A model generated the notes under the pieces. The model worked only from the letters and a program-made list of their open reading frames with translations, was not told the DNA's origin and searched no databases. 48,726 nucleotides of DNA from the NCBI RefSeq assembly GCF_904846055.1, contig NZ_CAJGYV010000002.1:1-48726 (forward strand), written 5' to 3'. This stretch comes from Psychrobacter ciconiae. Its GTDB lineage: Bacteria; Pseudomonadota; Gammaproteobacteria; Pseudomonadales; Moraxellaceae. The translations under genes and the position numbers were made by a program. Positions 1-48,726 of this stretch are shown here, one piece after another (within the stretch, counting starts at the first letter, position 1; the number at the start of each line of letters is the position of its first letter).

Positions 1-523
1 TGCTTTAAATTACTTATCGAGTAAGGGACGCGCCGCTATAGTCTGCTTCCCTGGGATATTCTATCGCGGCGGTGCTGAACAAAAGATCCGTCAGTATTTG
101 GTAGATAACAACTATGTCGAGACAGTAATCTCCCTAGCACCCAACTTATTCTTTGGAACCAGTATCTCGGTTAATATCTTAGTGCTATCCAAGCACAAAG
201 CAGAGGGTAAGACGCAGTTTATTGATGCCAGTAAGCTGTTTAAGTCAGAGACCAATACCAATGTGCTAACCGATGCGCATATTGAGCAGATCATGACGTT
301 GTTTGATACTAAAGAAGATACGGATTATTTGTCTGCCAGTGTTGATAATAGCGCTATCGCTAAAAATGACTATAACTTATCGGTAAATGCTTACGTAGAA
401 GCAGAAGATACGCGTGAGGTTATTGATATTAAAGCTTTAAATAGCGAGCTTAAGACGACAGTTGCTAAGATTGATAAGCTTCGTACTGATATCAATAAAA
501 TCGTTGCGGAGATTGAGGCATGA
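1..523 (+). CDS. hsdM: HsdM, 3' part (begins at 47708)
   Basis: This is the C-terminal third of the type I methyltransferase. The frame is open from base 1 and contains [19 protein letters not shown] and the [17 protein letters not shown] stretch typical of the HsdM C-terminal half. The end of the window (codons for DFAFVL, then CA) joins base 1 (T, then GCT TTA AAT) without a gap or frame change. The gene is therefore intact if the molecule is circular. An internal ATG at 98 is not a real start. The stop TGA at 521-523 overlaps the hsdS ATG at 520, which indicates translational coupling. Confidence 0.95.
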
Positions 524-1692
524 GTCAGTTAGGTTATATGGAAAAGCTACTTGATGGGATTGAAGTCGAGTGGAGGGATTTGGAAGAGGTAGTAAAAATC
601 CAGCGTGGAAAAAGACTTGTCAAAAGCCAGTTAGAAACATCTGGGAACTATGCCGTCTATCAAAACAGTATGACTCCTCTTGGTTATTATTATGAAAGTA
701 ATGCTAAGGCGGATACGACATTTATTATCAGTGCCGGAGCAGCAGGAGAAATTGGTTATAGTGATGTGGATTTTTGGGCAGCCGACGATGTTTATCTTCT
801 TTTAACACAAGATAGTATTGCAAGTAAATTTTTATACCACTTCTTATTATTGCAGCAGTATAAAATTTTAGCCCAAGTGCGTCGAGCAAGTATTCCTCGA
901 TTATCTAGAATAGCAATTGAGAAGCTTCAAATCCCTATCCCTCCCCTTAACGTTCAAGCCGAAATCGTCCGAATTTTAGACACATTTACCGAACTTACAG
1001 CAGAACTTACAGCAGAACTTACAGCAGAACTTACAGCACGTCAGCAACAGTATGAGTATTATCGTGATGAGTTACTGACGTTTGACGACGAAGTGGAGTG
1101 GAAGACGTTGGGGGAAATTGCTGACATCTATGACTCTTTACATAAGACACCTAAATATTCTGAAAATGGCTTAAGTATGATTAGGGTTACCAACATTAAA
1201 GGTGGGTACGTAAATTTAGACGAAACTTTAAAGGTTGATGACGAAGTGTTTTTAGACTTCACGAAAAAATACCTTCCACAGAGAAACGATTTAGTTATGT
1301 CGCGGGTAGGTTCTTACGGAAATGTTGCAATTATACCAACTAGTAATTCTGCTTGTATGGGGCAAAATACGGTTGTGATTCATCCTAAAATTCATAATAA
1401 GTACCTTTATCACATTTTGACATCTAATATCGGACAGAGCTTTATTGAAATAAATGTTGGTGGCGGGAATCAAAAGACATTGAGTCTAAAGGCAATAAGG
1501 GCTATACCAATCCCAATTGTTTGTGAAGAAGAACAGAGCAATCTAGCTGACACATTGGACAAATTCGACGCCTTAACCACATCGCTAACCGAAGGCCTGC
1601 CGCGTGAAATAGAGCTGCGTCAGCAGCAATATGAGTATTACCGTGACCTGCTGTTAAGCTTCCCCAAGCCTGAGGTGGTAGCTCATGACTGA
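520..1692 (+). CDS. hsdS: Type I R-M specificity subunit HsdS
   Basis: This subunit sets the recognition sequence of the type I enzyme through two target-recognition domains (TRDs) separated by conserved helical spacers. The protein has 390 residues. TRD1 covers about residues 15-150, the central spacer follows, TRD2 covers about 190-335, and a C-terminal conserved region ([10 protein letters not shown]) closes it. The same [10 protein letters not shown] appears after TRD1, showing the internal duplication of the family. The central spacer holds four tandem ELTA units (residues 158-173), giving three TAEL tetrapeptides as in EcoR124-type enzymes. The ATGA overlap with hsdM and an 8-bp overlap with hsdR mark a tight operon. 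Confidence 0.93.
991..1038 (+). repeat. Four exact 12-bp tandem repeats in the hsdS spacer
   Basis: The unit GAACTTACAGCA occurs four times head to tail, encoding ELTA four times. Repeat copy number at this place in EcoR124I/II (two against three TAEL units) is known to change the spacing between the two half-sites recognised. Slippage of one unit keeps the frame, so the tract could shift specificity. Confidence 0.95.
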
Positions 1693-4600
1693 ACAAACAA
1701 AAACGATTGCTGAGTCGAATAATTTCATCGTTTTAAATAAATATACCAAGTGCGATCAGCCTGATGGGGGATATCAGACTGAAGACGATCTAGAGCGTGA
1801 ACTACTCAAAGACTTACAAAACCAGGGGTATGAGTTTGTCCCTGGTTTAAACTCGCCTGAAACGATGCTCTCTAACGTACGTGTACAGCTGCAGACCTTA
1901 AATGAGGTGCAGTTTACAGATGCTGAGTGGCAGCGCTTTGTGATGGAGTATCTTGATAATCCTAGCGATAACATCACGGACAAAGCTCGAAAGATTCATG
2001 ATGACCACATCCATGACTTCACCTTTGATGATGGACACCTGCAGAACATTGCCCTGCTGGACAAAAAAAACATCCCACGTAACAAAGTACAGGTCATTAA
2101 ACAGTTTGCTCAAAAGGGCACACAAGCCAATCGCTACGATGTGACTATTTTGGTCAATGGCTTGCCACTTGTGCAAATTGAGCTTAAAAAACGTGGTATT
2201 GCCATTCGCGAAGCATTTAACCAAGTACATCGTTATAGCAAAGAGAGTTTTAACTCCGATAACTCCTTATATAAATACCTACAGCTGTTTGTGATCTCAA
2301 ACGGCACTGATACCCGCTACTTTGCCAATACCACCAAGCGCAATAAAAACAGCTTTGATTTCACCATGAACTGGGCGCGATCAGACAATACCTTAATCAA
2401 AGATTTAAAAGATTTTACCGCAACCTTCTTTCAAAAAAATACCTTATTAAATGTGCTGATGCATTACACCGTCTTTGATGTGAGTAATACCTCATTGGTG
2501 ATGCGTCCGTATCAGATTGCTGCTACTGAGCGCATCTTATGGAAGATAAACAGTGCTTATCAAGCCAAGAAGTGGAGCACTCTTGAGAGTGGCGGCTATA
2601 TTTGGCATACCACAGGCTCAGGTAAGACTTTAACCAGTTTTAAAGCTGCCCGCTTAGCAACATCGCTGCCTTTTATTGATAAGGTGTTTTTTGTGGTGGA
2701 TCGTAAGGATCTTGATTATCAAACCATGAAAGAGTACCAGCGCTTCTCCCCTGATAGCGTTAACGGCTCTGACAGTACCGCAGGACTCAAGCGCAACCTT
2801 GAAAAAGACGATAATAAAATTGTTGTTACCACCATTCAAAAGCTAAACAACCTGATCAAAGGTGAGGCTGATCTACCCATTTATAATAAACAAGTGGTCT
2901 TTATCTTTGATGAGGCACATCGTAGCCAGTTTGGTGAAGCACAAAAGAACTTAAAGAAGAAATTTAAAAAGTACTATCAGTTTGGTTTTACTGGCACCCC
3001 TATCTTTCCAGAGAACGCTTTGGGTGCAGAGACAACTGCCAGTGTGTTTGGCCATGAGCTGCATTCATACGTTATCACTGATGCCATTCGTGATGAGAAA
3101 GTCTTGAAGTTTAAGGTGGACTACAATGATGTACGTCCGCAGTTTCAAGCCATTGAAAGCGAACAGGACGAGAAGAAACTCACAGCTGCTGAAAACAAGC
3201 AGCTATTATTACACTCTGATCGTATTGAAGAGATCTCAAAGTACGTTTTAAACAGCTTTAAGCAAAAGACCCATCGTTTAAAGGGAAACGGTAAAGGCTT
3301 TAATGCCATGTTTGCTGTTAGTAGTGTGGACGCGGCAAAGGCTTACTATGAGACCTTGAATCAGCTACAAAAGGACAGCGAGAGGCCCTTAAAGATTGCC
3401 ACTATCTTTTCCTATGCTGCCAATGAAGAACAAGATGCAATCGGTGACATTGCTGACGAAGGTTTTGAGCCTACCGCCATGAATAGCAGTGCCAAAGAGT
3501 TTCTGAGCCGTGCTATTCATGATTACAACGAGATGTTTAAGACCAATTACGGCGTAGACAGTAAGTCTTTTCAAAATTACTATCGTGATCTTGCAGGACG
3601 CGTTATTAAGCAGGATGTGGACTTACTGATTGTTGTCGGTATGTTCCTCACAGGTTTTGATGCGCCGACCTTAAACACGCTCTATGTTGATAAAAACCTT
3701 CGCTATCACGGACTGATGCAAGCGTTCTCAAGGACTAACCGCATTTATGATGCCACTAAGACGTTTGGTAACATCGTGACGTTTCGTGACTTAGAGCAAG
3801 CGACCATTGATGCCATCACCTTATTTGGGGATAGGAATACTAAGAACGTCGTGTTAGAAAAAAGCTATAGGGAGTATCTAGAAGGCTTTACTGATATTGC
3901 GACAGGCAAGGCGCGACGTGGCTATTTGGAGGTGATTAAGGAGCTACAGCAACGCTTCCCTAATCCTGATGAGATTGTCAAAGAGGCGGACAAAAAGGAC
4001 TTTGCTAAGTTATTTGGCGAGTACTTACGTGTCGAGAACATCTTACAAAACTATGATGAGTTCGCGAGCCTAAAAGCGCTTCAAAGCATAGATATTACTG
4101 ATACTGAAACAGTTGAGACATTCAAAGCTGAGCACTATTTGACGGATGAAGATCTTGCTGCCATGCAAAGCATCGATGTGCCTGCTGAACGAGAAGTACA
4201 AGACTATCGGTCAACGTATAACGACATACGTGATTGGCTGCGCCGTGAAAGATCAGCCAAGGATCAAAGCGAGTCCTCGCTTGACTGGGATGAAGTGGTT
4301 TTTGAGGTGGATCTTCTTAAGTCGCAAGAGATTAACCTTGATTACATCCTTGAGCTGATTTTTGAGCATAATAAGAATACCAAGGATAAGTCCGCCTTGG
4401 TCGAAGAAGTACGTCGTGTAATTAGAGCAAGCCTTGGTAATCGTGCTAAAGAAAGCCTGGTGGTAGATTTCATCAATAAAACCAACTTGGATAATATTCC
4501 TGATAAATCCAGTATTATTGAGGCATTCTTCAACTTTGCTCAAATAGAGCAGCAGCGTGAAGCGCAAGATATGATTGCGGCTGAAAATCTTAATGAAGAG

Positions 4601-4786
4601 GCGGCTAAACGTTATATAACCGCATCTTTAAAGCGTGAGTACGCCAGTGAGAATGGTACGGAGCTAAATGAGGTCCTACCTAAGTTAAGTCCTCTTAATC
4701 CTCAGTATCTAACCAAGAAGCAAAGTGTTTTTCAGAAAATATCGGCTTTTGTTGAGAAATTTAAAGGTGTGGGTGGGAAGGTTTAG
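1685..4786 (+). CDS. hsdR: Type I restriction endonuclease/translocase HsdR
   Basis: This is the motor and nuclease subunit that translocates and cuts unmethylated DNA once bound to the M2S complex. It has 1033 residues, close to EcoR124I HsdR. The nuclease core shows D152, then E166 and K168 in the QIELKK stretch (the PD-(D/E)xK pattern). Helicase motifs are Walker A in HTTGSGKT (about 308-315), DEAH at 409-412, the following GFTGTP, and a late motif with [10 protein letters not shown]. All key residues are present, so it looks active. Its ATG lies inside the end of hsdS with an 8-bp overlap. Confidence 0.95.
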
Positions 4787-4885
4787 CATTAGTTCTTATT
4801 AACTAAGATTCTTCTATCTACCGGCTTTCTTTTCCCTCTAACAACTCGATTAGTGTCATACCGTAGTATTTGATAATGGGGTTTT

Positions 4886-5599
4886 ATGTTTAGACGCAAA
4901 CTTAATAAGCGTTTGAGGCGTGGTTTATCTCTTATAGATGGTAGATCTCTTGTTTCAGAAACTGGTAACGCCTTGGGTAACAATACTTCGACTGCTTTTG
5001 ACGGTCTTAGTGCCTTAAACGCTATGTCTGACGATGATTTCATAGCCTTACTTAACAGTAGTAGAAGCTCTTTAAATCCTCAGGAAAAAGTTTTACTTTT
5101 CGATATCTTAACCTTGTTTAATAGCTTAGAGGTAAACTTGAATAGGGTAATAGGTTTTAGACACAAACCTGGTAGCTGTAATGGACTATCGGCGATTATA
5201 AAGCCGGATGCAGATGCGATTTACCAAAACTTGTTCGACACTGAAGATGCTCTAAGATCTCGACAGCTCCTAAATGAGAATATAGAAATTAGACATTTTA
5301 TTGCTCATGGGATGCCTAAAAAGCATGTTGATACTGATACAGTTTTTTTTATAACAAGTAATCAGAGAGAGTGGAATAATAAAGTAAAGAACAGAATAGA
5401 AAATAGATCAAAGGACCCTGAGTTGTACGCTGATCGTCAAGATGAGGATGTTTTTTTTGGAACAATGAGTAAAGGGAGCATCATATATCCAGTCATGTCG
5501 CTCTCATCCCTTCGAGGGTTAAAATTAGCATTAATTGCTATTGAGAAGTACTTTTCTGAATATGCTGCATTCGAAACAAGGATAATGAATACAAATTAA
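4886..5599 (+). CDS. Uncharacterised protein with an RX4H HEPN-like motif
   Basis: This 237-residue protein of unknown family starts 99 bp after hsdR on the same strand. Residues 136-141 read RHFIAH inside a predicted helix (ENIEIRHFIAHGMP), matching the RX4H signature of HEPN ribonucleases; the flanking residues are mostly helical. No membrane segment or signal peptide is seen. The C-terminal half (FFITSNQREWNN onwards) is not recognised. The gene sits between a type I R-M operon and an Abi-like gene, so a defence role is plausible, but that is inference. A strong terminator follows at 5633-5660. Confidence 0.7.
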   Translation: MFRRKLNKRLRRGLSLIDGRSLVSETGNALGNNTSTAFDGLSALNAMSDDDFIALLNSSRSSLNPQEKVLLFDILTLFNSLEVNLNRVIGFRHKPGSCNGLSAIIKPDADAIYQNLFDTEDALRSRQLLNENIEIRHFIAHGMPKKHVDTDTVFFITSNQREWNNKVKNRIENRSKDPELYADRQDEDVFFGTMSKGSIIYPVMSLSSLRGLKLALIAIEKYFSEYAAFETRIMNTN

Positions 5600-5632
5600 T
5601 GTTGAAAAATAATATTTGGTAAAATTAAAAAA

Positions 5633-5660
5633 GAAAACCCTGCACAAGGGCAGGGTTTTC
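5633..5660 (+). terminator. Rho-independent terminator
   Basis: Perfect 11-bp arms GAAAACCCTGC and GCAGGGTTTTC flank a 6-nt loop, with A-rich DNA before and T-rich stem DNA after. It closes the transcript ending in the 4886-5599 gene and separates it from the next gene. Confidence 0.85.
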
Positions 5661-5732
5661 GCATCTGTCTAGGGGGGAGGTGTTAACCTACGATACCCCT
5701 AGCTCACAATTTGATTATAAGGCTTTGTAGGT

Positions 5733-6383
5733 ATGAATTCAACTGTTAACGGTGAAAGGGTAAGAGTTACGCTATCTTCACCCAGACTATCTACTTACGA
5801 AAAAAAAGCTTCTGACCTAGATAGTGCTTTAGAACTGTATCTATGGAATGCAAATGTATCAGGCGCTTTTTTTCCATGCCTACATATTTGTGAGGTGACT
5901 ATCAGAAACGCGGTTTCAGAGGTGTTATTTAAGCTACATGGTAACCAGTGGCCTTGGAATAACGGTTTTATAAATACTTTGCCTAATCCTAAATATGGCG
6001 ATAATCCCAGAAGAAACCTACAGCAAGCAAGCACCAAGTCATCTGATGTCAATAAGGTCATACCTGAGCTGAACTTTGTATTTTGGCAAAAAATGTTTAC
6101 TAGTCGTCATGATGATCAGTTGTGGCTGCCGTACTTTAGAACTGTGTTTCCTAATGCTAATGCCAATATTACGGTAAAAGCGTTAAGAGGTGAGATGTAT
6201 AATGATCTCGAGAGGATTCGGAAGTTAAGAAATCGTATAGCTCACCATGAGCCAGTATTTAGCAGAAAGCTTGATGAAGATTATCAGGCAATTATAAAAA
6301 TAATCGGATATAGATGTAAGGATACAGCTGAATGGTTGAGCTTAAACCAAAGTGTAAGCTCAATGTTGAGTAAAAAGCCTTAA
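5733..6383 (+). CDS. Abi-like HEPN-domain protein
   Basis: The 216-residue protein resembles the Abi-like (AbiD/AbiF-related) family. Near the C terminus it has LRNRIAHHEP, whose R166 to H171 spacing fits the RX4H catalytic motif of HEPN RNases. The N-terminal part (TYEKKASDLDSALELYLWN, then CEVTIRNAV) is also typical of these proteins. Members of the family act in abortive infection or as RNases in toxin systems. No partner antitoxin is evident beside it. It lies downstream of a terminator, so it probably has its own promoter in 5661-5732. The function is inferred from family and context only. Confidence 0.75.
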   Translation: MNSTVNGERVRVTLSSPRLSTYEKKASDLDSALELYLWNANVSGAFFPCLHICEVTIRNAVSEVLFKLHGNQWPWNNGFINTLPNPKYGDNPRRNLQQASTKSSDVNKVIPELNFVFWQKMFTSRHDDQLWLPYFRTVFPNANANITVKALRGEMYNDLERIRKLRNRIAHHEPVFSRKLDEDYQAIIKIIGYRCKDTAEWLSLNQSVSSMLSKKP

Positions 6384-6570
6384 GATCAAGAGTTTGGGGA
6401 AGTCTCATTAAACCAGGCTAACAAGTTATAAAAGAGTACACTACCTAGTGCGATTTCCCTGAGTTTCTATTACCATATATATTATACTCACGATTAGTGC
6501 GCTATACTTCCTTGTTTTGACTGAGTGTAGTTAGCCTGAAAACAAACTTCATACCTTAGGGATATTTCGT

Positions 6571-6930
6571 ATGATATTAAAATTTAGCGCAGTTACGACA
6601 CTATTTTTAGCATGCATTGTTTATATGCTTGGTGTCTATGTAGTAAGAAAGGTTAATTTGTTACAACGCTTCTTCATTCCAGAGCCAGTAGTAGGTGGTT
6701 TAATCGTAGCGATTATTATCACTATACTAAAGTCTACTGGCTTACTAGCAATTGAGTTGGACACCAGCTTACAAACTATATTCATGTTAGCTTTTTTCAC
6801 AACTATTGGGCTCGGAGCCTCATTTAAGTTGTTAAAATTGGGTGGCAAGGTATTGATTGCATATTGGCTGTTATGTGGATTTTTAGCCTTAGCTCAAAAC
6901 GTAATTGGAGTGTCTATAGCTAAACTAAGG
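6571..6930 (+). pseudogene. gltS: Sodium/glutamate symporter GltS, 5' remnant
   Basis: The frame encodes about 120 residues with several hydrophobic segments. The stretch RFFIPEPVVGGL with following TIGLGASFKLLKLGG is characteristic of the GltS sodium/glutamate symporter, which is normally about 400 residues. The frame runs into the IS at 6931 and then reads IS sequence to a stop at 6984. No 3' half is found beyond the second IS copy. The remnant shows that the IS landed in, or recombined into, a transporter gene. The 187-bp region before it (6384-6570) holds only its presumed promoter. Confidence 0.8.
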
Positions 6931-6956
6931 TACTCCCCAATGTCTAGACCAAATTA

Positions 6957-7700
6957 TCATAAAATTAAGATAGAGTTGGGTTGATAAAACGATTTATTAT
7001 CCGAACTATTGTTAGCCAGATAAACCTGTGCAGGAGTATGGTAATCGAGCGACTGATGTAAACGCTCATGATTGTAAAACTCGAAATACTCTTTCAAACC
7101 TGCTCTTGCCTGACTGACTGTCTCAAACTGTCGCAAATACACGCATTCATACTTCACTGACCGCCAAAGCCTTTCCACAAAGATATTATCCAGTGCCCTA
7201 CCGCGACCATCCATACTGATAGCAATACCCTGCTCAATGAGCGGTCTGGTAAATCTTGGGCTGGTAAACTGAGAGCCTTGATCTGTATTAAAAATCTCAC
7301 AGCGTAACCCATTGTGCAATAAGCTGCTCACCGTATCCACGCAGAAATCCGCCTCAAGCGTGGTAGATAGCGACCAGTCTAGAACATAACGACTGTACCA
7401 ATCTATCACCGCCATCAAATATACGAAGCCCTTGGCTAGGCGAATATAGGTGATATCAGTACTCCACACTTGATTACAACGGCTAATCGGTACATGCCTA
7501 AGCAAGTACGGGTAAACTTGATGCTCAGAGTTAGGCTTACTCGTGTTAGGATGCTGATAAATAGCGTCTAGCCCCATTTGCCGTAGTAAGCGCCTAACTC
7601 GCTTTTCTCCCACTTGATAGCCTAGTTGCCTCAAATACGCTGTCATGCGTTTAACCCCATAAAATGGGGTCTTGGTGTACTGCTGGTCAAGCAGGTTCAT
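6957..7700 (-). CDS. IS3-family transposase OrfB (copy A)
   Basis: This is the catalytic rve-type integrase domain. It has the DDE residues in QVWSTDITYI, FNTDQGSQF and GRALDNIFVERLW, and the HERLHQSLDYHTP tail. The 247 residues shown begin at an internal ATG. The frame is open upstream to about 7850, so the active product is probably the OrfAB frameshift fusion of roughly 390 residues. It is identical to copy B and looks intact. Confidence 0.88.
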   Translation of the reverse strand: MNLLDQQYTKTPFYGVKRMTAYLRQLGYQVGEKRVRRLLRQMGLDAIYQHPNTSKPNSEHQVYPYLLRHVPISRCNQVWSTDITYIRLAKGFVYLMAVIDWYSRYVLDWSLSTTLEADFCVDTVSSLLHNGLRCEIFNTDQGSQFTSPRFTRPLIEQGIAISMDGRGRALDNIFVERLWRSVKYECVYLRQFETVSQARAGLKEYFEFYNHERLHQSLDYHTPAQVYLANNSSDNKSFYQPNSILIL

Positions 7701-7831
7701 CAGGGTAATATCAAGCTCGCTGATGGGCTTTGGCTGATAGTACAGACTTGAGCGGTTGATACTGAGTAATTCACATTGCTTACGAACACTAAAATCCTTG
7801 TTGTCAGGTTCTAGCAGTTGTTTACGAGTGC

Positions 7832-8122
7832 TCAGGGTAGCTGTAAGGACTTTTTTTTAAGCCAGTCTCTTTCGCTTATAACTTGCCCTAGCTGCCTATG
7901 TAGTTCATCGATAATAGCTTGCTGGGCTTGTTCGTTGGCTTGCTGTTTGGTATTGAATGCAGTAGGGATAACTGCCAAAGCCTGCTTTTTCCAGTTGCTG
8001 ATTTGGGTTGCATGAACCCCATATTCTGTGGTTAACTCGTTGAGGGTCTTGTGTTCTTTGATGGCTTCAACGGCGACTTTGCTTTTAAATTCAGCATTGT
8101 GACGCTTACGTACTTTTGTCAT
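7832..8122 (-). CDS. IS3-family transposase OrfA (copy A)
   Basis: This 96-residue protein has an N-terminal helix-turn-helix (RRHNAEFKSKVAVEAI-like start, then VHATQISNWKKQAL) and a leucine-rich C-terminal helix, as in IS3 OrfA. It ends just after an A8G run (about 7851-7859). A -1 shift there would fuse it to OrfB, reading LKKKVLTATLSTRKQLL, which is the normal way IS3 elements make transposase. Confidence 0.85.
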   Translation of the reverse strand: MTKVRKRHNAEFKSKVAVEAIKEHKTLNELTTEYGVHATQISNWKKQALAVIPTAFNTKQQANEQAQQAIIDELHRQLGQVISERDWLKKKSLQLP

Positions 8123-8424
8123 TAGATAGACCTCTTTTTCTAAAGGTTATTCTATCTTATTTGCTACAATTTTTTGGTCTAGTTTTCCGGGAGTATTATA
8201 CACAATAGCACATATCATAATCATTTCTATTCTCACCTCTATATTTAGTTAAGAAAAACTGTGCAATTAATCCTATTTTTGCCATTTTATTTAAATCAAA
8301 GTCAGATCACATATTTACCACTCCCACTTCCCATTTAGCGCTAACGTTCAATATTGGATATCAAGATCCCAGTTTATTAAGCCTCATTATTTACAATACC
8401 CTACAGTGATAATTGGAGGCATGA

Positions 8425-9393
8425 ATGAAAACTAAAAATAAAATCAATGTGCTAGAACTTATTTCGCCAGAAATGAAGCAAGTTATGCAATTTTATGCAG
8501 ATAATCCTCAACCTACGCCAGAAAATGATGGTTATCCATCAATGCGTCTTGCTTATAATCAAGATAGGCGTTATTGGAATGCGGATGCGCCAGAGATGTT
8601 TAGCATACAAGATATTTCAGTAAGTACTTCTTATGGAAATGTATTAACGCGTCTTTATAAACCCAAACAAAAAACACCCGCAACACTCTATTATCTGCAT
8701 GGCGGTGGTTTTATTTTAGGGAACTTAGATACTCACGATCGCATTATGCGACTACTTGCCTGCTATACCGGTTGTGCAGTTATTGGTATTGACTATTCAT
8801 TATCTCCCGAAGCTCGCTATCCCCAAGCCATCGATGAATCAGCGCAGGTTTGTCAGTATTATCATCAAAATGCAAAATACTATGATATTAATACGCAACA
8901 TATCGGTTTTGCGGGTGATTCTGCGGGTGCAATGCTGTCTCTTGCTACCGTATTGTGGCTACGCGACAAACAAATTCACTGCGGCAATATCAGTGCAGTT
9001 TTGCTTTGGTATGGATTATATGGATTACGCGATTCCACCAGCCGTCGCCTTTATGGAGGGGAATGGGATGGATTGCGCCAGCAAGATCTAGAAGAATATG
9101 ATAATGCATATCTAACCGCACTTGGCAGTCGCGATGCTCCTTATTATTGCTTATTTAATAATGATTTAACGCAAGATATTCCGCCTTGCTTTATCGCCAG
9201 CGCACAATATGACCCACTTATTGATGATAGTGTGACGCTATTTAAAACCTTAGAAGCCCATCAATTAGCTTGTGAATATAAAATGTATCCAGGCACATTA
9301 CATGCTTTTTTACACTACTCACGCATGATGAAAGTGGCTGATGACGCCATTCGAGATGGTGCTCACTACTTTGTCAAACAACTCACTTTGTAA
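8425..9393 (+). CDS. aes: Acetyl esterase Aes homologue (HSL-family hydrolase)
   Basis: The 322-residue serine esterase matches E. coli Aes in length and in long stretches such as [20 protein letters not shown]. The oxyanion-hole motif HGGGF lies at 92-96, the nucleophile S166 is in GDSAG, the acid is in the [12 protein letters not shown] region (about 260), and the base is H292 in [10 protein letters not shown]. It hydrolyses short-chain acyl esters in the cytoplasm. A good ribosome site (TTGGAGGC) precedes the ATG. The 229 bp upstream (8196-8424) holds no other gene. Its close similarity to the enterobacterial protein suggests that the passenger segment came from an enteric-type chromosome. 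Confidence 0.88.
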
Positions 9394-9405
9394 AATGTCA
9401 GCCTA

Positions 9406-10119
9406 TTAAAACTCAAGATTTCGAATAAAACGATAATCCGCGGACGCCTCTTTAAGTCGATACAGACTTGCGGGGCGTCCTCTTTCTGCACGCTTTTCTC
9501 CAGTATCAATTAATAAATCGGCTTGTTCGATGCGTCGCCTAAATGATTTTTTCTGGATCTCTTTACCAATCAGAATTTCATGAACATGTTGCAATTCTGG
9601 CAAGGTAAATACTTCTGGTAATGCAAATCCGGGAACAATCGAATAAAGTGATTTTTGCTTTAATCGCTCTCTCGCTTGGACAATTAATTTATGGTGATCA
9701 AACGCTAAGCTTTGTTGTGCAATCTCATCAATAGGACACCACATCACCGAATCTACGGTATCTATATGCGCTTCACAGGCTTGATGTGCAATTAACGCGG
9801 TATAACAAACCGTCACCGACCAACCTCTTACATCACGCTGGCTATTTCCCACTGAACAGAGTTGCTCTATATAAGGGGGGATCACGCCCGTTTTCTCTTT
9901 TAATTTTCTTAGCACCGTATCTTCAAGGCATTTGTCTTGCACTTCATCGATAAATCCACCTGGTAAGCCCCATTTTCCTTTTTCAGGATGCTCCCCTCTT
10001 TTCACCAACAACACTTTTAACTGCTCTTCATGATAAGTAAACAGTACGGCATCAATGGTGATCAGTGGAGATAGGAAATCACGACGGTTATAACTGGCTA
10101 AAAAATCTTGTTCATTCAT
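9406..10119 (-). CDS. NrtR-like Nudix-domain transcriptional regulator
   Basis: The protein has an N-terminal Nudix fold (GKWGLPGGFIDE, then a degenerate Nudix box around LEDTVLRKLKEKTGV) and a C-terminal winged helix ending in RRRIEQADLLIDTGEKRAERGRPASLYRL. That arrangement defines NrtR, the ADP-ribose-sensing repressor of NAD metabolism genes. The key Nudix glutamates are only partly kept, as expected for a sensor rather than an enzyme. I chose the ATG giving MNEQDFLASYNRRDF (237 residues). An ATG 69 bp upstream would add residues that do not look conserved. It is divergent from the SPFH gene, with palindromes between them. Confidence 0.8.
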   Translation of the reverse strand: MNEQDFLASYNRRDFLSPLITIDAVLFTYHEEQLKVLLVKRGEHPEKGKWGLPGGFIDEVQDKCLEDTVLRKLKEKTGVIPPYIEQLCSVGNSQRDVRGWSVTVCYTALIAHQACEAHIDTVDSVMWCPIDEIAQQSLAFDHHKLIVQARERLKQKSLYSIVPGFALPEVFTLPELQHVHEILIGKEIQKKSFRRRIEQADLLIDTGEKRAERGRPASLYRLKEASADYRFIRNLEF

Positions 10120-10214
10120 GGCGTAAGCTTTATTAAAAAACGATGAAACTATTTTAAGCCTAAACAGCAAAAAATCAAATTTTGTCATAAAGACACTAAA
10201 TCAGTTGACAAAGA

Positions 10215-10259
10215 TAGTGTCGATAGGACACAATTCAGTTAATGTCACAAGGACACTAA
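10215..10259. promoter_or_regulatory. Two NrtR-type operator palindromes
   Basis: TAGTGTC-5 bp-GACACAA (10215-10233) and TTAATGTC-5 bp-GACACTAA (10239-10259) are two similar imperfect palindromes in the divergent promoter region between the NrtR-like gene and the SPFH gene. They share the TGTC/GACA core and spacing. The second ends 13 bp before the SPFH ATG, in a position to block its transcription or translation. A further GACACTA lies at 10192-10198. Confidence 0.65.
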
Positions 10260-10272
10260 CTGGAGAGACACT

Positions 10273-11292
10273 ATGTTTAATTTAAATTACTCTAAAGCTG
10301 ATTCATCAACATTCATTATCAAATCCGTCAATGGTCGCGTTCGCCAACAAGGTAAAGGCTTGAGTTTTTGGTATAACTCCGCCACAACCTCCATTGCGGC
10401 ATTGCCTTTAAACGCTCAAGAAGCACCTTTTATTTTTAATTTCCAAACCTCGGACTTTCAGGGTTTACGTATTCAAGGGCAAATCTCATTTCAGGTTAAA
10501 GCGCCCGAAAAAGCCGCAGAAGTACTCAACTTTAACTTGAGCAAAAACGGCAAATCGTATGCTTCTGAAGATCCGCTCAAACTCAGTGATCGTGTTGTAC
10601 GTATTGCACAAACCTTAATTCAAGCAAAGATCCAAAGTACACCACTTAGAGAAGCGTTATTACTTAGCCAATCATTAGTGACTTTAGTGATGGAACAATT
10701 AATTGAACATCCATCATTAGAGGCATTAGGTATTGCGATTTTAGATGTCTCTATAGCGGCAATCACACCATCACCAGAAACCTTAAAAGCACTAGAAGCT
10801 GAAGCGAGAGAATCCTTACTGAAAGAAGCCGACGATGCCATTTATGCTCGTCGTAAATTCTCAGTAGAACAAGAGCGCACCATTAAAGAGGCTGAATTAG
10901 AAACCGATTTATCTGTTCAACGTAAACGCCAAGAGATTGAAGAAGCACGTTTAGAAAACGAACGTACATTACTACGCGAACAAGCTGAGATTGAAAAAGA
11001 ACGCCTTGAAGCCAAAGTTAATGCGGAAGCAAAACGCAAAGAACTAGTCGCATTAAGTGCTGAAAATCAGCGAACACAATCAGAAGCGGATGCTTATGCT
11101 ATTGAAGCTACCATGCGTGCTTATCGTGAATTACCAGTTGAGAACCTAAAAGCAATGGCATTAGCAAAAATGGACTCACAACAATTAATGGCAATGGCAT
11201 TTGAAACCTTAGCACTGAATTCAGGAAAAATCGGCGAGTTGAATATCACACCTGATTTATTTAGCCAATTTATGAAAAAAGGCAGTAAATAA
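10273..11292 (+). CDS. SPFH/prohibitin-domain protein
   Basis: The 339-residue protein has a prohibitin/stomatin-like SPFH domain over about residues 1-170 (including YNSATTSIAALPLNAQEAPF). A long charged coiled coil at about 180-275 follows (repeated EAxLExE patterns), then a helical tail. No N-terminal membrane anchor is visible, so it may be cytosolic or peripheral. Its stop overlaps the start of the NAD-kinase-like gene by one base, and it sits behind NrtR-type operators. A link to NAD metabolism is therefore likely; its exact role is unknown. Confidence 0.8.
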   Translation: MFNLNYSKADSSTFIIKSVNGRVRQQGKGLSFWYNSATTSIAALPLNAQEAPFIFNFQTSDFQGLRIQGQISFQVKAPEKAAEVLNFNLSKNGKSYASEDPLKLSDRVVRIAQTLIQAKIQSTPLREALLLSQSLVTLVMEQLIEHPSLEALGIAILDVSIAAITPSPETLKALEAEARESLLKEADDAIYARRKFSVEQERTIKEAELETDLSVQRKRQEIEEARLENERTLLREQAEIEKERLEAKVNAEAKRKELVALSAENQRTQSEADAYAIEATMRAYRELPVENLKAMALAKMDSQQLMAMAFETLALNSGKIGELNITPDLFSQFMKKGSK

Positions 11293-12236
11293 TGCAACGT
11301 AACGAAGATTTTCGCTTTGTGCTGGTGATGAGAAAAAGCCGCTTACAGGAATTAATTGAGCGCTTTAATACCTGGTCACAAGCCAAATTCTATTTAGAAC
11401 ACAACAATGTTGAGGTAAAGGATTATCTCAATGAACACAATTTATATCAAAAGCAACTCACAGAAGCTGAGTTGATTTTAAAATCATTAGGACGATTTCA
11501 ACTTTTAGAAAGAGGCTTATTACCCAGCTATCAATTCTCACCTCACGATATTGTGGTGGTGATTGGTCAAGATGGGCTTGTTGCCAATACGCTGAAATAC
11601 CTTAATGGACAGCCTATCATTGCCATAAATCCTGATCCATCAAGGTGGGATGGTAAATTATTACCCTTTGAAATAGGGCAATTAAAAGAGACAGTTATTA
11701 ACACCATTAATAAAAAAATGCCATTTAAAACGGTCACTTTTGCACAAGCAACAACCAATGATGGTCAATCCTTATTAGCGGTTAATGACTTATTTATTGG
11801 CCCTAAAAGCCACACTTCCGCACAGTATATTTTGCAATGGAATGGCGCTGAAGAAGTGCAATCTTCATCAGGCATTATTGTATCAACAGGATTGGGATCA
11901 ACGGGGTGGTTTCAATCTATTCTTGCTGGTGCGATGGCAATTACAGGAGAAGCTTCGCACCCTCTATTACAAGGCTTTAGCTGGAGTGATCGAAAGCTAC
12001 AATTTAGTGTAAGAGAGCCATTTCCAAGTAGAACAACAGGTGTTGCACTGACTTTTGGCACTATTGAGCCTGACTCACCACTGCAATTAGGATCTTTGAT
12101 GCCAGAGAATGGCGTAATTTTCTCTGATGGCATCGAAGATGACTATTTACAATTTAATGCAGGTTGTATTGCTCACATTGGTATCGCTGACATACAAGGG
12201 CAACTAATTAGCCAAAAAGGGCGTCAGCGAATTTAG
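11292..12236 (+). CDS. NAD kinase-like protein
   Basis: The 314-residue protein shows an NAD-kinase-like fold. VVVIGQDGLVANTLKYL sits in the place of the family GGDG loop, and STGLGSTGWFQSIL in the place of the conserved TPTGSTAY loop. The first glycine of GGDG is kept but the second is glutamine, so catalytic activity or substrate may differ from true NAD kinase. The N-terminal ~90 residues are helical and not recognised. It is translationally coupled to the SPFH gene (1-base overlap) and ends 2 bp before the convergent tetR. Confidence 0.72.
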   Translation: MQRNEDFRFVLVMRKSRLQELIERFNTWSQAKFYLEHNNVEVKDYLNEHNLYQKQLTEAELILKSLGRFQLLERGLLPSYQFSPHDIVVVIGQDGLVANTLKYLNGQPIIAINPDPSRWDGKLLPFEIGQLKETVINTINKKMPFKTVTFAQATTNDGQSLLAVNDLFIGPKSHTSAQYILQWNGAEEVQSSSGIIVSTGLGSTGWFQSILAGAMAITGEASHPLLQGFSWSDRKLQFSVREPFPSRTTGVALTFGTIEPDSPLQLGSLMPENGVIFSDGIEDDYLQFNAGCIAHIGIADIQGQLISQKGRQRI

Positions 12237-12238
12237 AT

Positions 12239-12865
<627 letters not shown>

Positions 12866-12893
12866 CTACCTCAAAATAAAATAGCCTTGACAA

Positions 12894-12939
12894 TCTATCA
12901 CTGATAGAGATATTTTACACCCACTCTATCACTGATAGA
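12894..12939. promoter_or_regulatory. Two tet operators
   Basis: The palindrome TCTATCACTGATAGA occurs exactly twice (12894-12908 and 12925-12939) between tetR and tet(H). This is the standard two-operator layout of tetracycline efflux determinants, with overlapping divergent promoters. Confidence 0.95.
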
Positions 12940-12953
12940 TTTTTAGGATCTCA

Positions 12954-14135
12954 ATGAATAAATCAATTATTATTATACTGCTGATCACCGTATTAGATGC
13001 CATTGGTATCGGGCTTATCATGCCAGTACTCCCTACTCTATTAAATGAATTTGTCAGTGAAAATTCACTGGCAACCCATTACGGTGTGCTATTAGCGCTC
13101 TATGCTACCATGCAGGTTATTTTTGCTCCTATTCTAGGACGACTGTCTGATAAATACGGCAGAAAACCCATCTTGCTGTTTTCCCTTTTAGGCGCGGCAC
13201 TCGACTATCTTTTAATGGCATTCTCAACCACACTTTGGATGCTCTATATTGGGCGCATCATTGCGGGGATCACAGGCGCAACAGGTGCCGTATGTGCATC
13301 AGCGATGAGTGATGTGACTCCCGCTAAAAATCGAACTCGCTATTTTGGTTTCTTAGGTGGTGCTTTTGGTGTTGGCCTTATTATCGGCCCAATGCTAGGG
13401 GGATTATTAGGTGATATCAGTGCTCATATGCCATTTATTTTTGCCGCTATTTCACACTCGATATTATTAATACTCTCTTTGCTCTTTTTCCGAGAAACAC
13501 AAAAAAGAGAAGCGCTTGTTGCCAATAGGACACCTGAAAACCAAACTGCCTCAAATACAGTCACTGTTTTTTTTAAGAAAAGCCTCTACTTTTGGTTAGC
13601 AACCTATTTTATTATCCAGCTTATCGGGCAAATTCCTGCCACCATCTGGGTGCTGTTTACACAATATCGTTTTGATTGGAACACAACTTCTATCGGTATG
13701 TCTTTGGCGGTTCTGGGTGTATTACATATTTTCTTTCAGGCGATTGTCGCTGGGAAATTGGCACAAAAATGGGGCGAAAAAACCACCATTATGATCAGTA
13801 TGTCTATTGATATGATGGGCTGTTTATTATTAGCGTGGATAGGCCACGTTTGGGTCATCTTACCAGCATTAATTTGCTTAGCGGCAGGAGGTATGGGGCA
13901 ACCCGCATTACAAGGTTATTTATCAAAATCTGTCGATGATAATGCGCAAGGGAAATTACAAGGTACTCTGGTGAGCCTAACCAATATTACCGGGATCATT
14001 GGTCCCCTTTTATTTGCCTTTATTTATAGTTATAGCGTCGCTTATTGGGATGGTCTGTTATGGCTGATGGGGGCAATACTTTATGCTATGTTGCTTATTA
14101 CCGCTTATTTTCACCAAAGAAAAACCACACCTTAA
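12954..14135 (+). CDS. tet(H): Tetracycline efflux MFS transporter Tet(H), 3' end clipped
   Basis: This 12-segment major facilitator antiporter exports tetracycline-Mg in exchange for protons. The motif A loop GRLSDKYGRKP and the antiporter motif C region (GFLGGAFGVGLIIGPMLGG) are intact. It has 393 residues; I recall class H as about 400. The TAA stop is only 2-3 bases from the IS copy B boundary, so the last few residues are probably replaced by an IS-supplied stop. The lost tail is cytoplasmic and likely dispensable. Tet(J) is closely related and cannot be fully excluded from memory. Confidence 0.88.
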   Translation: MNKSIIIILLITVLDAIGIGLIMPVLPTLLNEFVSENSLATHYGVLLALYATMQVIFAPILGRLSDKYGRKPILLFSLLGAALDYLLMAFSTTLWMLYIGRIIAGITGATGAVCASAMSDVTPAKNRTRYFGFLGGAFGVGLIIGPMLGGLLGDISAHMPFIFAAISHSILLILSLLFFRETQKREALVANRTPENQTASNTVTVFFKKSLYFWLATYFIIQLIGQIPATIWVLFTQYRFDWNTTSIGMSLAVLGVLHIFFQAIVAGKLAQKWGEKTTIMISMSIDMMGCLLLAWIGHVWVILPALICLAAGGMGQPALQGYLSKSVDDNAQGKLQGTLVSLTNITGIIGPLLFAFIYSYSVAYWDGLLWLMGAILYAMLLITAYFHQRKTTP

Positions 14136-14163
14136 GGTACTCCCCAATGTCTAGACCAAATTA

Positions 14164-14907
14164 TCATAAAATTAAGATAGAGTTGGGTTGATAAAACGAT
14201 TTATTATCCGAACTATTGTTAGCCAGATAAACCTGTGCAGGAGTATGGTAATCGAGCGACTGATGTAAACGCTCATGATTGTAAAACTCGAAATACTCTT
14301 TCAAACCTGCTCTTGCCTGACTGACTGTCTCAAACTGTCGCAAATACACGCATTCATACTTCACTGACCGCCAAAGCCTTTCCACAAAGATATTATCCAG
14401 TGCCCTACCGCGACCATCCATACTGATAGCAATACCCTGCTCAATGAGCGGTCTGGTAAATCTTGGGCTGGTAAACTGAGAGCCTTGATCTGTATTAAAA
14501 ATCTCACAGCGTAACCCATTGTGCAATAAGCTGCTCACCGTATCCACGCAGAAATCCGCCTCAAGCGTGGTAGATAGCGACCAGTCTAGAACATAACGAC
14601 TGTACCAATCTATCACCGCCATCAAATATACGAAGCCCTTGGCTAGGCGAATATAGGTGATATCAGTACTCCACACTTGATTACAACGGCTAATCGGTAC
14701 ATGCCTAAGCAAGTACGGGTAAACTTGATGCTCAGAGTTAGGCTTACTCGTGTTAGGATGCTGATAAATAGCGTCTAGCCCCATTTGCCGTAGTAAGCGC
14801 CTAACTCGCTTTTCTCCCACTTGATAGCCTAGTTGCCTCAAATACGCTGTCATGCGTTTAACCCCATAAAATGGGGTCTTGGTGTACTGCTGGTCAAGCA
14901 GGTTCAT
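14164..14907 (-). CDS. IS3-family transposase OrfB (copy B)
   Basis: This is the same DDE catalytic domain as copy A, with open frame upstream to the A8G run. Both copies keep a full set of catalytic residues, so either could supply transposase. Confidence 0.88.
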   Translation of the reverse strand: MNLLDQQYTKTPFYGVKRMTAYLRQLGYQVGEKRVRRLLRQMGLDAIYQHPNTSKPNSEHQVYPYLLRHVPISRCNQVWSTDITYIRLAKGFVYLMAVIDWYSRYVLDWSLSTTLEADFCVDTVSSLLHNGLRCEIFNTDQGSQFTSPRFTRPLIEQGIAISMDGRGRALDNIFVERLWRSVKYECVYLRQFETVSQARAGLKEYFEFYNHERLHQSLDYHTPAQVYLANNSSDNKSFYQPNSILIL

Positions 14908-15038
14908 CAGGGTAATATCAAGCTCGCTGATGGGCTTTGGCTGATAGTACAGACTTGAGCGGTTGATACTGAGTAATTCACATTGCTTACGAACACTAAA
15001 ATCCTTGTTGTCAGGTTCTAGCAGTTGTTTACGAGTGC

Positions 15039-15329
15039 TCAGGGTAGCTGTAAGGACTTTTTTTTAAGCCAGTCTCTTTCGCTTATAACTTGCCCTAGCT
15101 GCCTATGTAGTTCATCGATAATAGCTTGCTGGGCTTGTTCGTTGGCTTGCTGTTTGGTATTGAATGCAGTAGGGATAACTGCCAAAGCCTGCTTTTTCCA
15201 GTTGCTGATTTGGGTTGCATGAACCCCATATTCTGTGGTTAACTCGTTGAGGGTCTTGTGTTCTTTGATGGCTTCAACGGCGACTTTGCTTTTAAATTCA
15301 GCATTGTGACGCTTACGTACTTTTGTCAT
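15039..15329 (-). CDS. IS3-family transposase OrfA (copy B)
   Basis: This is the same 96-residue protein as in copy A: an N-terminal helix-turn-helix, then a leucine-rich helix, ending at the A8G frameshift run. It is intact. Confidence 0.85.
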   Translation of the reverse strand: MTKVRKRHNAEFKSKVAVEAIKEHKTLNELTTEYGVHATQISNWKKQALAVIPTAFNTKQQANEQAQQAIIDELHRQLGQVISERDWLKKKSLQLP

Positions 15330-15402
15330 TAGATAGACCTCTTTTTCTAAAGGTTATTCTATCTTATTTGCTACAATTTTTTGGTCTAGTTTTCCGGGAG
15401 TA

Positions 15403-15662
15403 TTATATCTATCGATCCGTACTCTTTTTCATCATCTGTTAGATAATCAGGTGTATCCCAAGGGATATCTAGGATAAATAGATTATCAAACGTCAGTTTT
15501 GCTATATCATCAATGTATGCAAACTCACCAAATATATCGCTTTCAGAGATTTCTTGGTAATGTTCAAAAAAAATACTGATAGCCGATTTTGCTAATCACG
15601 ACAGGTGCAAATAACAATCGACGGCTCATTAAGTAATTACTAATTATCTCATTAAAATTCAT
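15403..15662 (-). pseudogene. Frameshifted and truncated gene of unknown function
   Basis: From an ATG at 15662 the minus strand reads MNFNEIISNYLMSRRL and on to IGYQYFF, then stops. After a one-base change in the run of eight A/T at 15566-15573 it continues as EHYQEISESDIFGEFAYIDD and on to LTDDEKEYGSID, where IS copy B cuts it. Acidic, soluble-looking sequence and codon-like structure on both sides of the run support a real former gene. I do not recognise the family. The gap 15663-15816 holds its promoter and that of the next, divergent gene. Confidence 0.55.
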
Positions 15663-15816
15663 AGTTCGTTCACCAAGCCGATTTTCCTATTCAATAGCCA
15701 TTCGTCAGGTGCTATTAGTGTGATAATAAGAAGTATCGAACGTAATAAAAAACCATACGCATTAATATAGTCACTATAATTACCAAGATGCTATTTATAA
15801 AAGAGGCTCTCTTCTA

Positions 15817-16386
15817 ATGAAAAGAACATCTGTTCGCTATTATATATTGGACAGTATGATAAACGTTAGTATAGCTGCATTAAGCATATTTGCAGCATTT
15901 ATCAGTATACTGAGCTATTACATTCTTCCAAATGAAACAATACTTGTAAAATATGTCGTACTTATCGTTTTTGCATTGTTTGTCGTTGCCTATCTTGGCT
16001 TTCATATAGCCAATAATATACATAAAGATCTCATAGATTCTTTAAATAGTGCTCCGTTAAGACCTAAGGTTATAAATGCTAGAAAGCCTCCAAAGTATTA
16101 CGGTGAGGCCATTGCTCTATTTGTAACAGAGCCTACGGAAATTTTATCGAATGACAGCATAGTTTCTATCTATATATTAGCAAATGAATTCGAAGAGTTA
16201 ATAGCGATTGGCAAGGTTATTAATGTTCAGGATGATAAAAAGGTTCAAGTATTAATCGTATACGACCATGATTTAAGTAAATATAAAGAGGGTATAATGA
16301 ATAATCATCATGATTTTTTAGAGAAGTTAGTCATAAAGCCTACTGTGCCTAGTTTTATATTCCAAGGAGACTTAAATGTTAGATAG
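15817..16386 (+). CDS. Membrane protein of unknown function, first gene of a pair
   Basis: The 189-residue protein has two strong hydrophobic segments near the N terminus (about residues 12-35 and 43-66), separated by a short loop, then a soluble domain of about 120 residues rich in beta-type sequence (YYGEAIALFVTEPTEILSNDS, then IAIGKVINVQDDKKVQVLIV). This suggests a membrane-anchored cytoplasmic or periplasmic domain. Its last 11 bp overlap the start of the next gene, so the two are co-translated. No family is recognised. Neighbours are a broken gene and a replication accessory gene. Confidence 0.65.
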   Translation: MKRTSVRYYILDSMINVSIAALSIFAAFISILSYYILPNETILVKYVVLIVFALFVVAYLGFHIANNIHKDLIDSLNSAPLRPKVINARKPPKYYGEAIALFVTEPTEILSNDSIVSIYILANEFEELIAIGKVINVQDDKKVQVLIVYDHDLSKYKEGIMNNHHDFLEKLVIKPTVPSFIFQGDLNVR

Positions 16387-16786
16387 TGCTATGAGTAGAC
16401 CGTTTCCTGCTTTGGTAGTGCAGAAATTAAACGAACATACCTTAGTAATTAATAGGGGTTCTATTGATGGCATAGAGGTTGGAGATGAGTTTCTAGTTTA
16501 CTATATAGATCCTGAAGAAATCATAGATCCTGAGACAGGGGAGAATCTTGGTAATTTAGAGATAGTGAGAGGTACAGCAGAAGCTACTCATGTACAATCT
16601 AAAATGACCACTATCAAATCAAACCGATTTGAAAACACGTCTGGAAAGATAATTCGTAGAAACCCCAGTCCTTTTAGTGCAATGAGTTCTGCTTTAGGTA
16701 TGGCAACTGAAATTGTAGAAACGCCGTCAAAAAACCTTGTTCCTTTTGATTCGCCTCAGGTAGGAGACAAGGTCAAAAGATATTAA
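16376..16786 (+). CDS. Small beta-rich protein of unknown function, second gene of a pair
   Basis: The 136-residue protein has a domain reading VVQKLNEHTLVINRGSIDGI and then EVGDEFLVY, with PETGENLGNLEIVRGTAEATHV after it. The pattern resembles the small beta-barrel found at the C terminus of FlgT-like and many uncharacterised proteins, which is a weak similarity. No membrane segment or signal is seen. Its ATG is inside the membrane-protein gene (11-bp overlap) behind a good AAGGAG site, so the two products are likely made together and may form a complex. Confidence 0.65.
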   Translation: MLDSAMSRPFPALVVQKLNEHTLVINRGSIDGIEVGDEFLVYYIDPEEIIDPETGENLGNLEIVRGTAEATHVQSKMTTIKSNRFENTSGKIIRRNPSPFSAMSSALGMATEIVETPSKNLVPFDSPQVGDKVKRY

Positions 16787-16854
16787 TATTAAAAATCATG
16801 TATCATGACGTACTGAACATACCATTTAAAACATGATTGAACATTAGGTATACC

Positions 16855-17418
16855 ATGAACATATCGGTATCAGAAGCATCGAAAAGATGGGGCGTATCAA
16901 GAACCACAATCTACAAAAAGATAGATGATGGCGAGCTTTCAAGAAATTCAGACAAGAAAATCGATACTACTGAAATGTTACGGGTGTTTGGAAACCCACC
17001 AAGCACTGAACGTACTGAACAAAATGGAAACAATGTTCACTGGACGCCAGTGAACAGTGAGGCTGAACAGGAAAACGTTCAGCTAAAACATCAATTGGAG
17101 ATGGAAAAACTAAAAAATGTCTACCTGCAGCAGCAGGTGGATCATCACAAGCAGTTGGTTGAAAATTATCAAAAGCAAATTGATCAGCTTAGCAAAAGTT
17201 TAGACAAAGCGAATGCTAGTATTCAAGACTTTGCACAAACTAAGTTGCTAGAAATGAAAAGCAGTTTATCAACAGATCCGCAGCCTCAATCTGAACCAAA
17301 AATAGAAGATACTCCAGTTGATGGTCCTCAAGATCCAAAATTACCTAAAGAACCAGCGACACCTCAATTAGACGCAAAAAAAGAAGGTAAACGTGGTTGG
17401 TTCACTTGGCTGAAATAA
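16855..17418 (+). CDS. Plasmid replication-associated DNA-binding protein
   Basis: The 187-residue protein has an N-terminal helix-turn-helix (SVSEASKRWGVSRTTIYKKI), a long coiled coil (about residues 75-140) and a proline-rich tail ending GKRGWFTWLK. This architecture is typical of the accessory protein that accompanies Rep_3 initiators on Moraxellaceae plasmids. I chose the ATG at 16855 because the homology-like part starts there; a TTG 18 bp upstream is less likely. Several GAACAT/GAACATT words occur just upstream and may be binding sites. It is now far from rep (37844-39163), apparently because mobile DNA has piled up between them. Confidence 0.75.
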   Translation: MNISVSEASKRWGVSRTTIYKKIDDGELSRNSDKKIDTTEMLRVFGNPPSTERTEQNGNNVHWTPVNSEAEQENVQLKHQLEMEKLKNVYLQQQVDHHKQLVENYQKQIDQLSKSLDKANASIQDFAQTKLLEMKSSLSTDPQPQSEPKIEDTPVDGPQDPKLPKEPATPQLDAKKEGKRGWFTWLK

Positions 17419-17440
17419 ATGAGCTGTGGCCAATCAAGTT

Positions 17441-18073
17441 TTAACTAGTAGAATTTTTCAACTCTTGTGATACATTAGAAATCAATTGCCTTGAGCATTT
17501 TACCGTCTGTTGAATATCTGAGTAACTGTGACCTGATTTCAGAAGGCTGGCAATAATTTTACGCTTTTCTATATCCTTTCCCCGTCCTTTGTATTTACCT
17601 TGAGCTTTAGCACGTGCAATACCTTGCATTTGACGGTTACGTCTATCCTCATAATCCTTTCTAGCAATGGCCGCTAGCATATCAAGTAGCATGTCATTTA
17701 TAGCGCGTAGTACACTGTCCATGAACTCAGAGCTATTACCTTGTTGCAATGCCATATATGACGTAGGCAACTCCTTAGACACTACCGAAAGACGTTTGGC
17801 TGATAGTTTTCTCTTTAAGGTATCCCAGTCAGCTTGATTTAAACGTGCCAAACGGTCTATCTGTTCAACTAAGATCACATCTCCATCAGAAGCATCATCA
17901 ATGAGCTGCATGAGTTGTGGACGTTCTAGCGTCGCTCCTGACTCGTTCTCAGTATAGAATGCTGCGATTTTATGGCCATGCTCTCTAGCAAAAGCAATAA
18001 GTTCATCTTTAGCACGATTGGCATCTTGATCCTTGGTTGAGGCACGAAGGTAGGCTCTAATAAACATAAACAC
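17441..18073 (-). CDS. Serine recombinase (resolvase/invertase family)
   Basis: The 210-residue small serine recombinase has the catalytic serine in RAYLRASTKDQ, the DVILVEQIDRLARL region carrying the conserved arginine, and a C-terminal helix-turn-helix (HSYSDIQQTVKCSRQLISNV). Proteins of this type resolve plasmid multimers or cointegrates. A dimer-type site lies just upstream of its start, as expected for a self-regulating resolvase. It is convergent with the HTH gene at 16855-17418. Confidence 0.85.
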   Translation of the reverse strand: MFMFIRAYLRASTKDQDANRAKDELIAFAREHGHKIAAFYTENESGATLERPQLMQLIDDASDGDVILVEQIDRLARLNQADWDTLKRKLSAKRLSVVSKELPTSYMALQQGNSSEFMDSVLRAINDMLLDMLAAIARKDYEDRRNRQMQGIARAKAQGKYKGRGKDIEKRKIIASLLKSGHSYSDIQQTVKCSRQLISNVSQELKNSTS

Positions 18074-18075
18074 CC

Positions 18076-18118
18076 AAAATAGTCTGTTATAAGTAGTTTT
18101 ATTATATCAGTCTATTTT
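18076..18118. promoter_or_regulatory. Candidate res crossover site for the adjacent resolvase
   Basis: Two 17-bp arms, 18076-18092 (AAAATAGTCTGTTATAA) and 18102-18118, form an inverted repeat with 15 of 17 positions matching and a 9-bp spacer, directly upstream of the resolvase start. Two further copies of TTTTAGGTGGT follow (about 18115-18125 and 18150-18160) and could be accessory binding sites. Confidence 0.6.
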
Positions 18119-18216
18119 AGGTGGTCTATTAATATTTTATAAGGCGTTTTTAGGTGGTTCCGCTAGGGTATACCTTTTAGAACGCCACCGCTATTTTTAC
18201 TAACTGGATTTAATAA

Positions 18217-19749
18217 CTACAGACAGCTAGGTAAATGACGAGCAGGATCATTCTCACGTGCTGCCATAGCGTCTTCAACGCTCATGCCAAGGGCTTTGGC
18301 AACGCCTGTACCGTAAGCTGGATCACACCAGTTACAGTTGCGAATATGACGATATTTAATAAAATCAAGCGCATCACCCATCGCGCGGGCGGTATTATCA
18401 AACAACACTTGCTTTTGCTCATCGTTCATTAGGTTAAACAGTGCGCGCGGCTGGCTAAAATAATCACTATCGTCTTCACGGAAATCGTAATGCGCTGCGT
18501 AGCCATCAATCTTTAAAGCTGGCTCAGCGTACTGCGGCTGATCTTGCCACTGCTCAAAGCTGTTTGGCGTATAGTGTGGACGACCACCGTAGTTATCATC
18601 GACACGCATTTGACCGTCGCGGTGGTTACTGGTCACCGGACAACGAGGTTTGTTGACTGGGATCTGCTTGTGATTGACGCCAACGCGATAACGCTGAGCA
18701 TCGGCGTAGCTAAAGAGACGCGCTTGTAGCATACGGTCTGGTGAGGCACTGATGCCAGTCACGAGATTGTTCGGCGCAAAAGCCGCCTGCTCGACGTCTA
18801 AGAAATAATTGTCTGAGTTTTTATTAAGCTCAATCTCGCCAACTTCAATCAGCGGATAATCCCCTTTTGGCCATACCTTGGTCAAATCAAACGGATGGTA
18901 AGGTACTGTATCGGCATCGGTTTCTGGCATGATTTGCACGTACATTTTCCACTTCGGAAAGTCGCCATTGTCGATGGCATTGAGCAAATCTTCTTGATGG
19001 CTTTCACGATTCGAGGCGATAATTTCAGCAGCTTCGGCGTCGGTTAGGTTTTCAATACCTTGCTGAGTACGGAAATGAAACTTGACCCAAAAACGCTCAT
19101 TATCGCTATTGATAAAGCTATAAGTATGCGAGCCAAAGCCATGCATATGTCTATAAGAGGCTGGGATACCGCGGTCGCTCATGGTAATGGTGACTTGGTG
19201 CAAAGACTCTGGCAATAATGTCCAAAAGTCCCAGTTATTGGTCGCCGAACGCATATTGGTACGTGGGTCACGCTTGACCGCTTTATTTAAATCTGGAAAT
19301 TTGCGCGGGTCACGAACGAAGAACACTGGCGTATTATTACCGACCAAATCCCAAATGCCTTGCTCGGTATAGAATTTTAGGGCAAAACCGCGAATATCAC
19401 GCTCAGCATCAGCCGCACCGCGCTCACCTGCCACCGTACTAAAGCGCGCAAACATCTCCGTTTGCTTGCCCACTTCGCTAAAAATATCAGCACGCGTATA
19501 TTGAGTAATGTCATTAGTGACAGTGAAAGTACCAAACGCGCCCGAACCTTTGGCGTGCATACGGCGCTCAGGGATAACCTCGCGGTTTAAATCAGCGAGC
19601 TTTTCGTTAAGCCATAAGTCCTCTGCAAGTAGAGGACCGCGTTTACCAGCGGTTTTGCTATTTTCATTATCAACCACTGGCGCACCATTACTCATGGTCA
19701 ACGGCGTCATATCGTAAGGGCATTTTTTATCGTTCATGTCGTTGCTCAT
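18217..19749 (-). CDS. katA: Monofunctional haem catalase
   Basis: The 510-residue clade-3-size catalase converts hydrogen peroxide to water and oxygen. The distal haem histidine is H65 in [13 protein letters not shown], the asparagine lies in the [14 protein letters not shown] region, and the proximal tyrosine is in the signature [15 protein letters not shown] chose the ATG giving MSNDMNDKK because an AAGGAG site lies just before it; an in-frame ATG 39 bp upstream lacks one. Complete and apparently active. It lies between the resolvase and an IS, so it may be acquired cargo. Its promoter lies in 19750-20087, where I see no other gene. Confidence 0.95.
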
Positions 19750-20137
19750 AGTAATACTCCTTTGAACAAAAAATGGATTAAAGTGCAAAATCTATTCTGA
19801 ATACGCTTCTATTAGTATACCCAGAATAAAGGTCATCTTTTCTGAAAAACGGCTATTTTTATTCATAACAACCTCTGCATTTAACGGCGCTGCCTTGTTA
19901 AGTATCATTACAACCGATTACTATATATTTGTATAATTAATTAACTACATGCTTTGGTTTTGTTTTTCAGAACTACTGTGTTCAATTTGTCCAAACGGCT
20001 ATTCCACTCTCAACATTGAAAGTGATTGAAAATAGAAGAGCATCTCACTAATCTATTGTTTTCGACCAAGAATACAACGGAGTCACGTGAACCGCCCCGG
20101 TATTGTCGGAGACTTAACATTCTGAGAGAATACGACA

Positions 20138-20446
20138 ATGAAAAGACAAATCTACACTCCTGAGATTAAAGAACGCGCCGTCCGTATGCTGATCGAAGCA
20201 GCAAACGACTATCCCTCCACATGGTCAGCTATTCAAGCCATTGCCCCTAAGATTGGCTGCACGCCTGAAACCCTGCGCTCATGGCACAAGAAGCATATAG
20301 ATCAAACTATCCCTGCATCGGTACAAGCTCAAAGCCAAGCCGAGCGCATCAAGGAGCTTGAACGCGAGAATAAAGAGCTTAAGCAAGCCAATGAGATCAT
20401 AAGGAAAGCAGCCGCTTTTTTCGCCCAGGCGGAGCTCGACCGCTGA
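20138..20446 (+). CDS. IS3-family transposase OrfA (interrupted element)
   Basis: This 102-residue OrfA has a helix-turn-helix (YTPEIKERAVRML, then CTPETLRSWHKKH) and a leucine-zipper-like helix (RIKELERENKELKQANEIIRKAAAFF). It is intact, but its partner orfB is split by Tn7, so no full transposase can be made from this copy. Confidence 0.88.
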   Translation: MKRQIYTPEIKERAVRMLIEAANDYPSTWSAIQAIAPKIGCTPETLRSWHKKHIDQTIPASVQAQSQAERIKELERENKELKQANEIIRKAAAFFAQAELDR

Positions 20447-20533
20447 CTAAGACAATGGTTAGATTTATCGATGAGTATAAATATCAATACGGGATCGAGT
20501 CAATTTGTAGAGTTCTACCGATTGCCCCATCAA
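20447..20533 (+). pseudogene. IS3-family OrfB, 5' fragment before Tn7
   Basis: The frame following OrfA reads LTKTMVRFIDEYKYQYGIES and then ICRVLPIAPS before Tn7 starts. This is the usual N terminus of IS3-family OrfB. The other part lies at 35227-36055. Confidence 0.85.
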
Positions 20534-20680
20534 TGTGGGCGGACAAAATAGTTGGGAACTGGGAGGGGTGGAAATGGAGTTTTTAAGGATTATTTAGGGA
20601 AGAGTGACAAAATAGATGGGAACTGGGTGTAGCGTCGTAAGCTAATACGAAAATTAAAAATGACAAAATAGTTTGGAACT
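20534..20680. promoter_or_regulatory. Tn7 left end with three TnsB sites
   Basis: The motif GACAAAATAGTTGGGAACT occurs at 20542-20560, 20606-20624 (one change) and 20662-20680 (two changes), spaced as in the Tn7 left end. The following stretch 20681-21042 has no gene that I can support. Confidence 0.93.
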
Positions 20681-21042
20681 AGATTTCACTTATCTGGTTA
20701 ACTAATCTAGCTAACCTGCCGCTCAGCTTAGTACGATCCTATATCCAACTGATCATAATCCTTTCATCAGTATCCCAAATTAAATCCCCCTCCTAGACTG
20801 CCTCACCAACACTTTACAGTGATCCCGTATTTCCGGACAGGTGATTGATTTTTTTCGCTTGTACAGGTGTTAAGCCACAGTTATCTTGATGTGGACATTA
20901 TGCATTGTAATAGCCCATTAACATGCGCTAAGAGCATAAATTAATATACAGTAACAAGCATTACGAGGTGCTAATGTTTGGAAAGCAGCCTCTTCCAACT
21001 ACAATAATAAGTTAACTATCCTCCACCCACAAATAATTACAA

Positions 21043-21282
21043 ATGACCCCTTTCCGCTATAACTCCGATCTCACCAGCGGCTCGCTACAAACCCGAGAGT
21101 GTCGCATTATTACTGGCTTGTTACTCCAAGAGCTTGATGAAGCTGCCTGGGATAAAGCCATGTATAAGGAAAATGTGCTTCAGAAACGCACGCAATCTAC
21201 GGTAAGACGTATTTCTTCAGCGCTTAGAAAACGCCTAGAACACCTAAGCTCTGACTTTTGGGCTTTTGCGTTTTTATGTTAG
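21043..21282 (+). pseudogene. BrxA (DUF1819)-like N-terminal fragment
   Basis: The 79-residue frame reads YNSDLTSGSLQTRECRIITG and then AMYKENVLQKRTQSTVRRIS. This resembles the start of BrxA, the first protein of BREX phage-defence loci (about 200 residues). It stops abruptly at FWAFAFLC, and no other BREX gene is present. It is probably a fossil of defence cargo in the Tn7 left arm. The identification rests on pattern memory only. The stretch 21283-21441 to the IS has no gene. Confidence 0.5.
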
Positions 21283-21508
21283 GCATTGTCTGGCAACTGG
21301 AGGAAGTGTAATGACCATGAATGGTCACTGTGATTGACAGTATCTTGCTTAAACTTATCTGAACAATGGTAGAACTGGCTCATATTTATCCCCTCTATGA
21401 TTGTTTATCTTTTTCACCATAAAAAGTATCAGGGGGGTAATCCCCCCGAAAAATAAGAACACTCATAATTAGAGAATAACTGCTAAACTACATCAGCAGG
21501 AGAATCCT

Positions 21509-21775
21509 ATGAAGAAGTCACGCTTTAGCGACAACCAAATCGTCAATATCTTAAAACAAGCTGAGCAAGGTGTTGCTATTACCGATATTTGCCGTGAGCA
21601 CAACATCAGCCCAAGCACCTTTTACAGCTGGCGTTCGAAATATGGCGGCATGGATGCTTCATTAATGGCACGATTAAAAGCGCTTGAAGTAGAAAACGCC
21701 CGTCTTAAAAAGATGTATGCTGATGAATGTCTTAAATCTGACATTCTACAGGACGCCATGACAAAAAAGTGGTAG
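21509..21775 (+). CDS. IS3-family transposase OrfA (Tn7-resident IS)
   Basis: This 88-residue protein has the helix-turn-helix [18 protein letters not shown] and [14 protein letters not shown], and the [15 protein letters not shown] coiled coil, typical of the IS407/IS51 branch of IS3. It overlaps OrfB at an A6G run (21763-21769), where a -1 shift would make the fusion transposase. It is intact. Confidence 0.88.
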
Positions 21776-22596
21776 CGCCCCAAAGGCGCCGCGCTTTAGC
21801 GTGTCATTACATTGAAGATCGCGGTATTAGCATTCGCCGTGCTTGCCTGATCTTTAATATCAGCGTGACCTGCTACTATCACAACTCAGTAGCAACGGAT
21901 GAGAATCAGCAAATCGCAGACTTACTGATCAAACTGACGGCTGAGAATAAGAACTGGGGCTTTGGTTTATGCTTTTTAACCCTTCGCAATGTCATGGGAC
22001 TGCCGTACAATCATAAGCGGGTGTATCGCATTTACTGTGAGCTTGAATTAAACCTTCGGATCAAACCCAAGCGGCGAATCAAACGGGCTAAACCTGGCGT
22101 TTTGATGGTTCCTGAAGGTGTTAATCAAAGCTGGAGCATGGATTTTATGCATGATGCCTTAACGGACGGCCGCGGCTTTAGATTGTTTAACGTCATTGAT
22201 GACTATAACCGTGAAGCCTTAACGATTGAGGTGGACTTTTCCTTGCCTACAGCTCGGGTAATTCGCAGTCTCAATCAATTAATTGAATGCCGGGGCAAGC
22301 CTGTACAAATTAGGTGTGATAACGGTCCTGAATATATCAGTCATGCGCTTAAAGACTGGGCGAAGCAGCAAGATATATTCTTAAGCTATATTGAACCTGG
22401 CAAGCCGCAGCAAAATGCTTATGTTGAGCGCTATAATAAAACGGTACGTTATGACTGGCTGAACCAAGAGCTGTTTACCAGCTTAGATGAAGTCCGTCAG
22501 CAAGCAGAAGATTGGCTATATCACTACAATAACGAGCGCCCAAACATGGGCAATGGCGGATTTACGCCGATACAAAAACTAAATCAGGCAGCTTAA
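21769..22596 (+). CDS. IS3-family transposase OrfB (Tn7-resident IS)
   Basis: This 275-residue integrase-type catalytic protein shows [11 protein letters not shown] (first D), [11 protein letters not shown] (second D) and [14 protein letters not shown] (E), then [12 protein letters not shown]. Expression is expected through frameshifting from OrfA, although a GTG at 21769 could also serve. It looks complete. Confidence 0.88.
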
Positions 22597-22672
22597 TTCT
22601 ATTTATTAAGTGTCTTAGGTTTGGGAGGATTACCGGGGCTACTCAGGGCTACATAAAGATATTTATCTACTT

Positions 22673-23650
22673 TTACTGATTGATAAGTAGCATCAGTCCA
22701 TCCGCAGGACTGGTGGTGCCGGCAAAATGCTGACCCAACACATGCGTATAGATTTGCGTGGTCTTAACATCGTTATGCCCTAAGAGTTCTTGCACAGTGC
22801 GAATATCACGCCCCGCTTGTAATAGATGCGTAGCAAACGAGTGACGAAATGTATGACAAGTGACACGCTTGCTAACGATGCCTGCTTTTTGTACGGCTGC
22901 CTTCAATGCCTTTCGCGCAACGGAGTCATGCAGATGATGGCGGCATAATTTGCCGTTATACGGGTGGTTGCAGAGCGTGCTGGAGGGAAAGACAAACATC
23001 CACGCCGCTTGTCGATAAGCAGAAGGGTATTTGTGATCTAAAGCAAAAGGCAGCGATGGCCCTACGCCTTGTAAGTTGTCGTCTTGCTGAATAAGCCGCG
23101 CTTGCTCAATGAGTTATTTTATTGCTGGGATTAGGCGCGTGGGCAGTAGGCTGTTTCTGCTTTTCCCACCCTTACCGTCATGCACAGTGATGCAGCCATT
23201 ATCAAAATCAAAATCTTTAACCCGCAAACGCAAGCATTCATTAATGCGCAAACCTGCACCATACAGCAGCGTAAAAATAACTTGGTTGCGAGTATCCATA
23301 ACCTGCAAAATGCGTTGCACTTCATTTGCAGAGATAACAGAGGGTAGCCGTCTAGGCTTGCTTGCAGGGATATAATCAATATCGCCCAACGGCTGTTGTA
23401 AAAACCTGTTGTACAAAAAAGCTAGGGCATTTAAAGCGATTTTCTGCGTGTTTATGGCTACATGTCTGCTGTTTGCTAAGCTGGATAAAAACAGCCTGAC
23501 CTCTTCACTGCCCATGGTCTGAGGATGACGTTTTTTGTGAAACAGAATAAAACGCTTAATCCAGTGCAGGTAAGTTTTTTCAGTTTTCAGCGCATAACCT
23601 TTTTGTCGCATATCCGTGCGTATAGAATTTAAAAATGGACTGTTAGACAT
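22673..23650 (-). pseudogene. intI2: Class 2 integron integrase IntI2 with internal stop
   Basis: This tyrosine recombinase of about 325 codons is interrupted by TAA at codon 179 (23114-23116), right after LIPAIK. That is the well-known Tn7 defect. Both halves are otherwise intact: the N-terminal half holds YGAGLRINECLRLR with the first catalytic arginine, and the C-terminal half holds [12 protein letters not shown] and the tyrosine in TQIYTHVLG. Without readthrough the enzyme is inactive, so the cassette array is effectively frozen unless integrase is supplied in trans. It is divergent from the cassette array. Confidence 0.95.
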
Positions 23651-23967
23651 AAAACGCTCCTTGTCTTGCAACTGTCTGCCTATACAGCCTATTCTAGCTG
23701 GGATTTAAAAAAGTGCCTGTTTTTTACGCCTAGAGATGCTTGTTTACCGGTAGAGTTTTAATTTAATGCTAAATAAATTAAAATGTTATGAGTTCTTTGG
23801 GTGAGATAATGTGCATCGTGCAAGCAGGATAGACGGCATGCACGATTTGTAATAACAGAGTGTCTTGTATTTTTAAAGAAAGTCTATTTAATACAAGTGA
23901 TTATATTAATTAACGGTAAGCATCAGCGGGTGACAAAACGAGCATGCTTACTAATAAAATGTTAGGC
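23651..23967 (+). other. attI2 region and cassette promoter area
   Basis: This 317-bp gene-free stretch lies between intI2 and the first cassette. It ends in the core CTAATAAAATGTTAGGC (23951-23967), where sat2 begins directly. In canonical Tn7, dfrA1 occupies this place. AT-rich repeats around 23755-23790 probably contain integrase-binding sites and the Pc promoter, but I cannot define them. Confidence 0.75.
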
Positions 23968-23972
23968 GTCAT

Positions 23973-24497
23973 ATGAAGATTTCGGTGATCCCTGAGCAGG
24001 TGGCGGAAACATTGGATGCTGAGAACCATTTCATTGTTCGTGAAGTGTTCGATGTGCACCTATCCGACCAAGGCTTTGAACTATCTACCAGAAGTGTGAG
24101 CCCCTACCGGAAGGATTACATCTCGGATGATGACTCTGATGAAGACTCTGCTTGCTATGGCGCATTCATCGACCAAGAGCTTGTCGGGAAGATTGAACTC
24201 AACTCAACATGGAACGATCTAGCCTCTATCGAACACATTGTTGTGTCGCACACGCACCGAGGCAAAGGAGTCGCGCACAGTCTCATCGAATTTGCGAAAA
24301 AGTGGGCACTAAGCAGACAGCTCCTTGGCATACGATTAGAGACACAAACGAACAATGTACCTGCCTGCAATTTGTACGCAAAATGTGGCTTTACTCTCGG
24401 CGGCATTGACCTGTTCACGTATAAAACTAGACCTCAAGTCTCGAACGAAACAGCGATGTACTGGTACTGGTTCTCGGGAGCACAGGATGACGCCTAA
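23973..24497 (+). CDS. sat2: Streptothricin acetyltransferase Sat2 (first cassette)
   Basis: This 174-residue GNAT acetyltransferase acetylates streptothricin. The acetyl-CoA loop is visible in HTHRGKGVAHSLIEFAKKWA, followed by the NNVPACNLYAKCGFTLGG segment of the family. The length and sequence match Sat2 from class 2 integrons. The cassette is the first after attI2 and ends in an attC at 24492-24551 that overlaps the stop codon. Confidence 0.93.
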   Translation: MKISVIPEQVAETLDAENHFIVREVFDVHLSDQGFELSTRSVSPYRKDYISDDDSDEDSACYGAFIDQELVGKIELNSTWNDLASIEHIVVSHTHRGKGVAHSLIEFAKKWALSRQLLGIRLETQTNNVPACNLYAKCGFTLGGIDLFTYKTRPQVSNETAMYWYWFSGAQDDA

Positions 24498-24551
24498 CAA
24501 TTCATTCAAGCCGACACCGCTTCGCGGCGCGGCTTAATTCAGGAGTTAAAC
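24492..24551 (+). other. attC site of the sat2 cassette
   Basis: This 60-bp cassette recombination site runs from GCCTAAC to GTTAAAC with an internal imperfect palindrome (AAGCCG ... CGGCTT) around CGCTTCGCGGCG. It is nearly the same as the aadA1 attC. Confidence 0.85.
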
Positions 24552-24554
24552 ATC

Positions 24555-25343
24555 ATGAGGGAAGCGGTGATCGCCGAAGTATCGACTCAACTATCAGAGG
24601 TAGTTGGCGTCATCGAGCGCCATCTCGAACCGACGTTGCTGGCCGTACATTTGTACGGCTCCGCAGTGGATGGCGGCCTGAAGCCACACAGTGATATTGA
24701 TTTGCTGGTTACGGTGACCGTAAGGCTTGATGAAACAACGCGGCGAGCTTTGATCAACGACCTTTTGGAAACTTCGGCTTCCCCTGGAGAGAGCGAGATT
24801 CTCCGCGCTGTAGAAGTCACCATTGTTGTGCACGACGACATCATTCCGTGGCGTTATCCAGCTAAGCGCGAACTGCAATTTGGAGAATGGCAGCGCAATG
24901 ACATTCTTGCAGGTATCTTCGAGCCAGCCACGATCGACATTGATCTGGCTATCTTGCTGACAAAAGCAAGAGAACATAGCGTTGCCTTGGTAGGTCCAGC
25001 GGCGGAGGAACTCTTTGATCCGGTTCCTGAACAGGATCTATTTGAGGCGCTAAATGAAACCTTAACGCTATGGAACTCGCCGCCCGACTGGGCTGGCGAT
25101 GAGCGAAATGTAGTGCTTACGTTGTCCCGCATTTGGTACAGCGCAGTAACCGGCAAAATCGCGCCGAAGGATGTCGCTGCCGACTGGGCAATGGAGCGCC
25201 TGCCGGCCCAGTATCAGCCCGTCATACTTGAAGCTAGGCAGGCTTATCTTGGACAAGAAGATCGCTTGGCCTCGCGCGCAGATCAGTTGGAAGAATTTGT
25301 TCACTACGTGAAAGGCGAGATCACCAAGGTAGTCGGCAAATAA
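24555..25343 (+). CDS. aadA1: Aminoglycoside nucleotidyltransferase AadA1
   Basis: This 262-residue ANT(3'')-Ia adenylates streptomycin and spectinomycin. The nucleotidyltransferase motif is LYGSAVDGGLKPHSDIDLLV (GS and DxD), and the C-terminal helical domain is complete (MERLPAQYQPVILEARQAYL). Visibly more G+C-rich than the plasmid backbone. It is the second cassette and ends with its attC at 25345-25404. Confidence 0.95.
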   Translation: MREAVIAEVSTQLSEVVGVIERHLEPTLLAVHLYGSAVDGGLKPHSDIDLLVTVTVRLDETTRRALINDLLETSASPGESEILRAVEVTIVVHDDIIPWRYPAKRELQFGEWQRNDILAGIFEPATIDIDLAILLTKAREHSVALVGPAAEELFDPVPEQDLFEALNETLTLWNSPPDWAGDERNVVLTLSRIWYSAVTGKIAPKDVAADWAMERLPAQYQPVILEARQAYLGQEDRLASRADQLEEFVHYVKGEITKVVGK

Positions 25344-25344
25344 T

Positions 25345-25404
25345 GTCTAACAATTCGTTCAAGCCGACGCCGCTTCGCGGCGCGGCTTAACTCAAGCGTT
25401 AGAG
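25345..25404 (+). other. attC site of the aadA1 cassette
   Basis: This 60-bp site runs from GTCTAAC to GTTAGAG with the conserved inverted core around CCGCTTCGCGGCG. It differs from the sat2 attC at only a few positions. Confidence 0.85.
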
Positions 25405-25418
25405 AGCTGGGGAAGACT

Positions 25419-25916
25419 ATGCGCGATCTGTTGAAGGTGGTTCTAAGCCTCGTACTTGCGATGGCATCGGGGCAGGCACTTGCTGACCTGCCAATTGTTT
25501 TAGTGGATGAAGCTCGTCTTCCCTATGACTACTCCCCATCCAACTACGACATTTCTCCAAGCAACTACGACAACTCCATAAGCAATTACGACAATAGTCC
25601 ATCAAATTACGACAACTCTGAGAGCAACTACGATAATAGTTCATCCAATTACGACAATAGTCGCAACGGAAATCGTAGGCTTATATATAGCGCAAATGGG
25701 TCTCGCACTTTCGCCGGCTACTACGTCATTGCCAACAATGGGACAACGAACTTCTTTTCCACATCTGGCAAAAGGATGTTCTACACCCCAAAAGGGGGGC
25801 GCGGCGTCTATGGCGGCAAAGATGGGAGCTTCTGCGGGGCATTGGTCGTCATAAATGGCCAATTTTCGCTTGCCCTGACAGATAACGGCCTGAAGATCAT
25901 GTATCTAAGCAACTAG
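25419..25916 (+). CDS. ybeA: Tn7 orfX/YbeA: secreted repeat protein
   Basis: The 165-residue protein has a Sec signal peptide (LLKVVLSLVLAMASGQALA, cleavage near residue 22). About seven tandem 7-residue repeats of type SNYDNSx follow at residues 35-80, then a beta-rich C-terminal domain (GSRTFAGYYVIANNGTTNFF). It is likely exported to the periplasm or beyond; the function is unknown. It follows the aadA1 attC and has no attC of its own. Instead, a copy of the attI2-type core follows it at 25925-25941. Confidence 0.8.
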   Translation: MRDLLKVVLSLVLAMASGQALADLPIVLVDEARLPYDYSPSNYDISPSNYDNSISNYDNSPSNYDNSESNYDNSSSNYDNSRNGNRRLIYSANGSRTFAGYYVIANNGTTNFFSTSGKRMFYTPKGGRGVYGGKDGSFCGALVVINGQFSLALTDNGLKIMYLSN

Positions 25917-25924
25917 CCTGCTCT

Positions 25925-25941
25925 CTAATAAAATGTTAGGC
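25925..25941 (+). repeat. Second copy of the attI2-type core
   Basis: CTAATAAAATGTTAGGC is an exact 17-bp repeat of the core at 23951-23967. The sat2-aadA1-ybeA array therefore sits between two identical core sequences. Confidence 0.85.
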
Positions 25942-25976
25942 CTCAACATCTAGTCGCAAGCTGAGGGGAACCACTA

Positions 25977-26348
25977 GTGTCATACGAACCTCCAAGAGAC
26001 GGTTACACAAACGGGTACATTGTTGATGTCATGTATGACAATCGCCCAAGTAAGTATCCAGCTGTGTTCAGAACGTACGTCCGAATTCCAGACTATGTCG
26101 AACTAGATAACGCGGAGGAGCTGGCCGACGCAATCATTCGAGAGGTTGAGTTAAAGGAGGCATGGCTCACAAGGGTCTTGGGGAACTCAGCCGATCCTGA
26201 CGCTTCTGTGGGCAAGTGGGACCGGCGCCTAGCGCAGTGCGGTGGTATTGATGAGATGTCAAGTGGGGTGCAGGCAACATACTTCAGTCCAAACGGTCAG
26301 CTGGTCGGCTTAGTGGCATACATTGATGCCGAATGGATGGATGAATAG
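25977..26348 (+). CDS. ybfA: Tn7 YbfA, hypothetical protein
   Basis: The 123-residue acidic soluble protein starts at GTG (coding MSYEPPRDGYTNGY). No known domain is recognised. It is a standard passenger of the Tn7 region between the cassettes and tnsE. Spacing to the next gene is 32 bp in the same direction. It has no membrane segment or signal. Confidence 0.7.
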   Translation: MSYEPPRDGYTNGYIVDVMYDNRPSKYPAVFRTYVRIPDYVELDNAEELADAIIREVELKEAWLTRVLGNSADPDASVGKWDRRLAQCGGIDEMSSGVQATYFSPNGQLVGLVAYIDAEWMDE

Positions 26349-26380
26349 CTCTGACGTTACGATTCAGGTGAGACAACCAG

Positions 26381-26704
26381 ATGGGCATTGCGTACAAGCT
26401 CAGTTGCCACCGATGTGGCTACGAGTCTGATCTTCTTTACCTAGGCCAAGGTATGGCGATGCTTCCTGAGCAAATAGTCGGAACGTGCACATGCTGCGAC
26501 AATCTAACGACGATTTCTATAAATGAAAGCTACGGAGTATGCTCACTTTGTGGGGCTAAGGATCGTGTGATATTTACAAGCTATCAGCATGAGGCAAGGC
26601 CAAGAAATCCCTGCTATCTAGAGAGAAGTTTCAAATATCAATGCCCAAGATGCCATGCCTTCAGTATGGAGCCTCCGGATCTACCGGAGATGCTTTGGGA
26701 CTAA
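26381..26704 (+). CDS. ybfB: Tn7 YbfB, zinc-ribbon hypothetical protein
   Basis: The 107-residue protein has four CxxC-type pairs (CHRCGYES, CTCCDN, CSLCGAKD, CPRCHAF), suggesting two zinc ribbons. The function is unknown. It is a standard Tn7 passenger that follows ybfA on the same strand. Confidence 0.7.
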   Translation: MGIAYKLSCHRCGYESDLLYLGQGMAMLPEQIVGTCTCCDNLTTISINESYGVCSLCGAKDRVIFTSYQHEARPRNPCYLERSFKYQCPRCHAFSMEPPDLPEMLWD

Positions 26705-26757
26705 TGCTCCGCTTTGCCTCGGGTATCCGTTCGACCTATGTTTAAGAGGAAACGCAC

Positions 26758-27135
26758 GTGTCTGCCGCCAAAGCTCTTGCCTATGCACTTTGTGACAAGT
26801 TGGAAAGCAAAAAAGTTGATGAAGTCGTACGAAATCTTGTTTCTAGCGGCTGGAATATTAGGGAAGTGGCCTGGGAAGCTTCGTCCTTTGATCATGAAAT
26901 GCCCTACTTTGACACGGGGCGGGACTTCGATATTGGATTTCCTGACACGCTGTCATCCAAGATTGAGTTTTTGACCGCGAATGGATCAATCGTCCAAGCA
27001 CGTGCTCGCCTGCACTTCAAGCAGGCTCTAATTTTTGCCAAGGCGTCCAAACATGTCGCCGCGCTCAAGAACTCATTGGATTACTACTATGGATCGTCTG
27101 TAATCCCCCCTCAAAACCACGGAGGCTATTTGTAG
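26758..27135 (+). CDS. ybgA: Tn7 YbgA, hypothetical protein
   Basis: The 125-residue protein starts at GTG behind GAGGAAACGCACGTG. It is mainly helical (KALAYALCDKLESKKVDEVV) with no recognised domain. It is a standard Tn7 passenger, last in the row before a transposase fragment. Confidence 0.65.
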   Translation: MSAAKALAYALCDKLESKKVDEVVRNLVSSGWNIREVAWEASSFDHEMPYFDTGRDFDIGFPDTLSSKIEFLTANGSIVQARARLHFKQALIFAKASKHVAALKNSLDYYYGSSVIPPQNHGGYL

Positions 27136-27160
27136 AAAATTCCATTAATATGAACTCAAG

Positions 27161-27310
27161 GTGTTCCCTACGGACGAATCAGCGATGAAGGTGGTGTACC
27201 TGGCTATCCAGGCGGCGACCAAGAAATGGACGATGCCGATCCGCAACTGGAAGCCGGCCATGAACCGTTTTATGATCGAATTTGGTGACCGTTTAAATGG
27301 CCACCTTTAA
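27161..27310 (+). pseudogene. IS256-family transposase C-terminal fragment
   Basis: An open frame of 49 codons reads VFPTDESAMKVVYLAIQAA and then TMPIRNWKPAMNRFMIEFGD. This is the C terminus of an IS256-family transposase. It is related to, but clearly different from, the element at 36244-37580 (there KVFPSDQAAFKVVYLATQQA). It is a known fossil in Tn7, just before the tnsE 3' end. Confidence 0.8.
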
Positions 27311-27365
27311 CTGACCGGCAAAAGCACTTACACAAAAGGGTTTACAGGCTCTTTCAGTCATTCCT

Positions 27366-28982
27366 TTAATGCGTAAATTGCTCTCTAACCACTCTCTCAG
27401 CCCACCCTTCCATATCCTCTCTCGATACTTGCAGCTCCCCCAACCCCTTTGGATGATTCACCCCTCTATGCCCGTCTTGTCCATATAATTGATCAAACAA
27501 ACTATTTGGCCAATTCAATGAGCTCTTCACCACTCCACGCCGTATCTTTTCAAAATCATTCCGCCATGTTTCGCTATCAACGCCACTCAACACTTTGGTA
27601 GAAAGCATTTTCACCCCATCCGATGCATCCACCTCTAGCAATACAAATTCACTGCCATTACGTTGCACCCCAACGGCTTTAATCACTCTTGGTGAGCCAT
27701 CTTTACACAGATGTAATCGGCTACGCCCAACTTTTGGCAAAACCAAGGTTTCTTCAAAAAGCACCCGACATGCAAATTTAGTTTTTAGAATTGAAAGTAG
27801 CTCATCAAAAGCAGCAAATCGATTAGCAAAAATAGAGTTGTAATTGGTTGCATCCTGCTTCCCACCCACATCTGCCGCTGCTAGGACACCACCTAAGTGT
27901 GGCTCATCAGTACTAACCAAATTACTATTTTCACTTGTTGTTGCTTCTTCTTTTTCTAAAATAGTTTGGCTACTTTTTCTTGCCCTGCGAGATTTTTCAA
28001 TTCGACTAGGTCTACTAAAACTTATCCATGTCGGCTCAGCCTCTATGACTCGTGTGTCTGTGTCTATATTGGCTGTTTCCTCATCGTCCAACTGTAGATG
28101 CTCATCATCAACAACTGACTCTGTTGAAACCGCTATGTGCTGCGTACTACCATCACCTGCCTCCTTTTCCTGAAAAGAGGCATGGCTAATAGCTGTTGTG
28201 CTAGGAAGCATAGCGTTGATTTCTAAACCTACTATTTCCTCAACTAAATAATCCTTATCCTCGTTAGAAGAACGTCCTTTTACATGTAATTTCCAACCCT
28301 GCATGGGCGGAGGGTCAAAGCTAAAGCACCAGCTTTCAACGCCGTTCTTAATTTCTCTATTTTGTTGATAGTGCCTAAAAATACTTTCATACGAATCCAT
28401 AACATCTTGATCCGAAAACAACCAAACCAAAAGCTGCACTACGGCCGACTGCTCTAACGCCCCTTTAGGAAACGATGAACTGGGTAAGATCCTTATCTCT
28501 AAATGATCTCGCTCAACCTCATACTGAACGTCGAACTCTTGCTGTAAAGCGGTACTGCTCAAACAGCTTCGACAGAAATAGGAGTTAATTAAAAATAATG
28601 ACCGAGCTAGCTCTAACTGTGGGATGTGATAACGAGTCTTGCTATATGGTGTTTCAGCTTCGTAAATAAATGAACTCTGCGCTCCATCCTTGTTGCGTAC
28701 GGAAGCAAAGGACGAGAGATTAGGAAAATCGATTATTTTGGCTCGTTGAAGATCCGATGCTTCAAACTCAATCACACGATCCGCCTTATTTATTTGCTTT
28801 GTTGTACTGTTAACCACCTTAGCTCGACTTAATAAAGGCAAATGAGTAAATCGAGTCCATTTCCGTTCTTGCATTGGATTAAACCAAACAAAAATACGCC
28901 ACTCCTTATGACCCGAGTTACGGAATAAATGACCAATATGTACAACCTGCACATTGTCATTAAATGTAGCTAGCCTAACCAC
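27366..28982 (-). CDS. tnsE: Tn7 target selector TnsE
   Basis: At 538 residues this is the canonical size, beginning MVRLATFNDNVQVVHIGHLF as in Tn7. TnsE directs insertion into conjugating plasmids and replicating DNA through contacts with the sliding clamp and 3'-recessed ends. The C-terminal DNA-binding half (about residues 340-538) is complete. It directly follows tnsD (stop and start adjacent). The location of this Tn7 in a mobilizable plasmid fits TnsE targeting. Confidence 0.97.
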   Translation of the reverse strand: MVRLATFNDNVQVVHIGHLFRNSGHKEWRIFVWFNPMQERKWTRFTHLPLLSRAKVVNSTTKQINKADRVIEFEASDLQRAKIIDFPNLSSFASVRNKDGAQSSFIYEAETPYSKTRYHIPQLELARSLFLINSYFCRSCLSSTALQQEFDVQYEVERDHLEIRILPSSSFPKGALEQSAVVQLLVWLFSDQDVMDSYESIFRHYQQNREIKNGVESWCFSFDPPPMQGWKLHVKGRSSNEDKDYLVEEIVGLEINAMLPSTTAISHASFQEKEAGDGSTQHIAVSTESVVDDEHLQLDDEETANIDTDTRVIEAEPTWISFSRPSRIEKSRRARKSSQTILEKEEATTSENSNLVSTDEPHLGGVLAAADVGGKQDATNYNSIFANRFAAFDELLSILKTKFACRVLFEETLVLPKVGRSRLHLCKDGSPRVIKAVGVQRNGSEFVLLEVDASDGVKMLSTKVLSGVDSETWRNDFEKIRRGVVKSSLNWPNSLFDQLYGQDGHRGVNHPKGLGELQVSREDMEGWAERVVREQFTH

Positions 28983-30509
28983 TCACTCTTCCCCATAAAC
29001 CATTTCCAAGAATCTTTGTGCTTCCTCAGTTATCCGCTCTTTAGATAACGTTGCACTTCTTAATAATCGCCAGCGCCTAAGCTCAACATCTTCCTGTTTA
29101 AGCTTAATAAAAGCTTGGCTAATCCGTCTAATTTGATAATCTTCCACACTCTCTGAGTAACGCTTTAAGCAAAGCGCTACCAAAGGCAGTTTCTGTAGAT
29201 TTTTTGCAAGAGAGGTTCCGTTAGGAGTTTGCTTTAACAGCCAGCTCGATGTCGCTCTTGGGTGATCAAGGCTACTATCTAGACGCTTTATGATTCTTAA
29301 TAGTTGTCGTACAGCAATTCGATCTCTTTGGTTCCAATCAACTCTAGGGGCGGGTGCCAGACGCTCTTGTTGATGCTGTTGATTCCAGTGAACTAGCCAA
29401 TCCCTGTCATGTCGGTAAAGCCAAGCGTATAGCACCCCACCCTCTAAAGACTGTCTTGCCGCCTTAATTCCTTGGTATTTATGCACTAGTTGCTGCCAGT
29501 CTTTATGCTTAACAGATAAATCTTCAGAGTTAGGTTGCACAGACTGGCTAACAGGTCTTGTCGTTATAGAGTGCTCAGTAAGAGCACTTGCCTGCTGTAG
29601 CGCTTCTATAACCGTTAGTTTTGGCAATAAGGCTTGCCACACAATACTATGCTGTAAATAACTAAAGGCTTTTCTATGCTTACGGAATATACTTTTCAGC
29701 CAACACGTGTCCTTGTTCTCTGCCAACTTTAAATCCAGTTTCTCTAGTGCCTCATCACTAAAAGTCTGCCTCACTCTCTCCGCCACCAAGTCATGACGAA
29801 TGTGCTTGCTTTTGGTTAGCCCTAGATCCTGCGCTAAGCGCTGATAAAACAGCGTCCACTGCTCAAGGCTTGGGGAAAGCTCTTGCGCTCGTGGAGCATC
29901 TAACAGAGGGGCTATATAAGCAGCTAGTGCTGTTAATTGAGATAGGGAGTCTTTGGGGTAGTCTGAAAGCAGCTCAGTATGACCCAAAGCCCAAAATTGA
30001 TGTCGGTGATCATCTACAGCTCTATCAAAGAAGACTAAAGCACCGTGTTTTGGACAATATGGCAAAGCGGGCAAATACCAATCTCGTTGCCAAAAGGCTT
30101 CCCCATACCTATTTAGCTGAAGAGCAACGCAATCAGGGCAGTATCTAAAGCGGTTATCGCTCTTAACTCTAGAAGCAGCGACTCCTAGCATTAAATGCAC
30201 CGCACCTTGCGCTTGGTACTCCATTAACCGAATAGCTTCGTCTCGGCGCTCCTTGCCTACAAACGGAGCATATAAAGGGAATAAGGTATGCTCATAAATA
30301 AGCTGCTGAACAGCGTAACGTCCTGTTTGATGTAGATGTCTTGCTATCACACCTAAATGCGAGGGCAGACCTAAGGTAGCGACCACCTTGCGGTTGCCAT
30401 ACACCTCATCCAACAGCTGCTTAGGACTAACAATCCCTTGATAAACGCCTGCCCGTGCAATAGTGCTATAAATCAGCTCATTCGAGTACGGAACAGGAAA
30501 GTTTCTCAT
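28983..30509 (-). CDS. tnsD: Tn7 target selector TnsD (TniQ family)
   Basis: This 508-residue TniQ-domain protein binds the attTn7 site at the end of glmS. The zinc finger is visible as CPDC (about 124-127) and CPKH (about 152-155). It is intact, so this Tn7 can also use the chromosomal attTn7 site in a suitable host. Two bases separate it from tnsC. Confidence 0.96.
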   Translation of the reverse strand: MRNFPVPYSNELIYSTIARAGVYQGIVSPKQLLDEVYGNRKVVATLGLPSHLGVIARHLHQTGRYAVQQLIYEHTLFPLYAPFVGKERRDEAIRLMEYQAQGAVHLMLGVAASRVKSDNRFRYCPDCVALQLNRYGEAFWQRDWYLPALPYCPKHGALVFFDRAVDDHRHQFWALGHTELLSDYPKDSLSQLTALAAYIAPLLDAPRAQELSPSLEQWTLFYQRLAQDLGLTKSKHIRHDLVAERVRQTFSDEALEKLDLKLAENKDTCWLKSIFRKHRKAFSYLQHSIVWQALLPKLTVIEALQQASALTEHSITTRPVSQSVQPNSEDLSVKHKDWQQLVHKYQGIKAARQSLEGGVLYAWLYRHDRDWLVHWNQQHQQERLAPAPRVDWNQRDRIAVRQLLRIIKRLDSSLDHPRATSSWLLKQTPNGTSLAKNLQKLPLVALCLKRYSESVEDYQIRRISQAFIKLKQEDVELRRWRLLRSATLSKERITEEAQRFLEMVYGEE

Positions 30510-30511
30510 GG

Positions 30512-32179
30512 CTAACCTGCTTGTTTAAATAAGCTCGCCATATCCACTATTACCCCTTTCCCTTTTAACCGTTCATGCATGGTTTTTTCAGGTTGGCGTT
30601 GTGAATAGATATAACGTAAATCCGTATCAGGCAAGCTATCCCAGTCGCTGGGCTTGACTACCTTTATAGCCGAAACCTTTTTACTCTTGGAGGGCTTTTC
30701 TAGTTCTGACACTACCGTTTCGCCTTCCATCAACCACTGCAAAACAAGAGGCAGTAACTTTTGTCTTGTCATCGTTGGATTCTGGCTAAACGCTTTTTTA
30801 ATAGTGGGAATTAACAGGCTTGAATCGTAATCCTCTTTCAGCATCAGATATAAATGACGCTGATCTTCGGTATCTAACTCTTGAAGGGCTTTTTCTTCTG
30901 GTGTTTGTTCTTGTATCGCTGCGATATCTAGCTGAAGTTGGATTAACCGTTTATCAATCTCGGGAACGACTAGATCAGAATAACGAGCAATGCGTTCTGG
31001 GATACCCGAGCGTAATGCCTCTAGCATGGGGTGCACAGGCTTTAACTCATCTTGATACACTTGCCGCAATAAACCAGCGGTAATACGCTCATTGCCTAAA
31101 GCTAGCGCACGGAGCTGAGCGAGTACAAAAAGTTTTACTACAATGTCCATCACTCCTTGGCTTAGCTCATACCACACATCACGGACCTCATCCGATAACA
31201 GCGCATCTTTGCGTTGTAAAAGCTGTAATTGCCAAAGATTATCCGTAAAAGCGATCCACTCTTGATTGGGCTTTCCACGTTGCGTTTGTTGTATAGGATC
31301 CCAGAATATAGCTCCAAACCCTGCCCCTCTACGTGCAGACCGCAAATCAGCCTCAAAAATCTCTCGTGCTTTAGGGGTACCAATCAACATCACTGGTACG
31401 CCAATAATATTCACCATCGTCACAAAAAAGTTCAGCATCTCTTGAGATCCACCCGAACGAGAGCGGCTTAAATGCTGAATTTCATCAATAACCAACAACC
31501 CTAAAGCATGTGCATTGGCTATTTGCGACATCAAAGCCAACATGGTTTCTATACCATGACGTTTTAAGCCATAACGACGCTCATAGTTCGAGCCCAAGGC
31601 TCGATCCAACGCTCTGAAAAAATTCAAGCAGATTTCTTTTAGCGAACCATTATGCGAGCAGTCTATTTTCAAATACACCACCTGCTCTACATTGAGTTCA
31701 CGATGGTAAATCACCTGAGGATACGTGGCTAGAATACGATGAAGAGAGGTCGTCTTCCCACTACCAGAACAACCAATTAACAATAAGCTTTGTGCCGTAG
31801 ATCGTGCCTCCTCAAAGCGAAATGTCTCCAACTCTCCCGTTTGAACACGCTCATAACCATTTTGTAAATGCTTTTGTAAATCTCCTGTTTTAGGATTTCT
31901 GCCTACGTAGCCACCTCGAATCATGACCGAAATACGCTCACTTAGTAGCAAATGCGTACCTAATGGCTGAAAATAGTCATCTGGAATACGACAAATGGTA
32001 TGAGCTCTGATAACACGGGACTTTTGCAAGTCAGAGGAAGTAAGCTGTAAAGAGGATTTCAGTGATGCAGCACTATTCACTGACTCTTGTAATGGTGGTA
32101 AGGCCTCGATAAAAGGATTATCACGATAAGCCTCTACCCCCGTATCACGATAAACTGCTTGAATCCGGGTAGCACTCAT
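30512..32179 (-). CDS. tnsC: Tn7 AAA+ regulator TnsC
   Basis: This 555-residue ATPase links target selectors to the TnsAB transposase. Walker A is in [16 protein letters not shown] and Walker B in [12 protein letters not shown]. It overlaps tnsB by 4 bp (ATGA), which shows translational coupling. Canonical length; no defect seen. Confidence 0.97.
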
Positions 32180-34284
32180 GACTCATCCTTTTCTGGTGGA
32201 TCCTGAAATAATTCAGGCACGTATGTGGGTAGGCTGTAATCTTCTTGATCATCCGCTTCCACTGCGTTGAAAGGAATAACTTTAGCCTCATCACCTGAAG
32301 AGCTTGGCTTCAAATGCTCCGCACGTTTTTTACGCTCCGAGGTCACGGCTTCTTTTTTATTAGTTTTAATCTGCTTAATGCGTGTTGATTTGGGCTCAGT
32401 AGTACTGGGCGTTAACTTATTCGCTTTCTGAATGGTTTGCTGAATAAACGCCTCAAGCTCCCTGCGTTTAGTTAACTCATCCTGCTTCGCATTGGCTTTA
32501 TTGTGTTTTTCTTGTGCTTGTATATCCCAAACCTCCCAAAATGAGAGACCTTTAAACTGCCGACTACGTTCCGTCAGATTACAGCGCCAAAATACACGGC
32601 TGCCAACTTGCGGAAACAAATAAATCGTATCAACCAGCACTGGGTCATAAGCCGCTTCTAAATGTTGAGGTCTAGCTATATCAGTGCTCCGCTGCAACCA
32701 ACCCTCACGCAGAATCTCTGACCCCGAGTAATACAAACCCCACAAATTAACGCCAAATGAAGAAATAGAGACCTTTCGGCGAGGCAGTAACGCTACTCGC
32801 AACTGCTCTTGCTCCACAGCCCTTAAACTACCTGTACGATGCTGCATACCCCATTGCCATAGCTGGACAGGAATAGACGGTAAATCTGTAGGAAAATCAG
32901 CATCTCGATCGTATTTATCCATCACCAGATGGTTATTTCTGAATAAGATCGTACGCAAAATAATTTGTGTGAACTCAAATACCGACAGAGATGCATCTAA
33001 CCTATAGTCTGTTTCACCATGGCTTTTGATCCGACTGCCCTCTACAATGCCAGGTGCAAAGGACTTAAACTCGGCTTGTAGTGTTCTAAAAGTGCTTTCC
33101 ACTATGCCTTTAGCATCGCCACGTCTAGGTGGAGCACTTTCCACTCGCACATTAAAACTAGAAACTAAGGCTTCGACCTGATGACTCATTAATTCGCCAC
33201 GGTCCGCTAGCAACACATCTGGCAAACCTACACACGGCCAGTCTGAGCTACTAATCTCAATATCATGCTGGGCACAAATGGCCGTTTTGTCAGAGCAAGC
33301 ATTTACAAAAGCCTGCATCGCCACCACATAAGACGGATTTTCAAAGCCGATATAAAAGCCCGTGATCATCCGACTAAACACATCAATCACAATGTAAAGC
33401 GTTGGTCTTCCTATGATTTTTTGGCGATCATGATGATCCACTAAATAAATATCAGCAATCGTGGCATCAATCTCATAACGACTCCCAGGGCCTAACGCCT
33501 GAGAAGTGGCTGTACTACTTAAGGGTCGTACGTCTTTTTTATATACCCCTGCTTTAACTCTAGACTTTAAGCGCTGAGCTTTAGGGTATTCTCGATCATA
33601 AAAATAACGAAACTGACGTAGTGTTGGGTAATCCTCTTGGGGAATGCGAGGAAAATACTGAGCAAACAAGTCCACAAATCGTCTATAGGCAACGGTGGTC
33701 TTTGTACCTTTTTGATTTAACAGGTGCTTTTCTATGGTCAACCTAAAAAGGCGTTCAATCTCGGGCGTTACCTTGGTTCCTTCACCCTTACCATATTCTC
33801 TGGCTCGGCCAATCTTTGCTGTTCCTGTCGCTGAACGTCTTTCCCCTGGTGCACCGCTGTTTTTGTAGTCAGGAATTAATGCATTAGGCGTTTGACCACG
33901 CTGCCAGTAACGGCGTAACAACTTATAAACTGTAGCCTTAGTAACCTTATGTTCTTGGACCACATGCTCAACGAGTTCGCTTCTGACTTTAGGGTCGAAA
34001 CGATCCTTACTATTAATAATAGGAAGAATTTTTCGATAATCCTCCTCGCGCTTCTGGAAGCTGACAGAATCTACAGACGGCTCTTCTAAATCAAGATGTA
34101 CATAAGGGTCATCAGTTCTAACTAAGCGGCCTTCATCTAAATACTGCATTAGCAACAACTCAGCCCTAGCTTGTGGAACTCCTTTATCAGCGCTTATTTG
34201 CATCCAGACAACTTGGCCATCCTCTATAGCCAAAATGCGATACGGATCATTATCAAATAGCACAACCTCATTAATTTGCCACAT
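32176..34284 (-). CDS. tnsB: Tn7 transposase TnsB
   Basis: This 702-residue DDE transposase binds the end repeats and joins the 3' ends to target DNA. The DDE core shows the first D in [11 protein letters not shown] (about 273), the second in VLLADRGEL (about 361), and E in [11 protein letters not shown] (about 396). The N-terminal DNA-binding domains and the C-terminal TnsC-contact tail are complete. It overlaps tnsA by 14 bp. Confidence 0.97.
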
Positions 34285-35092
34285 AGCGCAACTCCTCCAT
34301 ATTCACTACTTGGCTAATACAGAGATCTGCACACTTATTTGCCCTGAAAGACTTATAAATATTGAACTTAATAAAACCATTTGCGGTTAAGGCTCGTATC
34401 TCACTCAATGTTTTGCCTAACTCCAAATCATAAGCAATATCAACCTGCTTACAGACATTGATAATGTTTTCATCTCCTTTTTCTTGCAGGATATGGGCCA
34501 ATGGGGATAGTTGTGCTAAAAGCTCCGCAGAAACTTCTTCTGTTTTCACTGAATAAAGCCATTCAATATTTTCTTTTACTACGGGATTTATTTCTTTATC
34601 AGTAAAAATGAACCAAGGAATTTGCTTTTGCTGCCAATAGCGACGCTCTAGTTCTAGTTTTTCTAAGGTACGCTCGTCTTGTAAGGCTGCTGCAGGTTTG
34701 ACTTGAATAGCAAACTGCTCAAAAGGACCATCTTTGCAGTCCACTAAAAAATCAGTAGACATAACCTGATCTACACCACGAATAACAGGATGCTTAATAC
34801 CACTATCTATTGCAATCTGCCTGGTATCACTAGGTAATAAGGGGAACTGCTCGCGTATATCTAGCACGCTGCTCTCCCACTCAAGACTGAGAAAAACAGC
34901 AAGCTCTAAGTCAGATAGCAAATGATGGACTCGTCCCGTCTTATGAGAATAAATACGGTGGGAACGACCTGAAGAAGGAACTTCTTGTACTGTTAGCCAT
35001 GGAATATAGTCTTTACCATGCCCTTGGCCACGCCCCTCTTTAATACGACGGGCAATTTGCACTTCAGAAAATGAAGAGTTTGCTTTAGCCAT
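34271..35092 (-). CDS. tnsA: Tn7 endonuclease TnsA
   Basis: This 273-residue restriction-enzyme-like nuclease cuts the 5' ends of Tn7, which makes transposition cut-and-paste. The catalytic residues fit D114 in VMSTDFLVD and K132 in FAIQVKPAAA, with the upstream glutamate near residue 63 in the LELAVFLSLEWE region. Its promoter lies within the right end of Tn7, so TnsB bound there can autoregulate it. Confidence 0.97.
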   Translation of the reverse strand: MAKANSSFSEVQIARRIKEGRGQGHGKDYIPWLTVQEVPSSGRSHRIYSHKTGRVHHLLSDLELAVFLSLEWESSVLDIREQFPLLPSDTRQIAIDSGIKHPVIRGVDQVMSTDFLVDCKDGPFEQFAIQVKPAAALQDERTLEKLELERRYWQQKQIPWFIFTDKEINPVVKENIEWLYSVKTEEVSAELLAQLSPLAHILQEKGDENIINVCKQVDIAYDLELGKTLSEIRALTANGFIKFNIYKSFRANKCADLCISQVVNMEELRYVAN

Positions 35093-35138
35093 AACAAAAG
35101 TCCAGTATGCTTTTTCACAGCATAACTGGACTGATTTC

Positions 35139-35226
35139 AGTTTACAACTATTCTGTCTAGTTTAAGACTTTATTGTCATAGTTTAGATCTATTTTGTTCA
35201 GTTTAAGACTTTATTGTCCGCCCACA
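35139..35226. promoter_or_regulatory. Tn7 right end with four TnsB sites
   Basis: Four abutting copies of the TnsB site (consensus on the minus strand GACAATAAAGTCTTAAACT) lie at 35139-35157, 35159-35177, 35180-35199 and 35200-35218, ending in CCGCCCACA at 35226. This is the standard dense right-end array. Confidence 0.95.
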
Positions 35227-36055
35227 ATCAACTGATTATCGGGCTAAAGACTTAGAGGACTGTCCTGAAAAGCGCTCGTTGCGTCAGCAACATGACGACT
35301 ATTATATCAGTGAAATCAAACGTATTTGGCAGGACAGCAAATGTCGCTATGGCGCTCGTAAAGTCTGGCAGCAGATGAAGGCGGATGGGATATCTGTGGC
35401 TCGTTGCACCGTAGAGCGATTGATGAGAGAGCATGGCCTACAAGGCGTTTGGCGTGGTAAGAATAAAATAACAACAAACAGCCGTGATGACCAAAAGCGT
35501 GCTGATGACTTGGTTAATCGTAACTTTAATGCACGTCAACCCAACCAGCTGTGGGTGGCTGACTTTACTTATATCAAGACGACGAGCGGCTGGGTCTATA
35601 CCGCTTTTATTATTGATGTATTTGCTCGCGCTATTGTGGGCTGGAAAGTCTCTAATCGCATGAATACCGATATGGTAATGGCAGCGCTTAATCAAGCCAT
35701 TGCAGACAGGAACAACCCTAAAGACGTGATTCATCACAGTGATCGCGGGGTTCAGTACTTATCCATTCGTTATACTGATAAGATGGCTGACTGCGGTGTG
35801 ATTGCCTCTGTCGGTACAACAGGCGATTCATACGATAATGCATTAGCTGAGACGGTCAATGGACTCTATAAGTCTGAGGTAATTGACTATTTAAAGGAGA
35901 ATTGGACTGGCGTTAATGATGTTGAACTGGCAACCCTTGAGTGGGTGGACTGGTTCAATAAAACACGATTGCACAGTACAATTGGTTATGTGTCACCTTT
36001 TGAGTTTGAAAAACGATATTATGATAATTTAATCCTGTCAGGTATTGCTGCCTGA
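35227..36055 (+). pseudogene. IS3-family OrfB, 3' part after Tn7
   Basis: This is the catalytic domain of the interrupted IS, with QLWVADFTYIKT (D), HHSDRGVQYLS (D) and YDNALAETVNGLYKSEVI (E), then WFNKTRLHSTIGYVSP. An ATG at 35279 could start a shorter protein that still includes the DDE residues, but it lacks the N-terminal part encoded before Tn7. The frame is continuous with 20447-20533 once Tn7 is removed. Confidence 0.88.
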
Positions 36056-36140
36056 CTCGAGTAAAACACTCTCCGATATAGTCGGGGCGGTTCAACGAGA
36101 TGCCCATAGACGAATTTATCATTATGCTATAGAAAAAATC

Positions 36141-36245
36141 TTAATCTTCTACAAACATATTGTCTTCATCAATAGGGAAGCCCGTATCTGCAATATTGGC
36201 AACTAATGTATCATCATCCATACCTTCGAGACCATCCCGAATTCT
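36141..36245 (-). pseudogene. 3' remnant of an unidentified minus-strand gene
   Basis: An open frame enters from the IS256-type element and reads IRDGLEGMDDDTLVANIADT and then DEDNMFVED before TAA (36141-36143). It is very acidic. It could be the end of the antitoxin gene cut at 37581, but the junctions show no target duplication, so it may come from another gene. Confidence 0.45.
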
Positions 36246-37580
36246 GTGTAACTGCCGTTTAGATTAGATGCTTGCTGATACGGTCATCAAACATAATCAT
36301 AAAGCGATTTAAAGCAGACGTCCAGTTACGGATGGGCATCGACCACTTTTTAGAGGCCTGCTGGGTTGCCAGATATACTACCTTGAATGCTGCCTGATCA
36401 GAGGGAAACACCTTACGCTTATTCACCGCCGTTCGAATCACACTGTTTAGCGACTCTATCGCATTGGTGGTATAGATCACTCTTCTGATGTCTTTAGGAT
36501 AACCAAAGAACACCGTTAAGCCCTCCCAGTTATTGCGCCAAGACTTGATGACATGCGGGTACTCTTTGCCCCATACTTCATCAAAGTGCTCAAGATTGGC
36601 CTCTGCCATCTCAAGCGTATCAGCACCGTAGATGGCCTTTAAATCAGCTGCTACGGCCTTCTTGTCCGTCCAAGGTACGAACTTCATCGAATAGCGCACC
36701 ATATGCACGATACACAGCTGAACCTGAGCGTTAGGGTAGACCGTATTGATGGCATCAGGGAAGCCTTTTAGGCCGTCTACACAGGCAATAAGAATATCTT
36801 GAACCCCGCGGTTTTGTAGCTCAGTGAGAACACCAAGCCAGAATTTAGCGCCCTCATTCTCTGATAGCCACATGCCAAGCAGCTCTTTTTTACCATCAAG
36901 AGCAACGCCTAAGGCCAGATAGATAGCTTTGTTGATGATCTGCTTGTCCTGACGAACTTTGACGACAATGCAGTCTAAGTAGACGATAGGATAGACGCTG
37001 CTCAGTGGCCGGTTCTGCCAAGCGGTGATGTCATCCAAGATGTTGTCAGTGACTCTGGAAACCAAGCTGCTTGAGATGTCGACGTCGTAGATGTCCTTGA
37101 TGGTTTCGACAATCTCAGTAGTGGTTTGACCTTTGGCGTATGAGCGAGGATCAGCAAGTGTCTGGGAGACACTTGCCCGAAGCGCAAGACGTAAGGCTAT
37201 GCCTGTAGTGAAATATGATTTTGTCATCAAGGCCACTAATACGGGTTTGATGCTTACTGACGAGTACAGGATCAAAGCTGCTATCACGGTCTCTTGGGGT
37301 AGAGATCTCAAGATCGCCTGTGTCGCTACGGACGGTTTTTTTAGTGTGTCCATTGCGCTTATTAGGCTTGTCTGCTTTCTCATGCTTGGGGTAGCCAAGA
37401 TGGTCTTCCATCTCAGCTTCTAAGGCAGTATCGATAAACGACTGCATGAGCTGCTTTTGAAAGTCTTTGATGTCATCGAAGCTTTTCATGCTACCAGCCA
37501 TTTGCTCGGCCAGTTTTTTAAGGTCAGATTGAGTAGTCATTGCTTATTCTCCGGTTAATGGATTATAAGCAGTTACACAG
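36244..37580 (-). mobile_element. IS256-family insertion sequence
   Basis: Inverted ends CTGTGTAACTGC (36244-36255) and GCAGTTACACAG (37569-37580) enclose a transposase on the minus strand; length is about 1.34 kb. An 8-9 bp target duplication, expected for the family, is not found, which suggests rearrangement of a flank. Confidence 0.8.
36259..37540 (-). pseudogene. IS256-family transposase disrupted by a hairpin insert
   Basis: The start frame (37540 down to about 37210) gives MTTQSDLKKLAEQMAGSM and on to ISGLDDKII. The second frame resumes at about 37146 with SYAKGQTTTEIVETIKDIYD and carries the DDE residues (YLDCIVVKVR, CVDGLKGFPDA, NAIESLNSVIR). Between them lies about 65 bp that does not fit the family. 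It shifts the frame and adds a stop. An internal ATG at 37398 would not restore the N terminus, so the product is probably inactive. Confidence 0.8.
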
Positions 37581-37766
37581 AGTTTGGGAAAGGCTCAAAT
37601 CATCCGCTTGGTAATCAAATGACAACGGCACTTTTTTTGTCTTAGCCACATGCACCAAAAACATTCTTACTGCCTGAGCGGTGGTCATGCCATAATTCTC
37701 AAAAATCTGGCTGGTCTCATCTTTAAGCTCTTTTTCAAGACGCATATTAAAATTAACCGTAGTCAT
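37581..37766 (-). pseudogene. RelB/DinJ-family antitoxin, 3'-truncated by IS
   Basis: The ribbon-helix-helix start VNFNMRLEKELKDETSQIFE followed by YGMTTAQAVRMFLVHVAKTK is the hallmark of RelB/DinJ antitoxins. The frame reads about 62 codons before the IS and ends five codons inside it. DNA binding may survive, but the C-terminal toxin-binding part is lost, and no toxin gene is recognisable nearby. It is likely the remains of an addiction module next to rep. Confidence 0.75.
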
Positions 37767-37843
37767 GACTTGTACTCCAATATCCTTACCAATGACTCCT
37801 ATTGTAAGACAAATGCATTACAAATTCAGGTTAAAATAAGAAT

Positions 37844-39163
37844 TTATTTTAAATATTTCTTAAAATCCGTTTCGTGATATTCTCCAAGTCTTGAACCCAG
37901 TCCAAGCTTTAGATAGCTAATCTGTGCTTCACTCCCAACCTCATAACCTTTCACTGGATGATCCATCTGAAATTGCGGATGGGTGGCAAAAAAATCAATT
38001 TGCTCAGCGGTTAAGCCCCTATTCTTGCTAACTTCAGCGATTGCTTTAGATGGTTTTTTCTTGCTTTGCGCTGGCTTTTTTGCGGCTTTTGGTGGCTCGT
38101 CACCTTTTTTAAGGGCTAAAAATTCAGCAAGTAGATGAAACTTACCAACCTGTTCAGGATCTTTTAGCTGATCTTTAAAGTCCTCGAATGCTTCGTAATA
38201 GCTGATATTTTTATCGCGCAGTAGGTGGGTGTTTGCTTCTATGAACTGATCTTTATAGATTGCAAGCTTTTTGATTTGAGCGTCGGATAGTCCTTTACGC
38301 TGCCAACTTGGCGTTTTTTCTGCATTGATAGGTTGGTGTTCAAACGTCGTAGAATTTCGTTTGGCAATGGCTTTTGACGCTGATTTCTTAGGCTTAAATC
38401 TTATCTCTAAATCCGTAAATTTGCGTCCAGTTTTAAGCATTTTATAACTGACTTGATAAGGTGATTTTTCATTGATTTCATTAATAGCCGTATCAATGAC
38501 TCGAACTTTTAAATCTTTTGTTGCTTTATATTTCGTACCTAAAGCTAGCATATATCGCAAGTCTTTCAACTTTATTTTTCTATAGCCAGTTGACTTATAC
38601 TGCATCATAGCTTGGTACAATCTCATACTATATGAACTGCCGAAGCCAGCAACGTCCTCTATATTAAATTGAGTAAAGTTTTTTCTAAGCTCAGATAAAA
38701 AAGGCACAATTCTTTCATTAAATACAAGCCTGACAATGACATTTTCATCATCTACTGGCGGATTCAAACTATCGATAATGTTGTAAGCTTTAAGCAACTG
38801 AATATACTTACTATAATCTTCTGGATTTGGGTATTTAGCCCTTATTTTCTCTTCTGCATTTTTGTCGTAACGCAGTACTTCAGACAGCCAATGAAACTCA
38901 AGCTCACCGATCTCAGTATTAATAAATAGCGATCTTTTCATCAAATCCTTTGAAGCAGATCTGATTTCTCTAGCTACATTATCTGGATGAACACCCAATC
39001 TAATAAAATCATCTCTCGTTACATAATATGCCTGTTTCGCGTCTACAAAGGCTTCTTTAGGTATCTGAGCTATAGCCGACAGGATTAAACGTTGCTCATT
39101 CAACGATAAATCATAGGCTGCATTAATTACAGCATTATCCATAACAACTAAATCTTTGCTCAT
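37844..39163 (-). CDS. repB: Rep_3-family replication initiator
   Basis: The 439-residue initiator has two winged-helix domains. The first holds NAVINAAYDLSLNEQRLILS and the second FGSSYSMRLYQAMMQYKSTG, both standard for Rep_3 (Initiator Rep). The tail from about residue 275 is longer than usual, lysine-rich and variable (PPKAAKKPAQSKKKPSKAIA). I chose the ATG giving MSKDLVVMDNAV; a TTG 24 bp upstream would run into the operator. It binds the 21-bp iterons just upstream to start replication and probably represses itself at the 39189-39213 palindrome. Confidence 0.92.
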   Translation of the reverse strand: MSKDLVVMDNAVINAAYDLSLNEQRLILSAIAQIPKEAFVDAKQAYYVTRDDFIRLGVHPDNVAREIRSASKDLMKRSLFINTEIGELEFHWLSEVLRYDKNAEEKIRAKYPNPEDYSKYIQLLKAYNIIDSLNPPVDDENVIVRLVFNERIVPFLSELRKNFTQFNIEDVAGFGSSYSMRLYQAMMQYKSTGYRKIKLKDLRYMLALGTKYKATKDLKVRVIDTAINEINEKSPYQVSYKMLKTGRKFTDLEIRFKPKKSASKAIAKRNSTTFEHQPINAEKTPSWQRKGLSDAQIKKLAIYKDQFIEANTHLLRDKNISYYEAFEDFKDQLKDPEQVGKFHLLAEFLALKKGDEPPKAAKKPAQSKKKPSKAIAEVSKNRGLTAEQIDFFATHPQFQMDHPVKGYEVGSEAQISYLKLGLGSRLGEYHETDFKKYLK

Positions 39164-39188
39164 ATTTAAGCCTAAATATCTTCCCAAT

Positions 39189-39213
39189 TAGGACAAAATA
39201 TATCATTGTCCTA
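39189..39213. promoter_or_regulatory. Rep operator palindrome
   Basis: Perfect 8-bp arms TAGGACAA and TTGTCCTA are separated by 9 AT-rich bases, 26 bp before the rep ATG. The right arm overlaps the first iteron and shares its GTCCTA word, as in Rep_3 autoregulation. Confidence 0.75.
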
Positions 39214-39344
39214 CTTAGCCGTCAATCCGTCCTACTTAGCCGTCAATCCGTCCTACTTAGCCGTCAATCCGTCCTACTTAGCCGTCAATCCGTCCTACTT
39301 AGCCGTCAATCCGTCCTACTTAGCCGTCAATCCGTCCTACTTAG
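39208..39344. repeat. Iterons of the replication origin
   Basis: Six perfect 21-bp direct repeats start at 39208, 39229, 39250, 39271, 39292 and 39313, followed by an 11-bp partial copy at 39334-39344. Each begins GTCCTACTTAG and ends CGTCAATCC. The 21-bp period is two helical turns, putting all initiator molecules on one face. The AT-rich DNA after them (39395-39500) is a likely unwinding region. Confidence 0.92.
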
Positions 39345-39954
39345 TTTCGTCTAAGCCATGTCCTGTAAGCATTTCAGGGGGGTCTAAAAACTCTTTTAAA
39401 AACTATATAAAAATAATAAAAAAAGAGCCAATCGCAAAATTTAGCTTTTCAGCATAAATTTACTGGCAATTCAGCTCTTTTTTTTGAGAAATTTTTAAAC
39501 GCTTTTTTTTGGCATCTTAAGTTTGGTGAGAACTAACCATTGACAATGGCTTTAGAAACACCATAGAAGCCCAAGAACAGGCTTGAAAATCACTTTTGGT
39601 ATGTAATACCACAGCTACCTTTGGAACGCCTTATAGAGCACTACAGCAGCAACCACGAAAACGGAAGCAAAATTTAGAGAATTTAATGGAAAATAAGAGA
39701 ATATTCCGCGCGGCTGCCAAAGCGCAGTTTAAAAACGCTCAGAAAGCCTCTTAAAATGCCCGTAGCGCTTTTGAAAAGCAGTTTTTATGCTAGGGTAGCC
39801 AAAAGTTTCTAAAGCGCCTTAAATCGCATTACAGAGCGTTTTAGCGACATAGCAGATATTACGGAAATTCTCAGCACACCCAATTCAGTAAAATCTGCCA
39901 TCATGACCACCTAGCGGATAGCTATCCAAAAGCTCTACAGCTAGCGTAATTACC
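39345..39954. other. Non-coding origin-proximal stretch
   Basis: This 610-bp stretch has no ORF that I can support. It holds A/T-rich runs near 39410-39500 and a short palindrome TGGTATGTAATACCA (39597-39611). It may contain the unwinding element, host-factor sites or a small RNA, none of which I can prove. Confidence 0.5.
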
Positions 39955-40353
39955 CTAAAATCTTAGCTCATTGTCCGCTTGGGTACGCGGATCGCCATAT
40001 AAATCGGCTTGCCTCGTTGCTTCCTCCTGCGGTTCAGTTTTAACCTCGGCTTTAGCTCTAGGCGGCTCAAAACTGCTTTGGGTCACCTTCAATCCCTTTT
40101 CGATATTTTTTTGCAAATTATCAGCAACGTTTGCCAGCAAAGAGCGCTTGCTTTTGGCTTTGAGGTATTTAACGTTGTTGTATTCGCTCAGAAAGATTTC
40201 TTGCAGAACCTCTTGATTATTATCAGCCAATGCTTTAGCCAACCACTCGCCTAAAATCAGCTGAATCTCTGCTTTGTCTTTGTTCAACTCATCTTGCAGC
40301 TCTTGAAGTCTTCTGCGCTTTTCTGCAAATAAATTATCGTCCAAAATCGACAT
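39955..40353 (-). CDS. Probable mobilization accessory protein
   Basis: The 132-residue, highly charged protein is predicted mostly helical. An N-terminal coiled coil reads FAEKRRRLQELQDELNKDKA, and the C-terminal tail is glutamate- and proline-rich. It is divergent from the relaxase gene, with the oriT-like palindrome between them. MobC-type accessory proteins of MOBQ plasmids sit in this place. No clear family match by eye, so the function is from context. Confidence 0.6.
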   Translation of the reverse strand: MSILDDNLFAEKRRRLQELQDELNKDKAEIQLILGEWLAKALADNNQEVLQEIFLSEYNNVKYLKAKSKRSLLANVADNLQKNIEKGLKVTQSSFEPPRAKAEVKTEPQEEATRQADLYGDPRTQADNELRF

Positions 40354-40491
40354 TGATTTATCCTTTCTTAGCCAACTATGATAATCTGGATGCTAACCAA
40401 AATTGACGATGGTAGCAAGTGTGCAAAAATCGCAATCGCGCGGCCTTTTGCGGGATTGCAGATTTTTAACCCTCTGTTAAGAGCGAACTTA

Positions 40492-40544
40492 GGAGTTTAT
40501 GTAAAAAAGACCCACAAGGGGCGCTATTTTTTTACATAAACTCC
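40492..40544. other. oriT: oriT-like inverted repeat
   Basis: Perfect 17-bp arms GGAGTTTATGTAAAAAA and TTTTTTACATAAACTCC flank 19 bp including CCCACAAGGGGCG. They lie in the 259-bp gap between the divergent accessory gene and the relaxase gene. A G/C-rich run (40553-40580, with GGGGG and CCCCC words) follows and may hold the nick region. The position and structure fit an origin of transfer. Confidence 0.65.
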
Positions 40545-40612
40545 GTCGTCCGGCTGGGGGCGAACCCCCTACAACCCCCAAAAAATCATCTCTCAATATT
40601 GGGTTTTTTACT

Positions 40613-43261
40613 ATGAATAATAAAGGGTTTCATCTGGCGGTTAGCGCCGTTAGTAAGGCGAAAAATCATAGCGTGGTGGCAAAGTCGGCTTATAATTCTG
40701 GCTCAAAACTGGTTGATGAACAGTCAGGAGTCGTCCACGATTACACCAGTAAAGCTAAAGACAAAATCTTAAATTTAGTGGACAGTGATGGTACTAAATA
40801 CACGCAAGTTGTTGAGAAAAATGTGGTGCATACGGCGTTGTTAACGCCAACTATTGCTGGGGATCTAGCAGTGACACGTGAGGGTTTCTGGAATGATATT
40901 GAACGCATTGAGACTCGTAAAAACGCGCAATTGGGTACTGAGATTGATGTGATGTTTCCTGATGGGATCACCGCGGATCAGCGTATAGTTCTGGCCGAGC
41001 GCTACGCTCAAACCTTATCTGATCGCTATAACGTGCTTGTCGATGTGGCCATTCATCGGCCCCACAGTCACGAGAAACATGTGGGGGAGGTTGAAGTGGT
41101 TGAGCTGACCAGTCGTAACTTTCATGCCCATATTTTACTCTCAAGCCGTGAGATAGTAGCGGATGTTGAGGGTTATGCTTTATCAGCACGCAAGAATTGG
41201 TTGCAGTGGTCAACGGAGGAGCGGTTATCTAAGGGGTTAAACGGACGCGGCGATGAGCTTAAATATCAACGCACCCTTTGGGCGGATATGGCCAATGAGC
41301 TACTGCCTAAGAATAAAACCATTAGTGAGAAATCCTACCGTGAGCTGGGCATCAATCGTTTGCCAAAAATGAAACTGGGTAAATCACTATATAAGGATAT
41401 TCTCAAAGGCAATCGTTCAGTGATTCACGAGTACAACGAGACGATTGATGAGATCAATGCTTACATTGAAAAAAATGGTTTAGTAATTGAGTACGACGAC
41501 AAGGGACGTATTGACCTAGAAAGCAATGAACAAGAGGTTAACGGCGTCACAATACATTATAAAAAGCGTAAACCCTTTGCGCGAATTGAGCTCAGTAATA
41601 TCCGCTTTGTAGATCCTGCCGCTGAACTTGAACCCGCTATCCCTAAAAGTAACAGTCAGACGCATAGTGATGCGGCCAATGATCACGTACTTGATGAGCT
41701 TTTAGCAATCTCAGCCGACTTTGTGAGTCAAAAAAAGATGGTACGCAGCGCCTTATTTTCAACCATTGATGCGCTGCATGAAGAGTTAGCGCACCAGTCT
41801 AAACAGATTATTACCATTGATAAAAACATTAAGAGTACCCAGCGGTTCACCGAGGAGGTGGGACAGGATTTTAGTGACCCCCGCCAAAAAATGATTGAGC
41901 TTGCCGGGCAGATAAGCACAAAAGAGCAAAGTGAGGCACTAAAGGCGGCTTTAGCGTTGGTTGAGCAGTTTAGACAAGATGATACCCTACAAACGCGCCG
42001 CGCCGTTACAAGTCTTGAGAAGCAACTGTCACAGATTGATAAAATAGTGCTGAATAATAAAGCGATGCTAGAAAAGCTGATCCCGCTTAATAATGAAGTC
42101 ATTGCTGACTACAAAGGGTTAAAGGCCACCCTAAAACCATTTGCCGCAAAGCTGAATAAACTGGCGACTGGCTTTAAAGCACTTGATGAGATTGATATTG
42201 AAAAATCCGACTTATCCTTACAGTGGGATCAAGCGTTTGCGGATCTACAAGAGATAGATATCACCAATAACATGGATACTTATCATAAGTTTGCTGCATT
42301 TGCAGATCTGGACGTTGAGCGCTTTAAGTACCTTGAAAAAGAACGTGAGGCGCTCAGTACGTTAAAAGCGGTAGAGATAGACGCGGATGCTGACACTCGT
42401 TTGACGGCCTTGGCTGCCGATATTAAAGCGTTTAAGACTGCCAATGATAACGACATCAAACAGTTAAAGCAGCAAATTAATACCAGTCAGAAAACCTATC
42501 AGCGCCTATCGCCGTTTTATGAGCAGCGTATCGATTTGCTTGATCAAAGTGAGGCAGTAATCGTGCAAGATAGTGATTTATACGATGAAATTACTCAAAC
42601 CAAGACCACTCAACTAAATGCAGATCGGCTTGAGGACTGGCGCAACCGTACGATGGCTCTGCATCAGCGCCTCATTAACGATCATGAACAGGCACTGCTT
42701 AAGGAAGAAGCTGAGCGCGCACGAGAGGAGGCTTTGATCAGGCGGCGAGAAACCTTACAACAGAGGCGGCAGCAGGCATCTCTTAAGCGTCAGCGAATCA
42801 ATGAGACCAAAGCATATCGAGATCGATTTGACAATTTAGTGGTACGGGTGCGTAACCGCGTTAATACCCTTGATTTTAAGGCCGTTGATGCACCGATCGA
42901 AGTGATCAACGCGGCTGAGGCGGTTGCCGCACAAGCATTTATATTCACTACTCTAAAACACACTGACAGCTTTACGACACTACAAAAAAGTTTACGAGAC
43001 ACCGATGCTAAAAAAATTGCAACGCAGGTGCAGAAGGCAGCAACGACGCTATGGCAACAGCTTGAGCGCTTGCCTGACAATCAAGATAAGGTCGAGGTGT
43101 TAACGAAAATCAATGAGCGCTTTGAGCACGTTCCTGCTATCACCATAGATGGGGCAACGCTCACGCAAACTGTGACAGATCACCTGCAAAAAACGAAGAA
43201 CGCCATCCAAGCGCATGAACAAGCACAAACACGCCGCTACTCCTCACCACGCCCATTTTAG
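40613..43261 (+). CDS. mobA: MobA/MobL-family relaxase (MOBQ)
   Basis: The 882-residue relaxase nicks oriT and leads strand transfer. The N-terminal domain has the likely catalytic tyrosine Y27 in AKSAYNSGSKL and the metal-binding histidines H171 and H173 in SRNFHAHILLSSRE. H148 and H151 lie upstream in AIHRPHSHEKH. From about residue 350 to the end it is a long helical, coiled-coil-rich region with no primase or helicase motif that I can see. It overlaps no neighbour if the next gene starts at 43287. Confidence 0.9.
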   Translation: MNNKGFHLAVSAVSKAKNHSVVAKSAYNSGSKLVDEQSGVVHDYTSKAKDKILNLVDSDGTKYTQVVEKNVVHTALLTPTIAGDLAVTREGFWNDIERIETRKNAQLGTEIDVMFPDGITADQRIVLAERYAQTLSDRYNVLVDVAIHRPHSHEKHVGEVEVVELTSRNFHAHILLSSREIVADVEGYALSARKNWLQWSTEERLSKGLNGRGDELKYQRTLWADMANELLPKNKTISEKSYRELGINRLPKMKLGKSLYKDILKGNRSVIHEYNETIDEINAYIEKNGLVIEYDDKGRIDLESNEQEVNGVTIHYKKRKPFARIELSNIRFVDPAAELEPAIPKSNSQTHSDAANDHVLDELLAISADFVSQKKMVRSALFSTIDALHEELAHQSKQIITIDKNIKSTQRFTEEVGQDFSDPRQKMIELAGQISTKEQSEALKAALALVEQFRQDDTLQTRRAVTSLEKQLSQIDKIVLNNKAMLEKLIPLNNEVIADYKGLKATLKPFAAKLNKLATGFKALDEIDIEKSDLSLQWDQAFADLQEIDITNNMDTYHKFAAFADLDVERFKYLEKEREALSTLKAVEIDADADTRLTALAADIKAFKTANDNDIKQLKQQINTSQKTYQRLSPFYEQRIDLLDQSEAVIVQDSDLYDEITQTKTTQLNADRLEDWRNRTMALHQRLINDHEQALLKEEAERAREEALIRRRETLQQRRQQASLKRQRINETKAYRDRFDNLVVRVRNRVNTLDFKAVDAPIEVINAAEAVAAQAFIFTTLKHTDSFTTLQKSLRDTDAKKIATQVQKAATTLWQQLERLPDNQDKVEVLTKINERFEHVPAITIDGATLTQTVTDHLQKTKNAIQAHEQAQTRRYSSPRPF

Positions 43262-43286
43262 GCGGCATTATAATAATGAGTACCCC

Positions 43287-44243
43287 ATGAATAAAGACAA
43301 TAGCAATGAGCAAGACATACACGATCAACTTGTTAACCTAGTGACTTCATTGACTCCGGTCATTGGGGCCTTGCGTGAGCTGATTAAGCGAGCCGATGAT
43401 GCGGTAGCGAGGCGGCTTGAGCGTTCGCTTAGCGGTATTGATAGCAAGGTGAGTGAGGTGTCTTCTGCCATTAAGGAATTAGGTAGTAGCGCAAGCACGA
43501 CTTCGCAGGCATTGAGTCAGTATCAAGAACTCGTGTTAAAGCAGCTTCAAGCAGCAGTGACGGCTTTCACTGACAATGAGATGCCGCGTCGTTATGATGA
43601 CAAAATAGCGGGCATCATCACCGATATGAAACAGCAGATTGATACGGCTGTAGAGTCGGTCGTCACTGCTAAAAACGATAGCATAGAGGTGCAAATCAGT
43701 ACCATGCAAGGAGTTGCTGATAAACTTAGCGAAAGCGCTGACAATCTAGCACTATTCTCCAATCAGTACCAAGCTGGTCATAAGCAGATTATTGAAGATA
43801 TTGAGACCTTTGAGGCCACTACCAAAACGCGGATTGAGCAGGTCGAGGCTAGAGCTAGTAAAGACTTGGACAAAATTCATAAGTCCATTGAGACTATGAG
43901 TATTAAAAGGATTGCAGCCGCTGTCGCAGCGGGTACGATGGCTGTGATAATAAGTTTGGTGGCCCTGGTATTTTGGTATGTGCCAAGCTTTGATGAGATT
44001 GCAGAGATGAAATACCAGCAAGCAGAGCTACAGCGCGGCATCGATGAGCTTGAAACGGGGTGGAAGCAGGCATTTGATGACGCTCAAAGTCAGCAGATTA
44101 TTCTGGCTTGTGATGTTAATGAAGCGCAGCCTGATGCAATCAGCTGGTGCGTTAGAGCAGACAGTAAGAGTGTTTTGAGAGATGAAAGAGGCTTTGTTTA
44201 TTATAAAATAGCTGGGGTGCCGCGTGCAAAGCCGACTGAGTAA
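43287..44243 (+). CDS. Membrane-anchored coiled-coil mobilization protein (MobB-like)
   Basis: I chose the ATG giving MNKDNSNEQDIHDQ (318 residues). An in-frame ATG 72 bp upstream lies inside mobA and adds histidine-rich residues that match the mobA tail in another frame. The protein is mostly coiled coil, with one transmembrane segment at about 208-232 (AAAVAAGTMAVIISLVALVF) and a short C-terminal domain with two cysteines (LACDVNEAQ, ISWCVRAD). The layout resembles MobB/MbeB proteins that tether the relaxosome to the membrane. A strong terminator follows. Confidence 0.65.
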   Translation: MNKDNSNEQDIHDQLVNLVTSLTPVIGALRELIKRADDAVARRLERSLSGIDSKVSEVSSAIKELGSSASTTSQALSQYQELVLKQLQAAVTAFTDNEMPRRYDDKIAGIITDMKQQIDTAVESVVTAKNDSIEVQISTMQGVADKLSESADNLALFSNQYQAGHKQIIEDIETFEATTKTRIEQVEARASKDLDKIHKSIETMSIKRIAAAVAAGTMAVIISLVALVFWYVPSFDEIAEMKYQQAELQRGIDELETGWKQAFDDAQSQQIILACDVNEAQPDAISWCVRADSKSVLRDERGFVYYKIAGVPRAKPTE

Positions 44244-44347
44244 AGGCGTATGGTAATAGTGAGCTATATTGCCCAAAAGTGCGTCTTCTGAAACATATAA
44301 GACTGAAAAAAGGCTTGTTTGATTGTCGTTATCTTTGTCTATATTAA

Positions 44348-44378
44348 AAAGCCAGATAATGACACTTTATCTGGCTTT
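44348..44378. terminator. Terminator after the mob genes
   Basis: Perfect 12-bp arms AAAGCCAGATAA and TTATCTGGCTTT flank a 7-nt loop. A-rich on one side and T-rich on the other, so it could work in both directions. Confidence 0.88.
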
Positions 44379-44434
44379 AAGGGTTATTGTTTCTTGTTAA
44401 ACAAGAAGTCTGTAAATATAAGCTAAAGTGACTA

Positions 44435-45275
44435 GGGCGTGTCTTCAATTCATCTTACAATGAATGATAGTACAGGCCAGATAAAGCATTGACTTAAAAT
44501 TACGAGCTAACTTTTCATAGCGAGTGGCGATACTACGAAAGTGTTTAAGCCTTGCAAACATATTTTCAACAAGATGACGCAGCTTGTACAAGTAGCTATC
44601 AAATTCTGGATTAGGCTGTTTGGCATTCTTCCTTTTAGGAACGACAGGTATCATATTATGGCTTCGAGCTTTATCTCTGATAGCCTCTGAGTCATAGCCC
44701 TTATCAGCGATAAAGTAATCAGCCTGTCCAATCATGTCAATCAATTCACCTGCAACTTGACTGTCGTGGACGTCACCCCCAGTGATTTTAAAATCGAGCG
44801 GATATCCATCGGCATCACAGGATAGGTGTATCTTTGTAGTTGCACCGCCACGACTTCGTCCAATTGCTCGATCTTCACCACGCCGAGCTCCACTTGCATG
44901 CTGGTGACAGCGAACATAGCTTCCGTCTGTGAATACCCATTCCGTATCAACTTCTTTTCGTAGGCTAAAAAAAAATTCTCCCATAAACCAGTTTTCGACC
45001 ATCGATTAAAGCGACTATAAGCTGTTTTCCACGAACACAATTCTTTAGGTATGTCACGCCAAGGGGCGCCTGTGCGTAGCTTCCACAGTATGGCTTCCAT
45101 GACCTCTCGACTGTTTTGAGTTTGATAGCAGCCATGCTGTGTCATTGTTGATTGCAATTGATCCCAAAGCGTATCTGTTAGTGCTGTTCTTGCCATGACT
45201 TATACTTCTCGCATCGTCTCAATAGATGCGGTATTGTAACTATTATTTATCGCTTATCCAATTGAAGACACGCCC
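44435..45275 (-). mobile_element. IS5-family (IS427-type) insertion sequence
   Basis: Perfect inverted ends GGGCGTGTCTTCAATT (44435 on) and AATTGAAGACACGCCC (ending 45275) give an 841-bp element. It is flanked by TA within C-TA-G on both sides, i.e. insertion into CTAG with TA duplicated, typical of the IS427 group. The insertion preserves the TAG stop of the neighbouring 91-residue gene. Confidence 0.9.
44445..45196 (-). CDS. IS5-family transposase made by frameshifting
   Basis: The first frame (45196 down) gives MARTALTDTLWDQLQSTMTQ to GLWENFFLAY. The second frame (to 44445) gives GEFFFSLRKEVDTEWVFTDG and carries the DDE residues (VFTDGSYVR, IADKGYD, LVENMFARLKHFR). The frames meet at a run of nine A/T at 44967-44975, the usual programmed-frameshift site in IS427 elements. 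The element is probably functional. Confidence 0.85.
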
Positions 45276-45550
45276 TAGGCTGCTTGGTCAGTGTAAGCTG
45301 TGACCAACTCTATAAAAGCAGTTTCAAGGATGCTTAAAGTGTAGTCGTCAACGATAAGACCATCATCCAGCTGTCGTTGTACCCAGACATAAACCGCTTC
45401 ATCATTATAAAGAATAGCGTCAACACCCAGTAATGATGCCAGCTGTACGCCTTGCTGTATTTGTAAGCTTGATAACAGCTGAGAAGCTAAGGCTTTAGTC
45501 TGTTCGCTAAACCATGTGCAGCTGTTGAGCCGCGATAGATTGTTATTCAT
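45275..45550 (-). CDS. Small protein of unknown function
   Basis: The 91-residue acidic helical protein (SRLNSCTWFSEQTKALASQL, then VWVQRQLDDGLIVDDYTLSI) has no recognised domain. The TAG stop straddles the IS boundary, but the pre-insertion CTAG would give the same stop, so the gene is complete. It follows an XRE-type regulator on the same strand, with two similar palindromic repeats between them, suggesting regulation by that protein. Confidence 0.6.
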   Translation of the reverse strand: MNNNLSRLNSCTWFSEQTKALASQLLSSLQIQQGVQLASLLGVDAILYNDEAVYVWVQRQLDDGLIVDDYTLSILETAFIELVTAYTDQAA

Positions 45551-45589
45551 TAGTATTCTCCTGCAGATTATTGTGTGTAAATAATGGAT

Positions 45590-45671
45590 AAAATGACTTT
45601 CTACAGGTCAAATTATACCTACATTTTAATCTATTGCAAGAGAAAATGACCTTCTATAGGTCTTTTTATAC
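45590..45671. promoter_or_regulatory. Pair of 29-bp direct repeats with palindromic core
   Basis: 45590-45618 and 45643-45671 share AAAATGAC-YTTCTAY-AGGTC and a TATAC end. The second contains the perfect palindrome GACCT-TCTAT-AGGTC, and the first a one-change version. The repeats lie 53 bp apart (about five helical turns) upstream of the 91-residue gene, and look like operator sites. Confidence 0.65.
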
Positions 45672-45706
45672 TTTTAAAGGTGATAATGTCTTATGAGCGA
45701 AGGTGT

Positions 45707-45931
45707 TCACTCAGGTGATTCACTGCTGTCCTCATTTATGATTTCATATAAATCACCAACATTGATTCTAAGATACGTGCATAAAGACTCGATGACATCT
45801 AGATCAACTCGGGTGGCTTCTTCATGATACATGCGAGTAATGGTGCCACGATTGATACCAGTATCTCTTGCGACATCGGCAATTTTAAGGCGTCTTTCGC
45901 CCATGATGGTCGATAAGTGACACTTCACCAT
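45707..45931 (-). CDS. XRE-family HTH regulator
   Basis: The 74-residue Cro/CI-type DNA-binding protein has the helix-turn-helix IADVARDTGINRGTITRMYH and the tail LDVIESLCTYLRINVGDLYE typical of YozG-like single-domain regulators. It lies upstream of the 91-residue gene on the same strand and probably binds the palindromic repeats between them. Confidence 0.85.
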   Translation of the reverse strand: MVKCHLSTIMGERRLKIADVARDTGINRGTITRMYHEEATRVDLDVIESLCTYLRINVGDLYEIINEDSSESPE

Positions 45932-46068
45932 AATGGTTTCCTCATTAACGATTAGTGGTTTTTGATTGGTGAGCGGATTATAACGAATATGAGCGGCTAA
46001 AGTATTCCTTTTAGTAGCTCAAATTGATATCCAATAGCGGCAATTTACCTAGTAGTAGGCAGTTTATT

Positions 46069-46158
46069 ATGCTGTCTTTGATACAGGACGTCTATCATGA
46101 TGGATATGCGCTAGTTAGAAAAGGCGATGCTATTTTTACTATGAAGTATTGCTATTAG
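46069..46158 (+). CDS. Possible 29-residue peptide
   Basis: ATG at 46069 opens a short frame, MLSLIQDVYHDGYALVRKGD and nine more residues, ending TAG, just before the repeat array. Residue make-up looks protein-like, but there is no clear ribosome site and no known match. It could be a real peptide, the remains of a gene, or chance. The rest of 45932-46182 holds only the promoter of the XRE gene. Confidence 0.25.
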   Translation: MLSLIQDVYHDGYALVRKGDAIFTMKYCY

Positions 46159-46182
46159 TAGTGATGTGACGTACATTTTTAG

Positions 46183-46504
46183 TTATACTTATATACTTAT
46201 ATACTTATATACTTATATACTTATATACTTATATACTTATATACTTATATACTTATATACTTATATACTTATATACTTATATACTTATATACTTATATAC
46301 TTATATACTTATATACTTATATACTTATATACTTATATACTTATATACTTATATATATACTTATATACTTATATACTTATATACTTATATACTTATATAC
46401 TTATATACTTATATACTTATATACTTATATACTTATATACTTATATACTTATATACTTATATACTTATATACTTATATACTTATATACTTATATACTTAT
46501 ATAC
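46183..46504. repeat. Array of 39 tandem 8-bp units (TTATATAC), likely centromere or promoter array
   Basis: Twenty perfect TTATATAC units (46189-46348), one 12-bp variant TTATATATATAC (46349-46360) and eighteen more perfect units (46361-46504) follow a partial copy at 46183. The array ends 28 bp before the parA ATG. Short direct-repeat arrays upstream of parA serve as centromeres bound by ribbon-helix-helix ParB proteins on other plasmids, which fits here. The reading frame through it (YTYILIYL repeats) is not a gene. Confidence 0.85.
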
Positions 46505-46532
46505 TTAATGCGTACTACAGGGATCTGTATTT

Positions 46533-47171
46533 ATGAAAGTAATCGCGGTATTAAATCAAAAAGGTGGCAGCGGCAAGACTACCATCGCAACGCATCTGGC
46601 TCGTGGCTTACAGTTAAAAGGCCATAGTGTTCTGCTAGTAGATAGCGATCAGCAGGGCAGTGCGCGTGACTGGAGAGCGGTTGATGAAGACAATCCGGTA
46701 CCAGTGATCGGGCTCGACAGACCAACACTTGATAAAGATTTAAAAAGCGTCTCTGATAAAGATTATGTGGTGATCGATGGATCGCCGCAAGCTACTAGTC
46801 TGGCTATTTCTGCTATAAAAGCGGCTGATTTTATATTGATTCCGGTGCAGCCGAGCCCCTATGATATCTGGGCGACCAGCGATTTGGTTGATTTAGTGCA
46901 GCAGCGTATTGAGATGATGGATGGCCAACTAAAGGCAGCCTTTGTCGTCTCACGCGCCATTCAAAATACTAATATTGGTAAAGAGGTTGCAACCGCGCTG
47001 CTTGATTATAATATTCCGGTATTAGAGACCAGAGTGATGCAGCGAGTTGCTTATCCTAATAGTGCTGCCCTTGGTAAGACCGTATTTGATACCGAATCGC
47101 CTAGTAGTAATGCGATACAAGAGATAACAGCATTGGTCAGTGAGATTCAAATATTTTTTGGTGAGGAGTAA
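46533..47171 (+). CDS. parA: ParA-type partition ATPase
   Basis: The 212-residue deviant-Walker ATPase has KGGSGKTTIATHLARGL (Walker A with signature lysine), VLLVDSDQQGSARDW and YVVIDGSPQ (Walker B region). It has no N-terminal helix-turn-helix, so it belongs to the small type Ib ParA group, whose autoregulation is done by the ParB-like partner. It is followed after 3 bp by parB. The 8-bp repeat array lies directly upstream. Confidence 0.93.
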   Translation: MKVIAVLNQKGGSGKTTIATHLARGLQLKGHSVLLVDSDQQGSARDWRAVDEDNPVPVIGLDRPTLDKDLKSVSDKDYVVIDGSPQATSLAISAIKAADFILIPVQPSPYDIWATSDLVDLVQQRIEMMDGQLKAAFVVSRAIQNTNIGKEVATALLDYNIPVLETRVMQRVAYPNSAALGKTVFDTESPSSNAIQEITALVSEIQIFFGEE

Positions 47172-47174
47172 GTC

Positions 47175-47384
47175 ATGAGTTTATCAGCAGGTCGTCCTAG
47201 TAAGAACGTTAAGGATCAATTGGCTTTATCGGATGTGACGGACAGTCCCAAAAAGACGGTACGCGTGAATTTTAATTTAGATGAAGATAAACACATTGCG
47301 CTCAAGCGGTACGCGCTTGAAAGCCGAAAAACGGTGACTGAGTTGTTGACTGAAATGATTGAGGAAAAGTTGGTTGAGCGATAG
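47175..47384 (+). CDS. parB: Ribbon-helix-helix ParB-like centromere-binding protein
   Basis: The 69-residue protein has a basic flexible N terminus (GRPSKNVKDQL) and a ribbon-helix-helix domain (KKTVRVNFNLDEDKHIALKR, then SRKTVTELLTEMIEEKL). This is the usual partner of type Ib ParA; it binds short direct repeats and represses the operon. A hairpin at 47384-47410 (GGTATA ... TATACC around TTCG) follows and may end the transcript. Confidence 0.82.
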   Translation: MSLSAGRPSKNVKDQLALSDVTDSPKKTVRVNFNLDEDKHIALKRYALESRKTVTELLTEMIEEKLVER

Positions 47385-47707
47385 GTATAAAAAATTCGTT
47401 TTTCTATACCTATAAAAAGGATATGTATAAAAAACTCAAAAAATTACACATATCGTCGAACGCTGTGCACCTTACTAGTATCATCAGATGCTTGTTTTCT
47501 TAAGCCAGACGCAGAAGCAAGCTGTAAAGAAAATGCCCATGGCAAAACAAGCACTGTTTCCTATATCAGCACCATATAATAGAACCAAAAACGGTTAGCA
47601 GTGCTAAGGTATATTGCCCTTAATCAAAGCGTAGTCAATAACGATTTAAGTTACACAAAACATAAGGGGCTTCTAGCCCCATCATTATTCCTATAGGATT
47701 TTTTATC
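47385..47707 (+). promoter_or_regulatory. Intergenic region upstream of hsdM
   Basis: This 323-bp stretch has no gene. It starts with the GGTATA/TATACC hairpin (47384-47410) and a related A-rich block (47421-47453), and ends with hairpin GGGGCT-TCT-AGCCCC (47666-47680) about 27 bp before the hsdM ATG. The last could sit in the hsdM leader; the hsd promoter must lie between. Confidence 0.5.
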
Positions 47708-48726
47708 ATGACAAGTACCCAACAACGTGCGGAATTGCATCGACAAATTTGGCAAATTGCAAACGAGGTTCGTGGCTCAGTCGATGGGTGGGATTTTAAG
47801 CAGTATGTGTTGGGGACTTTGTTCTACCGCTTTATCAGTGAGAACTTCTCCAATTATATTGAGGCGGGGGATGAGAGCGTTAATTATGCCGCTCTTCCTG
47901 ATGAAGTGATTACTGCTGATATTAAAGACGATGCGATTAAGACTAAGGGTTATTTCATATATCCCAGTCAGTTGTTTGCTAACGTGGCGGCCAATGCGCA
48001 TAGAAATGAGAACTTAAATACGGATTTGGCTGCTATCTTTAAAGAGATTGAAAGCTCGGCCAATGGCTACCCGTCTGAGCCTGATATTAAGGGGCTGTTT
48101 GCTGATTTTGATACCACCAGTAATCGATTAGGTAATACTGTTGCGGATAAAAACACCCGTTTAGCGGCGGTGCTTAAAGGGGTGGCTGGCCTTAAGCTGC
48201 ATCAGTTTGAGGACAGTGAGATTGATCTATTTGGCGATGCTTATGAGTATCTGATCTCAAACTATGCGGCCAATGCGGGTAAATCAGGCGGTGAGTTCTT
48301 TACCCCTCAAAGCGTGTCTAAACTGATTGCTCAAATTGCGATGCATAAACAAGAGACGGTTAATAAGATCTACGATCCAGCTGCAGGCTCTGGTTCTTTA
48401 TTGCTGCAAGCTAAAAAGCACTTTGATAACCACATCATTGAAGAGGGGTTTTTTGGTCAAGAGATTAACCACACTACCTATAACCTTGCACGTATGAATA
48501 TGTTTTTACATAACGTGAACTACGATAAATTTAATATCAAGCTGGGTAATACGCTGTTAGATCCGCATTTTGGGGTGGATAGACCCTTTGATGCGATTGT
48601 CTCGAATCCACCGTATTCAGTGAAATGGATTGGTAGTGATGATCCGACCTTAATTAATGATGAGCGTTTTGCACCAGCGGGCGTATTGGCCCCTAAATCA
48701 AAGGCGGACTTTGCCTTTGTGCTCCA
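47708..48726 (+). CDS. hsdM: Type I restriction-modification methyltransferase HsdM, 5' part (continues at 1-523)
   Basis: This is the first 339 codons of the N6-adenine methyltransferase subunit of a type I R-M enzyme. Two M subunits bind one HsdS and use S-adenosylmethionine. The AdoMet motif I DPAAGSG (about residues 223-229) and catalytic motif IV NPPY (about 300-303) are both visible. The reading frame is open to the last base and continues in frame at base 1, where residues such as [10 protein letters not shown] follow FAFVL. The whole protein is 513 residues, the usual HsdM size. The ATG lies after an AT-rich leader with a GGGGCT/AGCCCC hairpin about 27 bp upstream. The gene starts the hsdM-hsdS-hsdR operon. 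Confidence 0.95.

Follow-up and report, generated by a model that had tools for sequence, protein, structure and literature searches.

The kind of partition site considered here is already in print: a tandem 8-bp parS was proposed in 2012 for the Psychrobacter plasmid pP62BP1, in which 17 adjacent AATACTCA units lie between the -10 element and the ribosome-binding site of parA, an organisation that its authors called apparently unique (Lasek et al., 2012; PMC3346939). Eight repeats were proposed as the parS of pP32BP2 (PMC6579772), and a REP-PAR construct, in which PAR was not separated from REP, was reported to displace pP32BP2 (PMC6514802). In TP228, ParG is described as coating parH and repressing parFG (PMC7308502), and parH as a series of tetramer boxes separated by A+T-rich spacers, with a further operator block between it and the genes (PMC7308502, PMC5389482, PMC5016525). 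For the delta/omega system of pSM19035, parS sites of nine, seven and ten repeats have been reported (PMC9499535, PMC5016525), and four contiguous repeats both suffice and are needed for full or efficient ATPase activation in vitro by its ribbon-helix-helix protein (PMC9499535).

The locus described here lies in a 48,726-bp Psychrobacter record (the window, by which we mean the whole stretch of DNA analysed). It shares with pP62BP1 and pP32BP2 orthologous parA and parB genes, the latter with a ParG domain, and a tandem 8-bp array 5' of parA, but their unit is ACTCAAAT, present 17 or 8 times, whereas that of the window is ACTTATAT, in a chain of 40 boxes. It resembles parH in being built of tetramer boxes with A+T-rich spacers, and ParF and ParG are among, or are, the best PDB matches of its ParA and ParB; however, the TP228 boxes are described as degenerate and both direct and inverted, whereas the window has one homogeneous head-to-tail tract. 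The resemblance to pSM19035 is that of a ribbon-helix-helix ParB paired with short contiguous repeats; the pSM19035 protein is also a repressor. As far as the sources cited describe that system, it differs in that its units are 7 bp long, far fewer and of mixed orientation, each plasmid has several parS sites, and the genes do not form one operon. The ACTTATAT type, the array length and its variation were not found in the literature searched, which consisted of open-licence papers, and we regard the following as new: that there is an ACTT clade, how long the array is and how much its length varies, its homogeneity, and the 8-bp grid.

Results

The window and its par cassette

The window is probably a complete circular plasmid, because a 515-aa frame spans both ends of the contig; this frame is termed a type I methyltransferase subunit solely because relatives have a matching gene that is annotated as such. 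Eight plasmid records, all of them Psychrobacter, gave near DNA matches to the array region. Elsewhere in the window, a 21-bp repeat in 6.5 perfect copies (39208-39344), likely the replication iterons, adjoins a Rep3-type rep gene (37844-39187), and Tn7-like tnsA, tnsC, tnsD/TniQ and tnsE genes were recognised by Pfam at 27366-35092, together with an interspersed 702-aa frame that has a weak transposase match alone and may be tnsB. An acetyltransferase gene and an AadA-like gene lie at 23973-25343, and a TetR_C_1 regulator and an MFS transporter are divergent at 12239-14135, which we take to be the layout of a tetracycline-efflux pair. A 12-bp repeat in four perfect copies (991-1038) falls within a 390-aa frame (520-1692), whose position suggests that it may encode the specificity subunit of a type I system. 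The features of the par region are as follows.

46149..46177, + strand: candidate parAB promoter TTGCTA-17-TACATT, found by eye directly 5' of the array
46187..46510, + strand: array in the ACT-box register, 38 perfect ACTTATAT units, one 12-bp unit and a terminal ACTTAATG; proposed centromere (parS) and operator (Tandem Repeats Finder, unit count, relatives)
46189..46504, + strand: array in the TTATATAC register, 38 perfect units as originally counted
46349..46360, + strand: the single 12-bp unit, TTATATATATAC (unit count)
46519..46523, + strand: putative parA ribosome-binding site AGGGA, found by eye
46533..47171, + strand: parA, 212 aa, ParF-like Walker ATPase (NF041546, PDB matches)
47175..47384, + strand: parB, 69 aa, ParG-family ribbon-helix-helix protein (Pfam ParG, PDB 1p94)

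The initial annotation had counted 38 perfect TTATATAC units interrupted by one 12-bp unit, and a unit count bears this out, with 20 units before the longer one and 18 after it. It had placed the array at 46183..46504; the end stands, 28 bases 5' of the parA ATG at 46533, whereas the start takes in a partial unit (TTATAC). The likelier register, as the relatives indicate, is the one that begins with the ACT box, in which the 12-bp unit reads ACTTATATATAT and the whole becomes one chain of 40 ACT boxes at 8-bp steps, the box of the array reading ACTT. Tandem Repeats Finder reported 46184-46507 with period 8, 41 copies, 98% matches and a score of 620, the highest of nine rows in the window. The array is 88% A+T, compared with 58% for the window, and its pattern read backwards had no match in the 348 Moraxellaceae genomes searched, both of which argue that it did not arise by chance. 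Neighbouring units together form TATACT hexamers. A 153-aa frame that runs through the array (46166-46627) was rejected as evidence of a gene since TTATATAC has no stop codon in any forward frame, and an assembly artefact was rejected as the source of the array because many independent records contain it.

The ParA assignment is supported by NF041546 (275.7 bits against a cut-off of 180) and by PDB matches to ParA 5u1g (E 8.6e-24) and ParF 4dzz (E 8.8e-24); the family matches begin at residues 1-4, indicating a small ATPase without an extra N-terminal DNA-binding domain. The parB gene starts 3 bp 3' of parA. Its product exceeds the Pfam ParG cut-off by a narrow 0.9 bit (22.3 against 21.4) and had no match in an NCBIfam search, among PDB sequences ParG 1p94 matches it best (E 0.01, or 0.0056 with a 13-row profile), and a single-sequence model (mean pLDDT 75.6, pTM 0.41), with helices at residues 37-50 and 54-68, again placed 1p94 first in a fold search, with probability 1.00 at E 0.09 and no match at E <= 0.001. 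Most of the next fold matches are ribbon-helix-helix proteins. We assign ParB to the ParG family because these sequence, profile and fold tests, each weak individually, agree. In its N-terminal tail, R7 within GRPS is invariant in the 13 rows aligned and was compared with the arginine-finger-like residue of ParF/ParG systems. The cassette has these features of type Ib (ParF/ParG): a small Walker ATPase, a small ribbon-helix-helix ParB directly downstream, repeats upstream of parA, and tetramer boxes on an 8-bp grid with A+T-rich DNA between them. At the parB stop codon there is an inverted repeat (47381-47413) with 14-bp arms that are 93% complementary, possibly a terminator or another regulatory site.

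The candidate promoter matches the consensus at 8 of 12 positions, which is weak, and was not reported by a promoter scan. Its layout, TTGCT[AG]-17-TAC[AG]TT, recurs in all 26 complete ACTTATAT arrays, which are close relatives of one another, and several ACTCAAAT flanks show, by eye, a similar 17-bp spacing. On the other side of the array, at the putative ribosome-binding site, CTACAGGGATCTGTATTT is kept in those ACTTATAT relatives whose sequence was compared, and the last box stands a nearly constant 22 bp (30 bp in L012) before the parA ATG.

Repeat unit and ParB type among relatives

Plasmids with parA at least 75% identical to that of the window numbered 20 from Psychrobacter and six from Moraxella, of which 17 and three were examined, plus one half-record, and a genus search with ParB gave a match in 44 of 105 Psychrobacter genomes, all examined. 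Two of the resulting 65 loci (L068 and L075) had no parA match, leaving 63 for comparison, and a locus was called tandem if it had a run of at least 2.5 units. By this definition 33 loci have ACTTATAT runs, 18 have ACTCAAAT runs and 12 have neither. ParB is at least 97% identical to that of the window in all 33 ACTTATAT loci and 72-80% identical in all 18 ACTCAAAT loci, two of which are repeat copies of plasmids already counted. The 12 loci without a run include two cut by contig ends (L043, L056), three from Moraxella (ParB 51-54% identical) and seven with mixed boxes (L021/L070, 68%; L071, 62%; L072-L074, 67%; L026, 78%). Three plasmids are present twice in the sample (L021/L070, L017/L067 and L025/L066).

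When 40 distinct ParA+ParB rows (of 61) were placed on a tree, those of the ACTTATAT type grouped in a single clade (100/100), and the ACTCAAAT and mixed rows intermingled, with five changes across the three groups. No change of specificity was seen in the ParB beta-strand: TVRVNFN is common to many proteins of both the ACTTATAT and the ACTCAAAT type, so that the base-reading residues do not explain the change of unit. The residue directly after the strand is diagnostic, being H in the ACTTATAT types and Y in the other rows. When the search for further ParB relatives was extended to the whole class, the window alone matched (1 of 369 genomes).

Three consecutive TTATATAC units occur in 23 of 348 Moraxellaceae genomes, all 23 of them Psychrobacter. 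In 19 every match lies directly before parA, and in the other four (G007, G020, G063, G098) the remaining matches adjoin that left flank too, where a contig ends or close to such an end; the array of G007 continues into other DNA. Three consecutive ACTCAAAT units are found in 42 of 105 Psychrobacter genomes, also on chromosome-sized contigs, and eight of the 42 have no ParB match. Arrays of ACTCAAAT with 3-16 units were seen outside par loci at L076-L085, L088 and L089, some in genomes without this ParB and two (L078, L080) on chromosome-sized contigs. A serine-recombinase match was present at 10 of these 12 dispersed loci, which were selected, and one of the proteins gave a Pfam Resolvase match. 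One dispersed array of the ACTCAAAT type had been seen in K5 by Lasek et al. (PMC3346939). An 8-bp array therefore need not be a parS, given the recombinases near these arrays and the eight genomes without ParB. Taken together, sequence comparisons among the relatives of the window point to a partition site rather than a random satellite.

An 8-bp grid in other loci

The box of TP228 is ACTC, and it was on that account chosen for a test of box spacing in 10 of the 14 available loci outside both tandem types, near-copies being left out: L021, L071, L026 and L072 from Psychrobacter, L027 and L028 from Moraxella, and one each from Wohlfahrtiimonas, Leptospirillum, Pandoraea and Pseudomonas. A fifth distant locus, which has no DNA upstream of parA, was left out. 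The 10 loci contain 37 ACTC/GAGT boxes, where shuffles gave 6.7. The number of box pairs spaced by a multiple of 8 was 59, compared with a shuffle mean of 0.13 and maximum of 3. In-phase pairs occur in eight of the 10, mostly without tandem tracts and in some cases from other orders; Leptospirillum and P. lundensis have one pair each, Wohlfahrtiimonas has a short tandem run of its own, TTATGAGT, and neither Moraxella locus has an ACTC/GAGT box within 130 bp. In K5 (L021), a single 8-bp phase holds for all eight ACTY/RAGT boxes within the last 130 bp. The grid does not hold everywhere, as the repeats of pMET1, a ParG relative, are described as unrelated to those of TP228 (PMC2262945).

Array length and homogeneity

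Perfect units number between 2 and 38 in each of the 26 complete ACTTATAT arrays, and that of the window has the most, which upholds the suggestion that its array is unusually long and supplies the count in related plasmids that had been proposed as a check. Their bodies comprise 346 perfect and two odd units (346 of 348 perfect). Two changes in 2,784 array bases stand against 188 in 5,252 cells of the 200-bp left flank, 50-fold fewer, a contrast whose P value is overstated because the loci are related. A 12-bp step is also present in pSIT1 (L015), near the parA end of the array. The complete plasmid of Psychrobacter sp. M13 (L025) has four boxes only, so long arrays are not required.

The possibility of collapse in short-read assembly, also raised by the initial annotation, probably has substance: drafts have shorter arrays and often end in them. 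Complete records or assemblies of at most seven contigs contributed 10 ACTTATAT arrays of 6-38 perfect units (median 22), and more broken assemblies 16 of 2-15 units (median 9), a difference (P 0.0006) in which contig number is a stand-in for read type. The contig stops within 137 bp upstream of parA in 11 of 42 survey loci with parA. Since 15 units fit a 150-base read and these 11 loci end near parA, short-read drafts probably under-call array length. Two linear records of Psychrobacter sp. SIT, pSIT1 and pSIT2 (L015, NZ_CP121681.1; L030, NZ_CP121680.1), both end within the array and are therefore most likely one plasmid split there. Strain van23A has two plasmids (L011, L014) with an identical par cassette type and 22 and 33 units.

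Discussion

The reading that we favour, with a probability of about 0.85, is that the array would serve as the parS, and probably also as the operator, of a type Ib ParF/ParG-type cassette. A centromere for a ribbon-helix-helix ParB was also what the initial annotation had in mind, and it is the best account of the families of ParA and ParB, the position of the array, the way in which the unit follows ParB type, the restriction of TTATATAC arrays to a par context, the conserved grid, the homogeneity of the tract and the earlier parS proposals. By analogy with TP228 and pSM19035, ParB dimers would sit next to one another on the ACT boxes of the 8-bp grid, contacting them with the ribbon-helix-helix domain and forming a coat over ~320 bp; the coated array would activate and couple to nucleoid-bound ParA-ATP, so that plasmid copies are separated. 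The same coat may repress parAB, since the array sits between the candidate promoter (46149-46177) and the ribosome-binding site and would thus occupy the leader. A core of few boxes would do the essential work, and the long perfect tract may have grown out of a cluster of boxes through recurrent rounds of slippage or of unequal exchange, either of which would keep units identical while letting length drift or be selected. The initial proposal of expansion by slippage is in this respect borne out as to expansion with homogenisation, given length polymorphism with almost no sequence change; the route may have been either slippage or unequal recombination.

Several observations count against a parS: the beta-strand is the same in both unit types, L026 has no tandem run although its ParB is 78% identical, the Moraxella loci have no boxes, and van23A maintains two plasmids of this cassette, a pair that simple partition incompatibility would disfavour. 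The last may equally be a natural test of such incompatibility.

How much of the length matters is a separate question, and here an account compatible with a parS, and its rival on length alone, has only slightly less than an even chance: a few boxes would be the functional parS and operator, and the remaining units effect-free debris of expansion. That cassettes almost identical to one another range from 2 to 38 units, the four boxes of L025 and the four repeats that suffice in vitro in pSM19035 (PMC9499535) all fit this, but the ten best-assembled ACTTATAT arrays all have at least six units, though loss of units should be easy, and the near-perfect identity throughout the array bodies also counts against it. 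The tuning of partition or parAB expression by copy number, which the initial annotation put forward, is no more than a conjecture here. The suggestion that the array is a mere unstable satellite is accordingly disfavoured as the whole story by the relatives, the grid and the match of ParB and unit; surplus units may be just that. It is tempting to speculate, although we consider it doubtful, that this is a plasmid centromere that behaves like the satellite centromeres of eukaryotes, in which one box type is amplified and homogenised, length turns over fast, and the larger amount of ParB recruited by a longer array decides which of two co-resident plasmids with the same ParB wins or loses; if so, the 22- and 33-unit pair of van23A could allow such competition.

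Explanations that give the array another principal function fare less well. That unit number alters the parAB leader or promoter and hence the level of ParA, as in contingency loci, with partition binding secondary, would suit the position of an array that differs in length between strains and lies between candidate promoter and parA start, as well as the TATACT hexamers; such a switch is nonetheless improbable, for the candidate promoter is weak, the distance from last box to ATG hardly varies, length changes leave reading frames unaltered, and the 8-bp grid is kept where the tandem tract is absent. It is very unlikely that the array is a serine-recombinase target or landing site that lies beside parA by chance, even though ACTCAAAT arrays at other places in the genus may have that role and the dispersed loci have recombinase matches: TTATATAC arrays were found in par context only, and no array adjoins the recombinase gene that the window itself has (17441-18073). 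We give slightly less credence still to an A+T-rich unwinding element or secondary replication origin. The A+T content would favour one, and in five ACTCAAAT relatives (L017, L018, L019, L020, L024) the array lies between rep and parA, but the rep gene of the window has its own 21-bp repeats about 7 kb away, which makes an origin here unlikely, the published iterons of pP62BP1 are on the opposite side of rep (PMC3346939), and of the named ACTTATAT relatives whose records include upstream DNA, none has a rep annotation in the interval that separates the regulator gene from parA.

Sites of this kind are probably interrupted or truncated when assembled from short reads, and one plasmid may become two records. 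The ACTTATAT plasmids also provide a series of natural lengths for a single putative centromere whose proteins and flanks hardly change, in which the effect of the number of ParB sites on partition strength, repression and incompatibility is directly testable.
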